Below, piece by piece: positions 1 through 64,000 of a DNA stretch of 64,000 nt. A program made the translations under genes and the position numbers. This stretch comes from Amycolatopsis thermoflava N1165. GTDB lineage: Bacteria; Actinomycetota; Actinomycetes; Mycobacteriales; Pseudonocardiaceae. The notes under the pieces were generated by a model that saw only the letters and a program-made list of their open reading frames with translations, did not search any database and was not told the origin of the DNA. The stretch lies in the NCBI RefSeq assembly GCF_000473265.1, contig NZ_KI421511.1, positions 6,465,909 to 6,529,908 of the forward strand, given 5' to 3'. The stretch's first letter is position 1. Each line of letters starts with the position of its first letter.

Positions 1-480
1 CGGCTTCCGGTTCTGCCAGTCGGACCGGCCCCGGCTTCCGGTTTCTGCCTGTCAGACCAGCCCGGCTTCCGGTTCTGCCAGTCGGACCGGCCCCGGCTTC
101 CGGTTTCTGCCTGTCAGACCAGCCCGGCTTCCGGTTCTGCCACTCGGGCCAGCCCTGGGCGTCCGATTCTTCCTGCCAGGCCTGCCCGGGCTTCCGCTTC
201 TGCCTATCGGGCCAGCCGCGGTATTCGGGTTTGCCTGTCAGGCCCCGCCCCGGTTTCCGGCCTTTTCCTGCCAAGGCCAGCTCGGCTACGGTTTTGCCTG
301 CCATCAGCTTTAGCTTCCGGCTTGCCTACCCAAGGCAACCCCTAGCTTCCGATTCGCCTGCCAGGCCCCGCCCCGGCTTCCAGTTCTGCCTGTCAGACCA
401 GCCCCGGTATTCGGGTTGCCCGTCAAAGCACCTCTGGCTTCCGGTTCCCTGCCACAGCGTGCCCCGGCTTCCGGGTTCGC
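1..480. repeat. Degenerate tandem repeat array, about 31-bp unit
   Basis: About sixteen copies of a unit of about 31 bp run from the window edge to the stop codon of the kinase gene. The core resembles CGGCTTCCGGTTCTGCC followed by a variable CAGTCGGACCGGCC-like tail. The first four copies form two identical 62-bp double units (1-62 and 63-124), and copies become more diverged towards 480. No unique spacers separate the copies, so this is not a CRISPR array. It probably continues to the left of the window. A 95-codon open frame through the repeats (231-518) has no coding character. Function unknown. Confidence 0.85.
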
Positions 481-483
481 TCG

Positions 484-1875
484 CTAAAGCCAGCCCCGGT
501 TCTTCAATTCCTCTTTGAACCGCTGGTAGTTCTCTTCCATCGGCTCTTGTTCCGCCGCGTCCGGCTCAACTATCGATTCTTCTCCGCCGATCATTTCCGC
601 CGCTTCGGTCAGTCCCCCCGGCAGTACCGCCGCGGCTGCGAGCATCGCCGCTCCGTAGCCGGTTTCGGCTTGGGGCGACACTCGCAGTTCGATTCCGCTG
701 ACCGTCGCTCGGATGCGGGTCCACAACGGACTCTTGCTTCCCCCGCCCGCGGCCACCAGCGGGCCGGTCACGGGCACCCCCAGCTCACGCAACCGCTCCA
801 ACGCCAGCCTCTCCACGAAGGCGACGCCCTCCAGGCGGGCCCGGTGCAGCTCCACCTCGTCCTGCGGCTCGCCCAGTACGAAGCCCCGGGCGTCGGGCGT
901 GACGAACGGGAAGCGCTCGCCCGCGCGCTTCAGGGGGTAGGCCACCACTCGCGCGGGGCCGCGCCGCGCCGCCTCCGCATCCAGTTCGGCGAGGTTGGGG
1001 ACACTGGCCACCGCCTCGCCGCCGGTGTTCGACGCTCCGCCAGGTAGCCACCAGCCGTCGGGGTGGCGGTGGCTGTACAACGCCCCGGACGGGTCCCGCA
1101 CCAGGTGTTCGGTCACGCCCTTCAACACGTAGGTCGTGCCGAGGATCCCTGCGAAACGGCCTGGCGTCACGGCGCCCGTCGCCAGCTGGCCGGCACACCC
1201 GTCGGTCATGCCGGCCACCACCAGGCACCCCTGGGGTAGGCCGGCGACCGGGCGGGGCAACTCGCCCAGCACGGTCGTCGGCCGCACGACCTCGGGGAGC
1301 CAGTCCACCCCGAAGTCGAACACCTCGGCCGCCCACTCCTCGCGCAACGGGTCGTACCCGCTCTTCAGGGCATGCGAGGAGTCGGTCGCCACCGGGCGGC
1401 CGAGGAGCTTTTCACCGATCAGGTCCGGTGTGTGACGGACACCGGCGGCATCCGGGTAGGCGCGGCGCAGCCAGTTGATCCGGCCCAGCGCCGCCGTCGG
1501 CGACACGCTCATCCCCAGCTCGTGCCACCGCTGCGCCCCCACCTCCGCCGCCTTCGCGTTGTCGTCCGCGCCGCGCCGGTCGTCGTACATCAGCGCCGGG
1601 CCGAGCGGCTCGCCCCGGCCGTCGACCGCGACGATCGTGCCCGAGGTGGCCGACACCGCGACCGCCCGCACCGGCTCGGCCACCTCCGCGGCCACCCGCC
1701 GCAGCACCGACTCGACCGTGGGCCACCACGCCCGCGCGTCCTGCTCGCTGCGGCCGGACTCGTCCCGGACCGGGGCGGGCAACGGCTCGGCAGCCGTCGC
1801 CCGCACCGAGCCGTCGCCGCCGACCGCGAAGGCACGCACCCCCGCGGTCGCGACGTCGACACCGACAACCGTCAC
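484..1875 (-). CDS. FGGY-family carbohydrate kinase, ribulokinase/xylulokinase-like
   Basis: A 463-residue FGGY sugar kinase that would phosphorylate a pentulose, tetrulose or polyol using ATP in the cytoplasm. The N-terminus VGVDVATAGVRAFAV is the first ATPase-fold phosphate loop. MYDDRR, GMTDGCAGQ and the C-terminal AAGGGSKSPLW nucleotide-binding segment are all family landmarks, and the length is normal. The GTG start at 1875 overlaps the stop of the upstream transporter by four bases (GTGA), indicating translational coupling. A longer reading from 2937 only extends antisense to the transporter's coding frame. The MYDDRR segment points to the YDR ribulokinase-type branch, but the substrate cannot be fixed from sequence. 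The context is a polyol/ketose catabolic island. Confidence 0.9.
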   Translation of the reverse strand: MTVVGVDVATAGVRAFAVGGDGSVRATAAEPLPAPVRDESGRSEQDARAWWPTVESVLRRVAAEVAEPVRAVAVSATSGTIVAVDGRGEPLGPALMYDDRRGADDNAKAAEVGAQRWHELGMSVSPTAALGRINWLRRAYPDAAGVRHTPDLIGEKLLGRPVATDSSHALKSGYDPLREEWAAEVFDFGVDWLPEVVRPTTVLGELPRPVAGLPQGCLVVAGMTDGCAGQLATGAVTPGRFAGILGTTYVLKGVTEHLVRDPSGALYSHRHPDGWWLPGGASNTGGEAVASVPNLAELDAEAARRGPARVVAYPLKRAGERFPFVTPDARGFVLGEPQDEVELHRARLEGVAFVERLALERLRELGVPVTGPLVAAGGGSKSPLWTRIRATVSGIELRVSPQAETGYGAAMLAAAAVLPGGLTEAAEMIGGEESIVEPDAAEQEPMEENYQRFKEELKNRGWL

Positions 1876-3203
1876 GGGCGGACCGCCGTCACGTCCTGCA
1901 AGCTGACGTCCTCGTCGATGGCCTTCCGCGTGGCCTCCGGCAGCTTCAGGAACCGGGTGAGCACCGCCGCCACGATGTACAGCGCGGCGAAGATGATCAC
2001 CACGCCGGCCGCGCCCGCCGGGCCGAGGAAGAGCGACACGATCGCCGGCCCGACGAACGCCGCGGCACCGGCGCCCAGGTTCAGCAACGCCATCGCGCCG
2101 CCCTTGTTCTCCGGCGCGAGCGAGGGCAGCAGCGCCGAGATCGGCACGAACCCGGCCAGCGTCGCACCGTACAGCGCGCCCACGAGCAGAGCCACCCAGT
2201 AGTAGTCCGCGCCCAGCGACGTCGGCACGAAGTACAGCAGCAGGATCGAGATGGCGCAGCCGATCGCGCCGAACCAGAAGATCGTGCGCTGCCAGCCGAT
2301 CCTGTCCGAGGCCACACCGAAGATCAGGTTGAAGAAGATGTTCGTGCCGTAGATGACCGACACCAGCAGCAGCCACCGGCCCTCGCCGAACCCGATCTGG
2401 TCGGCGAAGATCGTCGGGAAGAACACCAGCATGCCGAACTCCGGCGCGGTGTTGATGATCCGCACGATCATCCCGACGCCCACGCGCGGGTTCTTCCACG
2501 CGATCGACACGCTGGACACCAGGCTCTGCACCGGCTGGACGCCCTCCGGCGCGAGCCGCGTGAACCCGGTCCGCTCCCGCACCCCGAGCACGCACAGCAG
2601 ACCGCCCGCGGCCAGGATGCCGACCGACAGCCACAGCGTGCCGTAGTGGCCGAGCACCGGGTTGGTGAAGCTCGCGACCAGCGAGCCGAGCGTCGGCAGG
2701 CCGCCGGTGAACGCGAAGTAGAACCAGCCGACCGCGGCGCCGAGCCGCGCGACCGGCGCCACCGCGGTGATCCACACCAGGAACCCGAACGCGAACATCG
2801 GGTACCCGAAGCCGCGGATGCCGTAGGTGATCAGCATCAGCGGGTAGTTCTCGCTGGGCACCGCCACGGCGAGGAACAGCACGTCGAACACGAGCCAGAT
2901 CGCCAGGCCGATCCACATGACCCGGCGCGGCCCCCACAGCTCCGACAACGCGCCGGACAGCCAGGACGCGAGCATCACGGCCACGCCGTACGCGGTGATC
3001 ACATAGGACGCGTGAATTTCATCCCCGGCGCCGTGATCGGCCATGAACGGGGCGATGAACCCGGACTCCACCCCGTCGCCGACCATGAACAGCAACAAGC
3101 CGACGTACCCGAGGAACAACGGGGCCGGTAGCCCCCACCTGGCGAGAAGCCCCCCGAACCCCCTGTCCGGCTGGGACAACCTCGATGTTGCCGTCTGCGT
3201 CAT
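1872..3203 (-). CDS. MFS transporter, polyol/sugar-alcohol permease type
   Basis: A 443-residue major facilitator with about twelve hydrophobic segments, predicted to import a polyol or sugar across the cell membrane. The segment after the first helices (LSGALSELWGPRRVMW) is the MFS loop 2-3 motif. The ATG at 3203 is preferred because GGAGG lies six bases upstream; a start at 3263 would place the operator-like palindrome inside the coding region. It is the first gene of a two-gene unit with the downstream FGGY kinase. The general appearance matches RbtT/DalT/CsbX-type polyol permeases; this is a resemblance, not a proof of substrate. Confidence 0.85.
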   Translation of the reverse strand: MTQTATSRLSQPDRGFGGLLARWGLPAPLFLGYVGLLLFMVGDGVESGFIAPFMADHGAGDEIHASYVITAYGVAVMLASWLSGALSELWGPRRVMWIGLAIWLVFDVLFLAVAVPSENYPLMLITYGIRGFGYPMFAFGFLVWITAVAPVARLGAAVGWFYFAFTGGLPTLGSLVASFTNPVLGHYGTLWLSVGILAAGGLLCVLGVRERTGFTRLAPEGVQPVQSLVSSVSIAWKNPRVGVGMIVRIINTAPEFGMLVFFPTIFADQIGFGEGRWLLLVSVIYGTNIFFNLIFGVASDRIGWQRTIFWFGAIGCAISILLLYFVPTSLGADYYWVALLVGALYGATLAGFVPISALLPSLAPENKGGAMALLNLGAGAAAFVGPAIVSLFLGPAGAAGVVIIFAALYIVAAVLTRFLKLPEATRKAIDEDVSLQDVTAVRP

Positions 3204-3244
3204 CACGCCTCCATGAGTGTGCGAAACCCAAGTTATCATGGAGC

Positions 3245-3259
3245 ACGTGAAATTAACAC
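3245..3259. promoter_or_regulatory. Candidate DeoR operator in the transporter promoter
   Basis: ACGTGAAATTAACAC here matches 12 of 15 positions of the inverted form of the palindrome at 4710-4724. On the minus strand it lies between a weak -35 (TTGCGT) and a possible -10 (CATGAT) with 17-bp spacing, about 42 bp before the transporter start. Such a position fits repression. That the adjacent DeoR protein binds here is inference. Confidence 0.55.
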
Positions 3260-3276
3260 GCAAGGGTGTGATGCGA

Positions 3277-4065
3277 TCAGACCTCGGCGACGAGCACGTT
3301 CGTCTGGTCCTCGTACTGGTCGAGCAGGTACGCGGACACCGCTGAGTCGACCACGAGGTGGTGGAAGTCCTCGATCTCGGCCAGGCGGTGCAGCGCGGTG
3401 CGCGGCATCTTGCTGGAGTCCATGAGCAGCACCCGGATCTCCGCGCTGGCCAGCATCGCCCGCTTCACCATGACGATCTCGGGCTCCTGGTGGAACGTCA
3501 TCTCCGCGTTCATCGCCGAGGTCGACACGAACGTCACGTCCACGGTGAGCCGCTCGACGGCCTCCAGGCAGGGCATGCCGAGGAACGAGTCGTGAGTCGC
3601 GGAGTAGTCGCCGCCGAGCCCGATCAGGCGCACGTCGTCGACCTGCTTGAGCACCTCGATGATCCGCAGATAGTTCGTCGCCACGGTGAGCGGCGTGACC
3701 TGGTGCAGCAGCTTGGCCAGGGCGAGCGCGGTGGTCGAGTCGTCCAGCAGGATCGACATCCCGGGCTCGACCAGCGACAACGCCTTCTCGGCGATCGCGG
3801 CCTTCGCCTCGACGTGGGCGTTGAGCCGGTACTCGGTGTTGCTCTCGAACACCGTCGACGGCTGCGCGGACACCCCGCCGCGGTACTTGCGCAGCAGGCC
3901 GCGCCGGGCCAGTTCGTCCAGGTCGCGGTGCACGGTCATCACGCTCACGCCGGTCAGCTCGGCCAGTTCCGCTGCGGACGCCTGGCCCTTCTTCACGACG
4001 TAGTCGGTGATGCGCTGCTGCCGGATGTTACGGGAGCGCGCGCTCCCGCTGGACTTGTCTTCCAC
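3277..4065 (-). CDS. DeoR-family transcriptional regulator
   Basis: A 262-residue DeoR/GlpR-type repressor. The N-terminal winged helix spans about residues 15-70 (RQQRITDYVVKKGQ, then the recognition helix SVMTVHRDLDELARRGLLRK). The C-terminal sugar-phosphate-sensing domain follows with ILLDDSTTALALAKLL, where the family has a threonine-rich phosphate loop. It is nine bases downstream of the histidine phosphatase gene and is co-oriented with it. The matching palindromes at 3245-3259 and 4710-4724 are the likely operators. The expected effector is a phosphorylated intermediate of the pathway encoded around it. Confidence 0.9.
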   Translation of the reverse strand: MEDKSSGSARSRNIRQQRITDYVVKKGQASAAELAELTGVSVMTVHRDLDELARRGLLRKYRGGVSAQPSTVFESNTEYRLNAHVEAKAAIAEKALSLVEPGMSILLDDSTTALALAKLLHQVTPLTVATNYLRIIEVLKQVDDVRLIGLGGDYSATHDSFLGMPCLEAVERLTVDVTFVSTSAMNAEMTFHQEPEIVMVKRAMLASAEIRVLLMDSSKMPRTALHRLAEIEDFHHLVVDSAVSAYLLDQYEDQTNVLVAEV

Positions 4066-4074
4066 GGGACAAGG

Positions 4075-4680
4075 CTAGGACGTGGGCAGGTTGAAGCGCC
4101 GCAGGCTCGTCGCGTCGCCGTCGATCCCGATCTCGGTGATGGCCGCGTTCTCCAGGCGCGGGAACACGCGGCGGTAGTCGCGGACCGGGATGCCGAGCAG
4201 TTCACACAGCGTGACCCGGATCAGCGTGTTGTGCGCGACGACCAGCACCCGCCCGCCGTCTTCGCGCTTCGCGATGTCCCGCAGCGCCGCCGCTCCCCGG
4301 CGCGCGGCCTCGGCCGTCGGCTCGGCTCCGGGGAACGCGCCGGCCACCGGATCCGCCCGGAACGCAGCCACGACCTGCGGATCCAGCTCGGACAGGACCT
4401 TGCCCTCGGCGATGCCGAAGTGCACCTCGCGCAGCTCGTCGAGCACGACCGGCTCGAGACCGAGCGCCCGCGCGGACGGTTCGGCGGTGACCCGCGCGCG
4501 CCCCTGCGGCGACCGGTAGAGCGCGGTGACCGGCTCGCCGGCGCCGGCCAGGTACGCCGCCAGCCCCTCGGCCTGCCTGCGGCCCCGCTCGGTGAGGCCC
4601 ACCTCGCTGGTGCCGGCGTAGCGGTTCTCCGCGTGCCATTCGGTCTCGCCGTGGCGGACCAGCAGCAACCGCGTTCCCAT
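4075..4680 (-). CDS. Histidine phosphatase superfamily protein (PGM-like)
   Basis: A 201-residue branch-1 histidine phosphatase. LLLVRHGETEW near the N-terminus carries the phospho-accepting histidine. LREVHFGIAEGK and VLVVAHNTLIR contain the other conserved acid and second histidine. It probably dephosphorylates a sugar phosphate or another small phosphoester. GGGAGG lies just upstream of the ATG. It shares a divergent, palindrome-containing promoter region with the HAD phosphatase gene and reads on into the DeoR regulator gene. The exact substrate is not readable from sequence. Confidence 0.85.
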   Translation of the reverse strand: MGTRLLLVRHGETEWHAENRYAGTSEVGLTERGRRQAEGLAAYLAGAGEPVTALYRSPQGRARVTAEPSARALGLEPVVLDELREVHFGIAEGKVLSELDPQVVAAFRADPVAGAFPGAEPTAEAARRGAAALRDIAKREDGGRVLVVAHNTLIRVTLCELLGIPVRDYRRVFPRLENAAITEIGIDGDATSLRRFNLPTS

Positions 4681-4690
4681 CGGACCTCCC

Positions 4691-4724
4691 GTGACAAATC
4701 TCGGCGGCGGTGTTAATTTAACAC
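4691..4724 (+). promoter_or_regulatory. Divergent promoter with palindromic operator
   Basis: GTGTTAATTTAACAC at 4710-4724 is a perfect 7-1-7 palindrome between the divergent histidine phosphatase and HAD genes. On the plus strand GTGACA (4691-4696), 17 bp and TAATTT (4714-4719) form a plausible sigma-70-like promoter whose -10 lies inside the palindrome. A closely related copy lies at 3245-3259. Confidence 0.65.
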
Positions 4725-4748
4725 CAACGGCGTGAAAGGGGTTGTTGC

Positions 4749-5426
4749 ATGGGTTTCGCCGCGGTGGTGTTCGACCTCGACGGTGTCCTGGTCGAGAGTG
4801 AACACCTCTGGGAGGAGAACTGGGTCGCCTACGCGGCGGCCCACGGTGTCGAGTGGACGGCCGCCGACACCGCCACCGTCCAGGGCATGAGCGCGCCCGA
4901 GTGGGCCGCGTACCTGGCGGAGCGCAGCGGGACCCCGGAGACCCCGGAGCAGGTCGAGAAGGCCGTGGTCGACGGGATGATCAAGTCGATCGCCGACGGT
5001 GAGGCCCCGCTGCTGGACGGCGCCGACGCGATGGTGCGCGACGTGGCGGCCCGCGTCCCGGTCGCGCTCGCGTCCTCGGCGGCGCGCCGGGTGATCGACG
5101 CGGTGCTGGAGACCCACGGGCTGACGGGGGAGTTCTCGGCCACCGTGTCCAGCGCCGAGGTGCCGCGCGGCAAGCCCAGCCCGGACGTCTACGCCGAGGC
5201 CGCGTCCCGGCTCGGCTTCCGCGGCGAGGAGTGCCTGGGGGTCGAGGACTCCAGCAACGGCATCCGCGCCGCCGCGGCCGCCGGGCTGACCGTCATCGCC
5301 CTGCCCAACCCGACCTACCCGCCAAAGCCGGACGCGCTGGAGCTGGCCGCACAGGTCGCGGAGTCCAACCACGATGTCCGGAAGCTGCTGCTCGCCTACC
5401 TCGCCGGGGAGCTGGTGCGCTCATGA
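4749..5426 (+). CDS. HAD-family hydrolase (subfamily IA, beta-phosphoglucomutase-like)
   Basis: A 225-residue haloacid dehalogenase-fold phosphatase or phosphomutase. Motif I is FDLDGVLVESEH, with the nucleophilic and acid/base aspartates. Motif II is ALASSAAR, motif III the lysine of RGKPSPDVY, and motif IV GVEDSSNGI. A helical cap lies between motifs I and II. It is the first gene of the rightward operon and its stop overlaps the kinase start by four bases (ATGA). It probably acts on a phosphorylated sugar or polyol from the same pathway. Confidence 0.88.
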   Translation: MGFAAVVFDLDGVLVESEHLWEENWVAYAAAHGVEWTAADTATVQGMSAPEWAAYLAERSGTPETPEQVEKAVVDGMIKSIADGEAPLLDGADAMVRDVAARVPVALASSAARRVIDAVLETHGLTGEFSATVSSAEVPRGKPSPDVYAEAASRLGFRGEECLGVEDSSNGIRAAAAAGLTVIALPNPTYPPKPDALELAAQVAESNHDVRKLLLAYLAGELVRS

Positions 5427-7111
5427 CCACGTTGGGAACGGCCGCGACGTTCAAGCGGGACTGGCTGGACGGCTTCGTCACCGCGTACGGCCGCGAGGTG
5501 CGCAAGGTGCCCGGCGCGTACGGCGTGCTCGGCCGGAACGTCCCCCGGCGGGGCAAGGTCGCCGTGGTCATCGGCGGCGGCTGCGGCCACTACCCGGCCT
5601 TCGCCGGCCTGGTCGGGCCCGGCCTCGCCGACGCGGCGGTGGTCGGTGACGTGTTCACCAGCCCGAGCGCCGAGCAGGTCTACCGCACGGCCCGCGCCGC
5701 CGAGGGTGGCGCGGGGGTGCTGTTCGCCTACGGCAACTACGCCGGCGACGTCCTGCACTTCGGCCTCGCCGCGCGCCGACTGGCCGCGGAGGGCATCGAG
5801 AGCCGCACCATCCTGGTCACCGACGACATCGCGAGCGGACCGGCCGACGCGCCGGAGAAGCGCCGCGGGGTGGCGGGCGACTTCATCGTCTTCAAGGTCG
5901 CGGGCGCCGCGGCCGAGCGGGGTGACGACCTCGACGCGGTGCACGCGGCGGCGGTCAAGGCCAACGCGCACACCCGCACGTTCGGCGTCGCCTTCGGCGG
6001 CTGCACGCTCCCGGGTGCCGACCAGCCGCTGTTCACCGTGGGCAAGTCCGAGATGGAGCTGGGCCTCGGCATCCACGGCGAGCCGGGGGTGCGCACCGTC
6101 GGCCGCCTCGGCGCGGCGGAGCTGGCCGACGAGCTGGTCGACGGCCTGCTGCCCGAGCTGCCGCGGGGCGACGGCCGCGTCGCGGTGCTGGTCAACGGCC
6201 TCGGCCGGACCAAGTACGAAGAGATGTTCGTGACCTACACCCGGATCCACGAGCGCCTCGCCGGCGCCGGGCTGACGCCGGTGCACACGGAGGTCGGCGA
6301 GTTCGTCACCTCGCTGGACATGGCCGGGGTCTCGCTGTCGGTGCTGGTGCTGGACGACGAGCTGGCCGAGCTGTACGGCGCGCCGTGCGACACCCCGGGC
6401 TACCGCAGCGGCGGGGCGATCCTGGAGCCGGTCGAGCTCTCGTCCACAGTGGACAAGCAGCTGGCGCGCCCGGAGGGTGAGGGGGTCGAACTCGTCGACC
6501 GCCTGCTGACCGCGGCCATGCGCCGCATCGAGGACAACGAGTCCGAGCTGGGCCGTCTGGACGCGGTCGCCGCGGATGGTGACCACGGCCTCGGCATGAC
6601 CCGCGGCATGCGAGCCGCCGTTTCGGCCGCCCGCGAGGCCGCCGGGTCTTCGGTGGCCGACACGCTGCTGGCGGCCGGGACCGCGCTCGCCGACGCCGCC
6701 GGTGGTGCGTCCGGCGCCCTGTACGGCGTGCTGCTCGCCGAGACCGGCGCGGGGCTGCGGGTGGACGAGATCACCACCGCGGTGGTCGCGGACGCGGTCG
6801 ACGGCGCGGTGCGGGCCTTCACCGAGCTGGGCAAGGCCGAACTGGGCGAGAAGACCATGCTCGACGCGATCGAGCCGTTCCGGCAGGCGCTGCGCAAGCA
6901 GGCCGAGGCCGGCGCCGCGCTGCCGGACGCGTGGCGCGAGGCCGCGCAGGCAGCGACGCTCGCCGCCGAGGAGACCGCGAACCTGGTGCCAGCCAAGGGA
7001 CGCGCGGCCCGGCTGGCGCAGCGCAGCAAGGGGCACGCCGATCCCGGCGCGACCTCGTTCGCCCTGATCGTCACGGCGATCGGGGAAGCTCTGGGCAAGG
7101 AGGGGAACTGA
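5423..7111 (+). CDS. DhaKL-type ketose kinase, candidate erythrulose kinase
   Basis: A 562-residue single-chain dihydroxyacetone kinase. The N-terminal DhaK domain (about 1-330) has VIGGGCGHYPAF, YGNYAGDVLHF and GLGIHGEPG, the last carrying the histidine that binds the substrate carbonyl. The C-terminal DhaL domain (about 365-560) has AADGDHGLGMTRG, DAAGGASGALYG and KGHADPGATS for Mg-ADP binding. Fused ATP-dependent kinases of this type phosphorylate dihydroxyacetone or C4 ketoses. Direct linkage to an RpiB-like isomerase resembles the erythrulose kinase/erythrulose-phosphate isomerase pairs described for tetritol use in Mycobacterium smegmatis. C4 specificity is inference. The ATG overlaps the previous stop by four bases. 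Confidence 0.85.
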   Translation: MTTLGTAATFKRDWLDGFVTAYGREVRKVPGAYGVLGRNVPRRGKVAVVIGGGCGHYPAFAGLVGPGLADAAVVGDVFTSPSAEQVYRTARAAEGGAGVLFAYGNYAGDVLHFGLAARRLAAEGIESRTILVTDDIASGPADAPEKRRGVAGDFIVFKVAGAAAERGDDLDAVHAAAVKANAHTRTFGVAFGGCTLPGADQPLFTVGKSEMELGLGIHGEPGVRTVGRLGAAELADELVDGLLPELPRGDGRVAVLVNGLGRTKYEEMFVTYTRIHERLAGAGLTPVHTEVGEFVTSLDMAGVSLSVLVLDDELAELYGAPCDTPGYRSGGAILEPVELSSTVDKQLARPEGEGVELVDRLLTAAMRRIEDNESELGRLDAVAADGDHGLGMTRGMRAAVSAAREAAGSSVADTLLAAGTALADAAGGASGALYGVLLAETGAGLRVDEITTAVVADAVDGAVRAFTELGKAELGEKTMLDAIEPFRQALRKQAEAGAALPDAWREAAQAATLAAEETANLVPAKGRAARLAQRSKGHADPGATSFALIVTAIGEALGKEGN

Positions 7112-7575
7112 TGCGGGTCGTGGTGGCCGCGGACAACGCAGGCGTGCTGCTGAAGAACGAGGTGCGGGACCTGCTGGCGAAGGACGAGCGGGTCACCGAG
7201 GTGATCGACCTGGGCGTGGACAGCCCGGACGACGACCGCGCGTACCCGATCTTCGGCCTGGCCGCGGCGGAGAAGATCGCCAACGGCGAGGCCGACCGGG
7301 GCGTCCTGGTCTGCGGCACCGGCATCGGTGTGGCGATCTCGGCGAACAAGGTGCCGGGGGTGCGTGCGACGGTCGCGCACGATTCATACTCGGCCGAGCG
7401 GTCGGTGAAGTCGAACAACTGCCAGATCATCACCTTCGGCGCCCGGGTGATCGGGGCCGAGCTGGCGAAGAAGATCGTCACCGAGTGGCTGGGGTACACG
7501 TTCGACCCGGGTTCGCCGAGCGCGGCCAAGGTCGCACACATCACCGAATACGAACAGGTCCACGCGGCCGGCTGA
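7111..7575 (+). CDS. RpiB/LacAB-family sugar-phosphate isomerase
   Basis: A 154-residue ribose-5-phosphate isomerase B-type enzyme. AADNAGVLLKNEV is the substrate-binding N-terminus. VLVCGTGIGVAISANKVPGVRA holds the catalytic cysteine and phosphate-binding loop, and AHDSYSAERSVKSNNCQI the conserved following strand. It overlaps the kinase stop by one base (TGATG), implying coupled synthesis. Coupled to a DhaKL kinase, a likely role is ketose phosphate to aldose phosphate isomerisation, for example erythrulose 4-phosphate to erythrose 4-phosphate. Ribose or allose phosphate isomerisation cannot be excluded. Confidence 0.85.
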   Translation: MRVVVAADNAGVLLKNEVRDLLAKDERVTEVIDLGVDSPDDDRAYPIFGLAAAEKIANGEADRGVLVCGTGIGVAISANKVPGVRATVAHDSYSAERSVKSNNCQIITFGARVIGAELAKKIVTEWLGYTFDPGSPSAAKVAHITEYEQVHAAG

Positions 7576-7603
7576 GGCCCGGCGGTTCAAGGAGGAGCCA
7601 GAA

Positions 7604-8635
7604 GTGCGCGTTCTCTGCGCGGGAGACGAGTTCGTCGGCAACAACCTGCTTGCCGACGCGGTCCGGGCCGAGCTGGCCACCGAGCCCGAATTCAGTGAGC
7701 TGTCGCTGCCCTGGCCGGTCGAGCCGTTCGGCCCGGTCGGCGGGGTGCACGAGGCGAGCGGCACCGAGGAGCAGGTCATCGAGGCGCTGGCCGGGGCCGA
7801 GGTCGCGGTCACCCAGATGGCGCCGTTCACGAAGAAGGTCTTCGCCGCCGCGCCCGAGCTGAAGCTGGTGTCGGTGTGCCGGGGCGGGCCGGTGAACGTC
7901 GACCTCGCGGCCGCCACCGAGGCCGGCGTCGCGGTCACCTACGCGCCGGGCCGCAATGCGACCGCCGCCGCCGAGTTCGCGATCGGCATGATCCTCGCCG
8001 CCATGCGCCGCATCTCGACCTCGTCGGCCGAGTTGCTCGGCGGCACCTGGCGCGGTGACTACTACGCCTACCCGAACGCCGGGCTGGAGCTGGAGGGCAC
8101 CACGGTCGGCCTGGTCGGCTACGGCGCGATCGGCTCGCGGGTGGCCAAGGTGCTGGTCGCGTTCGGGTCGAAGGTGCTGGTCGCCGACCCGTACGCGAAG
8201 CCGGAGCAGATCGCGGCGGACGGCGCCGAGCTGGTCGAGCTGGACGACCTCCTCCGCCGCAGCGCGGTGGTCAGCCTGCACGCCCGCCTGACCGACGAGA
8301 CGCGCCACCTGATCAACGCCGAGCGCCTTGCCCTGCTGCCCGAGGGCGCGGTGCTGGTCAACTCCGCCCGCGGCGGGCTGCTGGACTACGCGCCGCTGCC
8401 GGACCTGCTGAAGTCCGGGCGACTGGGCGCGCTCGCGCTGGACGTCTACGACGTGGAGCCGCCGCCCGCGGACTGGGCCCTGCGGGACGCGCCGAACGTG
8501 ATCGCAACGCCGCACCTGGCGGGTGCCAGCCGCCAGACCGCCGAGCGCGCCGCGCGGATCGTCGCCGCCGAGGTGGGCCGCTACGCCCGTGGGGAGAAGC
8601 TGGCGAACGTCGCGAACCCGGAAGTGCTGCGATGA
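7604..8635 (+). CDS. D-isomer-specific 2-hydroxyacid dehydrogenase family protein
   Basis: A 343-residue NAD(P)-dependent dehydrogenase of the PGDH/FDH fold. The Rossmann signature is VGLVGYGAIGSRVAKVL. The active-site trio is the arginine of NSARGG, the glutamate of DVYDVEPPP and the histidine of TPHLAGASRQT. The GTG start follows AAGGAGGAG. The first 130 residues form the outer substrate domain. Its stop overlaps the kinase start (ATGA). It suggests that an aldonic or other hydroxy acid, or its keto form, is an intermediate or side product in this island. Substrate unknown. Confidence 0.85.
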   Translation: MRVLCAGDEFVGNNLLADAVRAELATEPEFSELSLPWPVEPFGPVGGVHEASGTEEQVIEALAGAEVAVTQMAPFTKKVFAAAPELKLVSVCRGGPVNVDLAAATEAGVAVTYAPGRNATAAAEFAIGMILAAMRRISTSSAELLGGTWRGDYYAYPNAGLELEGTTVGLVGYGAIGSRVAKVLVAFGSKVLVADPYAKPEQIAADGAELVELDDLLRRSAVVSLHARLTDETRHLINAERLALLPEGAVLVNSARGGLLDYAPLPDLLKSGRLGALALDVYDVEPPPADWALRDAPNVIATPHLAGASRQTAERAARIVAAEVGRYARGEKLANVANPEVLR

Positions 8636-10080
8636 TCATCGGCGTCGACATCGGTACTTCACTGACGAAGGCCGTCGTGTTCGACGAGGCCGGGGTGTCG
8701 CTGCACCAGGCCTGCACGCCGTCGGAGGTGCACCACCTGCCCGGCGGCCGGGTCGAGCAGGACCTCGACCAGGTCGTCGGCACCGTCGCGACCGTCGTGC
8801 GCGAGGTCGCGGCGAAGCTGGACGCCCCGGTCACCGCGCTGGCGCTGACCGGTCAGGGCGACGGCGTGTGGCTCCGCGACGAGGACGGCAACGCGGTGCG
8901 GCCGGCCATTTCCTGGCTCGACGGCAGGGCCAACGCGCTGCTCGCCAAGTGGCAGGCCGACGGGGTGTCGCGGGAGGTGTTCCGGCGCACGGGCTCGGGC
9001 ATGTTCCCCGGCTGCGCGGCCGCCGTCCTGTCCTACCTGGACACCCACGAACCCGAGGTGCTGGACCGGGCGGCGGTGGCCGGGTACTGCGTCGACGCCG
9101 TGGTGCAGCGGCTGACCGGTGAGATCACGGTGGACGTGTCTGACGCCTCCCTGCCGTTCCTCGACCCGAAGACCCGCCGCTACGACGAGGGCGCGATCGC
9201 CGCCGTCGGACTGTCCCACCGGCGGAACCTGCTGGCCGAACCGGCGCCGCCGAAGGCCGTGTTCAGGCTGAACCGCCGTGGCGCCGAACTCCTCGGGCTG
9301 CCCGAGGGGCTGCCGGTCACCGCAGGCCCGTTCGACCTGCCCGCCAGCGCGATCGGCGCCGGGGTGCGCGCGCCGGGCGACGGCATCCTCACCGCCGGCA
9401 CCACACTGGCCTGCCAGGTGCTCACCGACAACGCCGAGTTCGACGGCGAGGGCGAGCCGGCCGGGATGTTCCTGTCCACGCCGACGCCGGGCGAGTACCT
9501 GCACGCGATGCCGGCGATGGTCGGCACCGCGAGCATCGACTGGATCTGCCGTCTGCTGGGCATCGAGGTCACCGAGATCGGGACGCTGCTCGCGCAGAGC
9601 CCGCCCGGGGCCGCCGGGGTGCGGGCGCTGCCGTTCCTGTCCGCGTCCGGTGAGCGGGCGCCGTTCGTCGACGCGTCCGCGCGGGCGCAGTTCGCCGGGC
9701 TGAGCCTGGAGCACGGGCGGGCGGACGTGGTGCGTGCGCTGTGCGAGTCGATCGCCTACGCGGCACGGCACTGCTTCGACGCGGCCGGTCTGTCCGGCCG
9801 GCTGTACGCGTGCGGCGGCGGGGTGCGATCCGCCGAGTGGACGCAGATCTTCGCCGACGTGCTCGGCCGCCCGATCGTGATCCCGAGCGATCCGGGTGTC
9901 GGGGCGCGGGGTGCCGTCCTGGTCGCGGCCGAGGCGCTGAACCAGCCGTTCGACGCGGAGTTGTGGGCGAGCAGCTCGCGGACCGTGTCGCCGGTGCCCG
10001 AAAATGTCGAGTTCTACCAGAGCGGTTACGCGGATTACCAGGCGTCGCTGACCGCCGCGCGGGGGTTGTGGCGACTGTGA
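8632..10080 (+). CDS. FGGY-family carbohydrate kinase, EryA/LyxK-like
   Basis: A 482-residue FGGY kinase, not closely similar to the one at 484-1875. MIIGVDIGTSLTKAVVFD is the first phosphate loop. ALTGQGDGVWLRD resembles the segment in erythritol kinase and L-xylulose kinase-type enzymes. ISWLDGRAN and ACGGGVRSAEWTQIFADVLG are the other family landmarks. It overlaps the dehydrogenase stop by four bases and its own stop is overlapped by the aldolase GTG. Two different FGGY kinases plus a DhaKL kinase in one island suggests that several polyols or ketoses feed into it. Confidence 0.87.
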   Translation: MIIGVDIGTSLTKAVVFDEAGVSLHQACTPSEVHHLPGGRVEQDLDQVVGTVATVVREVAAKLDAPVTALALTGQGDGVWLRDEDGNAVRPAISWLDGRANALLAKWQADGVSREVFRRTGSGMFPGCAAAVLSYLDTHEPEVLDRAAVAGYCVDAVVQRLTGEITVDVSDASLPFLDPKTRRYDEGAIAAVGLSHRRNLLAEPAPPKAVFRLNRRGAELLGLPEGLPVTAGPFDLPASAIGAGVRAPGDGILTAGTTLACQVLTDNAEFDGEGEPAGMFLSTPTPGEYLHAMPAMVGTASIDWICRLLGIEVTEIGTLLAQSPPGAAGVRALPFLSASGERAPFVDASARAQFAGLSLEHGRADVVRALCESIAYAARHCFDAAGLSGRLYACGGGVRSAEWTQIFADVLGRPIVIPSDPGVGARGAVLVAAEALNQPFDAELWASSSRTVSPVPENVEFYQSGYADYQASLTAARGLWRL

Positions 10081-10727
10081 TCCTGGCCGATGAACGGCGA
10101 GCGGTGTGCGAGTACGCGCGGCGGTTGACCGCCGACGGGCTCGTGGTGGGCACCTCCGGCAACATCTCCGCCCGCTCGGGCGAGCTGATCGCGGTGACGC
10201 CGACCGGGGTGGACTACGACGTGCTGACGCCGGAGGACATCCCGGTGGTGTCGCTCGACGGGTCCATTGTGGAGGGCAAGCTGCGGCCCACCAGCGAGAT
10301 GCCGATGCACCTGTCGGTGTACACGAAGGCGGCCGACCCGGACGGCGCGCCGATCACCGGGGTCGTGCACACGCATTCGGTGCACGCGACCGCGGTGTCC
10401 ACTTTGGTCGACGAGGTGCCCGCGGTGCACTACATGCTGGCGACGATCGGCCCGTCCGCGCGGGTCGCCCGCTACGCGACGTACGGCACGGAGGAGCTGG
10501 CCGAGTCGATGCTCGCCGCGCTGGAGGGGCGCCGGGGCTGCCTGCTGGGCAACCACGGAACCATCACGTACGGCGATGGTCTGTCGGCGGCGTACAGCCG
10601 GGCCGAGCAGCTGGAGTGGCTCTGCCAGGTGTGGCTGCTCGCCCGTTCCGCGGGCGACCCGCGGCTGCTGCCGGCCGAGGAGATCGCGCACGTGGTGGAG
10701 AAGTTGCGGGGGTACGGCCAGAAATAG
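10077..10727 (+). CDS. Class II aldolase/adducin family protein (fuculose-phosphate aldolase-like)
   Basis: A 216-residue zinc-dependent aldolase or epimerase of the FucA/AraD fold. GTSGNISAR is the phosphate-binding loop. PTSEMPMH carries the catalytic glutamate. VHTHSVHA and a later histidine (within GNHGT or near it) bind Zn2+. The GTG at 10077 gives a four-base GTGA overlap with the preceding kinase; a GTG at 10068 would add three residues. It would cleave a ketose 1-phosphate to dihydroxyacetone phosphate and an aldehyde. It is the last gene of the rightward operon. Confidence 0.87.
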   Translation: MILADERRAVCEYARRLTADGLVVGTSGNISARSGELIAVTPTGVDYDVLTPEDIPVVSLDGSIVEGKLRPTSEMPMHLSVYTKAADPDGAPITGVVHTHSVHATAVSTLVDEVPAVHYMLATIGPSARVARYATYGTEELAESMLAALEGRRGCLLGNHGTITYGDGLSAAYSRAEQLEWLCQVWLLARSAGDPRLLPAEEIAHVVEKLRGYGQK

Positions 10728-10752
10728 CTCGCGTGTGGTGGGCGCGGTCGGC

Positions 10753-11256
10753 ATGCTGGGCCGGGTGGAGGAGACCGTCACCCATCTCGAGATGACCAGC
10801 CCCGGCGACCTGCGCCCGTCGGCACCTGTGCCCGGGGTCGCGGTAGAGCCCATTCCCGCCGACTCCCCACTGGTGCGCCCGACGACGGTGCGGATCGGCG
10901 AGCCGTACAACTGGCCGAGCTCCCGCTGGTCCGACGACGACTGGGAGTGGTACCTCTCCCGCGAGGGCCGCCACTGCGTGCTGATCCGCCACCTGGGCGA
11001 GATCGCCGGCCTGGCCGACTACCAGTCCCACGGCGACGGCGAAGTGGAGATCACCACGTTCGGCCTGGTGCCGGAGTACGTGGGCAAGGGCATCGGCGGC
11101 TACGCGCTGACCCTGGCGGTCGAGCAGGCGTGGCACCTCCCCCTGGACGTCCGCCGCGTCTGGCTGCACACCTCGGACCTGGACCATCCGCACGCCCTGC
11201 CGAACTACCACCGCCGGGGCTTCCGCACGTTCCGCACTGCGCGCGGACAACGCTAA
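10753..11256 (+). CDS. GNAT-family N-acetyltransferase
   Basis: A protein of up to 167 residues with the GNAT acetyl-CoA fold. VEITTFGLVPEYVGKGIGGYAL contains the Q/RxxGxG/A pyrophosphate loop in the form YVGKGIGG, and HTSDLDHPHALPNYHRRGF is the usual C-terminal strand-helix. The start is uncertain: ATG 10753, GTG 10765 and ATG 10792 are all in frame without a clear ribosome site. Its stop overlaps the convergent next gene by three bases. The substrate is unknown, and there is no sign that it belongs to the polyol operon. Confidence 0.8.
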   Translation: MLGRVEETVTHLEMTSPGDLRPSAPVPGVAVEPIPADSPLVRPTTVRIGEPYNWPSSRWSDDDWEWYLSREGRHCVLIRHLGEIAGLADYQSHGDGEVEITTFGLVPEYVGKGIGGYALTLAVEQAWHLPLDVRRVWLHTSDLDHPHALPNYHRRGFRTFRTARGQR

Positions 11257-11573
11257 CCGTCCTCCCGCCCCGGCAGCGGCTCACCGCGGAGGAACGCCTC
11301 GTAGGCTTCCCGGGCGTCCTCTTCGACCTCCGGAGGCTCGGGGCCGTAGCGGGTGTCCGTCCGGTCGCGTTTCGGGCCGGAGAGCCAGAACAACTCGTCC
11401 GTCTCGACGTCGACGAAGTTCGCGCTCGGCAGACCGGTCCACCGCCGCAGCGTCCGGCCGTGGAAGTAGGCCGTCTGCCACGTCCGGGAAAACCGCACCC
11501 ACCCAATCCACGACGGCCCCCGATCGGTGTCGAAGCCGGTCTTCAGCTGGACGAACATGATCCGCTCCGGCAT
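11253..11573 (-). CDS. Hypothetical protein, 106 aa
   Basis: I do not recognise a family. The product begins MPERIMFVQLKTGFDT and is rich in tryptophan and other aromatics in the first half (WIGWVRFSRTWQTAYFHGRTLRRW). An acidic tail follows (PEPPEVEEDAREAYEAF). There is no membrane segment or signal peptide. The ATG at 11573 is chosen because GAGGGGG lies a few bases upstream; an upstream start at 11633 would add 20 residues. It is convergent with the GNAT gene. The aromatic stretch suggests a small globular beta-rich protein, but no function is proposed. Confidence 0.65.
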   Translation of the reverse strand: MPERIMFVQLKTGFDTDRGPSWIGWVRFSRTWQTAYFHGRTLRRWTGLPSANFVDVETDELFWLSGPKRDRTDTRYGPEPPEVEEDAREAYEAFLRGEPLPGREDG

Positions 11574-11645
11574 GGCATCCCCCTCACCCCGGTGACACTG
11601 GGAAACGTAACGTTGAGCAGGGGAAACAGCCACTGGTTAAGTCGC

Positions 11646-11665
11646 GGGCAGGGGCAGGGGCAGGG
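11646..11665 (+). promoter_or_regulatory. G-quadruplex-type motif upstream of 11685 gene
   Basis: Four runs of three or four G separated by CA (pattern GGGCA GGGGCA GGGGCA GGG) lie 20 bp before the start codon at 11685, just upstream of the AAGGAG ribosome site. On the sense strand this would be within the 5' leader or promoter. Folding is predicted from the pattern only. Confidence 0.5.
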
Positions 11666-11684
11666 CAAGACAAGGAGCCAGCCG

Positions 11685-12152
11685 ATGTTCCAGAACGTCG
11701 GGTTGATCCCATCCGTGCGCAGCGGTGCCGTTCTGGGGCCTGCCACGCGCACGCGACGGGAGTTTCTGGGCTTCGTGATCGATGGCCGGCCCCTGTTGTC
11801 GCTCTTCGACGGGGAGGACGTGGTTTCTGCGCTCGCCACTGATCTTCCGCCGCGTGCCCTGAGCAGGGAAATGGACCGTCTGCGGCTCCGCGGTCCGTCC
11901 AGCCTTCCGAACGGGCGGCAGGTGCTCTACTGCTGTCCGGAGTGCGGTGATCTCGGCTGTGGAGCCATCACGGCGATGATCACCCGGCACGACGAACTCA
12001 TCATCTGGCGCGACTTCCGCTGGCAGGACTCGCAAGACCAAGTGCTCGAAAGCTACCCGGACGTCGGTCCCTTCCGGTTCAGCGCAGATCAGTACCGGAA
12101 CGTCCTGGAGCAGGGCGCTCCACTCAGAATTGGTAGTACAGGAACGGACTGA
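11685..12152 (+). CDS. Hypothetical protein with CCxxC...C cluster, 155 aa
   Basis: A soluble 155-residue protein I cannot assign. The centre holds CCPECGDLGCGAITAMI, a compact set of four or five cysteines that could bind zinc. WRDFRW and FRFSADQYRNVLEQ lie near the C-terminus. AAGGAG lies five bases before the ATG and a G-quadruplex-type motif lies in the leader. The last 29 bases overlap the 3' end of the convergent MBOAT gene. Codon use is somewhat less GC-extreme than its neighbours. Confidence 0.75.
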   Translation: MFQNVGLIPSVRSGAVLGPATRTRREFLGFVIDGRPLLSLFDGEDVVSALATDLPPRALSREMDRLRLRGPSSLPNGRQVLYCCPECGDLGCGAITAMITRHDELIIWRDFRWQDSQDQVLESYPDVGPFRFSADQYRNVLEQGAPLRIGSTGTD

Positions 12153-13557
12153 ACGTCCCGTTCGCGACCAGGATCGCGGCGTACAGTGCGCCCGCCGTCA
12201 TCACGCCGATCCGCAAGCCCACCGCGCCGCGGGTTCGGGCGGACTCCAGCAGTGGCCCCGTGACCGGGTTGGCCGGTAGCGCGAAGATCGCCAGCGCGGC
12301 GATCAGGATGACCACCCGCTGGTTCGTCAGCGCCGCCTCGACGACGTCCGTCAGGCCGTCGAAGTCGGGGACCAGCATGTGCCCGATCATGGTGAACGCG
12401 TGCCCGATGTCGGCCGACTTGAAGAACACCCAGCCGAACACCACGAGCACCAGCGTGAGCACCCGGCGGCCCACGCGCGCGGCCACCGCGGGCGGGGTGC
12501 GGTCCCAGCCGAACCGGCGCTCGATGATCAGCAGCAGCCCGTGGTAACAACCCCAAACCAGGAACGTCCAGTTCGCGCCGTGCCAGAAACCTGTCAGCAC
12601 GAACACGATGCACAGGTTCCGGTACGTCTTCGCCGCACCGGCGCGGTTGCCGCCGAGCGGGATGTACACGTAGTCGCGGAACCAGCGGCTCAGCGACATG
12701 TGCCAGCGCCGCCAGAACTCGGTCACCGTCACCGACGAGTACGGGCGCGCGAAGTTCTCCGGCAGCCGGAACCCCAACATGCGGCCCAGGCCGATCGCCA
12801 TGTCCGAGTAGCCGGAGAAGTCGAAGTACAGCTGCAACGTGTACCCGACCGCGCCGAGCCACGCGATCGCGAACGTCATCTCGTCGCCGGGCGTCGCGAA
12901 GCATGCCTCGACCATCGGGCTCAGCGAGTCCGCGATGATCGCCTTCTTGCACAGCCCCAGCGCGAACCGCGGGAAGCCCGCCGCGATGTCGTCCAGCCGG
13001 TGCGACCGGTGCTGCGGCAACTGGTCCGCGATCTCCCGGTACCGCACGATCGGCCCGGCCACCAGCTGCGGGAACATCGCGATGTAGGTCACGAACGACA
13101 CCGGGTTGCGCAGCGCCCGCCGCTCACCCCGGTAGATGTCGACGACGTACGAGATGTGGTGGAACGTGAAGAACGAGATGCCGATCGGCAGCGCCAGGTG
13201 CGCCACCGGGAACGAACCGCCGAAGAGCTGGGTGAAGTAGTCGATCTGCTGCGTCGCGAACCCGGCGTACTTCCAGACCACCAGAATGCCGACGTCGAAG
13301 CAGATGACCGCGATCAGCAGCGACCGCTTCCGGCTCGACCGCGGCTCCCACGGGTTCGGCTCCAGCGCGGTGCCCGCCGCGAAGTTGACCACCATGCACG
13401 CCAGGAGCAGCAGGGTGAACGCGCCCGCGCCGCTGGCGTAAAAGACCAGGCTGGCGACCGCGATGATGCCGTTCCGCCAGCTCCTCGGCAGCACCAGCAC
13501 GGCGAGCAACGTCGCCGGCAGGAAGTACCAGAGGAACAACGGTGAAGCGAACGACAT
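12124..13557 (-). CDS. MBOAT-family membrane O-acyltransferase (AlgI-like)
   Basis: A 477-residue polytopic membrane protein of the AlgI/DltB branch of MBOAT acyltransferases. YFDFSGYSDMAIGLGRMLG, FWRRWHMSLSRWFRDYVYIPLGG and GFWHGANWTF are diagnostic; the histidine of GFWHGANW is the conserved catalytic-region histidine. These enzymes transfer acyl groups across the membrane to extracellular polysaccharides or other envelope polymers. No SGNH/AlgJ-type partner is next to it, so the acceptor is unknown. Length is typical. Its 3' end overlaps the convergent hypothetical gene by 29 bases. Confidence 0.9.
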   Translation of the reverse strand: MSFASPLFLWYFLPATLLAVLVLPRSWRNGIIAVASLVFYASGAGAFTLLLLACMVVNFAAGTALEPNPWEPRSSRKRSLLIAVICFDVGILVVWKYAGFATQQIDYFTQLFGGSFPVAHLALPIGISFFTFHHISYVVDIYRGERRALRNPVSFVTYIAMFPQLVAGPIVRYREIADQLPQHRSHRLDDIAAGFPRFALGLCKKAIIADSLSPMVEACFATPGDEMTFAIAWLGAVGYTLQLYFDFSGYSDMAIGLGRMLGFRLPENFARPYSSVTVTEFWRRWHMSLSRWFRDYVYIPLGGNRAGAAKTYRNLCIVFVLTGFWHGANWTFLVWGCYHGLLLIIERRFGWDRTPPAVAARVGRRVLTLVLVVFGWVFFKSADIGHAFTMIGHMLVPDFDGLTDVVEAALTNQRVVILIAALAIFALPANPVTGPLLESARTRGAVGLRIGVMTAGALYAAILVANGTFSPFLYYQF

Positions 13558-13678
13558 CGACCTGGGGTCCCCCTGTGCAAGCGGATCAGCGCACTGACCT
13601 TAGCCGACCGGGTTGGCCCGAAGGAGTGAAACTCACCGCTTCCGCAGCGGGTGTGTGAAGTTCCCCGCTGGACGCCAC

Positions 13679-13708
13679 AAAAAGGAACGGCGCCGGAGCC
13701 CGGCGCCG
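13679..13708 (-). terminator. Rho-independent terminator of rlmB/cysS unit
   Basis: A nine-base perfect stem CGGCGCCGG / CCGGCGCCG (13688-13696, 13700-13708) with a 3-nt loop is followed, on the minus strand, by TTCCTTTTTG. It lies 15 bp beyond the rlmB stop. Confidence 0.8.
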
Positions 13709-13723
13709 CTCACGCAGCCACGA

Positions 13724-14680
13724 TCAGATGCGCCCCGTCACGCGACGCCGCCGCGCGACCTCCGCCAGCAGCACCGCCGCCGCGACGGAGGCGTTCAGCG
13801 ACTCCACCCCGGCGGCCATCGGGATCGACACCGTCTCGTCGCAGGTCTCGCGCACCAGGCGGGACAGGCCGCGCCCCTCGGAGCCCACCACGACCACGAG
13901 CGGGTCCGTCGCCAGCGACAGGTCGTCGATCCCGACCGAGCCGTCCGCGTCCAGGCCCGCGATCATCAGGCCCTCCTCCGCCCACAGCTTCAGCTGCCGG
14001 GTCAGGTTGGTCGCGATCGCGATCGGCATCTTCGCCGCGGTCCCGGCGCTCGTCCGCCACGCCACGGCCGTGATGCCCGCGCTGCGACGCTGCGGCAGCA
14101 GCACCCCGTGCGCCCCGAACGCCGCCGCCGAACGCACCACCGCGCCCAGGTTCCGCGGGTCGGTCACGCCGTCGAGCGCCACCAGCAGCGGCGGCTCACC
14201 CGAGTCCTTCGCGATCGCCAGCAGGTCGTCCGGGTGGCTGTACTCGAACGGCGGCACCTGCAGCCCGAGCCCCTGGTGCACCGCGCGGTTGGTCTTGCGG
14301 TCCAGCTCCTCGCGCGGGATCTCCAGGATCGAGATGCCCTTGTCCGCCGCCAGCCGCACCGCTTCGGTGACCCGGTCGTCGGCGTCGATGTTCAGCGCCA
14401 CGAACAGCGTGGTGCCCGGCACGCCCGCGCGCAGGGCCTCGACCACCGGGTTGCGCCCGGCGATGATCTCCGGCCCTTCGCGGCGGTCGCGAGCCTTCTC
14501 GGCGCGCGCGGCAGCCGCCGCGGCACGCTTCTGCTTCGGGTGCCCGGGACGCATCTCCGCGCGCGGCGTCGGGCCCTTGCCCTCCAGCCCGCGGCGGCGC
14601 TGACCGCCGGAGCCGACGACGGCGCCCTTCTTGGTGCCCTCTTTGCGAACCGCACCCCGGCGCTTGGAATTGCCTGCCAT
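13724..14680 (-). CDS. rlmB: 23S rRNA (guanosine-2'-O)-methyltransferase RlmB
   Basis: A 318-residue SpoU/TrmH-type knotted methyltransferase, expected to methylate the 2'-O of a conserved guanosine in 23S rRNA using SAM. A basic, disordered first 70 residues is common in actinobacteria. It is followed by the substrate-binding domain ([15 protein letters not shown]) and the catalytic knot: motif 1 [16 protein letters not shown], motif 2 [14 protein letters not shown], motif 3 [17 protein letters not shown]. The ATG directly abuts the cysS stop with no gap, so they are one transcription unit, ending at the terminator 13679-13708. Confidence 0.93.
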
Positions 14681-16072
14681 TTAAGCTTCTTTCACGGTCC
14701 ACACCGGACCATCGGGAGTATCTTCGACCGCGATCCCCGCCTTGAGCAGGCGGTCGCGCACGGCGTCGGCCCTGGCGAAGTCACGCGTGGCACGCGCCTC
14801 CTGGCGCTCCACGAGCATCGCCTCGACCAACTCGGCCAGTGCGGCCCTCGCCGGCGTCTCCGCCGCCGAGCTCTCCGCCCATTCCGGTGCCAGCGGGTCC
14901 AGCCCGAGCACACCCATCATCGCGCGCACCGAGCCGGCGGCCGCACGCGCCTTGGCGTCATCGCCCGCGTCCAGCGCCGCGTTGCCCTCGCGGACCAGGT
15001 TGTGCACGGCCGCGACCGCCGCCGGCGTGGACAGGTCGTCGTCCATCGCGGCGACGAACTCGGGCGCCAGCTCACCCGGCTCGACCGTGCCCGTCCGCTG
15101 CGCCGCCCGGCGCAGGAAGCCTTCGATCCGCCGGTAGCCCTGGGCCGCCTCGGACAACGCGCCGTCGGAGTACTCGATGGTCGACCGGTAGTGCGGCTGC
15201 ACCAGGTAGTACCGCAGCTCGGCGGCCCGGTAGTTGCGCAGCATCGCCTCGATCGACACCACGTTGCCCAGCGACTTCGACATCTTCTCGCCGGACAGCG
15301 TCACCCACGCGTTGTGCAGCCAGAACCGCGCGAACGGGTCACCCGCCGCCTGCGACTGGGCGCGCTCGTTCTCGTGGTGCGGGAACACCAGGTCGACGCC
15401 GCCGCCGTGGATGTCGAACTCGGCGCCCAGGTAGGTGGTCGCCATCGCGGAGCACTCCAGGTGCCAGCCCGGCCGCCCGTCGCCCCACGGGGTCGGCCAC
15501 GACGGCTCGCCCAGCTTGGCGCTCTTCCACAGCGTGAAGTCCCGCGGGTCGCGCTTGCCCTCGGCCAGCGTCTCGCCCTGCTGCACCTCGTCCAGCTTCT
15601 GCCGGGACAGCGCGCCGTACTCGGGGAACGTGGACACGGCGAAGTACACGTCGCCGCCCGCCGCGTAGGCGTGCCCGGCGTCGATGAGGCGCTGCATCAG
15701 CTCCACCATCTGCGTGACGTGCCCGGTGGCGCGCGGCGCGATCGAGGGCGGGAGGCAGCCGAGGACGGTGTAGGCCTCCTCGAACGCGCGTTCGTGCGTC
15801 GCCGCCCACTCCCACCACGGCCGTCCGGCGTCGGCCGCCTTGGTGAGGATCTTGTCGTCGATGTCCGTGACGTTCCGCACGAACAACACGTCCAGTCCAC
15901 TGTGGATCAGCCAGCGGCGCAGGACGTCGTAGTTCAGGGCGCCGCGGACGTGCCCGATGTGCGGAATGCCCTGCACGGTGGCCCCACACACGTACATGGA
16001 CGCCGTTCCGCTACGGGCGGGGTGGAACTCCCGCACGCTCCTGCTCGCGGTGTCGTACAGATGAAGGGCCAC
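14681..16072 (-). CDS. cysS: Cysteinyl-tRNA synthetase
   Basis: A 463-residue class I aminoacyl-tRNA synthetase charging tRNA-Cys. [21 protein letters not shown] contains the zinc-binding cysteine and HIGH motif. [23 protein letters not shown] and [11 protein letters not shown] follow, the last being the KMSKS loop. A C-terminal helical anticodon-binding region completes it. Length and motif order match full-length CysS rather than the shorter mycothiol ligase MshC. The start is GTG. It lies upstream of and abuts rlmB, as in the Mycobacterium Rv3580c-Rv3579c arrangement. Confidence 0.96.
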
Positions 16073-16103
16073 CCTGAAATGGTACGGGTCACCTTGACGC
16101 CGC

Positions 16104-16790
16104 TCAGAGCACCCCGTGCGTGCGCAGGGCCGTGAGCAGGCCGTCCGGGCGTTCGGTGGTCGGCAGCGGGTCGACGAGGGCGAACGCGCAGCCGAGCGCC
16201 TTCGCCCCGCCGTCGGCCTCCTCGCTGTCGCCGACCATGAGCGTGTCCTCCGGCGCGACCCCGAGCTTGTCGATCAGCAGCCGGAACACCTCGGGCTGCG
16301 GCTTGATGTAGCCCTCCTCGAAGGAGAGCAGGAACTCGTCGACGAAGTCGGTGTAGCCGCGCATCGCGAACGCGGGCCGGATGTCGAAGGCGATGTTGCT
16401 CAACACGCCGACCTTGACGCCCTTGGCGGCGGTGTCCTTCAGCGCGGCCTCGGTGTCCGGGTACGGCGTCCACTCCGCGGGATCGATCAGGCGGTTGTAG
16501 AGAGCCTCGGCCTGGTGGGCGTGCGCGACGCCGGACTTGCGCAGCACCTCGAGGTAGATCTTGCGGTGCAGCGCCGGGTCGAGGTCCCGGTTCTCCCACG
16601 CGTGCTGGTACTCGTCGGACAGCTCGACGACCTGCCCGGTCGGGGCGGTCATGCGGCGCATCAGCTCGGTCTGCGCCTCGACGTCGAGCGGGGCGCCGTC
16701 GGGGGTCGTGAGGTCGGACAGCCAGCTGGAGTTCTGCTCGAGCCGGAAGAGGGTGCCGGAGAAGTCGAACATCACAGCCTGAATCGTCAC
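16104..16790 (-). CDS. HAD-family hydrolase
   Basis: A 228-residue haloacid dehalogenase-like phosphatase. Motif I is [11 protein letters not shown], with Asp-x-(Ser) in place of the more usual DxDGT order: the first aspartate is present, while the second position is Ser, which may alter acid/base chemistry. GVLSNIAFD is motif [15 protein letters not shown] motif III and [12 protein letters not shown] motif IV. GTG 16790 is the preferred start. It sits between cysS and ispF, an insertion relative to the mycobacterial order. Substrate unknown. Confidence 0.82.
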
Positions 16791-16831
16791 AGACCACAGG
16801 CTACCGGGGACGACCTCCGGATTCGTGTGAC

Positions 16832-17299
16832 TTATTCGGCCGGCAGCAGCAGGGCGGTGGCGACCGCGGCGATGCCCTCGCCGCGGCCGGTCAGGCCGAG
16901 CCCGTCGGTGGTGGTGCCGCTGACGCTGACCGCGCCGCCCGCGGCCTTGCTCAGCACGTCCTGGGCCTCTTCGCGCCGCTTGCCGATGCGCGGCGCGTTG
17001 CCGATGACTTGCACCGACGCGTTGCCCAGCCGCCAGCCTTCCGCCTCGACCAGCCGACGCGCCTCGGCCACGAACTCCGCGCCGTGGGCGCCTGCCCAGC
17101 GTGGGTCGCTGGTGCCGAACACCGTGCCGAGGTCGCCGAGCCCGGCCGCGGACAGCATCGCGTCGCACAGCGCGTGGGCGGCCACGTCACCGTCGGAGTG
17201 GCCGGCGCAGCCGTCGGCGCCCTCCCACAGCAGCCCGGCGATCCAGCACTCGCGGCCCGCCTCGATCGGATGGACGTCGACCCCGGTCCCGACCCTCAA
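16832..17299 (-). CDS. ispF: 2-C-methyl-D-erythritol 2,4-cyclodiphosphate synthase
   Basis: A 155-residue IspF, forming the cyclodiphosphate in the MEP isoprenoid pathway. [10 protein letters not shown] provides the aspartate and histidine zinc ligands, [16 protein letters not shown] the third ligand region, and [17 protein letters not shown] the C-terminal signature. The only reasonable start is TTG at 17299, overlapping the ispD stop by four bases (TTGA). Length matches the family (about 155-160). Translation is therefore probably coupled to ispD. Confidence 0.95.
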
Positions 17300-17931
17300 C
17301 CCTGCTCCTCGAGTAGTGCTTCCGCGACGGCCACGTCGAAGGCCGTGGTGAGCCGGAGCGCGGTGGGGTGCCCGGCCACGGTGCGCACGCTACCGGGCAG
17401 ATCCGACAGCGGGTCCGCGCCGCGTGCGCAGAGCTCGCGGAGCACCTCGGGGCGGTAGCCGACGGGGGTCTGCACGACGCGCAGGTGGTCCCGGTCCGAG
17501 GTGGCGGCGATCACGTCGCCGGAAACGAGTTTGACGGTGTCGGTCACGGGTAGGACCGGGATGATCGCCTCTGCCCCGGCGAACACCGCCTCGGCCACCG
17601 CGCGGACGGTGGCGGGAGGCACGAACGGACGCGCGACGTCGTGCACCAGGACGACATCGGATTCCCCGGTGGCCTCGACGGCCGCCCGGACGGATTCGGC
17701 GCGATCAGGACCACAGGCCAGTACCCGGCACCGGGAACCGGCGCCGGGTACTGGCCGTATGATCAATTCACAATCCCCGAGCACGGGTTTGGGAACCGCC
17801 ACCGCCAGGCGGTCCGCGCATCCGGACTCCAGCAGACCGTCCACGGCGTGCCGCAACAGCGGCGCACCGCGTACGAGCGCGCACGGATCCGGCCCCTCGG
17901 GGTCGGCGATGAGGACTGCCGCGACCTTCAT
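17296..17931 (-). CDS. ispD: IspD-like cytidylyltransferase with degenerate CTP-binding loop
   Basis: A 211-residue protein in the ispD position (upstream of ispF, downstream of carD). The body is IspD-like: [22 protein letters not shown] and [15 protein letters not shown] are recognisable. The N-terminus is not: where IspD has the Gly-rich, Arg/Lys-containing loop (AAGxGxRxGxxxPK) this protein reads [17 protein letters not shown], lacking that glycine pattern and the lysine. A start at 17976 adds 15 residues without restoring it. It may use an altered loop, be divergent in this lineage, or be inactive with a second IspD elsewhere. Confidence 0.75.
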
Positions 17932-18029
17932 CGCCGGGGTCTCACTTCGCGGGACGAGCTGTGTCTCATGGGGCACACGCAGTAGATGAGCACGTCTGCC
18001 CGGCTCATCTCGCGAGGTCAGCCTGTGCT

Positions 18030-18521
18030 CTAGACGGCCGCTGTCTCCAGGACCTCGTCGAGCAGCGTCTCCGCCTTGCCCTCGTCGGTGCCCTCCGCCA
18101 GGGCGAGCTCACTGACCAGTATCTGCCGCGCCTTGGCCAGCATGCGCTTCTCGCCGGCGGACAGGCCGCGGTCCTTCTCGCGCCGCCAGAGGTCGCGCAC
18201 CACTTCGGCCACCTTGTTCACGTCGCCCGAGGCGAGCTTCTCGAGGTTGGCCTTGTACCGACGAGACCAGTTCGTGGGCTCCTCGGTGTGCGGCGCTCGC
18301 AGCACGTCGAAAACCCGGTTCAGACCATCCTGGCCCACGACGTCCCGCACGCCGACGATCTCGGCGTTGTCAGCGGGCACGCGAACCGTGAGGTCCCCTT
18401 GCGCGACTTTGAGGACGAGGTACTGCTTCTCCTCGCCCTTGATCACGCGGGTCTCGATCGCTTCGATGAGTGCGGCACCGTGGTGCGGGTAGACGACGGT
18501 CTCTCCGACCTTGAAAACCAT
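18030..18521 (-). CDS. carD: CarD-family RNA polymerase-binding transcription regulator
   Basis: A 163-residue CarD. The N-terminal RNA polymerase-interacting Tudor-like domain is [19 protein letters not shown] through about residue 60. The C-terminal helical DNA-binding domain contains [13 protein letters not shown] and [19 protein letters not shown]; the tryptophan in DLWRR is the residue that contacts the upstream edge of the transcription bubble in the mycobacterial protein. It stabilises open complexes at rRNA and many other promoters. Length matches M. tuberculosis CarD (162). It is divergent from lpqE-radA, as in mycobacteria. Confidence 0.96.
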
Positions 18522-18846
18522 GTGTCCTCTGCCCCTTTCGCTGCCTCCATCCTAGCACGCGGCGAGGGGGCCCACCTAGCGGGCCGAGATCGTCGTCGCA
18601 GGTCAGGGGCCATCCGGGGGGTTGACAAACCGATAAAGTGCATGCTCATGCAGGTGGTGGGGAACCCTGTCGACATTGATTCTCTGATCCATTGTGGACG
18701 GTTTCCGGCCCCCTCGGCTCACCCTCGGTGGCGGGCTTTCCGGCCATAGCCAGGCCCCTCCCGCCAGCCCACCACCACCCTCAACGGAGCCGCTTCGCGG
18801 CGCAGATAGGATCGGGCCGGTATAGCTTCTAGGAGGGACTGAGACC
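18522..18846. other. carD-lpqE divergent intergenic region
   Basis: This 325-bp non-coding stretch must hold the promoters of carD (leftward) and lpqE (rightward). TAGGAT on the minus strand at 18549-18554 and TAGGAT on the plus strand at 18807-18812 are candidate -10 boxes, but neither has a convincing -35 at 17 bp. TGCATGCTCATGCA at 18640-18653 is an imperfect palindrome. AGGAGG precedes the lpqE GTG. I see no gene or RNA I can support. Confidence 0.5.
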
Positions 18847-19494
18847 GTGAGGCTGCAGAAACGTCGTGTGGTCGGCGCGAGCGTGGTCGCCGTGGGTGCC
18901 GCCCTGGCTCTTGCCGGGTGCGGGGCCGGGCAGATCACCCAGACCAACACCATGCTGCCCGCGGTCAACGGCGCCATGGCCCAGGCGGGCAAGCTCGTCC
19001 TGCGTGACGCCGGCCTGGTGAACCGCAACGACTGCCAGCAGGCCTACGCGACCGGGTCGAGCGCCCCGCTGACGTTGGTGATCGCCAACGACGGCACCGC
19101 CGACGACGAGCTGGTCTCCGTGAGCAGCGCGAACGCGGCGAGCGCCACCGTCGAGGGCCAGAAGGCCATCGTCGCGGGCAGCAAGCTCCTGATCGGCCCG
19201 GCCACCGAAGGCGAGTCCGTGCAGCAGCCGGAGTCCAGCTCCGCCGCGCCGAGCTCGACCCAGACCTCGCCCACCTCGTCGGCGTCCGCTGGTCCCACCG
19301 GGCAGCCGACCCGGATCGGTCACGCCGAGGTCGTCCTGCAGGGCATCAAGCAGGTCGTGTGGCCCGGCCAGACCATCCCGGTCACCTTCACCTTCCGCGA
19401 TGCCGGCCCGGTCACCGTCAACCTGCCGATCCAGGCGCCCACGGTCGAGCTGAGCTGCCAGCCGTCCGCCGAGGCGGAAGCCGGCGGTCACTAG
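18847..19494 (+). CDS. lpqE: LpqE-like lipoprotein
   Basis: A 215-residue predicted lipoprotein. Basic residues RLQKRR, a hydrophobic stretch and the lipobox LALAGCG put the acylated cysteine near residue 24, so the mature protein would be membrane-anchored outside the cell. A Ser/Thr/Pro-rich linker (about 128-155) separates two beta-rich parts. The downstream part (RIGHAEVVLQGIKQVVWPGQTIPVTFTF) has the look of LpqE/copper-chaperone-like folds. GTG start with AGGAGG upstream. Position between carD and radA matches Rv3584 lpqE. Function unknown. Confidence 0.82.
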   Translation: MRLQKRRVVGASVVAVGAALALAGCGAGQITQTNTMLPAVNGAMAQAGKLVLRDAGLVNRNDCQQAYATGSSAPLTLVIANDGTADDELVSVSSANAASATVEGQKAIVAGSKLLIGPATEGESVQQPESSSAAPSSTQTSPTSSASAGPTGQPTRIGHAEVVLQGIKQVVWPGQTIPVTFTFRDAGPVTVNLPIQAPTVELSCQPSAEAEAGGH

Positions 19495-19527
19495 AACTGT
19501 CGGTGGTGCCAGCTAGCGTGACCGACC

Positions 19528-20886
19528 ATGGTCAAGAAGGGCACCAGCTACCGCTGCGGTGAGTGCGGGTACGAGGCCGCCAAGTGGGTCGGCCGCTGCC
19601 CGGAGTGCCAGGCGTGGGGAACCATCGAGGAGCGCGGCGACGCGCGCCCGGCGATAGCCCGCGTGGCCGCGGGCGCGCCCAGCGCCCCGGCACGGCCGAT
19701 CGGCCAGGTCGACATCGAGGCCGCCCGCGCCCGCACCACCGGCGTCGGCGAGCTGGACCGGGTGCTCGGCGGCGGGCTCGTCCCCGGCGCGGTCGTGCTG
19801 CTGGCCGGTGAGCCGGGCGTCGGCAAGTCCACCCTCCTGCTGGAGGTGGCCTACCAGTGGGCCCGCGGCGGGTCCGGGCCGGCCCTGTACGTCACGGGCG
19901 AGGAGTCCGCGGGGCAGGTGCGGCTGCGCGCCGAGCGGACGAAGAACGTGCACGAGGGCGTGTTCCTGGCGGCGGAGAGCGATCTTTCGGCGATCCTCGG
20001 GCACGTCGACGCGGTCAAGCCGGGTGTGCTGATCGTCGACTCGGTGCAGACGATGGCCTCGCCGCAGGTGGAGGGCGCGCCGGGCGGCGTCACGCAGGTC
20101 AGGGCGGTCACGGCCGGTCTGGTGGCGCTGGCGAAGGAGCGCGGGCTGCCGGTCGTGCTCGTGGGGCACGTCACGAAGGACGGCTCGGTCGCCGGCCCGC
20201 GCGTGCTGGAGCACCTGGTCGACGTGGTGCTGCACTTCGAGGGCGACCGGCACTCGACCCTGCGGATGGTGCGCGGGGTGAAGAACCGGTTCGGGCCCGC
20301 CGACGAGATCGGGTGCTTCGAACTGCGCGAGGACGGCATCGTCGGGGTGCCGGACCCGTCCGGGCTGTTCCTGAACCGGCGGGAGGACGCGGTGCCGGGC
20401 ACCGCGGTGACGGTCACGGTCGAGGGCAAGCGGCCGCTGCTGTGCGAGGTGCAGGCGCTCGTGTCGAGTGCCGGCGCGCCGCAGCCGAGGCGGGCCGTGA
20501 GCGGCCTGGACTCCGCGCGGGTGGCGATGATCCTCGCCGTGCTGGAGAAGCGTGGCGGGATCAAGCTGGGCGACCGGGACGTCTATTCGGCGACGGTCGG
20601 CGGGATGAAGGTCACCGAGCCCGCCGTGGACCTGTCCGTGTTGCTGGCGCTGTGGTCGTCGGTGCGGGACGTGGCGTTGTCGCCGCGGCTGGTGGTCGTC
20701 GGCGAGGTCGGGCTCGCCGGGGAGGTCCGCCGGGTCACCGGCGCCGGGCGGCGGCTGGCGGAGGCCGCGCGGATGGGGTTCACGCACGCGCTGGTGCCGC
20801 CCGACCCGGGGAAGCTGCCGGACGGGATCCGGGTGCTGGAGGTGGACTCGGTGGCGGCGGCCCTGCACGCGGCCAACTACGCCTGA
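19528..20886 (+). CDS. radA: DNA repair protein RadA
   Basis: A 452-residue RadA/Sms, a RecA-like ATPase that promotes branch migration in recombinational repair. The N-terminal zinc finger is YRCGECGYEAAKWVGRCPEC. Walker A is AGEPGVGKSTLL, Walker B VLIVDSV, and the RadA-specific KNRFG motif appears in VKNRFGPADE. The C-terminal LonC-like domain includes GDRDVYSATVGGMKVTEPAVDL. Length is normal. It is 33 bp after the lipoprotein gene. In many actinobacteria disA follows directly; here a truncated hydrolase does. Confidence 0.96.
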   Translation: MVKKGTSYRCGECGYEAAKWVGRCPECQAWGTIEERGDARPAIARVAAGAPSAPARPIGQVDIEAARARTTGVGELDRVLGGGLVPGAVVLLAGEPGVGKSTLLLEVAYQWARGGSGPALYVTGEESAGQVRLRAERTKNVHEGVFLAAESDLSAILGHVDAVKPGVLIVDSVQTMASPQVEGAPGGVTQVRAVTAGLVALAKERGLPVVLVGHVTKDGSVAGPRVLEHLVDVVLHFEGDRHSTLRMVRGVKNRFGPADEIGCFELREDGIVGVPDPSGLFLNRREDAVPGTAVTVTVEGKRPLLCEVQALVSSAGAPQPRRAVSGLDSARVAMILAVLEKRGGIKLGDRDVYSATVGGMKVTEPAVDLSVLLALWSSVRDVALSPRLVVVGEVGLAGEVRRVTGAGRRLAEAARMGFTHALVPPDPGKLPDGIRVLEVDSVAAALHAANYA

Positions 20887-20906
20887 TTCCGGTGCCAGGC
20901 GCGTGA

Positions 20907-21410
20907 GTCAGCGCGCGGCGCGGCGCGACGCTCGCGGCGCACTGGGCGGCCCGCAACCCGCAGCGCGTCGCCGGTGTGGCCGCGGTCGACGGCGCGATGC
21001 CCTACGGCCTGACCGGCGAAGAGGGTCAGGAACGGATCCGGCAGATGTTCCACCGCATGCGGTTCCTGCTGCCCCTGGCGCGCCCGTTCGGACTGGCCGC
21101 GTGGATGTCCGCCGAGCAGCACGCCGAGGTCAACATCGAGCTGAACGAGATCGCCGCGGCTCTCGCGCCGGGGCTGGAGAGCGTGTCCTGCCCGATGCGC
21201 CACGTCCTGGCCACCGGGTCGAACCTCGGCGGCGGCGCGGAGGAGATGGAGGCGTCGCGGGCCTCGCTCGAACCGGTGCTCGCCCGCAACCCGAACCTGC
21301 GGATCAGCGCGAAGGTCGCCGGCAACCACTCGAAGATCCTGCAGAAGGACTTCCGGGCCGTCGCCGAGGCCGTGCGCGAGGTCGCGGCGGCGGGCCGGGT
21401 GGCCCGTTGA
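20907..21410 (+). pseudogene. Truncated alpha/beta-hydrolase (C-terminal remnant)
   Basis: The frame reads GATLAAHWAARNPQRVAGVA and continues to a C-terminal GNHSKILQKDFRAVAEAV. This is the second half of an alpha/beta-hydrolase: the helix after the nucleophile elbow, a helical lid, and the region with the catalytic histidine. The sequence before GATLAAHW, where the family has Gly-x-Ser-x-Gly and the oxyanion strand, is missing; a stop lies at 20904-20906, directly after radA. The first in-frame start is GTG 20976, which would exclude even more. A 144-residue product is possible but should be inactive. Deletion at the radA 3' flank is the likely cause. Confidence 0.7.
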
Positions 21411-21415
21411 GACGG

Positions 21416-21450
21416 GAACGGCCCCTCCGGACGTGCCGGAGGGGCCGTTC
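21416..21450. terminator. Bidirectional terminator hairpin
   Basis: A 15-base perfect inverted repeat beginning GAACGGCCCCTCCGG (21416-21430) with loop ACGTG and the exact complement at 21436-21450 lies between convergent genes. No U-run follows, as is common for actinobacterial terminators. Confidence 0.75.
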
Positions 21451-21461
21451 ACGCAGTCGGA

Positions 21462-23996
21462 TCAGGCGCCGGAGAGCAGCTTGGCGCAGCGGATCAGCCC
21501 GAGGTGCGAGTACGCCTGCGGGTGGTTGCCCAGCGAGCGCTCCGCCACCGGGTCGTACTGCTCGGGCAGCAGACCCGTCGGGCCGGCCGCGTCGACGAGC
21601 TGCTCGAACAGCTCCTCCGCCTCGGTGCGGCGGCCGGTCAGCAGGTACGCCTCGATCAGCCACGCGGCGCACAGGTGGAACCCGCCCTCGCCGCCCGGCA
21701 GGCCGTCGTCGCGGCGGTAGCGGTACACCGTGGAACCGCTGCGCAGCTCGGCCTCGATCGCGGTCACCGTGTGCTGGAACCGCTCGTCCGACGGGTCGAT
21801 CAGCCCGGCCAGCCCGACGAACAGCGAAGCCGCGTCCAGGTCGGTGCCGTCGTAGGCCGTGGTGAACGCCTGGACCTCGTCGTTCCAGCCGTTGGTCAGC
21901 ACGTCGGTCGCGATCTCCTCGCGCAGGTCGTGCCACCCGGCCGGGATCTCGCGCCCGTACACCTCGCCGAGCTTGATGGCGCGGTCGACGGTCACCCAGC
22001 ACATGACGCGCGAGTACACCCGGTGGCGCGGCACGTGCCGTTCCTCCCAGATGCCGTGGTCGGGCTCCGACCAGCGCCGCGTGACGGCCTCGGCCATCGC
22101 GCGCACCAGCTGCCAGTCCTCGTCCCGCAGCTCGCCGCGCACCTGCGCCAGCTCGGCCACCAGCTCGACGACCGGGCCGAACACGTCCAGCTGCACCTGG
22201 TGGTTCGCCAGGTTGCCGACACGCACCGGCCGCGAACCCGCGTAGCCGGGCAGCGAGTCGATCACGGCCTCGGCGCCCAGCTGGGTGCCGTTGATCGTGT
22301 ACAGCGGGTGCAGCCGCTCCGGCCCGGCCAGCGTCGACAGCACGCCATGCAGCCACCGCAGGTAGCCCTCGGCCTCGGCGAGCGAGCCCAGCCCGACCAG
22401 CTCCCGGACGGTGAACGCCGCGTCGCGGATCCAGCAGTAGCGGTAGTCCCAGTTCCGCACGCCGCCGATCTCCTCCGGCAGCGACGTCGTGGCCGCCGCG
22501 AGCACCGCGCCGGTGTCGGCGTTGCACAGCCCGCGCAGCGTCAGCGCCGAGCGCGCGACCAGCTCCGGCTCCACGTTCGGCAGCTTCAGCGTGGTCGCCC
22601 AGTCGCTCCAGTACGCGCCCGCCCGCGCCCGCCGCTCCGGTTCGGACAGTTCGTGCGCGGTCAGGTCGGTGGTGCCGCACCGCAGTTCGAGCACGACCGG
22701 CTCGTCCTGCATGGGCTGGACCAGCGCGGTGGCGGTGTCGTGCAGGCCGTCGGAGGTGATCTCCCACGCCACGCCCGGCGAGCGCAGCACGATCGGCTCC
22801 GACGTGCCCAGCACGCGCAGGCCCTCGGGGTCCGGCACCAGCCGGACCGGGACACCGCCGAACTCCGGCCGCGGCGCGAACACCACGGACGCGGCGGCGG
22901 TCCCGGAGATCACGCGCACCAGGTCGGTGCGGTGCGGCGGGCCCTCCGGCTCCAGGTAGTCCGTCACCAGCAGCCGCGACCAGCGGGTCTCCACCGTCAT
23001 CGTGTTCGGCAGGTACCGCTGGCCCAGCGGCAGGCCGTTGTGGTGCGGCTTGATCGAGAAGTGGCCTGCGCTGGTGCCGCCGAGCAGGTCGGCGAACACC
23101 GCGGGCGCGTCCGGGCCGGGGTGACACATCCAGGTCAGCCGGGCGTCCGGGGTGACCAGCGCGACCGCGCGCTCGTTGGACAGCATGGACAGCCGCTCGA
23201 TCGGCGGCGCCTGCTCGCCGTAGAGCCAGTTGCGGCGCTCCTCCAGCATGAACGCCAGCACCGTGGCGACGTCCTCGGTGCCGGGCACCCGGTAGGCGGC
23301 CAGGGTTTCGCCGTCGCCGACCTTGACGCCCACGTCGGGGCCGGACAGCCGCGCGAACGCCTTCTCGTCGGTCACGTCGTCACCGAGGAAGATCGCCGCG
23401 GTGGCGCCGACCTGGTGGCGCAGGGTGTCCAGCGCGCGGCCCTTGTCGGTCTGCACGACGGCCAGCTCGACGACCTCCTTGCCGTCGGTGGTCGTCACGC
23501 CCTCCCACGTGCACGGTCCACTGTGGACCTCGTCGAGCACGCGGCGGGCGGCGTCGCGGTCGGCGCGGCGGACGTGCACCGCGATGCTGGCCGGCTTGAC
23601 CTCCAGGCTCACGCCGGGCACGTCACCGGCGATGCGCTCCAGCTCCTGCTCGACCCTGCGGTGCAGGTCGCGGGCCTGGGCGTCGAGCTCGTGCACGAAG
23701 CCGATGTCGAATTCGGAACCGTGGCTGCCGACCAGGTGCACCTCGTGCGGCAGTCGCGACAGGATGGCGAGGTCGCGCAGCGCGCGGCCGGAGATGACCG
23801 CGGTGGTCGTCTCGTGCAGCCCGGCCAGTGAGCGCAGCGCGCCCACCGACTCGGGCAGCGGGCGCGCCTCGTCCGGGTTGGTCACGATCGGAGCCAAGGT
23901 CCCGTCGTAGTCGCAAGCGACCAGCAATCGCGGCGTGCGAGCGATCTGCACGATCGCACGGCGCAGCTCAGCGGGCAGGGACTCGGCGGTCACCAC
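21462..23996 (-). CDS. Trehalose-6-phosphate phosphatase fused to GH15 glycosidase
   Basis: An 844-residue two-domain enzyme. Residues about 1-255 are an OtsB-type HAD phosphatase: ACDYDGTLAPI (Asp29, Asp31), VISGRALRDL, and FLGDDVTDEKAF. Residues about 265-844 form a glycoside hydrolase family 15 module of the trehalase/glucoamylase type: GGVRNWDYRYCWIRDAAFT, DHGIWEERHVPRH with the proposed acid, YSRVMCWVTVDRA, GFHLCAAWLIEAYLL and GLLPEQYDP with the base. The phosphatase makes trehalose from its phosphate; GH15 enzymes in actinobacteria can hydrolyse trehalose. The gene lies 44 bp after otsA. A 12-bp palindrome CTCCTTAAGGAG (23999-24010) contains the ribosome site. Confidence 0.88.
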   Translation of the reverse strand: MVTAESLPAELRRAIVQIARTPRLLVACDYDGTLAPIVTNPDEARPLPESVGALRSLAGLHETTTAVISGRALRDLAILSRLPHEVHLVGSHGSEFDIGFVHELDAQARDLHRRVEQELERIAGDVPGVSLEVKPASIAVHVRRADRDAARRVLDEVHSGPCTWEGVTTTDGKEVVELAVVQTDKGRALDTLRHQVGATAAIFLGDDVTDEKAFARLSGPDVGVKVGDGETLAAYRVPGTEDVATVLAFMLEERRNWLYGEQAPPIERLSMLSNERAVALVTPDARLTWMCHPGPDAPAVFADLLGGTSAGHFSIKPHHNGLPLGQRYLPNTMTVETRWSRLLVTDYLEPEGPPHRTDLVRVISGTAAASVVFAPRPEFGGVPVRLVPDPEGLRVLGTSEPIVLRSPGVAWEITSDGLHDTATALVQPMQDEPVVLELRCGTTDLTAHELSEPERRARAGAYWSDWATTLKLPNVEPELVARSALTLRGLCNADTGAVLAAATTSLPEEIGGVRNWDYRYCWIRDAAFTVRELVGLGSLAEAEGYLRWLHGVLSTLAGPERLHPLYTINGTQLGAEAVIDSLPGYAGSRPVRVGNLANHQVQLDVFGPVVELVAELAQVRGELRDEDWQLVRAMAEAVTRRWSEPDHGIWEERHVPRHRVYSRVMCWVTVDRAIKLGEVYGREIPAGWHDLREEIATDVLTNGWNDEVQAFTTAYDGTDLDAASLFVGLAGLIDPSDERFQHTVTAIEAELRSGSTVYRYRRDDGLPGGEGGFHLCAAWLIEAYLLTGRRTEAEELFEQLVDAAGPTGLLPEQYDPVAERSLGNHPQAYSHLGLIRCAKLLSGA

Positions 23997-24040
23997 TCCT
24001 CCTTAAGGAGCTCAAAAGCGTGTAGCTGCAGGTGGGCCAC

Positions 24041-25483
24041 TCAGGCGGCCGGTTCGGACCCGAGTGCCTCGAGGAACGACCGTGCCCACCTGTCGACGTC
24101 GTGGGTGAGGACCTGACGCCGCAACGCGCGCATCCGGCGTCTGCCCTCGGCAGGGTCGAGCGTAATGGCCGCCTCCAACGCGTTCTTAACCCCGTCGAGA
24201 TCATGCGGGTTGACGAGAAAAGCGCTGGTCAGCTCGGCGGCGGCGCCGGCGAACTCGGACAGCACGAGCGAGCCGCCGAGATCGTGACGGCACGCGACGT
24301 ACTCCTTACAGACGAGATTCATCCCATCGCGTAGTGGGGTGACGACCATGACGTCGGCCGCACTGTAGAACGCGGCCAGCTCCTTGCGGTCGACCGACTG
24401 GTGCAGGTAGTGCACCACCGGGTGACCGACGCGGGCGAACTCGCCGTTGATACGGCCCACCATCTGCTCGATCTCGGTGCGCATCCGCTGGTAGTGCTCG
24501 ACGCGTTCCCGGCTCGGGGTGGCCAGCTGGACGAAGGTGACGTCCTCGGGCTGGACCCGGCCCTCCTGGAGCAGCTCGTGCAGCGCCTGCAGCCGCAGGT
24601 CGATGCCCTTGGTGTAGTCCAGGCGGTCGACCCCGAGCAGGACGGTCTTCGGGTTGCCCAGGTCGCGGCGGATCTGCGCGGCCCGCTCCGCGACCTCCTT
24701 GGTGCGGGCGAGCGTGTCCAGGCCGGCCGCGTCGATCGAGATCGGGAACGCCCCGACCCGGACCGTGCGGTTGCCGACCTGCATCATGCCCGGCCGGGAC
24801 CGGACCCCGACCGCGCCGCGGCTGGGCTCCAGACCGAGCAGCGTGCGGGCCAGCCACAGGAAGTTCTGCGCGCCGCCGGGCCGGTGGAAGCCGACCAGGT
24901 CGGCGCCGATCAGGCCGCGCACGATCTCCGCGCGCCACGGGAGCTGCATGAACAGCTCCACCGGCGGGAACGGGATGTGCAGGAAGAAGCCGATGCGCAG
25001 GTCGGGGCGCAGCTCGCGGAGCATGCTCGGCACCAGCTGCAGCTGGTAGTCCTGCACCCACACGGTGGCGCCTTCGGCCGAGACCTGCGCGCTGGCCTCG
25101 GCGAAACGGCGGTTGACCTGCACGTAGCTCTCCCACCAGCCGCGGTCGAACACCGGCGGCGCGACCACGTCGTGGTAGAGCGGCCACAGCGTGGCGTTGG
25201 AGAAACCCTCGTAGTAGTCGCGGACCTCTTCGGTGGACAGCGAGACGGGGTAGAGGACCATGCCTTCGTCGCTGAACGGGTCGACGTCGACACCCGGCAC
25301 GCCCGGCCAGCCCACCCACGCGCCCTTGCGCGAACGCAGGAACGGCTCCAGCGCCGACACCAAGCCGCCCGGACTCGCGGTCCAGCGCTGGTTGCCGTCG
25401 GCCGTCCGTTCGAGGTCGACGGGCAGCCGGTTGGCGACCACGACGAAGTCCGCCGAAGCCGTGCCGATCCCTGGTTCGCTCAC
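24041..25483 (-). CDS. otsA: Trehalose-6-phosphate synthase OtsA
   Basis: A 480-residue GT20 glycosyltransferase that makes trehalose 6-phosphate from a nucleotide-glucose and glucose 6-phosphate. Landmarks are [68 protein letters not shown] and [18 protein letters not shown]. The GTG at 25483 is chosen because GGGAG lies eight bases upstream and the product then begins with the short tail usual for actinobacterial OtsA. It is the first gene of an operon with the OtsB-GH15 fusion, so both steps of trehalose synthesis are encoded together. Confidence 0.94.
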
Positions 25484-25565
25484 GTGGCCATGCTCCCTTG
25501 TCGTCCGCTCGAACACTATCTCGCGACGGCGAACCAAGATCCACCGCGCGGTGGCCCACCAGCGG

Positions 25566-27086
25566 CTACTCCAGTCGCCGGTCGGTCGTCCGCAGCGGAC
25601 CCGCCATCCGGGGGCCGGCGAGCTTCCGTTCGAGCCGGCCGAGACCGGTGCGGACCGGCTGCGCGAGGTACTCCCCGAGTACCACGCCTGCGGCCAGCGC
25701 AAGCCCGATCGCCGCGGCTTTGATCAGCGTGGAGAGGTTGCCGTTGCTCTGCGTGGCCAGCTCATACAGGCCACGGTACGTGGACAGACCTGGCAGCAGG
25801 GGCGTGATTCCCGACACCGCCACGACCAGCGGCGTCACCTTCAGGCGGCGGGCCAGAACGCCGCCGGAGAAGCCGATCACGACGGCCGCGACGGCGGAGG
25901 ACGTGATGACGTCGAACCGGCCGACGATCACCAGCGCGCCGTAGACGCCGGCGCCGATCGCGCCCGCGGCGGCGGCCACGAGCATCGACCGCAACGTCGA
26001 GTAGGAGGCGACGGCGAAGCAGGCCGCCGCGGCCGCGCCCGCCGGCACGATCACCAGCAGACTGTCGGCGGTCTGCGCGGGCAGCACCGGTTCGGCCGGG
26101 GTGAAACCGAGTGCCTTGGCGATGTTCAGCGCGAGCGCGACGCCGGTGATCAGGCCGGCGGACATCAGGATCGTTTCCATCGTGCGGCCCGCGGCGGTCA
26201 CGTTGTAGCCGGTGATCGCGTCCTGCACCGCGGACACCGTGGACAGACCGGAGAGGAGCACGGTGATCGCCGCGGCGGCGACCAGCGTGGAGAACCGGGT
26301 CGGCACGAGTCCGGTGTTGACGGCGAAGGTGGCCAGCCCCGTCGCGACCAGCCCGCCGACGGCCTGCTGGAAGAAGAACGGCAGCGCGACGCGGTTGAGG
26401 AGGCGCCCGAGCCGGTCGATGAGGGCGGAGATGATCAGCGCGCCGACCGCGACGTCCAGGGTGCCGCTGAGCAGCAGGGTGATGAAGAAGGCCATGCCGC
26501 CCCAGGCCAGCGTGGCGAACCAGCGCGGGTACGGGTGCGGCGCGGTGGTGATCTTGTGCAGCTCGGTGTAGGCCTCTTCCGCGCTGAGGTTGCCGCGCAG
26601 GATCTGCTGGACCAGCATCTCCGTCTGCGACAGGCGCGTGTAGTCGAGGCTGCGCGAGCGGACGACGCGCAGGGCCGTGATCGGGTTCGCGTCGGTGCCC
26701 CGGTGGCAGGTGACGGTGATGGACGTGAAGATGACGTCCACCTCGCAGTGCGGGAGACCGAAGGCCGCGGTGAGCGACAGGATCGTCGCGGTCACGTCGG
26801 AGGCGCCGGCGCCGCTGGCCATCTGCACCTCGCCGATCCGGAGGACCAGGTCGAGGACGAAGTTGACCGTCGCCTCGTCCGGCAGGGCGGGACCGAGTTC
26901 GGTGGTCGCGTCCGGCGCCGGCTGCTCACCGGTCGGCGCTTCCAGGATGTGCCAGGCCCGGCGACGCGGCTCGGTCGCCCGCCGCCGCCGGTTCGCCTTC
27001 TCGACGCCCGGGTCCTCCGGCGCTTCGAGGATGTGCCAGCCGCGTCTGCGGGTCACCGGGCCCCGGACGCGCTGGGTGCTGTTCAT
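25566..27086 (-). CDS. ThrE-type threonine/serine exporter family protein
   Basis: A 506-residue membrane protein of the ThrE (DUF1212 plus DUF3815) family, full-length fused form. After a basic cytoplasmic tail, residues about 70-240 form the soluble domain ([49 protein letters not shown]). About ten transmembrane helices follow. The ATG at 27086 has AAGGAGG upstream. The first 60 residues carry the motif WHILEAP twice, each after a run of arginines, which is not part of the known exporter fold. Exported substrates of relatives are threonine and serine; here unproven. Confidence 0.85.
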
Positions 27087-27237
27087 ACGGCCGTCACCTC
27101 CTTGATTGGCCTCCCGGGTGCCCATCGCCTGGATCACGCCGGTCGTTGCAAAGGGGCAACCGTGGCGTGCGCCACTTCGCCGATCATCCACGAATCCGGG
27201 GGGCCCGGCAGCGGTTGCTAGGATGACCCTCGATCAG

Positions 27238-27310
27238 GCCGACTTAGCTCAGCTGGTAGAGCAGCTGTCTTGTAAACAGCAGGTCAGGGGTTCGAGCCCC
27301 CTAGTCGGCT
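27238..27310 (+). tRNA. tRNA-Thr (anticodon TGT)
   Basis: A 73-nt cloverleaf. The acceptor stem GCCGACT pairs with AGTCGGC and the discriminator is T. The D stem is GCTC/GAGC, the anticodon stem GCTGT/ACAGC with loop CTTGTAA (anticodon TGT), and the T stem AGGGG/CCCCT with loop TTCGAGC. CCA is not encoded. A hairpin follows at 27322-27354. Confidence 0.95.
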
Positions 27311-27321
27311 CTTCGTGCGGG

Positions 27322-27354
27322 CCGGGGTGTTTCCTGTGGTGCGGAACACCCCGG
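27322..27354 (+). terminator. Terminator hairpin after tRNA-Thr
   Basis: Ten-base perfect arms CCGGGGTGTT (27322-27331) and AACACCCCGG (27345-27354) lie 11 bp beyond the tRNA 3' end. No U-tract follows. Confidence 0.65.
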
Positions 27355-27625
27355 TCAGGGCTCGTCTCGGTTTCCGTCTCAGCTGTTCGTTCAGGCCGTC
27401 CGCCGAGCTGCGTCGCGATGCTCTGCCGTAGTTCGTCGAGAACGGGGGATTGGACGGTCTGATCGAGCACGTTCTTCACCTCGCGGATCAGCCATCTTGA
27501 GGATGGTCGCTTTAGCGCCTCCTGGAGCGTCACGGCTGTGCGTTCCAGTGCCGGCGTCAGGTTCTCGCCGGTCTCCACCGCGTATTGATCCGTCAGGTCT
27601 TCTCTGACGTGGTCCGCGCAGGCTC
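27355..27625 (-). pseudogene. Possible coding remnant between tRNA-Thr and the permease gene
   Basis: On the minus strand one frame reads as plausible protein, starting EDLTDQYAVETGENLTP and continuing through ALERTAVTLQEALKRPSSRW and VLDELRQSIATQLGG, but has no convincing start. It is open through the antisense strand of the tRNA. Codons such as CTA, AAG CGA CCA TCC TCA AGA are unusual beside its GC-rich neighbours, and local GC is lower. Amphipathic heptads suggest a helical or coiled-coil protein. It may be the end of a gene brought in by an element that integrated at the tRNA. I cannot name a family. Confidence 0.3.
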
Positions 27626-27637
27626 GGCGTCGTGGGC

Positions 27638-28927
27638 TCACGCCAGCACGAAGTAGCGCAGCCACAGGTACGGCGCCGCCAGCGCGATGGTCATCAGCGT
27701 GACCACCGCGCCCTTCCGGGTGAATTCCCAGAACGAGATCGGCGTGCCGGCGCGGGCGGCGACTCCCAGCATCACCACGTTCGCGCTGGCGCCGATCGCC
27801 GTGAGGTTGCCGCCGAAGTCGGCTCCCAGGGCCAGCGCCCACCACAGCGCTTGGGCCTCGCCGGGGTCCGGCAAGTCGGCCACGAGGCCCACCACGAGCG
27901 GGCTCATCGTCGCCACGTAGGGGATGTTGTCGATGAAACCGGAGAGCACCGCGGAGACCACCAGGATCAGCATCACGGCCAGCAGCGCGTTCCCGCCGGT
28001 CGCGTCCGCCGCGAGCCGCGCCAGGTGGCTGATCACCCCGGTGTGCACGAGCGCGCCGATCATGATGAACAGGCCCGCGAAGAACAGCAGCGTCTCCCAT
28101 TCGACCGCGGCCAGGTAGTCCCGCGGGCGGGTGCCCGACACGAGCACGAGGACCCCGGCGCCGAGCAGCGCCACGACCGACGGGTCCAGGTGGAACACCG
28201 AATGCCCGATGAACCCGGTGAACACCAGCGCCAGCACGACGCCGCACTTCACCAGCAACCGCTTGTCGCGGATGGCTTCGCGCTCGTCGAGGGTCATCAC
28301 CTCGGCGATGCGCGCCGGGTCCGCGTCGAACGCGCCGCGGAACAGCCGGCGCAGCACCAGCGCGAACACGGCGACCTCGACGACCACGATCGGCGTCAGG
28401 TGGACGAGGAAGTCGTTGAAGGTCAGGCCGGCGCGGCTGCCGATGATGATGTTCGGCGGATCGCCGATCAGCGTCGCGGTGCCGCCGATGTTCGACGCGA
28501 ACACCTCGGCGATCAGGAACGGCACCGGGCTGATCCCGAGCCGATCGCACACCAGCAGCGTCACCGGTGCGATCAGCAGGACCGTCGTGACGTTGTCCAG
28601 GAACGCCGACGCCGTCGCCGTCAGCAGGACCAGCAGGACCATCACCCGCAGCGGCGAGCCCTTCGCGCGCTTGGCAGCCCAGATCGCGGTGAACTCGAAG
28701 ACCCCGGTGCGGCGCAGGATCCCGACGATGATCATCATGCCGAGCAGCAGGAACACGACGTCCCAGTCGATGCCGGTGTCGTGCGAGTAGAACGCCTCGT
28801 CCGAGCCGACCACGCCAGCCGCCAGCACGATCCCCGCCCCGCCCAGCGCGGCGGCCGCCTTCGGGACGCGGTCGGTCGCGATCAGCAGGTAGGCGACCGC
28901 GAACACGACGATCGCGAGCACGGTCAC
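27638..28927 (-). CDS. ArsB/NhaD-type ion permease (SLC13-like)
   Basis: A 429-residue integral membrane protein of the ion transporter superfamily including ArsB, NhaD and the P protein, with about twelve hydrophobic segments. The diagnostic loop [17 protein letters not shown] and a second pseudo-repeat [13 protein letters not shown] are both present, as are [15 protein letters not shown] and [13 protein letters not shown]. The GTG at 28927 gives a normal N-terminus ([15 protein letters not shown]). It starts 10 bp after the CBS-domain gene, implying an operon. Substrate (arsenite, Na+/H+, or organic acid) cannot be told from sequence. Confidence 0.87.
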
Positions 28928-28937
28928 CGCGCACCGC

Positions 28938-29378
28938 CTACCGCAGCGCCAGCTCAAGCAGCCGGGACGCGGTGATCACCCCGGTGATCCCGTCGCCGTC
29001 CACCACGGCCACCAGCGGGGAGCGCAACCGCGCCATCGCGGCGGCGACCTCCACGATCGTGTCGTCGGTCTTGACCACGGGCAGCTCCGGCCGGTCCTCG
29101 GGCAGCAGGGCGCGGACGGTCTTGCCGTGCAGCTTCTCCGCCACGCGGTCGGCCATCGACTCCGACAGCACGCCGGCGAGCGACGGGTCGTCCTGGACGT
29201 ACTGCGGTACCAGCAACCGCACCACCTGCGACGCGGGCAGCACCGCCACCGGACGGCCGCGCGGATCGGTGACGACCAGGCCGGGCAGCCGGTTCGCGGC
29301 CAGCAGGCGGGCCGCATCGAGAGCGTCCGAATCCGACGCGACGACCGGAAAGTCCTCGGCCATCTCCGACGCGTGCAT
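28938..29378 (-). CDS. CBS-domain protein
   Basis: A 146-residue protein made of two CBS repeats. The first is about residues 2-60 ([31 protein letters not shown] has the usual pattern), the second about 95-146 ([39 protein letters not shown]). CBS pairs bind adenosine nucleotides and regulate channels or enzymes. Ten bases before the permease gene, it is likely to be that transporter's cytoplasmic regulatory partner. ATG 29378 is chosen; an earlier start at 29411 adds 11 residues. Confidence 0.85.
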
Positions 29379-29896
29379 GCCCGCAGCGTACGACGATCTC
29401 GGCGCGGTCACCGGTTCTTGCCGGGATCCTGACGAGCATCACCGCGCCACTCCTGCCGTCGACCGTTCACCCGGCCCTGCTCAGGACGGGTGTGCCGACC
29501 AGACTTCCCGGCGCGCCGACCGTAAAGATGCCGTACGGAGGCGACCGGGGCAAGCCGGGAGCTCTCGACGGTGAACGGAGTCGGCGGAATCGCGGTCGCG
29601 CTCCTGGACAGAACAGCCGGAAGGCCGACAGCAAGCGTTCCGCCGGCCGAGGACGTCCGGATGAGGCGTGGCAGCGTCTGGGCGGCGAAATCCGCGACGG
29701 CAACGGGAACACCGCGCTCGTATCCGTCGTCTGGGCAACACTGTCGTCATCGCCGCGAGTGAACGGGCGACCGGGCAGGTCAGCGAAGCCGTGCTGGACG
29801 CGCTGGCCGAGGTGGCCGTCCAGCTGCCCGCGCCCGACCGGGTAACGCCGCCTGGCGTCGGGCCGATTTCTGGTCACCGGCCTGAGCGGAGGTGCC
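29379..29896. other. Intergenic region without recognisable gene
   Basis: This stretch of about 520 bp has open frames on both strands but none with convincing coding character. A plus-strand segment around 29730-29860 reads GNTVVIAASERATGQVSEAV and may be a decayed end of some gene, without a start. It includes the promoter regions of the CBS gene (leftward) and the PrsW-like gene (rightward). I see no strong promoter or repeat. Confidence 0.4.
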
Positions 29897-30706
29897 ATGC
29901 GGACGCGGACCGCGACTTGGAAGGTGACCTGGCGGTGGGCGTGGGTGCTCGTGCTCGTCGTGGGGCTCGGGTTGTTCGAGCTCGTCCGGCGGGTTGTGCT
30001 GGCCACCGAGAACCCCAACCTGGTGCCCTCCCTGATCCTGCTCGGCGCGGTCGTCGGGCCGGCCACCTTCGTCGTCTTCGTGTGGGGGCGCCGGCTCTCC
30101 TTCGGGGTCGATCCGGTGCTCGTCGGGCTCGTCGCGGTGGTCGGGGGCGTCGTCGGCGTCGTCACGGCCGGGGCGCTGGAGTACGACGTCCTCAAGGACC
30201 TCGGTCCGTTCCAGATGGCCGGGGTCGGCGTCATCGAGGAGACCGCGAAGCTCATCGCGCCCGCCGTGGTCCTCGTGGTCGTCCGCGACCGCCGCGCGGC
30301 GACCGGGCTCCTGCTCGGCGTCGCGTCCGGGGCGGGCTTCGCGGCGCTCGAAACGATGGGCTACGCCCTCGTGGCGTTCCTCAAGTCCCAGGGCGACATC
30401 AGCGCCGTCGACCAGACGCTGCTGATCCGCGGCGTGCTCAGCCCGGCCACCCACATGGCGTGGACCGGGCTGACCGCCGCCGCGTTGTGGGCCGCCGTCC
30501 GGCACCGCGGGCGGTCCCGCTGGATGGGCCGCTTCGCCGCGACGTTCGTCGTCGCCGTGGCGCTGCACGCCGCGTGGGACGGCATCGGCACGACGCTCAG
30601 CTACGTCGTGCTCGCCGCCCTCAGCCTCGGCCTCCTCGCACTGGCCGTGCACCGCATCGGCCACCGCCGCTCGCCCTACGGCCGCCGCGTCCGCGCCGCG
30701 CGATAA
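29897..30706 (+). CDS. PrsW-family intramembrane metalloprotease-like protein
   Basis: A 269-residue polytopic membrane protein. GVIEETAKLIAP is the EExxK-type motif of the PrsW/CPBP superfamily. Further conserved positions are ALETMGYAL, SPATHMAWTGL and ALHAAWDGIG, supplying a glutamate and two histidines for a membrane-embedded metal site. About eight hydrophobic helices are visible. PrsW cleaves the anti-sigma factor RsiW in Bacillus; actinobacterial members have unknown targets. The only nearby sigma gene is the decayed ECF42 copy. It is 113 bp before the SnoaL-like gene. Confidence 0.83.
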   Translation: MRTRTATWKVTWRWAWVLVLVVGLGLFELVRRVVLATENPNLVPSLILLGAVVGPATFVVFVWGRRLSFGVDPVLVGLVAVVGGVVGVVTAGALEYDVLKDLGPFQMAGVGVIEETAKLIAPAVVLVVVRDRRAATGLLLGVASGAGFAALETMGYALVAFLKSQGDISAVDQTLLIRGVLSPATHMAWTGLTAAALWAAVRHRGRSRWMGRFAATFVVAVALHAAWDGIGTTLSYVVLAALSLGLLALAVHRIGHRRSPYGRRVRAAR

Positions 30707-30819
30707 AGAGCCCTAAGCCTCTGTCCGCGTCGCGCGCACCGGGTGTCCACTGCGGATCGCGGCCGCGGCAGTAGTCAGCGGGCGCCGCCCGCCCCGGCGC
30801 GGCCGGAAGGAGGCACCTC

Positions 30820-31257
30820 ATGACTTCCGACGAGCGGCGCGAACGGTTGCGCCGGGTGCTGGACCTGATGTGGAACCAGGGCGAGCTCGACGCCTGCGAA
30901 GAGCTGTGCGCGCCGCACTGCACGTTCCACGACCCGAGCTTCGAGGTGGACGGCGTCGCCGGGTTCCAGCGCCAGGTCGGCGACCTGCGCACCGCCAACC
31001 CGGACCTGCACATGGACATCCACGACGTGCTCGTCGACGGCGACCTGTGCGCGGTGCGGTTCACGATGGGCGGCACCTCGCGGGCGGAGTTCCGCGGCCT
31101 GCCCGCGACCGGCAAGACGTACGTGATGACCGGCATGATGTGCGCCAAGTGGGCCGACGACCGGATCGTGGAGATGTGGGTCAACTACGACATGCTCGGC
31201 GCGTTGCAGCAGCTGGGCATCATCTCGGAGATGGCGCCACGCGAGACGGCCGGCTGA
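30820..31257 (+). CDS. SnoaL-like ester cyclase family protein
   Basis: A 145-residue NTF2-fold protein of the SnoaL-like polyketide cyclase/ester cyclase group. RRVLDLMWNQGELDACEELCAPHCTFHDPS is the characteristic first helices and strand with HDP. FRGLPATGKTY and VEMWVNYDMLGALQQLGII are the strand and C-terminal helix pattern. A GGAGG site lies eight bases before the ATG. Single genes of this family are widespread and usually not in polyketide clusters; no such cluster is nearby. Catalytic role not determined. Confidence 0.82.
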   Translation: MTSDERRERLRRVLDLMWNQGELDACEELCAPHCTFHDPSFEVDGVAGFQRQVGDLRTANPDLHMDIHDVLVDGDLCAVRFTMGGTSRAEFRGLPATGKTYVMTGMMCAKWADDRIVEMWVNYDMLGALQQLGIISEMAPRETAG

Positions 31258-31270
31258 GCACCGCAACGCC

Positions 31271-32249
31271 TCAGCCCAGTTCGCCGAGGCGCAGGTGGGC
31301 GGCCTGCGCCTCGCTCATCCCGAGTGCCAGCGCCTGCCGGTACGCGGTCCGCGCCTCGGCTGCCGCGCCCAGCCGGTGCAGCAGTTCGGCGCGGGTCGCG
31401 TGCCACCACGGGTACGACGTCAGTCCGGGGATCGCGTCCACCAACGCCAGACCGGCCGCCGGGCCGTCCCGCTCGGCCACCGCAACCGCGCGGTTCAGGC
31501 GGACCACCGGCGTGCCGGAGATGCGCAGCAACACGTCGTACCAGGAGATCACGGCGTCCCAGTCCGTCCCGGCGTAGGACGGCGCCAGCGCGTGGCAGGC
31601 GGCGATCGCGGCCTGGACGACGTACCGGTCCGGTTCCACCGCGCGCCGCAGGCCGCGGCCCACCAGCGACACGCCCTCCTTGATCGCGGAGCGGTCCCAC
31701 CGCGACCGGTCCTGGTCCGGCAGCAGCACCGGCGCCCCGTCGGCGTCCACCCGCGCGTCGCGACGGGAGTTCTGCAGCAGCAGCAACGCGAGCAGCCCAG
31801 CACCGTCGGCTCGTCGGGCATCTGCGAAGCCAGCAGCCGCGCGAGCCGGATCGCCTCCGCGGTCAGATCGGCGCGCACCTGGTCGGCGCCGCCGTCAGCC
31901 GGTCCGGCAGCTCGGCCGCCTCCGGCACGCGGTACGGGATCCGCGCCCGCGCGACCTCGGCGGTCGACAACCCGCCGAGCGTCCGCAAGGCGAGCGCCAC
32001 CTGAGCCTCCAGCGACAACGCGGCCTCGCGGCGGAACAGGTCCACGGCCCGCCGCTTCGCGGTGACCAGCAGCCAGCCACGCGGGTTGTCCGGCACGCCG
32101 TCGCGCGGCCAGGTCTCCAGCGCCCGCATGACGGCGTCCTGCACCGCGTCCTCGGCGAGGCCGACGCTGCCGGTGACGCGGATCAGCGTGGCCAGCACGC
32201 GGGTCCCCTCGTCCCGCACCAGCCGCGCGACCGCGTCACCGGCCTCCAC
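31271..32249 (-). pseudogene. Decayed ECF42-type sigma factor
   Basis: Pieces of one sigma-70-like protein follow in order but in different frames. The N-terminal part (GTG 32249) has region 2 (EDAVQDAVMRALETWPRDGVPDNPRGWLL). It then lacks the expected 50-60 residues between VDLFRRE and ALSLEAQVALALRTLGG. It jumps from STAEVARA to RIPYRVPEAAELPDRL without the region 4 recognition helix. After VRADLTAEAIRLARLL and MPDEPTVLG the frame shifts and the C-terminal TPR-like part (LLLLQNSRRDARVDADG to HLRLGELG, 31271-31786) continues. Several in-frame deletions plus frameshifts make it non-functional. ECF42 factors normally carry this C-terminal extension and a DGPF partner. Confidence 0.8.
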
Positions 32250-32251
32250 GG

Positions 32252-32356
32252 TCAGAACTCGATCACCGGGCGGACCTCCACGACGCCGTCCCAGGCCGCC
32301 GGGAGCTGCGCGGCGAGCTTCACCGCCTCGTCGAGGTCGGCGCGCTCGAGAGTTCG
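32252..32356 (-). pseudogene. DGPF/YciI-like protein, C-terminal remnant
   Basis: Only about the last 34 residues survive: RTLERADLDEAVKLAAQLPA followed by the typical ending VEVRPVIEF and stop, 2 bp before the sigma remnant's GTG. The upstream body with the DGPF motif is absent or unrecognisable. Proteins of this family are the standard genomic partners of ECF42 sigma factors, so the pair has decayed together. Confidence 0.6.
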
Positions 32357-32521
32357 GTCAGGCCGCCGCGGCGGCCACGCGCTCGACCCGGCTGCGACCG
32401 CCACCGCCGTGCCGGTGTCCGGCGGAATGGGGTCCCTGCACCGAGACGCGGGAAGCGCTGACCGGCGCCCACTTGTGACGAACAGCCTCCCACCGCGCTG
32501 GACACCGCGGCCGGACTTTTT

Positions 32522-33430
32522 TCAGACCAGCCGCACCAGCGCCTGCACCGGCACGTGGTCGGACGGGTAGCGGCCGTCGACGCGGAACGTGTTGATCGCC
32601 GCCGCCAGGACCGACACCCGTGGGTTCGCCAGCACCCAGTCGATGCGGTTCGCGCCGAGCACCGGGTCGCGGTAGTTCGGGAACGTGCCCCACTCCGGCG
32701 TGAGCTGCTTGGCCGCCGTACGCCAGGTGTCGGACAGGCCGCCCTCGATCAGCGTCCGGTACGACACCGAGTCGGCAGGCGTGTTGAAGTCGCCGGTCAG
32801 CACCACCGGCAGCGCCGGGTCGAAGCCGGCGATCCGGTCGCGCACCAAGGCCGCGCTGCGCTGCCGCGCGTTCTCCGACTGGTGGTCGAAGTGCGTGTTG
32901 ACGTGCACGAACTCCTTGCCGGTGCGGGCATCGCGGAAGCGGCCCCAGGTGACCATGCGGACGACGTTGTTGCCCCACGACTTCGACCCGATCACGTACG
33001 GCGTGTCGGACAGCCAGAAGTGGTCGAAGTCGAGCGGCTCGACGCGGCGCGTGTCGTAGTAGATCGCCATGAACTCGCCGCGCCCGCCGCCCTCGCGGCC
33101 GAGGCCGATCCACTCGTAGTGCTTGGGCAGGTCGGCCGCGATCTCCTTGACCTGGTGGTACAGGCCCTCCTGGATGCCCAGCACAGTCGGCTGCTCGATC
33201 TCCAGGAACCGCGCGAGCACCGGCCGCCGGTCGGTCCACGAGTCCGGCGTGCCCGGCGCGGCCTTCGTGTCCAGGCGGATGTTGAACGTGGTCACGTGCA
33301 GCGTGTCGCCGGCGGCGCGGCCGATCACCGCGCCGTCCCCGGGCTGGGCCTGCGCCCCGCTCGCGGTCATCAACGTCACCGCACCCGCGCCGGCGAGGCC
33401 GAGTGCACCCCTTCGAGTGATGTCAGACAT
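32522..33430 (-). CDS. Secreted endonuclease/exonuclease/phosphatase family protein
   Basis: A 302-residue EEP-fold phosphodiesterase or phosphatase. SDITRRGALGLAGAGAVTL followed by a small-residue region ending AQA is a Tat-type signal peptide, so the protein is likely exported folded with metal. Catalytic landmarks are VTTFNIRLD, VLGIQEGL, VHVNTHFDHQS, VVLTGDFNTPAD and the C-terminal SDHVPV. ATG 33430 puts the twin arginines at residues 6-7. Family members hydrolyse nucleic acids, sphingomyelin or inositol phosphates; no specificity can be assigned. Confidence 0.87.
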   Translation of the reverse strand: MSDITRRGALGLAGAGAVTLMTASGAQAQPGDGAVIGRAAGDTLHVTTFNIRLDTKAAPGTPDSWTDRRPVLARFLEIEQPTVLGIQEGLYHQVKEIAADLPKHYEWIGLGREGGGRGEFMAIYYDTRRVEPLDFDHFWLSDTPYVIGSKSWGNNVVRMVTWGRFRDARTGKEFVHVNTHFDHQSENARQRSAALVRDRIAGFDPALPVVLTGDFNTPADSVSYRTLIEGGLSDTWRTAAKQLTPEWGTFPNYRDPVLGANRIDWVLANPRVSVLAAAINTFRVDGRYPSDHVPVQALVRLV

Positions 33431-33505
33431 GTGCGCACTTTGTCCGTTCCGCGTGTGGCGGTGCCGACCGCCAGGCGACGCCCGGGCGAACAACGCGCGT
33501 CGATC

Positions 33506-34801
33506 TCACTCGAGTTCGTTGCCCCGGGTCTCGCGCAGGAACCAGACGCACACCGCGCAAATCACCGCTATCCCGGCGACGTACCCGGAAACCGGCAGGG
33601 ACGAACCCGTCGCGGCGATGAGTTGCGTGGCCAGGATCGGGCTCACGCCACCGCCGATCACGCCGCTGGCGTTGTACGCGATCGACGCCCCGGTGTAGCG
33701 GTAGCGGGTCGCGAACAGCTCCGGCAGGAACGCGCCCATCGGCGCGAACAACGCGGCGAACGCGATCATCCCGACGGCCATCGCGAGCGCGATCAGCACC
33801 GGGTTGCCCGTGTTGATCAGGGCGAACAGCGGGAACGCCCAGGCCACCGCGAGCACCGCGGCGCCGAGGCACACCCGGCGACGGCCGACCCGGTCCGACC
33901 AGGTCGCGAGCAGCGGGGTCGCCAGGCCCATCACGAGCGCGCTGATCATGGCGCAGATCAGCAGCATGTTCTTGTCCAGCTCCAGCACCGTGGTGCCGTA
34001 GGACAGCGAGAACGTGGTGATCGTGTAGAAGAGCGTGTGCGCAAGGATGAACGCGCACGTGCTGAGGAACAGGGTCTTCGGCTGCCGCCGCAGGACCTCG
34101 ACGATCGGCACCTTCGCCTTGTCGTGCTCGGCCATCGCGCGCTCGAACACCGGCGTCTCGGCGATCTTCATCCGGATGTAGTAGCCGATGACGATCAGCA
34201 GCGAGCTGGCCAGGAACGGGATCCGCCAGCCCCAGTCGTCGAACGACTCCTGCGACATCGTCCCGCCCAGCACCAGGAACGCGCCGCCCGCGATGATGAA
34301 CCCGATCGCGGGCCCCATCTGCGGGAAGCTCGACCACAGGCCGCGCCGGTTGCGTGGCGCGTACTCGGTGGCCAGCAGCACCGCGCCGCCCCACTCGCCG
34401 CCGAGCCCGAAGCCCTGCAGGAACCGGCACAGCACGAGCAGGATCGGCGCGCCGATGCCGATCGCGCTGTAGGTGGGTAGCGCGCCGATCGCGACCGTGC
34501 CGGTGCCCATGACCAGCAGCGACGCGACGAGCATCGTCTTGCGCCCGATCCGGTCGCCGAAGTGCCCGAACACGACCGCGCCGACGGGTCGCGCGACGAA
34601 CCCGACCCCGAAGGTCGCGAACGCGGCCAGCGTGCCGGCGAGCGGGGAGAACGTCGGGAAGAACTGGTGCCCGAACACCAGCGCCGCGGCAGTGCCGTAG
34701 AGGTAGAAGTCGTAGAACTCGATGGCCGTGCCGATGAAACTGGCGATCGCGATCCGCGAGGCCGACACCGGGGCGGCGGACGTCTGCGCGGCGGTACTCA
34801 T
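33506..34801 (-). CDS. MFS transporter, metabolite:H+ symporter (MHS) family
   Basis: A 431-residue twelve-helix symporter of the MHS/ShiA-ProP group. IASFIGTAIEFYDFYLYGTAA in the first helix, FGHFGDRIGRKTMLV in loop 2-3 and RFLQGFGLGGEWGGAVLL in helix 4 are family hallmarks, with the second MFS signature at SDRVGRRRV. GGAG precedes the ATG at 34801. Family substrates include dicarboxylates, shikimate, betaines and aromatic acids. The adjacent PucR-type regulator gene reads in the same direction and may control it. Confidence 0.88.
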   Translation of the reverse strand: MSTAAQTSAAPVSASRIAIASFIGTAIEFYDFYLYGTAAALVFGHQFFPTFSPLAGTLAAFATFGVGFVARPVGAVVFGHFGDRIGRKTMLVASLLVMGTGTVAIGALPTYSAIGIGAPILLVLCRFLQGFGLGGEWGGAVLLATEYAPRNRRGLWSSFPQMGPAIGFIIAGGAFLVLGGTMSQESFDDWGWRIPFLASSLLIVIGYYIRMKIAETPVFERAMAEHDKAKVPIVEVLRRQPKTLFLSTCAFILAHTLFYTITTFSLSYGTTVLELDKNMLLICAMISALVMGLATPLLATWSDRVGRRRVCLGAAVLAVAWAFPLFALINTGNPVLIALAMAVGMIAFAALFAPMGAFLPELFATRYRYTGASIAYNASGVIGGGVSPILATQLIAATGSSLPVSGYVAGIAVICAVCVWFLRETRGNELE

Positions 34802-34920
34802 CGGCTGCTCCTTCGGGGCCGGTTGATCCGGTGGGAGTATCTGCGCAACCCCGGCGGGTGACGACCTACGGTGGTCGGGTTTTGCCGGCCGCGATTCCTC
34901 ATCCTGTCGAAACGGGCAGG

Positions 34921-36039
34921 TCAGTCGCGCACCAGGGGGAGCAGTTTCAGGCCGAGGTGCAGGGTGAGCCGGTGCTCGCCGTCGGCGAGGTCGAGTCCGG
35001 TGATCTCCTCGATGCGGTGCAGCCGGTAGTACAGCGACGTGCGGTGGATGTGCAGCGCGGCGGCTGTGTCCAGGCTCGATCCGGCGTGGTCGAGGTAGGC
35101 GGCGAGGGTTTCCACGAGCCGTCCGCCCGGGTCCTTGGCGACCAGCGCGAGCAGCGGTTCGGGCAGGTGCGCCCTGGCCGGTGCGGGGACGCGCAGGAGC
35201 AGGCCGTAGGCGCCGAGGTCGTCCCAGTGCGCGATGCCGTCGAAGCGGGGCAGCGTCGCGGCGGCGCGGACGGCGACGGCGGCGCGGTCCCGGGCGATCC
35301 ACGCCTGGCCGTCGGCGGACGTGCCGATGCCGGCGACGCAGCGGGCGCCCGCGCCGAGGACGTCCTCGGCCTGCTTGACGATCGCCGCGGCGTCCGCGGC
35401 GCCGAGCAGCACGCCCTGCCGTCCGCGCACGTAGAAGGACGGTTCGCGGCCGCGGGTCGCGGCCTCCAGCGCCGTCCGCAGCGCCACCTCGATCCGCGCG
35501 GATTCGCCCGAGAGGACCTCGGCGATCAGGACCGTGGACGTGTCGGGGAAGTCGTGCGTGACCGCGCGCTCGGCCGGGTCCGCGCTGAGCAGGCGTCGCA
35601 GGGTCTCCTCGCGGGCCGCGCGTTCCGAGTCGGCGACCAGGAAGTCCCGGTAGAGCAGGGCGGCCATGGGTTCGGCGGCGGTCTTGATCGCGTCCAGGTC
35701 GGCGGCGGTGAGGGTGCCGTCCGGGTCGATCACCATCAGCAGGCCGAGGAGGGTGCCGCGCCAGCGCAGCGGCATGCTCACGCGGGCGAGCATGTCCAGG
35801 TCGGGCCGGGGCGGGATGACGCCGGGGCCGGCCCAGCGGGTCACGCCCTGGGCGAGGATGTGGCCGATCGCCTCGCTGCCCGCGCTGCGCTGCAGCATCG
35901 CCCGCACCCGCACGGCGTCCTCGTCGCCGAAGTGCCTGCTCGCGCACAGCAGCCGGACCGACGGATCGTTGATCGCCACCGACCGGCCGAGATCCTCCGC
36001 GAGCGCGTCGACCCTCCGCTGCAGTTCGCTCCCGACCAT
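34921..36039 (-). CDS. PucR/CdaR-family transcriptional regulator
   Basis: A 372-residue regulator. The C-terminal helix-turn-helix is LDTAAALHIHRTSLYYRLHRIEEITGLDL, diagnostic for PucR proteins. A GGDEF-like middle domain (about 150-290) and a GAF-like N-terminal part precede it. Start ATG 36039. It is upstream of the MHS transporter with about 119 bp between. It is divergent from the SDR gene, so it could control transporter, dehydrogenase, or both. The inducer is unknown. Confidence 0.85.
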   Translation of the reverse strand: MVGSELQRRVDALAEDLGRSVAINDPSVRLLCASRHFGDEDAVRVRAMLQRSAGSEAIGHILAQGVTRWAGPGVIPPRPDLDMLARVSMPLRWRGTLLGLLMVIDPDGTLTAADLDAIKTAAEPMAALLYRDFLVADSERAAREETLRRLLSADPAERAVTHDFPDTSTVLIAEVLSGESARIEVALRTALEAATRGREPSFYVRGRQGVLLGAADAAAIVKQAEDVLGAGARCVAGIGTSADGQAWIARDRAAVAVRAAATLPRFDGIAHWDDLGAYGLLLRVPAPARAHLPEPLLALVAKDPGGRLVETLAAYLDHAGSSLDTAAALHIHRTSLYYRLHRIEEITGLDLADGEHRLTLHLGLKLLPLVRD

Positions 36040-36147
36040 GACCCCATGATCCACCAGGCCGTTCCTCCGGTTTTCGGAACGGCCGCCGCATGGTCTTCGA
36101 CGTCCGTCGGTTCCGGGCGGGCCGGTGGCGTGCCGATACTGCGGGGC

Positions 36148-36924
36148 ATGGGGAGACTGGCCGGCAAGGTGGCGCTCGTCTTCGGTGCGGGCTCGAGCGG
36201 TGACGGGATGAGCAACGGCAAGGCGGCCGCGCTCGCCTTCGCGCGGGAGGGGGCGCGCGTCGCGGCGATCGACATCCGGGCCTCGGAGGCGGCGGGCACG
36301 GCCGCGGCCATCACGGCGGCGGGCGGTGAAGCGGTGGCGCTGACCGCGGACGTCACGGACGAAGCACAGGTCGCCGCGGCCGTCGAGGCCGCGTCCGCGC
36401 TGGGGCGGCCGTCGGTGCTGCACAACAACGTCGGCGCGACCCGGGTCGGGGATGTGGCGGACCTGTCACTGGCGGAGTGGGACGCCGCGCTGGCGGTGAA
36501 CCTGCGGCCGGTGTTCCTGACCTGCAAGCACGTGGTGCCGCGGATGCTCGCGGCAGGCGGCGGCGCGGTCGTGAACGTCTCGTCGATCGCCGCGATCCGC
36601 GACACGGGTTACGTCTACCCGGCCTACAGCGCGGCGAAGGCGGCGGTGAACCAGCTGACGGTCTCGCTGGCGCTGCGGTACGCGGCCGCCGGGATCCGGG
36701 TCAACGCGATCCTGCCGGGGTTGATCGAGACGCCGCTGGTGACGCGCGGCATCGCGGCCGACCCCGGTGAGCTGGCTCGGCGGCATGCGGCCAGCCCGAC
36801 GGGGCGGATGGGCAGCCCGTGGGACGTGGCCGCGGCGGCGGTGTTCCTGGCCTCGGACGAGGCGGCCTACGTCAACGGGGTCTGCCTGCCGGTCGACGGC
36901 GGGCTGACCGCGCGCTGCGCCTGA
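36148..36924 (+). CDS. Short-chain dehydrogenase/reductase
   Basis: A 258-residue classical SDR using NAD(P)H. The dinucleotide motif reads VFGAGSSGDGMSNG, slightly expanded compared with TGxxxGxG. AIDIRA after strand 2 has an aspartate favouring NAD. HNNVGA, VVNVSSIAAI and the catalytic YPAYSAAKAAVNQL (YxxxK) follow, and the C-terminus FLASDEAAYVNGVCLPVDGG is standard. It diverges from the PucR-type regulator. Substrate unknown. Confidence 0.88.
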   Translation: MGRLAGKVALVFGAGSSGDGMSNGKAAALAFAREGARVAAIDIRASEAAGTAAAITAAGGEAVALTADVTDEAQVAAAVEAASALGRPSVLHNNVGATRVGDVADLSLAEWDAALAVNLRPVFLTCKHVVPRMLAAGGGAVVNVSSIAAIRDTGYVYPAYSAAKAAVNQLTVSLALRYAAAGIRVNAILPGLIETPLVTRGIAADPGELARRHAASPTGRMGSPWDVAAAAVFLASDEAAYVNGVCLPVDGGLTARCA

Positions 36925-36925
36925 C

Positions 36926-37330
36926 TCACTTCCGGATCCGGGCGAGGGCGCGCACGACCGCGATGCAGCGGTCCTCGACGTAGTTCAGCCCGCCGGACAC
37001 GGCGATGCGCCGGGCCTCGGCCGAGACGATGCCCTGCTGCAGCCACAGCGTCTTGGCCCCGATCGCGACGGCCTGCTCCGCCACCTGTGGCGCCTCGCGC
37101 GCGGGCCGGAAGACGTCGACGATGTCCACCGGCTCGGGGATGTCGGCGAGGCTGCGGTAGACCTTCTCGCCGAGGAGCTCGTCGGCGGAGGGGTGCACCG
37201 GGATCACCCGGAACCCGGCGGCCTGCATCGCGGCCGGAACCGAGTGCGCGGCCTTCGCCGGGTCGCGGCTCAGGCCCACCACGGCGATGGTGTTCGCGGC
37301 TTTCAGGACTTCTTCGGCAAGGTCGGCCAT
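36926..37330 (-). CDS. CoA-binding protein (YccU-like)
   Basis: A 134-residue CoA-binding-domain protein. IAVVGLSRDPAKAAHSVPAAM contains the nucleotide-binding glycine region, and VIPVHPSADELLGEKVYRSLADIP the next conserved strand-loop. LWLQQGIVSAEA is near the C-terminus. The family is the single-domain relative of succinyl-CoA ligase alpha subunits and its role is unknown. It converges on the SDR gene with one base between the stops. Normal length. Confidence 0.87.
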   Translation of the reverse strand: MADLAEEVLKAANTIAVVGLSRDPAKAAHSVPAAMQAAGFRVIPVHPSADELLGEKVYRSLADIPEPVDIVDVFRPAREAPQVAEQAVAIGAKTLWLQQGIVSAEARRIAVSGGLNYVEDRCIAVVRALARIRK

Positions 37331-37358
37331 ATCCTGGAAAACCGTTGCCGGACAGGCG

Positions 37359-39506
37359 CTATTCCACCGTGAGCCCGCGGGCGGCGCGGAAGGACGCGAG
37401 CAGGTCCATCGACACCCGCGGGTCGAACGCCATCTGCTGCCGGGCCAGCGCGAGCAGCTGTGGCTCGCCGCCGGGCACGCCGTACAGCCGGTCGCGGGTG
37501 AGGTCGTCGGTGAACACCTCCAGGATCGTCGCGCTGAACAGCAGGTACGCGGCGGCCTGCGTGCGCAGCGCGGCGAGCCCGTCGCCCGAATCGATCTTCG
37601 TCGCCAGCGCGCGCAGCTCCCCGGGCCCGCGCACGGTCGGGATCGACACCAGGTCCGCGATGAGGCCGGACCGCTCCGGCGAGGGTTCGATGCCGCGCGC
37701 GGCCCCGGTGAAGGCGTGCGCCTTGCGGTCCAGCTCGCGCCGGACCAGCACCTCGACGACGGCGCTCAGCGGCTGCCCGGCAGGCACGTCGAGCAGTTCG
37801 ACGACCGTGCGCCGCAGATCGCGGGGCAGGCCGCCGGACAGGCAGTGGCACAGGCAGACGAACTGCTCCGGCAGCCCGAGGACGCGCCGGCTGATCCAGT
37901 TCCGCGTGTCGTCCGGGGTGAAGTTGTCCAGCCGCACCATCTCGGAGAAGGCGCTGTCGAACGCGTCGCGCGCGGGGATGCCGCGGCGCTCGAAGGAGAC
38001 GATCGCGTCGTCCGACACCGACACCAGGAACAGGCACCCGGGCACGTCGAAGACGCCCTTGATGTCGTTGATCAGCTCCTGGGCCTTCTCCGGCTCGGCG
38101 ATCTTGTCCAGCTCGTCGATCGCGATGACCACCCGCTCGGTCACGCCGGTGGCCCGCAGCACCTCCGCCGCGTGTTCGGCGAAGGCGCGGAACTCGTCGA
38201 CGACCTCGGGGTAGCTGAGCTGTTGTTCGGCGCTTTGCGTGGAGCGGGTCCAGCCGGCCTCGCTCTTCAGCGGCAGGGTGAGCTTGCCGGACCAGCCGGT
38301 GGTGTAGGTCTGCAGGAACCGGATGCGGCGCAGCTGCTGCCCGGCGACCGCGCGCAGCTCACGCAGGCGCGGGTCGGCCGGCCGCACCGGGCGCAGCCCG
38401 CGCACCGCCCGCCAGGCGAACGCGCCCAGGTCGGCGACGACGGCCAGTGCGACGAGCCCGGCGAGTACCAGAACCGCGATCCGCCAGCCGGTCAGGTCGC
38501 GGAACAGCGGCGGCGGATCGGTGACGAACTCCAGCGGCGGCCGTCCCCACGCCCACGCGCCGAGGAGCACCGGCACCGCGATCGCGACGAGGTGGGCCAG
38601 CAGGGAACGGACCACGTGCACGGCCCGTTCCCGCCGCCGGACCGGCGCCGCCAGGCGTGCGAAGGTCGCCCAGCGGTGCGGCTGCCCGGCGCCGTGGGTG
38701 CGGGTGATGACCTCCTTGCACAGCAGGGCGTGCAGGTAGAGGACGAAGTCGCGGGCGTCGTAGCGGGCGGGCGCGGACGCGACCACGGCGAGCGGCGGCC
38801 GATCCGGATCACCGAGCACCCCGCCCGCGACGAACCGGATGGCGGTGGTCTTGCCGACCCCGCGGTGCCCGGCGAGCGCGATCGCCCCGGTCTCCGACCG
38901 TGCGACGGCGGTGCGCAGACGCTCCCCGGCGCCCGTGATGACCGGCGTCGCGCTGGGGGATTCCCGGTAGAGGCCGTCGACCGCGCGGTAGGTGAACTCG
39001 GTGCTGTCCGGCGGAGTCCGCTTCTCCTTGACGTAGCGGACCAGCGCCGGCCACACGATCTGCTCGACCGCGTACACGCGCCACAGGTCCTCGACGGGCA
39101 ACGCGCCGACGCGGCGGAACAGCCCGCGCAGCGGCGCGATCCAGCGGTACCCGATGCGGCAGGCGATCGCCAGCACGGCGAGGTAGGCAGCCACCGCGAA
39201 CGCGGCGAACCCCCACGGCAGCTGCGGCCAGGCCCGGACCAGCAGCAGGTGGTAGCCGAACACGACGGCGAAGGCGGCGGCGAGCCGGAGGTCGACGAGC
39301 CGGTGCTCGGGCAGCCTCGACGTGATCACGCCTTCGAAGGCGGGGTCGCGCAGGAAGGTGACGCGGCCGCTGGTCAGCCGTTCGCGCAGCTCCGGGTCCG
39401 CGGACAACGTCTCGTGCGCCTCGCGCAGCGGGATCCGCTCCGCGGCGAGCAGGTCGCGCGCGTCGTCACCGAACAGGACGCCCGCGATCAGCTCGTCGTC
39501 CCCCAT
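37359..39506 (-). CDS. KAP-like membrane P-loop NTPase
   Basis: A 715-residue ATPase. Two N-terminal transmembrane helices (about 74-92, 98-116) precede Walker A, AGHRGVGKTT (212-220). A second hydrophobic pair (about 301-320, 341-365) is inserted before Walker B, VVIAIDELDK (about 459-466). Membrane helices placed between Walker A and B are the hallmark of KAP NTPases. A conserved sensor-like region follows (LFLVSVSDDAIVSFERRG, LDNFTPDDTRNWI). The first 70 residues form a soluble domain (MGDDELIAGVLFGDDARDLL). Stand-alone gene, convergent to none; no partner is obvious. KAP proteins are often linked to phage defence or membrane-associated complexes, which is only a suggestion here. Confidence 0.75.
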   Translation of the reverse strand: MGDDELIAGVLFGDDARDLLAAERIPLREAHETLSADPELRERLTSGRVTFLRDPAFEGVITSRLPEHRLVDLRLAAAFAVVFGYHLLLVRAWPQLPWGFAAFAVAAYLAVLAIACRIGYRWIAPLRGLFRRVGALPVEDLWRVYAVEQIVWPALVRYVKEKRTPPDSTEFTYRAVDGLYRESPSATPVITGAGERLRTAVARSETGAIALAGHRGVGKTTAIRFVAGGVLGDPDRPPLAVVASAPARYDARDFVLYLHALLCKEVITRTHGAGQPHRWATFARLAAPVRRRERAVHVVRSLLAHLVAIAVPVLLGAWAWGRPPLEFVTDPPPLFRDLTGWRIAVLVLAGLVALAVVADLGAFAWRAVRGLRPVRPADPRLRELRAVAGQQLRRIRFLQTYTTGWSGKLTLPLKSEAGWTRSTQSAEQQLSYPEVVDEFRAFAEHAAEVLRATGVTERVVIAIDELDKIAEPEKAQELINDIKGVFDVPGCLFLVSVSDDAIVSFERRGIPARDAFDSAFSEMVRLDNFTPDDTRNWISRRVLGLPEQFVCLCHCLSGGLPRDLRRTVVELLDVPAGQPLSAVVEVLVRRELDRKAHAFTGAARGIEPSPERSGLIADLVSIPTVRGPGELRALATKIDSGDGLAALRTQAAAYLLFSATILEVFTDDLTRDRLYGVPGGEPQLLALARQQMAFDPRVSMDLLASFRAARGLTVE

Positions 39507-39521
39507 GGCGATCAGGTTAGA

Positions 39522-40514
39522 TCAGCGCACCACCACGACGTGCTCCCCGCGCGGGACGAACTCGCCGATCACCGGGGCGCCGGGGATTTCGCCTGCCAGC
39601 AGGAGGCCGCCCGAGGTCTGGGCGTCGGCGAGGAGCAGGGCCTCCTCCTCGGCCACCGCGGACAGGTCGGTGTGCGGCCGCACCCAGTCGAGGTTGCGCC
39701 GCGTGCCGCCGCTGACGTAGCCCTCGGCCAGTGCCGCTCGTGCGCCGTCCACATAGGACACCGCGGCTGAGTTCACGACGGCGGTCACCCCGCTGGCCCG
39801 CGCCATCTTGTACAGATGCCCGAGCAGGCCGAAGCCGGTCACGTCGGTGGCCGCGGTGATGCCGGCGTCCAGTGCGGCATCGGCGGCCGGGGCGTTCAGC
39901 GTGGTCATCACCTCGATCGCCTCCGGAAAGCGCTCGCCGGTCGCCTTGTGCCGCGAGTTCAGCACCCCGATGCCCAGCGGCTTGGTCAGCGACAACGCCA
40001 TTCCGGGCCGGGCGGAATCGTTGCGCAGCAGGCGATCCGGATCGCCGACGCCGGTGACCGCGAGCCCGTACTTCGGCTCCGGGTCGTCGACGCTGTGCCC
40101 GCCGGCGAGGTGGCACCCGGCGTCGGCGCAGACGTCCGCCCCGCCGCGCAGCGCCTCCGCCGCCAGTTCGAACGGCAGCACGTCCCGCGGCCAGCCGAGC
40201 AGGTTCACCGCCACCACCGGGCGGCCGCCCATCGCGTAGACGTCGGACAACGCGTTGGCCGCCGCGATGCGCCCCCAGTCGTAGGCGTCGTCGACGACGG
40301 GCGTGAAGAAGTCCGTGGTGGCGATCAACGCGAGCCCGTCGGAGATCCGCACGGCGGCCGCGTCGTCGCCGTCGTCCAGGCCGACCAGCAGTTCCCCGGC
40401 CGGGTCGGTCGGCTGCCTGCCGACCAGCCCGCGCACCACGTCCTCCAGCTCGCCCGGCGGGATCTTGCACGCGCACCCGCCGCCGTGCGCGTACTGCGTC
40501 AGTCGATGGCCCAT
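39522..40514 (-). CDS. selD: Selenide, water dikinase SelD
   Basis: A 330-residue selenophosphate synthetase, making selenophosphate from selenide and ATP. GGGCACKIPP near the N-terminus provides the catalytic cysteine and lysine (Cys rather than Sec form). GDDAAAVRI and TTDFFTPVVDD supply Mg-ATP aspartates, and DVTGFGLLGHLYKMA is the second conserved loop. It is divergent from the tRNA-Sec/selA/selB set, with 66 bp before the tRNA. Length is typical (about 330-350). Confidence 0.95.
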   Translation of the reverse strand: MGHRLTQYAHGGGCACKIPPGELEDVVRGLVGRQPTDPAGELLVGLDDGDDAAAVRISDGLALIATTDFFTPVVDDAYDWGRIAAANALSDVYAMGGRPVVAVNLLGWPRDVLPFELAAEALRGGADVCADAGCHLAGGHSVDDPEPKYGLAVTGVGDPDRLLRNDSARPGMALSLTKPLGIGVLNSRHKATGERFPEAIEVMTTLNAPAADAALDAGITAATDVTGFGLLGHLYKMARASGVTAVVNSAAVSYVDGARAALAEGYVSGGTRRNLDWVRPHTDLSAVAEEEALLLADAQTSGGLLLAGEIPGAPVIGEFVPRGEHVVVVR

Positions 40515-40580
40515 GCCATCATCGTGCCGTCTTCGCGCTGCGCGGGCCGCGTGAAGTTGCGATCATGGGGTGTCCCCCGA

Positions 40581-40675
40581 GGAGGCGTATCCGGTCTGGT
40601 GACCGGCGCGGTCTTCAAAACCGTTGGGCGGCAGCCGCTGTCGCCGGCGGGTTCGATTCCCGTCCGCCTCCGCCA
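40581..40675 (+). tRNA. selC: tRNA-Sec (anticodon TCA)
   Basis: A 95-nt selenocysteine tRNA including an encoded CCA. The acceptor starts GGAGGCG and pairs with CGCCTCC before discriminator G. The anticodon loop CTTCAAA carries TCA at 40615-40617. There is a long variable arm with a GC-rich stem and a T loop TTCGATT. Bacterial tRNA-Sec has an eight-pair acceptor; here the eighth pair is T-C and mismatched. Location between selD and selA confirms the call. Confidence 0.93.
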
Positions 40676-40693
40676 CCCAGGGAGGAGCGAGGA

Positions 40694-41974
40694 GTGACGG
40701 ACCCCCGTCGCCGCGTGCCGCGGACCGACGTGCTGCTCGCGCACCCGCGCCTGGCCGAGGCGGAGCGCGTGCTCGGCCGCGCCCTGGTCAAGGCCGCGGT
40801 CGTGGCGGCGCAGGACCGGGCGCGCGCCGGGGAGATCGAGCCGGAGCAGGTCGCCGAGCAGGCCATCGCGGCGCTGCCGTCGTCCGCGACCTCGTTGCGG
40901 CCGGTGGTGAACGCGACCGGGGTGGTCGTGCACACCAACCTCGGCCGGGCCCCGTTGTCGCAGGCCGCGCTGGACGCCGTGGCCACCGCGGGGCGCAGCA
41001 CCGACGTCGAGTTCGACCTCGCCACCGGCCGCCGGGCCCGCCGCGGCCGGGGTGCGCTGGCGGCGCTCGCCGAGGCGGTGCCGGCCGCGGGCGGGGTGCA
41101 CGTGGTGAACAACAACGCCGCGGCGCTGCTGCTGGCCGCGCTCGCGCTGGCGCCCGACAAGGAGATCGTGATCAGCCGCGGCGAGCTGGTCGAGATCGGC
41201 GACGGGTTCCGCATCCCGGAGCTGCTGGCGTCCGCCGGCGCGCGGCTGCGCGAGGTCGGCACCACGAACCGGACCAGCCTGCGCGACTACGCCGCGGCGC
41301 TCGGCCCGGACACCGGCTTCGTGCTGAAGGTGCACCCGTCGAACTTCCGCGTCACCGGGTTCACCGCGGAGGCGTCGGTGCGTGAACTCGCCACGCTGGA
41401 CGCGCCGTTGGTCGTCGACATCGGTTCCGGGCTGCTGGCGCCGCACCCGGTCCTGCCGGACGAGCCGGACGCGGCCACGACCCTGCGCGACGGCGCCGAC
41501 CTGGTGACCGCGAGCGGCGACAAGCTGCTCGGCGGCCCGCAAGCCGGGCTGCTGCTGGGCTCGGCCGAGCTGGTGGAGCGGCTGCGCAGGCATCCCGCCG
41601 CCCGCGCGCTGCGGGTCGACAAGTTGACCGTCGCCGCGCTGGAGGCGACCCTGCGCGGGCCCGAACCGCCGGTCGCGCGGGCCCTCGTCGCCGACCTGGC
41701 GGACCTGCAGCGGAGGGCGGACGCGCTGGCCGAGCGGATTCCCGGCGCGAGCGTGGTGTCGTGCCGTTCGGCGGTCGGCGGCGGCGGCGCGCCCGGCGTG
41801 GAGCTGCCCTCGGTCGCGGTGAGCCTGCCGGAGGCGTTGGCGGAGCCGCTGCGCACCGGGACGCCGTCCGTGGTGGGCCGGGTCGAGCACGGCCGGTGCC
41901 TGCTGGACCTGCGCACGGTCGGCCCGGACGAGGACGAACTGCTGCTCGCGGCGGTGCGCGCGTGTACGTCGTAG
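40694..41974 (+). CDS. selA: L-seryl-tRNA(Sec) selenium transferase
   Basis: A 426-residue PLP enzyme converting Ser-tRNA-Sec to Sec-tRNA-Sec with selenophosphate. The PLP lysine lies in TASGDKLLGGPQAG near residue 277. VNATGVVVHTNLGRAPLS and DVEFDLATGRRARRG are the N-terminal core signatures. The GTG start at 40694 follows GGAGGAGCGAGGA and begins 19 bp after the tRNA. Its 3' end overlaps selB by 13 bases. Confidence 0.95.
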   Translation: MTDPRRRVPRTDVLLAHPRLAEAERVLGRALVKAAVVAAQDRARAGEIEPEQVAEQAIAALPSSATSLRPVVNATGVVVHTNLGRAPLSQAALDAVATAGRSTDVEFDLATGRRARRGRGALAALAEAVPAAGGVHVVNNNAAALLLAALALAPDKEIVISRGELVEIGDGFRIPELLASAGARLREVGTTNRTSLRDYAAALGPDTGFVLKVHPSNFRVTGFTAEASVRELATLDAPLVVDIGSGLLAPHPVLPDEPDAATTLRDGADLVTASGDKLLGGPQAGLLLGSAELVERLRRHPAARALRVDKLTVAALEATLRGPEPPVARALVADLADLQRRADALAERIPGASVVSCRSAVGGGGAPGVELPSVAVSLPEALAEPLRTGTPSVVGRVEHGRCLLDLRTVGPDEDELLLAAVRACTS

Positions 41975-43659
41975 CGACCGCGGGGCACGTGGACCACGGC
42001 AAGTCGACGCTGGTCGAGCGGCTCACCGGCACCTGGCCCGACCGCCTGGCGGAGGAGCAGCGCCGCGGGCTGACGATCGAGCTGGGGTTCGCCTGGACGG
42101 AGATCGACGGGCGGCGGCTCGCGTTCGTGGACGTGCCCGGGCACGAGCGGTTCGTGCCGAACATGCTCGCCGGGGTCGGCCCGGTGCCCGCCGTGGTGTT
42201 CGTCGTGGCCGCGGACGAGGGGTGGATGCCCCAGTCGGCGGAACACCTGGCGGCGCTCGACGCGCTCGGCGTCCGGCACGCGCTCCTCGTCGTGACCAAG
42301 GCCGACCTCGCCGATCCCGGGCCTGCGACCGCGGAAGCGCTTTCCCAGCTGGCGGTCCTCGGCAGCTGCGACGCGGTGTCGATCGGGCGCGGCGGGGACC
42401 TGGCGCCGGTGCGCCGGGCGCTGTGCGCGCTCGTCGACCGGCTGCCCGCCCCGGATCCGGCGGCGGACGTGCGGCTGTGGGTGGACCGGGCGTTCACGGT
42501 GCGCGGCGCGGGCACGGTGGTGACCGGGACGCTCGCCGGCGGCACCCTGCGCGCCGGGGACGAGCTGGAGCTGGCCGGGGAGCGGGTGAGCGTGCGCGGG
42601 CTGCAGTCGCTCGGCGCGGCGGAAACCGAGGTGACCGCGGTGGCGCGGGTCGCGGTGAACCTGCGCGGGGTGGACCGCGACCGGGTGCGGCGCGGGGACG
42701 CGCTGCTGACGCCCGGGGCGTGGGTGCACACGTCGGAGGTGGACGTGGCCGTGCGCGCGCAGGGGGAGCTGCACCGGGAGCTGGTGCTGCACCTCGGCGC
42801 GGCGGCGGTCCCGGTGCACGTCCGTCCACTGGGGACGGACGCGGCGCGCCTGCGGTTGCGGGAACCGTTGCCGCTGCGCATCGGGGATGTCGGGCTCCTG
42901 CGGGACCCCGGCGAGCACCGGATCGCGGCCGGGGTCACGGTGCTGGACGTGCGGCCGCCGCTGCTGCGGCGTCGCGGTGCGGCGCGTGCGCGGGCGGCCG
43001 AGCTGGCAGCCGGCCGGGTGGCGCCGCCGCCGATCGCCCGCGCGAGCGAGCTGCGGGCGATGGGATTTCCCTTGACGGGCAAGCGGATCGGCGAGTGGAT
43101 CGTGGACGACGCGGCCATCGCGCGGGCACGCGAGGAGGCGCGGTCGCGGTTCGACGAGTGGTCATCTCGCAACCCCGTCGCGGCCGGGATGCCGGTGGAG
43201 GCGCTGCGCCAGGCGACCGGCCTGCCCGCGGCCGAGCTGGTGCCGGCCGCGCTGGACGGCACCGGATTGGTGATGGCCGACGGCCTCGTGCGGCGCCCGG
43301 GCGCGGGGTTGCCCGCGCCGGTGCTGTCCGCGCTGGCACGGCTGGACGAGCGGTTCCGGTCGCAGCCGTTCCGCGCGCCCGAGGCCGACGACCTCGCCGA
43401 GCTGGGGCTGGGCACGCGGGAACTGGCGGCGGCGGTGCGGGCCGGGCGGCTCACCCGGATCGCCGACGGGGTGTTCCTCGGCCCGGACGCGGTTCCGCGG
43501 GCCGCCGAGGTGCTGGGGACGCTGCCGCAGCCGTTCACGGTCAGCGAGGCCCGGCGAGCGCTGGACACGACGCGCCGGGTCGCGGTGCCGTTGCTGGAGC
43601 TCCTCGACGCCCGCGCGATCACCGCCCGGACCCCGGATTCGCGGCGCCACCTGCGCTGA
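41962..43659 (+). CDS. selB: Selenocysteine-specific elongation factor SelB
   Basis: A 565-residue translational GTPase delivering Sec-tRNA to UGA codons with a SECIS hairpin. G1 is TAGHVDHGKSTLV at residues 6-18. The switch I region is RRGLTIELGFAW, G3 DVPGHERFV and G4 VVTKADLAD. Domains II-III follow, and a C-terminal winged-helix region (about 380-565) binds the mRNA hairpin. The GTG at 41962 is inside selA, a 13-base overlap. Length is somewhat short of the 614 of E. coli but within the actinobacterial range. Confidence 0.94.
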   Translation: MYVVATAGHVDHGKSTLVERLTGTWPDRLAEEQRRGLTIELGFAWTEIDGRRLAFVDVPGHERFVPNMLAGVGPVPAVVFVVAADEGWMPQSAEHLAALDALGVRHALLVVTKADLADPGPATAEALSQLAVLGSCDAVSIGRGGDLAPVRRALCALVDRLPAPDPAADVRLWVDRAFTVRGAGTVVTGTLAGGTLRAGDELELAGERVSVRGLQSLGAAETEVTAVARVAVNLRGVDRDRVRRGDALLTPGAWVHTSEVDVAVRAQGELHRELVLHLGAAAVPVHVRPLGTDAARLRLREPLPLRIGDVGLLRDPGEHRIAAGVTVLDVRPPLLRRRGAARARAAELAAGRVAPPPIARASELRAMGFPLTGKRIGEWIVDDAAIARAREEARSRFDEWSSRNPVAAGMPVEALRQATGLPAAELVPAALDGTGLVMADGLVRRPGAGLPAPVLSALARLDERFRSQPFRAPEADDLAELGLGTRELAAAVRAGRLTRIADGVFLGPDAVPRAAEVLGTLPQPFTVSEARRALDTTRRVAVPLLELLDARAITARTPDSRRHLR

Positions 43660-43731
43660 GCTGCCACGACACGCGGGTTTCGCTCGGAAGCGTGACGGGT
43701 ACTCGACTCACGGTGAGGAGAGGAGCTCGTC

Positions 43732-44211
43732 ATGGACACGAACGCCTATGTGGCCTTCCTCGTGATAGGCGCGCTGATCGTCCTGGTCGACGGTCAGTTC
43801 GTCTACCACAGCGGGAAGCGGTACCTGGCGAACGGGCAGGGCGAATCGGAATCGGGGGCGTCCATGGCCCGGCTGGTCGCGGTGCTGTTCCACATCGCGA
43901 CGCTGGGCGTGCTCGCGCTCATCTCCACGATCGATTTCCCCGGCGGCACCACGCCGACGGCGATCGTGGGACGCATCGGCGTGTTCCTGCTGGTGCTGGC
44001 GCTGGCCCACGGCATCACCATCGCCGTGCTGTCGCGCCAGCGCGAGGAACAGGTCGTCGAGCAGATCAACACGCGGATGAACGCCCCGCGACCGGCGGAC
44101 CACTCGCTCAACGACCCGGTCGTCTCGCCGGTGCCCGGGCAGGAGGGCCGCGACCCGCGGGTCAGCCCGAGCATCGAGAGCGGCACGCCGTACACGACGG
44201 ACCGGTACTAG
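43732..44211 (+). CDS. Small multi-pass membrane protein, unknown function
   Basis: A 159-residue protein with three hydrophobic helices (VAFLVIGALIVLVDGQFV; ARLVAVLFHIATLGVLALI; GRIGVFLLVLALAHGITIAVL) and a hydrophilic C-terminal tail of about 55 residues rich in Pro, Ser and charged residues. GAGGAGAGGAG precedes the ATG. I do not recognise the family. It converges on the F420-type oxidoreductase gene and overlaps its stop by four bases. No functional link with selB upstream (72 bp away) is visible. Confidence 0.75.
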   Translation: MDTNAYVAFLVIGALIVLVDGQFVYHSGKRYLANGQGESESGASMARLVAVLFHIATLGVLALISTIDFPGGTTPTAIVGRIGVFLLVLALAHGITIAVLSRQREEQVVEQINTRMNAPRPADHSLNDPVVSPVPGQEGRDPRVSPSIESGTPYTTDRY

Positions 44212-45092
44212 GAGTTCAGGCTCCGCAACAGTTCCAGCGTCCGATCCTGCTCCGCCGGTGACCCGACGAGGGCGGCGGCGAACTCGGTGGCTCCGGCGTC
44301 CAGCTGACGCCGGAGTTCCCGTTCGACCGCGTCCTCGTCGCCGGCGACGACGACCTCCGCGATCTCCCGTACCCCCTCCCGGTCGAGGACCGCGCGGTAC
44401 GCGGGCAGCGTCCCGGCGATGCCGTACTCCCGCGCGACCCACGCGCGGATAGCGTCCGGCTCGTCGGTCACCGCCACCACCACGCCCGCCACCACGCGTG
44501 GCTCGGCCCGCCCGGCAGCGGCCTTCCTGATCTTCGGGACGATGTGCTCGCCAAGCGTGCGCGGCCCCGCCCAGGTGGTGATCGTCCCGTCCGCCAGCTC
44601 GCCCGCGACGCGCAACGTCCGGTCCCCGAGCGCGGACACCAGCAGCGCGGGCGGCGTCGCCCCGGCCACTTCCAGCCGCGCTCGTGCTGTCAACGTTTCC
44701 CCTTGGTGGGCAACGGTTTCCCCACGCAGCAGCGGCCCGAGTGCGCTCAGGTACTCGCGGAGGTGCCTGGCCGGTCGGTCGTAGGGGAGGCCGTACTGGC
44801 CTTCGACCATGACCGGGTGGCTGAGCCCGACGCCGAGGCTGAGCCGGTTGCCGGTGGCCGACTGCGTGCTCAACGCGCGCGTGGCCAGGGTGATCGGGTG
44901 CTGCGGCCAGGTCGGCACGATCGCGGTGCCGAGCTCGATCCCGGGCACCTCCCGCCCGGCGACGGCCAGCGCGGTCAGCGGGTCCCAGCCGAACCGCTGG
45001 CCCAGCCACAGCGCGGGCAGACCGGAGCGGGCCGCCGCGACGATGTCGTCGATGGTCTTGCCCGCGTCGTCGAGCATCAGGCCGATCCTCAT
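44208..45092 (-). CDS. LLM-class F420-dependent oxidoreductase
   Basis: A 294-residue luciferase-like monooxygenase-fold protein of the type that uses coenzyme F420 in actinobacteria. RIGLMLDDAGKTIDDIV begins the TIM barrel. ELGTAIVPTWPQHPITLATRAL and RLSLGVGLSHPVMVEGQYGLPYDRPARHLREYL are typical of the TIGR03564-like group. The ATG overlaps the TetR stop by four bases, so the two genes are cotranscribed. Substrate unknown. Flavin use instead of F420 is possible. Confidence 0.86.
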   Translation of the reverse strand: MRIGLMLDDAGKTIDDIVAAARSGLPALWLGQRFGWDPLTALAVAGREVPGIELGTAIVPTWPQHPITLATRALSTQSATGNRLSLGVGLSHPVMVEGQYGLPYDRPARHLREYLSALGPLLRGETVAHQGETLTARARLEVAGATPPALLVSALGDRTLRVAGELADGTITTWAGPRTLGEHIVPKIRKAAAGRAEPRVVAGVVVAVTDEPDAIRAWVAREYGIAGTLPAYRAVLDREGVREIAEVVVAGDEDAVERELRRQLDAGATEFAAALVGSPAEQDRTLELLRSLNS

Positions 45093-45742
45093 GGGTTTCC
45101 CCCGTCGTAGAAGGTGCGGTGCTCGTTCCCGATCTCGGTGAGCAGTTCGGCGGCCCGGGGCGCGAGCTCGGCCAGCAGCGCCGGATCCGGTTCGCCCGCC
45201 GGTTCGAAGGCGCCGCGCACGGTCGCGGCGAGCAGGTCCGCGGCGCCGGGGTGCGGCGGGGACAGGAAGAAGCCTTCGAGCGTGGCGTGCCAGGCGTAGC
45301 GGAGGTCGTCGAACGGCAGGTCGTCGCGCACCAGGCCGTGCTCGGTGAGCAGCCGGAAGTAGCCGGCGAGGGCCTCGTCGTGTCGTGACTCCGCCCGTTC
45401 GCGGGCGAGCTTGCCGAGCACGTTCGGATCGGCTCGCGTGAGCGCCCGCAGGAGGGGGCGGCGGTTGACCGACTCGAAATTCACGCGGGTCAGCTCGTGC
45501 AGCAGGACCGTGCGCGGATCCGCGCGGACGGCGGCGACGAGTTCGTCGGAGGCCGCGGCCAGCTCGCGCCGGAACACGGAGTGGAACAGGTCCTGACGCG
45601 ACTTCCAGTGCAGGTAGACGGTGCCCTTGCCGACCCCGGCCCGATCGGCCACGTCGTCGACCGTCACCTTCTGGTAGCCCCAGCGCAGCAGCAGGTCGGC
45701 GGCCGCGTCGAGGATGCGTTCCGCCCGCTCCCGGCGATCCAT
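45089..45742 (-). CDS. TetR-family transcriptional regulator
   Basis: A 217-residue repressor. Residues about 8-55 form the TetR helix-turn-helix (RILDAAADLLLRWGYQKVTVDDVADRAGVGKGTVYLHWKSR pattern, in parts). The C-terminal ligand domain is unspecific. It is the first gene of a two-gene unit with the F420-type oxidoreductase. An imperfect palindrome at 45755-45777, 12 bp before the start, is the likely autoregulatory site. The effector is probably a substrate of the oxidoreductase. Confidence 0.88.
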   Translation of the reverse strand: MDRRERAERILDAAADLLLRWGYQKVTVDDVADRAGVGKGTVYLHWKSRQDLFHSVFRRELAAASDELVAAVRADPRTVLLHELTRVNFESVNRRPLLRALTRADPNVLGKLARERAESRHDEALAGYFRLLTEHGLVRDDLPFDDLRYAWHATLEGFFLSPPHPGAADLLAATVRGAFEPAGEPDPALLAELAPRAAELLTEIGNEHRTFYDGGNP

Positions 45743-45754
45743 GTGGCTAGCTTA

Positions 45755-45777
45755 TGACCAATTTTGAAATTCAGTCA
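45755..45777. promoter_or_regulatory. Candidate TetR operator
   Basis: TGACCAATTTTGAAATTCAGTCA is an imperfect inverted repeat (TGAC...GTCA outer arms with AATTT/AAATT inside) in an AT-rich island just upstream of the tetR start. Confidence 0.5.
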
Positions 45778-45781
45778 ACGG

Positions 45782-46165
45782 TCACCAGTGGCCGGCCGTG
45801 GGCGAGGCCTCCTCGCCCGCGCCCGGCCACGGTGGCGTCGTCACGGCGACCACCGCCAGCCCGTCCGCGCCCGCCCGGAACTGGAACGCCGTGCCGAGCG
45901 GGATCGTCAGGCACACCCCGGGCGCCAGCTCGGTGACCTCCTCGCGCGTGCCCTGCCCGCGCCACATCCGGCCGCTGCCGCCGACCACGTACCAGATCTC
46001 CTCCACGGTCGCGTGCGACACGGCCTGCGACACCTGCTCCGGCTCCAGCGCGAAGTGCGCGAAGCTCGCCACGCCCGGCAGTGTGCACAGTGGACGGACC
46101 GCGGACCCGTCGGGGGCGGTGACTTCGACGGCGTCCGCGAGACGCGTGGTCTGGAAGGGTTTCAC
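45782..46165 (-). CDS. Cupin-domain protein
   Basis: A 127-residue single-domain cupin. FAHFALEPEQVSQAVSHATVEEIWYVVGGSGRMW matches cupin motif 1, with a histidine and glutamate for metal, and PGVCLTIPLGTAFQFRA motif 2. The GTG at 46165 overlaps the WYL regulator stop by four bases (GTGA), so it is coexpressed with that regulator. It may be a small dioxygenase, isomerase or binding protein; no catalytic assignment. Confidence 0.82.
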   Translation of the reverse strand: MKPFQTTRLADAVEVTAPDGSAVRPLCTLPGVASFAHFALEPEQVSQAVSHATVEEIWYVVGGSGRMWRGQGTREEVTELAPGVCLTIPLGTAFQFRAGADGLAVVAVTTPPWPGAGEEASPTAGHW

Positions 46166-47115
46166 GACACGGCCTTCCGGTAGCGCCGCGACAGGACGCG
46201 CAGCCGTTCGACGAGTTCCGGCGGCCCGGTCACGGTGAAATCCAGGTCCAGCAGACCCAGGTGCACGGCGATGCTCTGCACGGTGTCCGCGCCGGTGTGC
46301 AGCACGCACCTCGTCGCGTCGATCGCCTCGACCGCGCCCACCGCCGGGTTGATCCGCTCGCGCACCACGTCCGCCGGGGCGTGCACGGTCACCTCCGCGT
46401 GGTGCCGCCACGCCGCCGCCGACACCCCGCGGCGCACCCGGTCGGTCACCTCTTCCGGCAGCTCACGCGGGGTGAACCGGGGGCCGGACGGGATCTTCGG
46501 CTCCATCCGGTCCACGCGGAAGGTGCGCCAGTCGCCGCGGTCGCAGTCCCAGGCCACGAGGTACCAGCGGCGCCCCCAGTTCACCAGCCGGTACGGCTCG
46601 GCGACGCGCCGGCTGGTCGTGCCGTCGTGGCCGGTGTAGTCGAACCGCAGCCGCTCGTGGTCGCGGCACGCCGCGGCGAGGAGGCTCAAGGTTTCGCCGC
46701 TCACGCGTGGCCCTTCGCTGTCGGTGGGCGCGCGGACGGCGTACGTGCTCAGCGCTCGCACGCGGCGCCGCAACCGCGACGGCAGTACCTGTTCCAGCTT
46801 CGTCAGCGCCCGCAACGCCGTTTCCTCGACGCCGGTGAGCGAGCCGGCCGCCGTCCGCAGGCTGATCGCGACCGCCACAGCCTCCTCGTCGTCGAGCAGG
46901 AGCGGCGGCAGCGCGGCGCCCGCGCCCAGCCGGTAGCCGCCGACCGAGCCGCGTGTGCCGTGCACCGGGTAGCCGAGGTTGCGCAGCCGCTCGACGTCGT
47001 TGCGGACGGTGCGGGTGCTCACCTCGAGCCGTTCGGCCAGTTCGGCGCCGGTCCAGTCGCGGGGTGTCTGCAGCAGGGACAGCAGGCGGAGCAGTCGGGC
47101 TGAGGTCTCCAGCAT
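46162..47115 (-). CDS. WYL-domain transcriptional regulator (YafY-like)
   Basis: A 317-residue regulator. The N-terminal HTH_11 winged helix spans about residues 5-65 (RLLRLLSLLQTPRDWTGAEL, VSTRTVRNDVERLRNLGYPV). The WYL domain is about 135-205 (EPYRLVNWGRRWYLVAWDCDRGDWRTFRVDRM). A WCX-type C-terminal extension follows. The gene starts 20 bp from a perfect 9-7-9 inverted repeat (47135-47159) and is divergent from the epoxide hydrolase gene, which it probably represses or activates. Confidence 0.9.
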   Translation of the reverse strand: MLETSARLLRLLSLLQTPRDWTGAELAERLEVSTRTVRNDVERLRNLGYPVHGTRGSVGGYRLGAGAALPPLLLDDEEAVAVAISLRTAAGSLTGVEETALRALTKLEQVLPSRLRRRVRALSTYAVRAPTDSEGPRVSGETLSLLAAACRDHERLRFDYTGHDGTTSRRVAEPYRLVNWGRRWYLVAWDCDRGDWRTFRVDRMEPKIPSGPRFTPRELPEEVTDRVRRGVSAAAWRHHAEVTVHAPADVVRERINPAVGAVEAIDATRCVLHTGADTVQSIAVHLGLLDLDFTVTGPPELVERLRVLSRRYRKAVS

Positions 47116-47134
47116 TTTCCCGAGTCTGCCCGAT

Positions 47135-47159
47135 CAATAGGAAAGAAGTCTTCCTATTG
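47135..47159. promoter_or_regulatory. WYL-regulator operator, perfect 9-7-9 inverted repeat
   Basis: CAATAGGAA (47135-47143), seven bases, TTCCTATTG (47151-47159) lies in the 62-bp gap between the WYL regulator and epoxide hydrolase genes. Its AT-rich composition contrasts with its surroundings. Confidence 0.75.
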
Positions 47160-47177
47160 GGCTTCTAGCTTGGTGTC

Positions 47178-48254
47178 ATGACCGAGATCAAGCCCTTCCG
47201 CATCAACGTCCCGCAGGCCGACCTGGACGACCTGGCCGATCGCCTCGCCCGCACCCGGTTCAGCGAAGAGCTCGCCGACGGCGGCGCCGACTACGGCGTG
47301 CCGGTCGCCCGCGTGCGTGAGCTGGTCGAGTACTGGCGCGACGGCTACGACTGGCGCGCCTTCGAAGCGAGTTTGAACGCCCATCCGCAGTTCACCACCG
47401 AGATCGACGGCCAGAACGTCCACTTCCTGCACGTCCGGTCGGCGCGCGAGGACGCGCTGCCGCTGATCCTCACGCACGGCTGGCCCGGTTCGGTGGTGGA
47501 GTACCTCGACGTGATCGAGCCGCTGTCCCGCGACTTCCACCTGGTGATCCCGTCGATCCCGGGGTTCGGCTTCTCCGGCCCGACCCGCGAGCGCGGCTGG
47601 AACCGGTACCGCGTCGCGAAGGCGTGGGCCGAGCTGATGGCCCGCCTCGGCTACGAGCGCTACGGCGCGGTCGGCAACGACGGCGGCTCGCTGATCTCAC
47701 CCGAGGTCGGCCGGGTGGACCTGTCGCACGTCGTGGGCGTGCACGTCACGCAGATCTTCTCGTTCCCGTCGGGTGATCCCGCCGAGATGGCCGACCTGAC
47801 GCCGGAGGAAGGGTCCGCGCTGGAGCACCTGCAGTGGTTCTGGTCGAAGATGGGCGCGTTCAACCAGCTGCAGGCCCAGCAGCCGCAGACGCTGGCCCAC
47901 GCGCTGGCCGATTCGCCGGCCGGGCTGGCCGGCTGGAACGGCCAGCTGCTCGCCGGCCTCGACGACGACTTCGTGGTGACGAACCTGGCGATCTACTGGC
48001 TGACCGGAACCACGGCGTCCTCGATGCGGTTCTACTGGGAGGACGCGCAGACCGAGCCGCCCGCCGAGCCGACCACGGTGCCGCTCGCGCTGGCCGGCTT
48101 CGCGAACGACTTCCAGTCCATCCGCCGCTTCGCCGAGCGCGACCACAAGAACATCGTCAGCTGGCGCACCTACGACGTCGGCGGGCACTACGCCGCGCAC
48201 CAGGCCCCGGCGGAACTGGTGCGGGACATCCGGCAGTTCTTCGGCTCCCTCTAG
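47178..48254 (+). CDS. Epoxide hydrolase (EHN-domain alpha/beta-hydrolase)
   Basis: A 358-residue epoxide hydrolase. The N-terminal EHN lid spans about residues 3-110 (IKPFRINVPQADLDDLADRL, YWRDGYDWRAFEASLN). The oxyanion motif is LTHGWPGSVVEY, the nucleophilic aspartate is in VGNDGGSLIS and the histidine in GGHYAAHQAP. It hydrolyses an epoxide to a diol through an ester intermediate. It is divergent from the WYL regulator across a palindromic operator, so expression is likely inducible by its substrate. Ends at the hairpin 48265-48292. Confidence 0.9.
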   Translation: MTEIKPFRINVPQADLDDLADRLARTRFSEELADGGADYGVPVARVRELVEYWRDGYDWRAFEASLNAHPQFTTEIDGQNVHFLHVRSAREDALPLILTHGWPGSVVEYLDVIEPLSRDFHLVIPSIPGFGFSGPTRERGWNRYRVAKAWAELMARLGYERYGAVGNDGGSLISPEVGRVDLSHVVGVHVTQIFSFPSGDPAEMADLTPEEGSALEHLQWFWSKMGAFNQLQAQQPQTLAHALADSPAGLAGWNGQLLAGLDDDFVVTNLAIYWLTGTTASSMRFYWEDAQTEPPAEPTTVPLALAGFANDFQSIRRFAERDHKNIVSWRTYDVGGHYAAHQAPAELVRDIRQFFGSL

Positions 48255-48264
48255 GAGCGGACGG

Positions 48265-48292
48265 GGCCGGACCGCGTGTCGGCGGTCCGGCC
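48265..48292. terminator. Bidirectional terminator hairpin
   Basis: Eleven-base arms GGCCGGACCGC (48265-48275) and GCGGTCCGGCC (48282-48292) with a six-base loop lie between the convergent epoxide hydrolase and secreted-protein genes. Confidence 0.7.
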
Positions 48293-48299
48293 GCGGGCG

Positions 48300-48716
48300 T
48301 CAGGCGTAGAGCGTCGGCGAGTACAGGCGCGCGTCGTTGCCCACGCCGTCCACCCCGAAGCGGATCGTGCTGTCCTCGCGGAAGTCCTTGTCGCACACGC
48401 CCCAGTGGCCCGAGCCGAGGTTGTTCCGGCACGTGCCCTGGCGGTAGGGCGACCCGTTCAGGTTGTTGTACCAGCGGACCTCGGCCGATTGCCCGTTCGC
48501 CTTCGTGTCGCGGACATAGAACAGGTCGCCGTAGGGCTGGTAGCAGCCCTCCACCCCGGTGTCCGTCACGCAGTAGTACCAGTAGTTGCCGCTCGGGCCG
48601 CTGGAGGCCGTCGCGATGTTGTAGTCCGAAGCCGCGGCCGTTCCCGGGACGAGCAGCGCGAGGACCGCGCCGATCGAGGATGCCAGGGCGACGAACAACG
48701 AACGTCGTGCACGCAT
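48300..48716 (-). CDS. Small secreted protein, cysteine-containing, unknown function
   Basis: A 138-residue protein with a Sec signal peptide (RARRSLFVALASSIGAVLALLVPGTAAA, in two parts; cleavage after AAA near residue 29). The mature part of about 110 residues is rich in Tyr, Gly and Asp, with four cysteines that could form two disulfides (YYCVTD, EGCYQP, GTCRNN, GVCDKD). AGGAG precedes the ATG. I do not recognise a family. Such small secreted disulfide proteins are common in actinomycetes as inhibitors or surface proteins, but no function is proposed. Confidence 0.78.
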   Translation of the reverse strand: MRARRSLFVALASSIGAVLALLVPGTAAASDYNIATASSGPSGNYWYYCVTDTGVEGCYQPYGDLFYVRDTKANGQSAEVRWYNNLNGSPYRQGTCRNNLGSGHWGVCDKDFREDSTIRFGVDGVGNDARLYSPTLYA

Positions 48717-48811
48717 GCGGGAACTCCTTCGCCAGGAATGGGCGCACCGTGTGCCGCCCCCAGTGGCGGAGGACATTATTGGATTGTTGAACGATTCGTC
48801 AATACTACGTC

Positions 48812-49087
48812 TAGATGTAAGTCCGATCTTGGTTAGTGGTCGTAGGCGATCAGGGATCGGGTGGTGGGTTGGCCGGTGGCGCGGTTGTGCCAGATGGCGG
48901 CGGTGAGGGCGAGGAGTCGTTGCGGCCGGGCAGATACGGGAACGCGCCCGGTACCTGGCGAGGCACGAACCGCAGCCACCGGGCCTCGGAACGCACCCCA
49001 GCAGCACTTGCGCCACCGCCAGCGTCAGCGGTTCAGCATCCTTCACCCATCTCCACATCCCACCCAGGGTTAGGACTTAGTCATCTA
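48812..49087 (-). mobile_element. Internally deleted insertion sequence (transposase C-terminus only)
   Basis: On the minus strand the frame ending at TAA 48833-48835 reads QRLLALTAAIWHN and continues RATGQPTRSLIAYDH to the stop, typical of the C-terminus of IS4/IS5/IS982-class DDE transposases in actinobacteria. The rest of the transposase is not recognisable. Related ends face each other: GGACTTACATCTA (minus strand, 48812-48824) and GGACTTAGTCATCTA (plus strand, 49073-49087), suggesting terminal inverted repeats of an element shrunk to about 275 bp. The right end reaches the ilvD stop codon. IS family assignment is tentative. Confidence 0.6.
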
Positions 49088-50752
49088 CGAGCAGACGGCC
49101 CCCTGTGCGGCGGAACCGACCAGACGGGCGTACTTGGCCAGCACGCCGGTGCGGCGCGGCGGCGGGGGCGTTTCCCAGCCGGACCGGCGTTCGGCCATCT
49201 CCGCCTCGGAAATGCCCACGTCGAGCGTTCGCGTCTCCATGTCGAGCACGATCGGGTCGCCGTCGCGGACGAAGGCGATCGGGCCGCCGTGCGCGGCCTC
49301 CGGGGCGACGTGCCCGATGCACAACCCGGTGGTGCCGCCGGAGAACCGGCCGTCCGTGAGCAGCAGGACATCCTTGCCCAGCCCGGCGCCCTTGATCGCG
49401 CCCGTCACGGCGAGCATCTCGCGCATCCCGGGCCCGCCGCGCGGCCCCTCGTACCGGATCACCACCACGTCACCGGGCTGCAGCGTCGGCAGCGCGTCCA
49501 TCGCGGCCTGCTCGCCGTCGAACACCCGCGCCGTGCCCTCGAACCGCGACGAGTCGAACCCGGCGCTCTTCACGACCGCGCCCTCCGGCGCGAGGCTGCC
49601 GTGCAGGATCGTGAGCCCGCCGGTCGGGTGGATCGGGTTGGACAGCTTCCGCACGACCTCGCCGTCCAGCTCCGGCGGGGCCAGCTCGGCCAGGTTCTCG
49701 GCCAGCGTCTTGCCCGTCACGGTGAGGCAGTCGCCGTGCAGCAGACCCGCGTCCAGCAGGGCCTTCATCACCACCGGCACCCCGCCGACCCGGTCGACCG
49801 CGGTCATCACGTGCCGCCCGAACGGCTTGACGTCGGCCAGGTGCGGCACCCGGTCACCGATCCGGGTGAAGTCGTCCAGCGTCAGATCGACCTCGGCCTC
49901 GTGGGCGATGGCCAGCAGGTGCAGCACCGCGTTGGTGGACCCGCCGAGCGCCATCACGACGGCGATCGCGTTCTCGAACGCCTCGCGCGTGAGCACGTCA
50001 CGGGCGGTGATCCCGGCGCCGAGCATCCCGACCACGGCCTCGCCGCTCTCCCGGGCGAACCGGTCGCGCCGCCGGTCCACCGACGGCGGGCTCGCCGAGC
50101 CGGGCAGCGACATGCCCAGCGCCTCGGCCGCGCACGCCATCGTGTTCGCCGTGTACATCCCGCCGCACGCGCCCTCACCGGGGCAGATGGCGCGTTCGAT
50201 TTTGTCGACCTCCTCGCGGGAGATCAGCCCGCGGGCACACGCGCCGACCGCCTCGAACGCGTCGATGATCGTCACCTCGCGGCCGTCCACATTGCCCGGC
50301 AGGATCGACCCGGCGTAGAGGAACACCGCCGCGACGTCCAGCCGTGCGGCGGCCATCAGCATCCCGGGCAGGCTCTTGTCGCACCCGGCGAGCAGCACCG
50401 CGCCGTCCAGGCGCTCGGCCTCCATCACCGTCTCCACCGAGTCGGCGATGATCTCCCGCGACACCAGCGAGAAGTGCATGCCCTCGTGGCCCATCGAGAT
50501 CCCGTCGGACACCGAGATCGTGCCGAACTCCATCGGGTAGCCGCCGCCGGCGTGCACTCCCTGCTTGCTCGCCTGGGCGAGCCGTTGCAGAGACAGGTTG
50601 CACGGTGTTATCTCGTTCCATGAGGACGCGATGCCGATCTGCGGTTTGGCGAAGTCCTCGTCGCCCATCCCGACCGCGCGCAGCATGCCGCGAGCCGCCG
50701 CGCGTTCCAGTCCATCCGTCACGTCCCGCGACCGGGGTTTGAGGTCAGCCAT
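49085..50752 (-). CDS. ilvD: Dihydroxy-acid dehydratase
   Basis: A 555-residue IlvD/Edd-family dehydratase forming 2-keto acids in valine, leucine and isoleucine synthesis. [22 protein letters not shown] and [22 protein letters not shown] hold the three iron-sulfur cluster cysteines, and DGRFSGGT is the C-terminal signature. ATG 50752 is preferred, as it begins LKPRSRD after two residues like relatives; an in-frame GTG at 50779 adds nine residues. It diverges from boxC, sharing a 77-bp region with repeats. The IS remnant touches its stop codon. Confidence 0.92.
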
Positions 50753-50779
50753 GCTGAGCACGATAGGCGCGAGATCCAC

Positions 50780-50819
50780 TCTCTACACAACGTTGACGTT
50801 CGGGAAAAACAAGTAGAGA
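50780..50819. promoter_or_regulatory. Repeats in ilvD-boxC divergent control region
   Basis: TCTCTAC (50780-50786) and GTAGAGA (50813-50819) are perfect inverted arms 26 bp apart. Between them AACGTTGACGTT (50789-50800) is a second inverted repeat (AACGT/ACGTT). They occupy the short gap before the boxC start at 50830 and could bind a benzoate or benzoyl-CoA-responsive regulator or be promoter elements. No regulator is adjacent. Confidence 0.45.
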
Positions 50820-50829
50820 ATCGAGAGCC

Positions 50830-52446
50830 ATGACGACGGTGTCATTCGATCGGCGACCGGAGGACTACCGGCACTGGCGGCTCCGGATCGAGCCGCCGCT
50901 GGCGTGGCTGGAGATGGACGTCGACGAGCAGGGCGGCCTGGTCCCGGGTTACGAGCTGAAGCTCAACTCCTACGACCTGGGCGTGGACATCGAGCTCTAC
51001 GACGCCGTGCAGCGGCTGCGCTTCGAGCACCCCGAGGTGCGCGCGGTGATCCTGACCAGCGCCAAGGACAAGGTGTTCTGCGCCGGCGCGAACATCCGGA
51101 TGCTGGCCGGCTCCCCGCACGAGTGGAAGGTGAACTTCTGCAAGTTCACCAACGAGACCCGCAACGGCATCGAGGACGCCACCGAGAACTCCGGCCAGAT
51201 CTACCTCGCTGCGGTCAACGGCAGCTGCGCAGGCGGCGGCTACGAAATCGCCCTGGCCTGCGAGAAGATCCTGCTGGTCGATGACAACTCCTCGACCGTC
51301 GCGCTGCCCGAGGTGCCGCTGCTCGGCGTGCTGCCCGGCACCGGCGGCCTCACCCGCGTCACCGACAAGCGCCGCGTCCGCAAGGACCGTGCCGACGTGT
51401 TCGCCACCCGCCCGGACGGCGTGAAGGGCCGCACGGCGGTCGACTGGCGGCTGGTCGACGAGCTGGTCCCGCGCCAGGAGTTCCGCGCGGTCGTCGAGCA
51501 GCGGGCCCGCGAACTCGCCGCCCGCAGCAACCGGCCGGAGAACGCGCAGGGCATCGTGCTCGAACCGCTCGACCGCACCGAGGACGACGACCGCATCGCC
51601 TACCCGAACACCACCGCCGAGCTGGACCGCGCCGCCGGCGTCGTCACGATCACCGTCCGCGGACCGCAAGCAGACGGCTGGCTGCTGGCCCTGACCCGCG
51701 AGCTGGACGACCTCATCCTGCGCCTGCGCACCAACGAACCCGAGCTGGGCACCTGGGTCTTCCGCACCGAGGGCGACCCGGACGCCGTGCTCGCCGCCGA
51801 ACGGGAGGTGCTCACCGGTTCCGACTGGCTGTCCAACGAGGTCCTGCACTACTACAAGCGCACGCTGAAACGGCTCGACGTCACCAGCCGCAGCCTCATC
51901 GCGCTGATCGAACCGGGCAGCTGCTTCGCCGGGGTGCTGCTGGAGCTGGCGCTGGCCTGCGACCGCCAGTACATGCTGGACGGCCCGCCGATCGACGACG
52001 AGGACAGCGACGAGCGCGCGTCGATCGTGTTGTCCGACGCGAACTTCGGCGCGTTTCCGATGGGCAACGGCCTGTCCCGCCTGGAATCCCGGTTCTACGG
52101 CGAGCACGACCACCTGGACTGGCTCAAGCGCGAGCGGGACCGGCGGCTGTCCGCCAGCGAGGCCGTCGAGCTGGGCCTGGTCACCGAGGCCCCGGACGAC
52201 ATCGACTGGGAGGACGAGATCCGGATCGTGCTGGAGGGCCGCGCCGCGCTGTCGCCGGACGCGCTCACCGGCATGGAGGCCAACCACCGGTTCGTCGGCC
52301 CGGAAACCATCGAGACCAAGATTTTCGGCCGGCTGACGGCCTGGCAGAACTGGATCTTCACGAGACCGAACGCCTCCGGGCCGGAGGGCGCGCTGCGCCG
52401 CTACGGCACCGGCCAGAAGGCTTCCTTCGACCGCAAGCGGGTGTGA
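50830..52446 (+). CDS. boxC: 2,3-epoxybenzoyl-CoA dihydrolase (benzoyl-CoA-dihydrodiol lyase) BoxC
   Basis: A 538-residue crotonase-fold enzyme of the aerobic box pathway. It opens the ring of 2,3-epoxybenzoyl-CoA to 3,4-dehydroadipyl-CoA semialdehyde and formate. The N-terminus matches BoxC (DRRPEDYRHWRL, DEQGGLVPGYELKLNSYDLGVDIEL). CoA/oxyanion segments are KVFCAGANIRMLA and AVNGSCAGGGYEIALACE, and a second crotonase-like half follows. Length fits BoxC (about 550), much larger than ordinary enoyl-CoA hydratases. It is one base upstream of boxB. Confidence 0.94.
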   Translation: MTTVSFDRRPEDYRHWRLRIEPPLAWLEMDVDEQGGLVPGYELKLNSYDLGVDIELYDAVQRLRFEHPEVRAVILTSAKDKVFCAGANIRMLAGSPHEWKVNFCKFTNETRNGIEDATENSGQIYLAAVNGSCAGGGYEIALACEKILLVDDNSSTVALPEVPLLGVLPGTGGLTRVTDKRRVRKDRADVFATRPDGVKGRTAVDWRLVDELVPRQEFRAVVEQRARELAARSNRPENAQGIVLEPLDRTEDDDRIAYPNTTAELDRAAGVVTITVRGPQADGWLLALTRELDDLILRLRTNEPELGTWVFRTEGDPDAVLAAEREVLTGSDWLSNEVLHYYKRTLKRLDVTSRSLIALIEPGSCFAGVLLELALACDRQYMLDGPPIDDEDSDERASIVLSDANFGAFPMGNGLSRLESRFYGEHDHLDWLKRERDRRLSASEAVELGLVTEAPDDIDWEDEIRIVLEGRAALSPDALTGMEANHRFVGPETIETKIFGRLTAWQNWIFTRPNASGPEGALRRYGTGQKASFDRKRV

Positions 52447-52447
52447 G

Positions 52448-53866
52448 ATGCCGACCAGGATCGACTACGACGCCAAGATCCCGAACAACGTCGAACTGTC
52501 CGACAACCGGAGGCTGCAGCGGGCGCTGGAGGGCTGGCAGCCGAAGTTCATGCACTGGTGGGCCGAGATGGGCCCGGCGCTGGAAACCCAGGGCGTGTAC
52601 CTGCGCACGGCGGTCAGCGTCGGCCGCGACGGCTGGGCGCACTTCGACCACGTGGTGCCGCAGGACTACCGCTGGGGCATCTTCCTCGCCGAACGCGACC
52701 CGGACCGCCGGATCGCGTTCGGCGAGCACCGCGGCGAGCCGGCGTGGCAGCAGGTGCCCGGCGAGTACCGCGCCGACCTGCAGCGGCTGATCGTCATCCA
52801 GGGCGACACCGAGCCGGCTTCGGTGGAGCAGCAGAAACTGCTCGGCCTGACCGCGCCCAGCCTGTACGACCTGCGCAACCTCTTCCAGGTCAACGTGGAG
52901 GAGGGCCGTCACCTGTGGGCGATGGTCTACCTGCTGCACGCCTACTTCGGCAAGGAGGGCCGCGAGGAGGCGGAGGCGTTGCTCCACCGCAACTCGGGCA
53001 GCCCGGACACGCCCCGCATCCTCGGCGCGTTCAACGAGGAGACCGCGGACTGGCTCGCGTTCTACATGTTCACCTACTTCACCGACCGCGACGGCAAGTA
53101 CCAGCTGGGCACGCTGAAGGAGTCCGCGTTCGACCCGCTGTCGCGCACCTGCGAGTTCATGCTCAAGGAGGAGGCGCACCACATGTTCGTCGGCACCACC
53201 GGTGTCGACCGCGTGGTGACGCGCAGCGCCGAGCTGATCCGCGAGCACGACACCATGGACATCGCCGCGCACGGCGGCATCCCGCTGGACATCATCCAGC
53301 GCTACCTGAACTTCCACTACACCGTCTCGCTCGACCTGTTCGGCAGCGAGACCTCGACGAACGCGGCCAACTACTACACCGCCGGCCTCAAGGGCCGCTG
53401 GATGGAGACCCGCCGCAAGGACGACCACCAGCTGACCGAAGACGCGGCGCTGCTGGAGAAACCGCAGGACGACGGCACCTGGACCGCCGAGGAGATGCAG
53501 AAGATCCTGCTGCTCAACCTCGACCTGCGCGGTGAGTACATCGCCGACTGCTCCTCCGGGGTCAAGCGGTGGAACAAGATCCTCGCCGACGCGGGCATCG
53601 ACTTCCGGTTCCGCCTGCCGCACCCTGGTTTCAACCGGAAAGTCGGCATAAACTCCGGCCACCACATCACGCCGGACGGGACGATCGTGGACGAAGCGAC
53701 CTGGGAGCGCAGCCGCAAGCACTGGCTGCCGACCGACGAGGACCTGGCGTTCGTCCGCTCGCTCATGCACCCGGTGTACGAACGGGGCAAGATCGCGAGC
53801 TGGGTCGCCCCGCCGCGACAGGGCATCAACGGGAAGCCGTTCGACTACGAGTACGTGTACCTGTAA
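52448..53866 (+). CDS. boxB: Benzoyl-CoA 2,3-epoxidase subunit B
   Basis: A 472-residue diiron oxygenase that epoxidises benzoyl-CoA using O2 and electrons from the reductase BoxA. DYDAKIPNNVELSDNRRLQ is the typical start. The diiron ligands are expected in NVEEGRHLWAMVY (ExxH) and LKEEAHHMFVG (ExxH), with further acidic residues such as FNEETADWLAF. The ATG is separated from the boxC stop by one base. Length is typical (about 475). No boxA is present in the window. Confidence 0.95.
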   Translation: MPTRIDYDAKIPNNVELSDNRRLQRALEGWQPKFMHWWAEMGPALETQGVYLRTAVSVGRDGWAHFDHVVPQDYRWGIFLAERDPDRRIAFGEHRGEPAWQQVPGEYRADLQRLIVIQGDTEPASVEQQKLLGLTAPSLYDLRNLFQVNVEEGRHLWAMVYLLHAYFGKEGREEAEALLHRNSGSPDTPRILGAFNEETADWLAFYMFTYFTDRDGKYQLGTLKESAFDPLSRTCEFMLKEEAHHMFVGTTGVDRVVTRSAELIREHDTMDIAAHGGIPLDIIQRYLNFHYTVSLDLFGSETSTNAANYYTAGLKGRWMETRRKDDHQLTEDAALLEKPQDDGTWTAEEMQKILLLNLDLRGEYIADCSSGVKRWNKILADAGIDFRFRLPHPGFNRKVGINSGHHITPDGTIVDEATWERSRKHWLPTDEDLAFVRSLMHPVYERGKIASWVAPPRQGINGKPFDYEYVYL

Positions 53867-53885
53867 ACCTGCGGAGGGCGGGCGG

Positions 53886-55448
53886 ATGGTCGAGTTCAAC
53901 GCCGCGGACTACCTGGTCGACCGGCACGTCCGGGACGGGAACGGCGCCCGCACCGCGGTCGTCACGGTCTCGCGCACGCTGTCCTACGCCGAGCTTTCCG
54001 AAGCGGTGCACCGCGTCGCGGGCGGGCTGGCGGACATCGGGGTGCGGCCCGAGGAACGGGTCATGCTGTGCATGGTCGACGGCGTCGAGATGCTCACCGG
54101 CATCCTCGGCGCGATGTGCGCGGGCGCCGTTCCGGCGCCGGTGTCGACCATGGTGACCGGGCCCGAGCTGGGCCGGGTGCTCGCCGACTCGCGGGCCAGG
54201 GTGCTGTGCGTGTCCGGGGAGTTCACCGCCGCCGCGAAGGAGGCGATCGAGCTGGCGCCGGAGGTCACCGACGTCGTGCTGGACCGCGCGGACGCGGCGC
54301 AGTTCTCCCGGGTGTCCACACACGACTGGACTCGTCTGTCCACAGCGGACGCACGGGAAACCTATGACACGTGGGCCGATTCGCCCGCGCTGTGGCTGTA
54401 CACGTCCGGCACCACCGGGCAGCCCAAGGGTGCGATGCACCGGCATGCGAGCATCCGGGCGGTGTGCGAGACCTACGGCAGGCAGGTGCTCGGGATCGGC
54501 CCCGACGACAGGTGCTTCTCCGTCGCCAAGCTGTTCTTCGCCTACGGCATCGGCAATTCCGCGTTCTTCCCGTTGTCGGCCGGCGCGAGCGCGGTGTTCG
54601 AGCCGGGCCGTCCGACGCCGCAGCTGGTCGCCGACCGGGTGCGCGCCGAGCGGCCGACGTTGTTCTTCGGGGTGCCGACGTTCTACTCCGCCCTGCTGGC
54701 CGCCGACCTGCCACCGGACACGTTCTCCTCGGTGCGGCAGGCGGTGTCGGCCGGCGAGCCGCTGCCCGCGGTGATCTACCAGCGGTTCCGCGACCGGTTC
54801 GGGGTGGAGATCCTGGACGGCATCGGGTCCACCGAGGCGCTGCACATCTTCCTGTCCAACCGGCCGGGCGAGGTGGTCCCGGGCACGACGGGTGTCGCCG
54901 TGCCCGGCTACGACGTGGAGATCCGCGACCCGCTCGGCACGCTGATCGAAACCACCGGCGAGCCCGGCGAGCTGTACGTGCGCGGCCCGTCCACCGCGTT
55001 CGGCTACTGGAGCCGGTACGAGACGTCGAAGCAGGTGTTCCAGGGCGAGTGGCTGCGGACCGGGGACAGCTACGTGCGCAACCCGGACGGCACGTACACC
55101 TGCCTCGGCAGGTTCAACGACATGCTGAAGGCGGGCGGGATCTGGGTGTCGCCGGCCGAGGTGGAGCAGCGGTTGCTGCAGCACCCGGACGTCGCCGAGG
55201 TCGCGGTGGTGGCGGCGCCGGACGCGGACGGCATCGAGAAGCCGGTGGCCTGCGTCGTGCCGGCCGCCGGGCGGACCGTCGATCCGGACGCGTTGATCGA
55301 CTTCTGCCGCGAGGGGCTCGCCGCGTTCAAACGGCCACGTGCCGTGGTGGGTGTCGAGGAGCTGCCCAAGACCGCGACGGGCAAGATCCGCCGGAACGTG
55401 ATCCGCGAGCTGGTGCGGGACTCGCTGCGGCCGGGGGCGCTCACGTGA
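53886..55448 (+). CDS. Benzoate-CoA ligase family protein
   Basis: A 520-residue AMP-forming acyl-CoA synthetase. The P-loop A3 motif is LYTSGTTGQPKGAMHRH. DGIGSTEALHIFLSN is the A5-type motif seen in benzoate-CoA ligases, WLRTGDSYVRNPDG A7, and LPKTATGKIRR A10 with the catalytic lysine. N-terminus FNAADYLVDRHVRDG is ligase-typical. It activates benzoate (or a substituted benzoate) to the CoA thioester used by BoxB. It is 19 bp after boxB and overlaps the amidohydrolase start. Confidence 0.92.
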   Translation: MVEFNAADYLVDRHVRDGNGARTAVVTVSRTLSYAELSEAVHRVAGGLADIGVRPEERVMLCMVDGVEMLTGILGAMCAGAVPAPVSTMVTGPELGRVLADSRARVLCVSGEFTAAAKEAIELAPEVTDVVLDRADAAQFSRVSTHDWTRLSTADARETYDTWADSPALWLYTSGTTGQPKGAMHRHASIRAVCETYGRQVLGIGPDDRCFSVAKLFFAYGIGNSAFFPLSAGASAVFEPGRPTPQLVADRVRAERPTLFFGVPTFYSALLAADLPPDTFSSVRQAVSAGEPLPAVIYQRFRDRFGVEILDGIGSTEALHIFLSNRPGEVVPGTTGVAVPGYDVEIRDPLGTLIETTGEPGELYVRGPSTAFGYWSRYETSKQVFQGEWLRTGDSYVRNPDGTYTCLGRFNDMLKAGGIWVSPAEVEQRLLQHPDVAEVAVVAAPDADGIEKPVACVVPAAGRTVDPDALIDFCREGLAAFKRPRAVVGVEELPKTATGKIRRNVIRELVRDSLRPGALT

Positions 55449-56302
55449 TCGACGGCTACACCGTGGTCGACGCGCACGTCCACGCGCCGCGGCTGAGCAC
55501 GTTGAAACCGGCGTGGCTGGAGTGGGCGGAGCGGTTCTCCGGCCCGCACGACTGGCGGTCCGCCTACGACACGGATGGGAACGTCGTGCCCGCGCGGCTG
55601 GACGCGTTGTTCGAGGCCGAGGGTGTCGACCGCGCGTTGTTGTTCTGCGAGTACAGCCCGCGCGCGACCGGGATCCAGCCGATCGAGGACAACCTGCCGC
55701 TGGTGGCGGAGAACCCGACGCGGTTCCGGCTGGTGGCCAACGTGAACCCGTACCTGCACCACCCGGTGGCGGCCGAGGTGGAGCGGCAGCTGGACCTCGG
55801 CGCGGTGGCGTTGAAGATCCACCCCGTGCACGGCGCGTTCTCGCCGGGGGACAAGGAGTTGTACGCCGCGTACCACGTGTGCGCCGAGCGCGGGGTGCCG
55901 GTGATCATCCACTCGGGCACGAGCAGCTTCCCCGGCGCCCGCGCGAGCTTCGGCAACCCGGAGCTGATGGCCGACGTCGTCGAGGACTTCCCGTCGGTGC
56001 AGTTCGTGTTCGCCCACGGCGGCCGCGGCTGGTGGTACGACGTGGCCGCGTTCCTGGCGCTGGCGCGCGACAACGTGTGGCTGGACCTGTCCGGCCTGCC
56101 GCCGCGGAAGCTGCCGGAGTACTACGCGCGGTTCGACTTCACCCGGCTGGCGGGGCGGTTCGTGTTCGGCACGGACTGGCCCGGCGTCCCGGGCGCCGCG
56201 CGGAACGTCCGGGCGCTGCTGGAGCTGGGCCTGCCGGACGCCGTCGTGCGGGACGTGCTGTCCGGCAACGCCGCGAAGCTGTACCCCGGCCTGGGGATCT
56301 AA
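55445..56302 (+). CDS. Amidohydrolase family protein (ACMSD-like TIM barrel)
   Basis: A 285-residue metal-dependent hydrolase or decarboxylase. VVDAHVHAP is the HxH metal motif on strand 1, ALKIHPVHGAF holds the next strand, VIIHSGTSS and FVFAHGGRGWWYD supply two histidines, and FGTDWPG the catalytic aspartate. The GTG overlaps the ligase stop by four bases (GTGA), so it belongs to the box operon. It is not one of the known box enzymes. Possible roles are removal of a substituent from an aromatic acid or hydrolysis of a benzoyl precursor. This is inference. Confidence 0.82.
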   Translation: MIDGYTVVDAHVHAPRLSTLKPAWLEWAERFSGPHDWRSAYDTDGNVVPARLDALFEAEGVDRALLFCEYSPRATGIQPIEDNLPLVAENPTRFRLVANVNPYLHHPVAAEVERQLDLGAVALKIHPVHGAFSPGDKELYAAYHVCAERGVPVIIHSGTSSFPGARASFGNPELMADVVEDFPSVQFVFAHGGRGWWYDVAAFLALARDNVWLDLSGLPPRKLPEYYARFDFTRLAGRFVFGTDWPGVPGAARNVRALLELGLPDAVVRDVLSGNAAKLYPGLGI

Positions 56303-56682
56303 CGCACCACCTCGTGCAGGCACAGCCAGTTGCCTTCGGAGTCGGCGAACCAGGCCGCCTTCTCCTTGCCGAGCGTGGCGATGTGCCCCTCGGTGCGCAG
56401 GTCGCCGGAGTCGTAGTCGGCGAAGCGCACCCCGCGTTCCTCGAGGTCGTGCACCTCCGCGGAGATGTTCTCGACCTCGAAGCTGAGGACCGTGTTCTCG
56501 CTCGGCTTGGCGTCCGGCAGCGGGCGCAGACCGATCACGTGCCCGGAACCGGCCTCGAAGTAGCAGGTGCCGTCCGGTCCCGTGTCGGTCTGGCGCAGGC
56601 CGAGCTGGTCACCGTAGAAGTGCCGGGCACGATCGGCGTCCTGCGCGGGAAGCATGTGCGTGATGGTCGACTTGGTGAGCAT
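56299..56682 (-). CDS. VOC-family protein (glyoxalase-like)
   Basis: A 127-residue vicinal oxygen chelate fold protein. ITHMLPAQDADRARHFYGDQLGLRQ begins the first beta-alpha-beta repeat, with the metal-type residues partly replaced. CYFEAGSGHVIGLRP and VLSFEVENISAEVHDLEERGVRF are typical of the second half, ending AAWFADSEGNWLCLHE with the conserved glutamate. It converges on the amidohydrolase gene and overlaps by four bases (CTAA). Function unknown; may confer resistance or catalyse an isomerisation. Confidence 0.84.
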   Translation of the reverse strand: MLTKSTITHMLPAQDADRARHFYGDQLGLRQTDTGPDGTCYFEAGSGHVIGLRPLPDAKPSENTVLSFEVENISAEVHDLEERGVRFADYDSGDLRTEGHIATLGKEKAAWFADSEGNWLCLHEVVR

Positions 56683-56745
56683 GGCCCGCCTCCTTCACGA
56701 GAGCACTAATCGTGCGCCGCCAATCCGCTGGAGGCAACGGGGGTT

Positions 56746-57198
56746 TCAGCTGGTGCCGTTCACTTCACGCAACGTTCGCATCGCGTCGGCGAGCGCCTGC
56801 GAAGCCTCCGGCCCCAAGGGCTCCAGCACGCGGCGCCGCAGGATCTCGGCGCACGCCTGGCGCGCCTTTTCCGCCACCTCGCGGCCGTGCTCGGTCAGGC
56901 ACGCGAACGTCACGCGCCGGTCGTCCGGGCTCGGCTTGCGCGTGATCAGCCCGGCGGCGACCAGCCGGTCCGCCACCTTGGTGAACCCGCCGCTGGACAG
57001 CGCCGCCTCGGTGGCCAGGCGCGTCATCGGCATCCGGTGGCCGGGCGTGCGCACCAGCCGCAGCAGGATGTCGAACGGCGCCGGCGCCAGGCCGAACCGC
57101 TCGGCGATCTCGCCCATGAGTCGATCCTGCGTGGCGAGGTACCCCTCGATCACGAGGCCCCACCAGGTCACGATCTCGTCATCGCCGGGAGTGGTCAC
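56746..57198 (-). CDS. MarR-family transcriptional regulator
   Basis: A 150-residue winged-helix regulator. The core MARR pattern is LAPAPFDILLRLVRTPGHRMPMTRLATEAALSSGGFTKVADRLVAAGLI (in parts), followed by the wing RKPSPDDRRVTFACLT. Start GTG 57198. It is divergent from the interrupted VOC gene at 57293 by 94 bp and may have controlled it. The intergenic stretch has an AT-rich segment (GGAATATATCTTG) that could be its operator or a promoter. Confidence 0.87.
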   Translation of the reverse strand: MTTPGDDEIVTWWGLVIEGYLATQDRLMGEIAERFGLAPAPFDILLRLVRTPGHRMPMTRLATEAALSSGGFTKVADRLVAAGLITRKPSPDDRRVTFACLTEHGREVAEKARQACAEILRRRVLEPLGPEASQALADAMRTLREVNGTS

Positions 57199-57292
57199 CC
57201 CATGACTATACCGACCGGAACTCTTCCCGGAATATATCTTGCTGGCGAGAGGTTCTGGGGGTTAGGTTGAAGCCCCGGCAAAGGAGCAGACG

Positions 57293-57433
57293 ATGTCCAT
57301 CAAGACGAGCGGCTTGCACCACGTGACCGCGATCGGCGGCGACCCCCAGCGCAACGCCGACTTCTACCTGCGCACGCTCGGCCTGCGCCTGGTGAAGACG
57401 ACGGTCAACTTCGACGACTCGAAAGTCAACTAA
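57293..57433 (+). pseudogene. 5' fragment of VOC ring-cleaving dioxygenase-type gene, interrupted by element
   Basis: The product starts MSIKTSGLHHVTAIGGDPQR and continues YLRTLGLRLVKTTVNFDD, an excellent N-terminus of the ring-cleaving dioxygenase/hydroquinone-dioxygenase-like VOC proteins of about 300 residues. After FDD it reads SKVN and stops. The normal continuation (PGTYHLYYGD-like) is missing and is replaced by the mobile element. The AAGGAG ribosome site and start are intact. The 3' remainder should lie at the element's right end, outside the window. Confidence 0.82.
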
Positions 57434-57440
57434 CGGTGGT
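57405..57440. other. Putative left attachment site (attL) of serine-integrase element
   Basis: Homology to the VOC family ends within the codons for FDD (about 57410-57418), and the integrase module begins at 57454. The crossover core must be a few bases near 57405-57425 in CAACTTCGACGACTC. The exact dinucleotide core cannot be fixed without attR. Confidence 0.6.
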
Positions 57441-57453
57441 CTAGACTTCGGGA

Positions 57454-57789
57454 ATGACCCGAGCGCTGATCTACTGCCATGCGGCCACCCGCGTCGTCAC
57501 TGACCGCAGAGGTTCCGTTGCGGGCCAGGAAGAGGAATGCCGTCAGCTCGCCGCCGAACTCGGATGGCAGGTCGTCGGCGTCTACCGTGACGTCAGCTAT
57601 CCGCGTGCCCAGTATGAGGATCTGCTCAACGATCTCCGGGCCGGCAAAGGCGACGTAGTCCTCGCGTTCTCCCATGACCAGTTGCACGGCAACCTGGTCG
57701 ATCTCCACGCTCTCGCCGAGATCCGCACCGTTCAGCCCGTGAACGCCGGGGTCGAGGTACCCCGAGAGGACGACCAGCCGCGTGACTAG
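57454..57789 (+). CDS. Stand-alone serine-recombinase N-terminal domain, catalytically dead
   Basis: A 111-residue paralogue of the resolvase domain of the integrase next to it (MTRALIYCHAAT versus MTRAVIYCRISS; EEECRQLAAELGWQVV versus ETECRELAERLGWEVV). Every key residue is changed: the Arg and catalytic Ser of CRISS become His and Ala in CHAAT, and the two arginines of ADRLYRR become Gln and Gly in HDQLHGN. It ends after the alpha-E-like region and lacks the recombinase and zinc domains. Its stop overlaps the integrase start by eight bases, so the two are coexpressed. It could heteromerise with and regulate the integrase. Confidence 0.75.
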   Translation: MTRALIYCHAATRVVTDRRGSVAGQEEECRQLAAELGWQVVGVYRDVSYPRAQYEDLLNDLRAGKGDVVLAFSHDQLHGNLVDLHALAEIRTVQPVNAGVEVPREDDQPRD

Positions 57790-59200
57790 GGCTGTGATCT
57801 ACTGCCGCATCTCGTCCGACCCGACCGGGCGAGCCGCTGGCGTCCAGCGGCAGGAGACCGAGTGCCGTGAACTCGCCGAACGTCTCGGCTGGGAAGTCGT
57901 CGACGTCCTCGTCGACAACGACATCTCCGCGCACTCCGGAAAGCGGCGCCCCGCCTACGAGCAACTCCTCGACGCCATCAGCCTGGGCAAGATCGACGCG
58001 TTCGTCGCCTGGCATGCCGACCGGCTGTATCGACGCACCAAGGACCTTCAGCAGCTCATCGACATCGTCAACCTGCACAAGGTCCAGATCCGCACCGTCA
58101 CCTCCGGCGACATCGACCTCACCACCGCCACCGGCCGCGCGGTCGCCAAGACCGTCGCGACCTGGAACGAGCACGAAGTCGAACACGCCATCGAGCGCAT
58201 GAAGCTCGCGAAGTCCGCCGCTGCCTCCGAGGGGCGCTGGCTCGGCGGCGGCAGGCCGTTCGGGTTCGAAGACGACGGCGTCACGGTGCGCGAGTCGGAG
58301 GCCAGCGAGATCGTCGCCGCGGTTCGCCGCGTCCTGATGGGCGGCTCCCTGCTGGCCATCGCGTCCGAATGGAACGAGCGCGGCCTGCTCACAGCCCGCG
58401 GGAAGGAATGGTCGCAGACCACCGTCCGACGACTCCTGCTGCGCGCCCGCAACGCCGGCCTCGTCGAGTACAACGGGGAGATCGTCGGCCCGGCGCAGTG
58501 GCCCGCGATCGTTCCCGAGCACGAGTGGCAGGCGGTGCGGCGGTTGCTGAGTGATCCGTCCAGACAGACGGCGTTCACGCGGGACCGGAAGTACCTCGGC
58601 TCAGGCCTGTACCTATGCGGCCTGTGCGAGGACGGGTCAACAGTGCACGCCCACACGGGTGGACGCGGCGGCCGGCCGCACTACCGCTGCAAGAAGCCCG
58701 GTCGCCACCAGCTCATCCGCGGATCAATTCCGGTCGACGAATACGTCACGTCGACCGTCGCTGAGATCCTGGGCCACCTGGCGAAGGATGGCGCTCTGCG
58801 CCTCGCGCCTCCAGGCAGCGAGGACCTATCCGCGCTGTACGCGGAAGCGGCGTCGATCCGCGCCGAGCTGGACGCCGCGCGGCAGGCCCTCGCGAACCAC
58901 GACATCGACCTGAAGTCGTTCGTCGTGGCGTCGAAGCAGTGGCAGGCCGATCTCGATGCGGTGGAGGCGCGCCTGGAGCGGCATGGTGATCGTCAGCCGC
59001 TCGCGCTGGTGATGAACGCTCCGGATCCGGTCGCCGAGTTTCAGTCCGACCGGCTTCCGATCGACGTGAAGCGTGCCGTCATCGGCCGGCTCGTGAAGGT
59101 GACGTTGCTGAGGACCAAGCAGGGACGTCTTCCCGGTGGTCGGTACTTCGATCCGGCTTCCGTGGTGATCGAGCCGCGCCGGGCCGGATCCCACGGGTGA
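57782..59200 (+). CDS. Large serine recombinase (site-specific integrase)
   Basis: A 472-residue large serine integrase. The resolvase domain (about 1-145) has IYCRISSDPTG with the catalytic serine and ADRLYRR. The recombinase DNA-binding domain (about 165-270) includes GGGRPFGFEDDGV and TARGKEWSQTTVRRLLL. A zinc-ribbon-like segment follows (YLCGLCEDGS ... HYRCKKPGRH). A coiled-coil region lies around 345-410 (LYAEAASIRAELDAARQALA). It should catalyse attP x attB integration into the VOC gene at 57293. GTG start at 57782 lies within the upstream dead-domain gene. Confidence 0.93.
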   Translation: MTRAVIYCRISSDPTGRAAGVQRQETECRELAERLGWEVVDVLVDNDISAHSGKRRPAYEQLLDAISLGKIDAFVAWHADRLYRRTKDLQQLIDIVNLHKVQIRTVTSGDIDLTTATGRAVAKTVATWNEHEVEHAIERMKLAKSAAASEGRWLGGGRPFGFEDDGVTVRESEASEIVAAVRRVLMGGSLLAIASEWNERGLLTARGKEWSQTTVRRLLLRARNAGLVEYNGEIVGPAQWPAIVPEHEWQAVRRLLSDPSRQTAFTRDRKYLGSGLYLCGLCEDGSTVHAHTGGRGGRPHYRCKKPGRHQLIRGSIPVDEYVTSTVAEILGHLAKDGALRLAPPGSEDLSALYAEAASIRAELDAARQALANHDIDLKSFVVASKQWQADLDAVEARLERHGDRQPLALVMNAPDPVAEFQSDRLPIDVKRAVIGRLVKVTLLRTKQGRLPGGRYFDPASVVIEPRRAGSHG

Positions 59201-59221
59201 TCCGGCCGAAAGCGGCGCAGC

Positions 59222-59611
59222 TCAAGGGTAGATGCGGTAGAGCTTGGCCTCTTCGCTCCGTGCCTGCGGAACGCGGCTGACGAGCAGCGCCCGGAGGCCG
59301 TCGATCTCGTAGTCGTCGAAGCGGCCGTCGACGTAGTCGTAGAGAGCCGCTCGTTCGGCACGCTCCTCGGCGCGTTCGGCGCGTGCCTCGCGCTGAAAGG
59401 CCGCGACGTGCGCGACGAGGGCGGTCATGGTCGCAGTAAGGGTGATGAGGTAGGTCGTCGCGTCCACGGGAACCAGCTCCGTGAGGAGGAGCGTGGTCTC
59501 GACGACGAACGCAGCGAGGGCGAGGCCCGTGACTGGGCCGGTGAAGGTGGTGCGCAGGAGCGTCATGTATCGACCGCCGTTGATCATTGTTTCTGCCAGG
59601 ACGTAGATCAT
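59222..59611 (-). CDS. Small membrane protein of the element
   Basis: A protein of up to 129 residues with two hydrophobic helices (TGPVTGLALAAFVVETTLLL; VDATTYLITLTATMTALVAHVA) followed by a highly charged helix (REARAERAEERAERAALYDYVDG) and a C-terminal tail. Start candidates in frame are 59611, 59587 and 59566; none has a strong ribosome site. No family recognised. It is convergent to the integrase and lies between it and the repressor. Possible superinfection-exclusion or membrane-sensor role is speculation. Confidence 0.6.
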   Translation of the reverse strand: MIYVLAETMINGGRYMTLLRTTFTGPVTGLALAAFVVETTLLLTELVPVDATTYLITLTATMTALVAHVAAFQREARAERAEERAERAALYDYVDGRFDDYEIDGLRALLVSRVPQARSEEAKLYRIYP

Positions 59612-59687
59612 TTCAACCTGAACGGTTCCGTTGTTACGCAGCGCGAGTCACGGACCCCTCATCTGGGGGAGTTTGGACCGCCGATTG

Positions 59688-60191
59688 TCACCCGTTCGCC
59701 GCATTCTTTGTATCGATTTGCTTGAGCCCTTCGACGGCGAGCGTGACCAGATCCGCCTCGACGGCGAGCGACATGATCTCCCTGATGAGGCGGTCCGCGT
59801 GCTCGTCGCCTCGTCGTCTGCGCACAGACGGGACGAGCTGGATTAGCCGCTCTAGAATCGCGCGGTCGTCAAGTTCTCCAGTGTTGCGATTCTCATATAG
59901 ATCAGATGTTCGATCCTGATGCGAATTCGCATCGATACCGGCGGGTAGGTCGGGCACCTTCGCGTCGTCGTGAAAGATCGCGCGGGCCGTTCCTCTGGGC
60001 CACCACGGGACAGCGTTATCGAGCCCATCGAAGGTGGGCTGCCGCGGCCGGGTCATCTGGCCGTACTCGATTCGCTGCACGCTTGGGATGCTGAGACCGC
60101 CTCGCTCGGCAAACTCCCGCTGCGACAGTCGCAAGGCTCCGCGTGCTGCCTTCACTGCGTCGGCAAGTCTCTTCGCATCACTTCGTGTCAC
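59688..60191 (-). CDS. XRE-family repressor-like regulator
   Basis: A 167-residue protein with an N-terminal helix-turn-helix (VTRSDAKRLADAVKAARGALRL, SQREFAERGGLSIPSVQRIEYGQ) followed by an acidic linker and a C-terminal helical region (DDRAILERLIQLVPSVRRRR, EIMSLAVEADLVTLAVEGL). The GTG at 60191 is preferred; an open frame extends to 60314 but would cross the palindromic operator region. Divergent from the second XRE gene over a gap with nested inverted repeats, it is the likely lysogeny repressor of the element. Confidence 0.78.
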   Translation of the reverse strand: MTRSDAKRLADAVKAARGALRLSQREFAERGGLSIPSVQRIEYGQMTRPRQPTFDGLDNAVPWWPRGTARAIFHDDAKVPDLPAGIDANSHQDRTSDLYENRNTGELDDRAILERLIQLVPSVRRRRGDEHADRLIREIMSLAVEADLVTLAVEGLKQIDTKNAANG

Positions 60192-60311
60192 GTGTACAGC
60201 ATGACGTGCTGGTCTGATGCTGTCTACGCGGCCAATCGGCCGTGACCTGCGTCTTTGATGTCCATGGCGCATCCGTTCACCTCCAATCGCTCTGGTAACG
60301 CTAGCGCTTCG

Positions 60312-60355
60312 CATCGCTTCACTGCAACTAGTTGCTGAAGTGATGTGAAGCGATG
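60312..60355. promoter_or_regulatory. Nested palindromes of the repressor switch
   Basis: CATCGCTTCAC (60312-60322) and GTGAAGCGATG (60345-60355) are perfect 11-base inverted arms. Between them GCAACTAGTTGC (60324-60335) is a perfect 12-base palindrome. A partial repeat of the arm (GAAGTGATG) lies at 60337-60345. The block sits between the divergent XRE genes and is AT-richer than its surroundings. Confidence 0.7.
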
Positions 60356-60368
60356 TAATGTGATGTGC

Positions 60369-60611
60369 ATGGTCAAGAGGAACGACGAGATGGTGCCCGT
60401 CAAGGGGACCGTGATGGCGGCGATCCGCAAGGGGCGCGGTCTAAGCCGTCCCGAGCTCGCTCGCCGTGTGGGCTGCTCGCCCTCTCACCTCGGGAACGTC
60501 GAGGCCGGCCGAAAGCGGGCCAAGGAATCCCTGGTCAACCGCATCGCTCGTGAGCTGTACGTACCGACCAGCAGGCTCATCGACCACGAGCAGCTCAAGG
60601 TCGCGGCGTGA
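60369..60611 (+). CDS. XRE-family Cro-like regulator
   Basis: An 80-residue helix-turn-helix protein (MVKRNDEMVPVKGTVMAAIR, then GLSRPELARRVGCSPSHLGNVEAGRKRAKESLVNRIARELYV in parts). ATG 60369 is chosen because an earlier GTG at 60345 lies inside the inverted-repeat arm. It is the opposite-facing partner of the 59688-60191 repressor and the first gene of the rightward early operon. Its stop overlaps the next gene by four bases (GTGA). Confidence 0.78.
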   Translation: MVKRNDEMVPVKGTVMAAIRKGRGLSRPELARRVGCSPSHLGNVEAGRKRAKESLVNRIARELYVPTSRLIDHEQLKVAA

Positions 60612-60793
60612 AACCGGAGGACAGGGCGCACATCCGCGCCGCGGCGCGCGAGCTCGTCGACGGCTGGGGACCGCTGGCCTACCCGCAAGGCGTCATCGAC
60701 GACATCGCGTTCCTGCTCCAGCCCACAGGCGGTGGCACAACTCACCCCGTCGGCGGGGCCGGCACCGGCCCTGGTCGTGACCGCGCCGCCTGA
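60608..60793 (+). CDS. Hypothetical protein, 61 aa
   Basis: A short soluble product, MKPEDRAHIRAAARELVDGW then GPLAYPQGVIDDIAFLLQP with a glycine-rich tail. Its GTG overlaps the Cro-like gene stop (GTGA), good evidence that it is translated. No family recognised. Confidence 0.55.
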   Translation: MKPEDRAHIRAAARELVDGWGPLAYPQGVIDDIAFLLQPTGGGTTHPVGGAGTGPGRDRAA

Positions 60794-60825
60794 TCCATCC
60801 ACCCAACCCCACGAAGGAGACCACC

Positions 60826-60999
60826 GTGAAAACCCAACTCGACGGCCAGCAGGGCGGCTACGGCCTCGGCGTCCTGTCCGGACTGCAGAACAAGCACGTG
60901 TACGGCGGCACCGCCCGGCCCGAGCGGGTGAGCGCACGCAGGGCGAAGAACCGGCGCGGCCGCAAGTCTCGCCGCATCAACCGGCTCCGCGCCGCCTGA
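60826..60999 (+). CDS. Small basic protein, 57 aa
   Basis: GTG 60826 with GAAGGAG six bases upstream opens a 57-codon frame: MKTQLDGQQGGYGLGVLSGL, a short middle, then a very basic tail (RRAKNRRGRKSRRINRLRAA). About a quarter of the residues are Arg or Lys. It resembles a nucleic-acid-binding or ribosome-associated small protein, but no family is recognised. It lies in the early operon of the element. Confidence 0.6.
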   Translation: MKTQLDGQQGGYGLGVLSGLQNKHVYGGTARPERVSARRAKNRRGRKSRRINRLRAA

Positions 61000-61085
61000 T
61001 CCCCACCGATGAAGGGGCCCGCCTCCGCGCCGCTACCGCGGAAGACGGGCCGAGACCACCGGAACCCCACAGGAAGGAGCACCCG

Positions 61086-61703
61086 GTGACCAGCACGATC
61101 GTACCCGGCAAGCACGACCCCAACGGGGCGGCGAATGCCGACGGCTACGCCACCGTCCCGTTCATCGAGGTGTGGCGCAGCGTCCGAGGCGACCAGCCCG
61201 TCCAGGCCGACACCACGCATCGCCAGCACGCGCCCGAGGAAACCACCGTCGTCGACCTGCTGCCGATCTCCGGCGCCCTGCCCGCCGACCTGCCGGTGCC
61301 CGGCCCGCGTTTCGGCGCTTGGGCATGGCTCGAGCGGCTGACCGCGCGGGTGCGCAGCTGGTTCGCGCAGGAGGCAGACGAGGCCGATTTGCCCGCCGTG
61401 GTCTCGCAGGTGGAGCAGACCATGCCGATCCCGCGGCACGCCGACATGGTCGCCCTCATCGAAGCCGCGGGCGCGCGCGGTCTGCTGCTCGAGGTTGACC
61501 CGCACTTCGTGGGTTGGCCGTGCGACTGGTGCGGGATGGAGAACGCGGTCGCGGTCATGCGGGTCAGCGCGACCGACCGGCTCTGGCAGATCGAACCGTG
61601 CCGCGACTGCGCGCCCGCTGCCGTGCGCCGTGTCCCCGGTGACGCGGACATCGCGATCGAGGTCCCGGAGCACGCCGCCGACCTGGTGGAGGCCCTGCGA
61701 TGA
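61086..61703 (+). CDS. Hypothetical protein with CxxC...CxxC zinc-finger-like motif
   Basis: A 205-residue protein, start GTG 61086 after AAGGAG. The first 80 residues are polar and probably disordered; the C-terminal half has PCDWCGMENAVAV and, 25-30 residues later, EPCRDC, a likely zinc ribbon. A tryptophan-rich amphipathic helix (FGAWAWLERLTARVRSWFAQE) is in the middle. No family recognised. Its stop overlaps the next start by four bases (ATGA). Confidence 0.65.
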   Translation: MTSTIVPGKHDPNGAANADGYATVPFIEVWRSVRGDQPVQADTTHRQHAPEETTVVDLLPISGALPADLPVPGPRFGAWAWLERLTARVRSWFAQEADEADLPAVVSQVEQTMPIPRHADMVALIEAAGARGLLLEVDPHFVGWPCDWCGMENAVAVMRVSATDRLWQIEPCRDCAPAAVRRVPGDADIAIEVPEHAADLVEALR

Positions 61704-62110
61704 GCGCGACCGTCTTGCACCCGCAGAGCACGCTGTTCCGTGTCCTCGCCGAGCACCTCGGCTTCTTCCCCGACCTGTCGCACGTGATCGTTCACCGCGG
61801 GGACAGGGAGGTGGCCGCGGAGCTGCAGGTCAGCGCTCGCGAGTTCCTCGGCGAGGCCGGCGCCGCGCCCGCCGTGCTGATGTGGGCGAAGACCCTGGCC
61901 GGGCCGCGGGTGTACCTCCGTCGGCACGACGAGGAGGGACACCGCACCGAGGTTCGGGTCCGGGGCGGCATTGACGACCTGATCGTGGACGTGTGGGCGA
62001 TCGAGGACGGCGAGCTGCACCGCCTGGTCGACCCGACGAAGTGGGCCACCGAGATCTCCCTCGACCAGCTCGCGCAGTACGTCGCGACCGGCGTGCTGGA
62101 GGCGGTGTGA
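61700..62110 (+). CDS. Hypothetical protein, 136 aa
   Basis: A soluble alpha/beta-looking protein (TLFRVLAEHLGFFPDLSHVI, YLRRHDEEGHRTEVRVRGGI, ISLDQLAQYVATGVLEAV) of unknown family. It is coupled at both ends by four-base overlaps (ATGA upstream, GTGA downstream), consistent with a phage-type early operon. No catalytic motif is visible. Confidence 0.65.
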   Translation: MSATVLHPQSTLFRVLAEHLGFFPDLSHVIVHRGDREVAAELQVSAREFLGEAGAAPAVLMWAKTLAGPRVYLRRHDEEGHRTEVRVRGGIDDLIVDVWAIEDGELHRLVDPTKWATEISLDQLAQYVATGVLEAV

Positions 62111-62211
62111 GCGCCGACATCGCGGCCCTGCTGCCGCTGCCCGCGCTGGCCGTCGGTGCCCTCGTCCTGCTGGCCCTCCTGGGCGTCGCGGTGGGAGGTG
62201 ATCGGCGATGA
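62107..62211 (+). CDS. Single-helix membrane mini-protein, 34 aa
   Basis: GTG 62107 overlaps the preceding stop (GTGA) and its own stop overlaps the nuclease ATG (ATGA). The product is essentially one hydrophobic helix (LLPLPALAVGALVLLALLGV) with short polar ends. Precise overlaps at both sides suggest that it is translated. Confidence 0.55.
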   Translation: MSADIAALLPLPALAVGALVLLALLGVAVGGDRR

Positions 62212-63074
62212 CCGCCACCCTGGAGCGTCCGCAGATCACCGAGCCGGGCATGTACGGCGGGGTGCCCGAGGAGACCTACCACGGGTTGCCCGGCCTGTCC
62301 TCCACGGGCGTCAAGCGGATGCTGCACGCGCCCGCGGTGTACCGCTGGCATGCCGACCATCCCGCACCCCCCGCCAAGTCGACGTTCGACTTCGGGCACG
62401 CGGTGCACGCCAAGGTGCTCGGCGTCGGGCTCGACGTCGCGGTGATCCCCGACGAGCTGCTCGCCGCGAACGGAGCCGTGTCCACCAAGGCGGCCAAGGC
62501 CTTCGTGGCCGAGGCGCGCGCGGCCGGCATGACCGTGCTCAAGTCGGACGAGTACGCCGAGGTCGCGGCGATGGCCGACGCGGTGCTCGGGCACCCCGAC
62601 GCCGGGCCGCTGCTGTCCGGCGCGGAGCCGGAGGTGTCGATCCTGTGGGACGACCCGGCCACCGGTGTCCGCTGCCGCGGGCGCCTGGACTACTGGCACG
62701 AGCGGGCGAACGTCGTGGTCGACCTGAAGTCGGCGCGCAGCGCGGACCCGCGCCGGTTCGCCCGGCACGCCGTCGACTTCGGCTACCCGGAACAGGGCGC
62801 CCACTACCGGACGGGCACCACGATCGTCACCGGCCGCGACACGGCGCCGCGCTTCATCCACGTCCTCGTGGAAAAGGAACCGCCGCACCTGGTGTCCGTG
62901 GTGGAGCTCGAACCGGCGTTCCTGGCCGTGGCCGCGGACCGGGTCCGGTTCGCGATCGACCTGTACGCCGACTGCCTGGAGACCGGCCGCTGGCCCGGCT
63001 ACGGCGACGGCATCCACCCCATCCAGCCGCCGGCCTGGTACCGCGCCGACACCCTCGACGAACTGGAGTTCTGA
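62208..63074 (+). CDS. RecE-like PD-(D/E)xK exonuclease
   Basis: A 288-residue nuclease of the RecE/Cas4-like PDDEXK superfamily (exodeoxyribonuclease VIII-type). TFDFGHAVHAKVLG gives the GxxxH-type motif, GRLDYW the first catalytic aspartate region, VVVDLKSARSADP the DxK motif and FGYPEQGAHY the QxxxY motif. In phages this 5'-3' exonuclease makes single-stranded ends that its RecT partner anneals. It is four bases upstream of recT. N-terminal PEETYHGLPGLSSTGVKRML is typical. Confidence 0.83.
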   Translation: MTATLERPQITEPGMYGGVPEETYHGLPGLSSTGVKRMLHAPAVYRWHADHPAPPAKSTFDFGHAVHAKVLGVGLDVAVIPDELLAANGAVSTKAAKAFVAEARAAGMTVLKSDEYAEVAAMADAVLGHPDAGPLLSGAEPEVSILWDDPATGVRCRGRLDYWHERANVVVDLKSARSADPRRFARHAVDFGYPEQGAHYRTGTTIVTGRDTAPRFIHVLVEKEPPHLVSVVELEPAFLAVAADRVRFAIDLYADCLETGRWPGYGDGIHPIQPPAWYRADTLDELEF

Positions 63075-63078
63075 TCCC

Positions 63079-64000
63079 ATGACCGACCTCGCCCACTACA
63101 GCGGCGGCACGAACGTTCCGGCCCTCGACAACGACGGCAGCGCGCTCATCATGCGGACCGTCCAGCAGATGCAGGGCGCGCACCAGCTCGCGAAAGCGTT
63201 GGCGAACACGGCGTTCGTGCCCTACCAGTGGCGCGGCAAGCCCGACGACGTGGCCGCCGCGATCCTCTACGGCGCCGCGATCGGCCTCGACCCCATGAGC
63301 GCCCTGCGCGCTCTGTACGTGGTCAACGGCAACCCCGGCATGTACGCCCGGCAGATGGCCGCGCTGGTCATGTCCAAGGGGCACACCGTGCGCACCGTCG
63401 AGGTCACCGACACCTCCGCCACCGTGTCCGGGCAGCGCCGCGGCTCCGACCACGTCGAGACCGTCACCTGGACCATCGAGCGCGCGAAGCAGGCCGGGTA
63501 CGTCCCGACGATCGACCCGAAGACCGGCAAGTACCGCACCAACGACAAGACCGGCAAGGTCATCGGCAACGAGAAGTACCTCACCGACCCGCAGTCGATG
63601 CTCTACGCCCGCGCGCTGGGCGACGTGTGCCGCCGGATCGCCCCCGACGCCCTCGCCGGCCTGGACTACACCGTCGAGGAACTCCAGGTCATCAGCGCCG
63701 AAGCCGAGATCGTGCGCGACCGACCCAAGCGCGAGTCGGCCGCGGCGCTGCTGGGAACAACCCCCGCCCCGGCGGACACCACCGACGGCACCGAGCCCGC
63801 CAACGAGGCGGCCACGGCCGAACCGGCGCCGGACCTCGAAACGCCAGCCGAGGGCACCGCGCCGTCCGAGCCGATCACGCAGGCGCAGCAGAGGAAGATG
63901 GGCGCCCTCATGCGCCAGGCGGGCATCACCGAACGGTCCGCCGCGCTCGCCTACGTCCGCGACATCATCGGCCACTCCGTCAACTCCCGAGCCGAGCTGA
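63079..64000 (+). CDS. recT: RecT-family single-strand annealing protein, partial
   Basis: Open to the window edge: at least 307 codons. The core DDVAAAILYGAAIGLDPMSALRALYVVNGNPGMYARQMAALVMSKGH is RecT-typical (shown in pieces: AILYGAAIGLDPM, YVVNGNPGMYARQM). YLTDPQSMLYARALGDVCRRI ends the annealing domain. A long Ala/Pro/Glu-rich linker (about 215-265) leads to a C-terminal helical module (ITQAQQRKMGALMRQAGI) that is cut by the window end. Together with the preceding nuclease it forms a phage-type RecET recombination module. Confidence 0.88.
   Translation, partial: MTDLAHYSGGTNVPALDNDGSALIMRTVQQMQGAHQLAKALANTAFVPYQWRGKPDDVAAAILYGAAIGLDPMSALRALYVVNGNPGMYARQMAALVMSKGHTVRTVEVTDTSATVSGQRRGSDHVETVTWTIERAKQAGYVPTIDPKTGKYRTNDKTGKVIGNEKYLTDPQSMLYARALGDVCRRIAPDALAGLDYTVEELQVISAEAEIVRDRPKRESAAALLGTTPAPADTTDGTEPANEAATAEPAPDLETPAEGTAPSEPITQAQQRKMGALMRQAGITERSAALAYVRDIIGHSVNSRAEL

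Follow-up and report, generated by a model that had tools for sequence, protein, structure and literature searches.

In the genome of Amycolatopsis thermoflava N1165, a 111-codon open frame (ATG...TAG; hereafter the small frame) lies between the attachment site of a prophage and the prophage integrase gene (int). By its sequence, the small frame encodes a member of the Pfam family PF00239 that is without the defining features of an active recombinase and would no longer work as one. It is probably an eroding integrase remnant in the leader position of int, a reading that we favour over that of a regulator; signs that a dead domain is under selection are weak. All coordinates below refer to the window, that is, the whole stretch of 64,000 nucleotides that was analysed (contig NZ_KI421511.1, positions 6,465,909 to 6,529,908 of the forward strand).

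The small frame and the integrase at attL

The preliminary description had reported an intact 111-residue frame, paralogous to the catalytic domain of the neighbouring integrase (INT) and overlapping its start by eight bases. The coordinates of the two genes (Table 1) confirm the frame and the 8-base overlap, and the paralogy is borne out by the searches. The PF00239 (Resolvase N-terminal) match, with an E value of 4.6e-11 and 43.4 bits against a curated cut-off of 23.3, spans residues 12-89 of the small frame and positions 5-87 of the 145 in the profile. The small frame is 41% identical to residues 1-102 of INT (43 of 106 alignment columns; BLASTP 4e-17), and in the whole 8.69-Mb genome INT (2.4e-12) is its only match besides itself at E <= 0.001. 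Homology of the two beyond chance therefore follows from the BLASTP, Pfam and whole-genome matches. The phrog_95 integrase family of PHROGs also matches the small frame (E 3.6e-9), and NCBIfam gave three weak resolvase/Ccr matches, all below the cut-off.

INT itself can be classed, on sequence grounds, as an ordinary large serine integrase. It combines the Resolvase and Recombinase domains (PF00239, 1.3e-30; PF07508, 9.6e-14) with an intact active site and an attP nearby, as a large serine integrase should; Zn_ribbon_recom reaches only 16.3 bits, below its cut-off.

Table 1. Features around the attL end of the prophage, with the basis of each assignment
Feature	Position	Strand	Basis
5' part of the interrupted glyoxalase-type host gene, up to the attL core	57296..57417	+	45-aa query against genomes of the genus
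attL crossover dinucleotide GA (inferred)	57416..57417	.	attL, attR and intact attB of relatives compared by eye
attP right half-arm, CTCGAAAGTCAAC...	57418..57440	+	read by eye
-10-like TAGACT, 6 bases before the small-frame ATG (putative)	57442..57447	+	inference from sequence
Small frame: catalytic-dead, truncated serine-recombinase N-terminal domain, 111 aa	57454..57789	+	homology, lost residues, model
Possible int ribosome-binding site GAGAGGA, 11 bases upstream of the GTG and still within the small frame, near its 3' end	57764..57770	+	read from sequence
INT: large serine integrase, 472 aa, catalytic residues R9, S11, D80, R81 and R84 intact	57782..59200	+	domain and active-site comparison

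The pair sits at the attL of a prophage inserted in a host gene whose glyoxalase-like identity is a reading of its sequence. The 45-aa query from the 5' part of this gene has matches in 17 of 19 genomes of the genus; apart from the one in its own genome, all of them (n = 16) break off at residue 42 of 45. The 3' remainder, located by tblastn with the protein of a relative, starts at window-coordinate ~111075, ~53.7 kb downstream of the 5' part, and the point at which the host gene resumes sets the length of the prophage at ~53.7 kb. The matching attR core is placed at window-coordinate 111073-111074, outside the window. Around the GA core the right arm of attP, CTCGAAAGTCAAC, is a near-mirror of the left arm, TTGACGTTCGAG, seen at attR, and the inferred attP centre had no exact match in IMG/VR. 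A 13-bp match at window-coordinate 91782 had also been considered as attR and was rejected, since it is followed by phage-like sequence and not by the glyoxalase gene.

The phage genes in the window include an exonuclease VIII-like gene, a RecT-like gene and two HTH genes. Four small frames near attR were compared with PHROGs and Pfam, one of them also with phages, and no candidate for a directionality factor (RDF) was recognised among them. Also inside the prophage near attR, a DUF5753 HTH regulator is followed by a DUF397 gene (L054:5160-6382). The window holds, outside the prophage, a tRNA-SeC gene at 40581-40675.

Between the inferred crossover dinucleotide of attL and the start of the small frame there are 36 bases. 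The -10-like hexamer just before its ATG suggests a leaderless start; a sigma-70 scan found nothing. At the other end, the sequence shared with int is GTGACTAG, a type of overlap that coupled genes have, and the RNA fold at this overlap is unremarkable (z -0.63).

Residues lost and kept, and signs of constraint

The alignment of 41 relatives of the INT catalytic domain (MAFFT) defined 37 near-invariant columns, against which the small frame was read. S11 is replaced by V, R81 by Q and R84 by G, all three being invariant in 41 of 41 relatives. Residues 21-23 (including R23) are deleted, and so is the stretch N46-H51, with the invariant N46, D47 and S49 of the N-D-x-S loop. R9, D13, G20, Q24, R56, D80 and L82 are retained, R9 on condition that a four-residue insertion (HAAT) precedes it, which is where MAFFT places it and what the invariant columns imply; in an ungapped reading the position of R9 is occupied by H and that of the catalytic Ser by A. 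The small frame stops at a point that corresponds roughly to INT residue 117, short of helix E, and has no DNA-binding domains; its last ~20 residues align poorly. The loss of the catalytic Ser, as announced in the preliminary description, thus stands with either alignment (V or A), and two of the three conserved Arg that it counted as lost, R81 and R84, are indeed gone, the third, R9, being kept if HAAT is placed before it.

The same description had spoken of a systematic loss of active-site residues, and here the counts disagree with it. The small frame keeps 19 of the 37 near-invariant columns (INT keeps 31), and the losses amount to 6 of the 11 columns that we take to be catalytic and 12 of the 26 others (Fisher p 0.73), which points to a general loss that is not aimed at the active site. 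A preferential loss of catalytic columns (Fisher p 0.021) appeared when 14 hand-picked 'structural' columns were used; it was discarded, being gone with all 37. Of the non-catalytic columns, those that are strictly invariant number only 2, and the small frame retains both.

The net indels of the small frame are multiples of three, and there is no internal stop. Its composition is coding-like (GC1/2/3 of 0.78/0.41/0.77, GC2 being 0.405), as are its differences from INT by codon position (0.42/0.31/0.52 over 86 codons); the GC3 of 0.77 compares with 0.875 in codons 1-120 of int. Synonymous sites are saturated (pS of 0.56 between the small frame and INT, similar to that of functional pairs) and yield no clean omega (dN/dS). 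Since a random substitution creates a stop codon about 3% of the time, a frame of this kind would survive ~50 substitutions without a stop with a chance of ~22%; that it is open is, by itself, therefore weak evidence of constraint. The chance of 3-4 net in-frame indels under neutral indels is ~0.0005-0.04, a range that depends on assumed in-frame fractions and on an uncertain protein alignment, and the nucleotide alignment is too noisy to place these indels.

Private residues, defined as those that follow neither INT nor the family consensus, occupy 32 of 84 columns of the small frame, and they fit the family columns little better than permuted ones do (z 1.1, p 0.14). In the same test, with rows of at least 70% identity omitted for the relatives, 40 of the 41 relatives lie above z 1.2 (median 3.3) and INT reaches 4.0; L044, a functional relative, is alone as low as the small frame (z 1.05). 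The branch of the small frame in the tree measures 1.22 against 0.43 for INT. A sister relation of the two is not secured (support 85/29), a clade of INT and L044 without the small frame being equally good (p-AU 0.52).

AlphaFold models built from 51-row alignments of the same loci gave a pLDDT of 64 for the small frame against 84 for residues 1-117 of INT. The alpha/beta core of the small frame, residues 22-70, is predicted with fair confidence (block means 72-86), as are residues 1-10, and the best Foldseek matches of the model are serine recombinase catalytic domains (E 3.3e-5). The model contains no helix E. Nearly all of residues 80-111 fall below a pLDDT of 50, so that no fold is predicted for the last third, though INT cut at the same place is predicted to fold.

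Search for a second pair

The preliminary description had held that its idea of a selected partner would be refuted if the small gene were missing from, or frameshifted in, orthologous elements. The pair is absent from the relatives examined, and this tells against the idea only in part because the searches gave no close relative of the prophage: within the family, the ten other integrases with the best scores share 41-45% identity with INT (a few partial matches reach 50%), and the relatives of INT in IMG/VR, among the best rows listed, are 35-45% identical.

At the level of the small protein, 390 genomes of the family held no relative other than itself at E <= 1e-15, and in 397 genomes of the order and 394 of the class (E <= 1e-9; the three sets overlap) each other listed match lies within a frame of at least 464 aa. 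A single-protein query of IMG/VR gave no match. Nine phage records match, all annotated as integrase or recombinase, and seven plasmid records, five of them in annotated recombinase genes; two Paracoccus plasmid records that are unannotated at the match have frames of 276 aa and 621 aa there. The three distant loci that match among genome contigs lie inside frames of 383-718 aa.

Searches for the pair itself had the same outcome. No second pair was seen in two IMG/VR alignment searches, which covered the best 80 of 206 loci in one case and the best 80 of 120 in the other; of these, 24 and 16, respectively, have an upstream flank shorter than 400 bases (from the tblastn start), where the place of a small frame is invisible. 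Nor did a scan with a catalytic-domain profile find one in 216 of 219 loci (own copies L001, L002 and L006 left out; 200 with matches) and five further loci. Besides the window's own frame, which recurs as L036 and L057, the short uncut frames in the 216-locus scan were those at L004, L005, L015 and L075 (= L166), and none of them is a dead frame that immediately precedes an integrase gene. Loci L007-L035 (n = 29; L025 without upstream flank) contain no second catalytic-domain frame on the same strand. A PF00239 survey of 120 genomes, inspected by eye, gave no such pair among the matches listed, a 145-aa frame (G207:C146) being set aside.

Three of the loci have features of their own. In L075 (IMGVR_UViG_3300002735_000022, 5122-5583, minus strand) a stand-alone resolvase-type N-domain frame of 154 aa, stop to stop, follows a large serine integrase on its downstream side and has the opposite orientation. 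It has a Pfam match of 2e-7 on 130 aa and, by eye, Ala at the catalytic Ser (RCATD) with D-R-x-x-R kept, and is an independent dead-domain candidate. At L015:2931-3635 (minus strand) a serine recombinase of ordinary resolvase size, with an R-V-S motif, is oriented opposite to a large serine integrase and sits immediately downstream of it. L223 (NZ_CP045481.1, the 'plasmid' of Amycolatopsis sp. YIM 10) is a 40-kb circular record that looks like a phage genome, with genes for a serine integrase (35% identical to INT), capsid, portal and terminase.

Origin of the small frame and comparison with known systems

As an eroding remnant, the small frame would descend from a 5' partial duplication of int or from the 5' end of another integrase. 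With the putative promoter and leaderless start it would be the first gene of the int transcript. Ribosomes would initiate at its ATG, shortly past attL, terminate at the TAG at 57787-57789 and re-initiate on the overlapping GTG of int at 57782, a case of translational coupling. A stop or a frameshift in the small frame would then lower int expression, so the frame would have stayed open; a first gene coupled to int in this manner could plausibly be kept open. The remnant may still be translated, and its protein probably has no job. Coupling is not needed, since int may own a ribosome-binding site.

The remnant is favoured by the relaxed private substitutions, the unselective loss of columns, the long branch, the degraded fold, the lower GC3 and the lack of a second pair in the sets searched, and also by the in-frame net indels, the type of overlap with int and the place of attP in phiJoe, 18 bp upstream of int. 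Against it stand the predicted core (residues 22-70), the coding-like composition, the two invariant non-catalytic columns kept and the equally low z of L044. The first two of these, together with the in-frame net indels, the fairly confident residues 1-10 and the Foldseek matches, can be claimed for the regulator that the preliminary description had proposed, a dead domain that folds, contacts the INT catalytic domain and damps or directs recombination. Such a regulator is unlikely, and so is the contact that analogy would offer it, through a surface independent of helix E and comparable to the R interface of Tn3/gamma-delta resolvase. For Tn3 resolvase, catalytic-domain contacts apart from helix E are indeed described, helix E being the one that repacks as dimers assemble into tetramers (PMC9943657). 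The small frame, however, has neither helix E nor any DNA-binding part, its private residues look relaxed, its catalytic columns were not preferentially lost, its last third is not predicted to fold, and no second case was found in the searched sets. The phiC31 RDF binds the zinc domain of the integrase (PMC5814800), and this speaks against the small protein acting as an RDF through mixed tetramers.

The fuller form of the regulator, a duplicated catalytic domain turned into a dedicated, coupled non-catalytic partner that docks on the INT catalytic domain and controls recombination, is slightly less likely still. Pure debris, non-functional, uncoupled to int and open by chance in GC-rich DNA, is less likely again. 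It would agree with the fraction of frames left open after ~50 substitutions and with the possible ribosome-binding site of int, but the net in-frame indels would be improbable (given the assumed in-frame fractions and the uncertain alignment) and the composition is coding-like. A remnant kept in frame, perhaps via its coupling to int, accounts for these facts more economically than a regulator does and is favoured.

Were the dead domain functional after all, it would add a new means of controlling serine integrases, enzymes that have wide use in genome engineering but few known directionality factors. Taken as a remnant, it shows how the 5' end of an integrase can come to lie next to attP and remain an open leader frame, and it cautions against taking a single intact GC-rich frame for a conserved regulator.

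INT is an ordinary member, beside its attP, of the phrog_95 or R4-like integrases (Streptomyces phages R4 and phiCAM, with phiJoe in the R4-like cluster), being 33-38% identical, across the greater part of the protein, to the 60 phage records listed out of 561; what differs here is the extra dead N-domain frame between attP and int. According to PMC5311408, attP and int are neighbours in most phage systems, attP being 18 bp upstream in phiJoe, so that a frame between the two is unusual; the same paper places the RDFs of phiRv1 and SPBc within one or two ORFs of int. The small frame is like the RDFs (phiC31 gp3, Bxb1 gp47, phiRv1 Xis, phiJoe gp52) in that it encodes a small protein near int. 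Unlike it, these are not described as integrase paralogues in the portions of the sources available, and the small frame matches only integrase, resolvase and cassette-recombinase families. No similarity to a known RDF family was found in Pfam or PHROGs (integrase/resolvase families only), which excludes little because RDF families are diverse. A dead paralogue paired with a serine integrase was not found in the literature searched, which covered titles and the beginnings of abstracts, mostly of non-subscription articles and without preprints.

Inactive truncated recombination enzymes that poison mixed complexes are represented by the transposase inhibitors Tn5 Inh and the KP-type P element proteins, which keep oligomerisation and/or DNA-binding parts. 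The small frame is likewise a truncated inactive copy, but it is without helix E and DNA-binding domains. The accessory-site subunits of Tn3 resolvase, as described in PMC9943657, offer a case of catalytic-domain contacts made by non-cutting subunits; those subunits are the full-length active protein bound at other sites, whereas the small frame encodes a dead paralogue.
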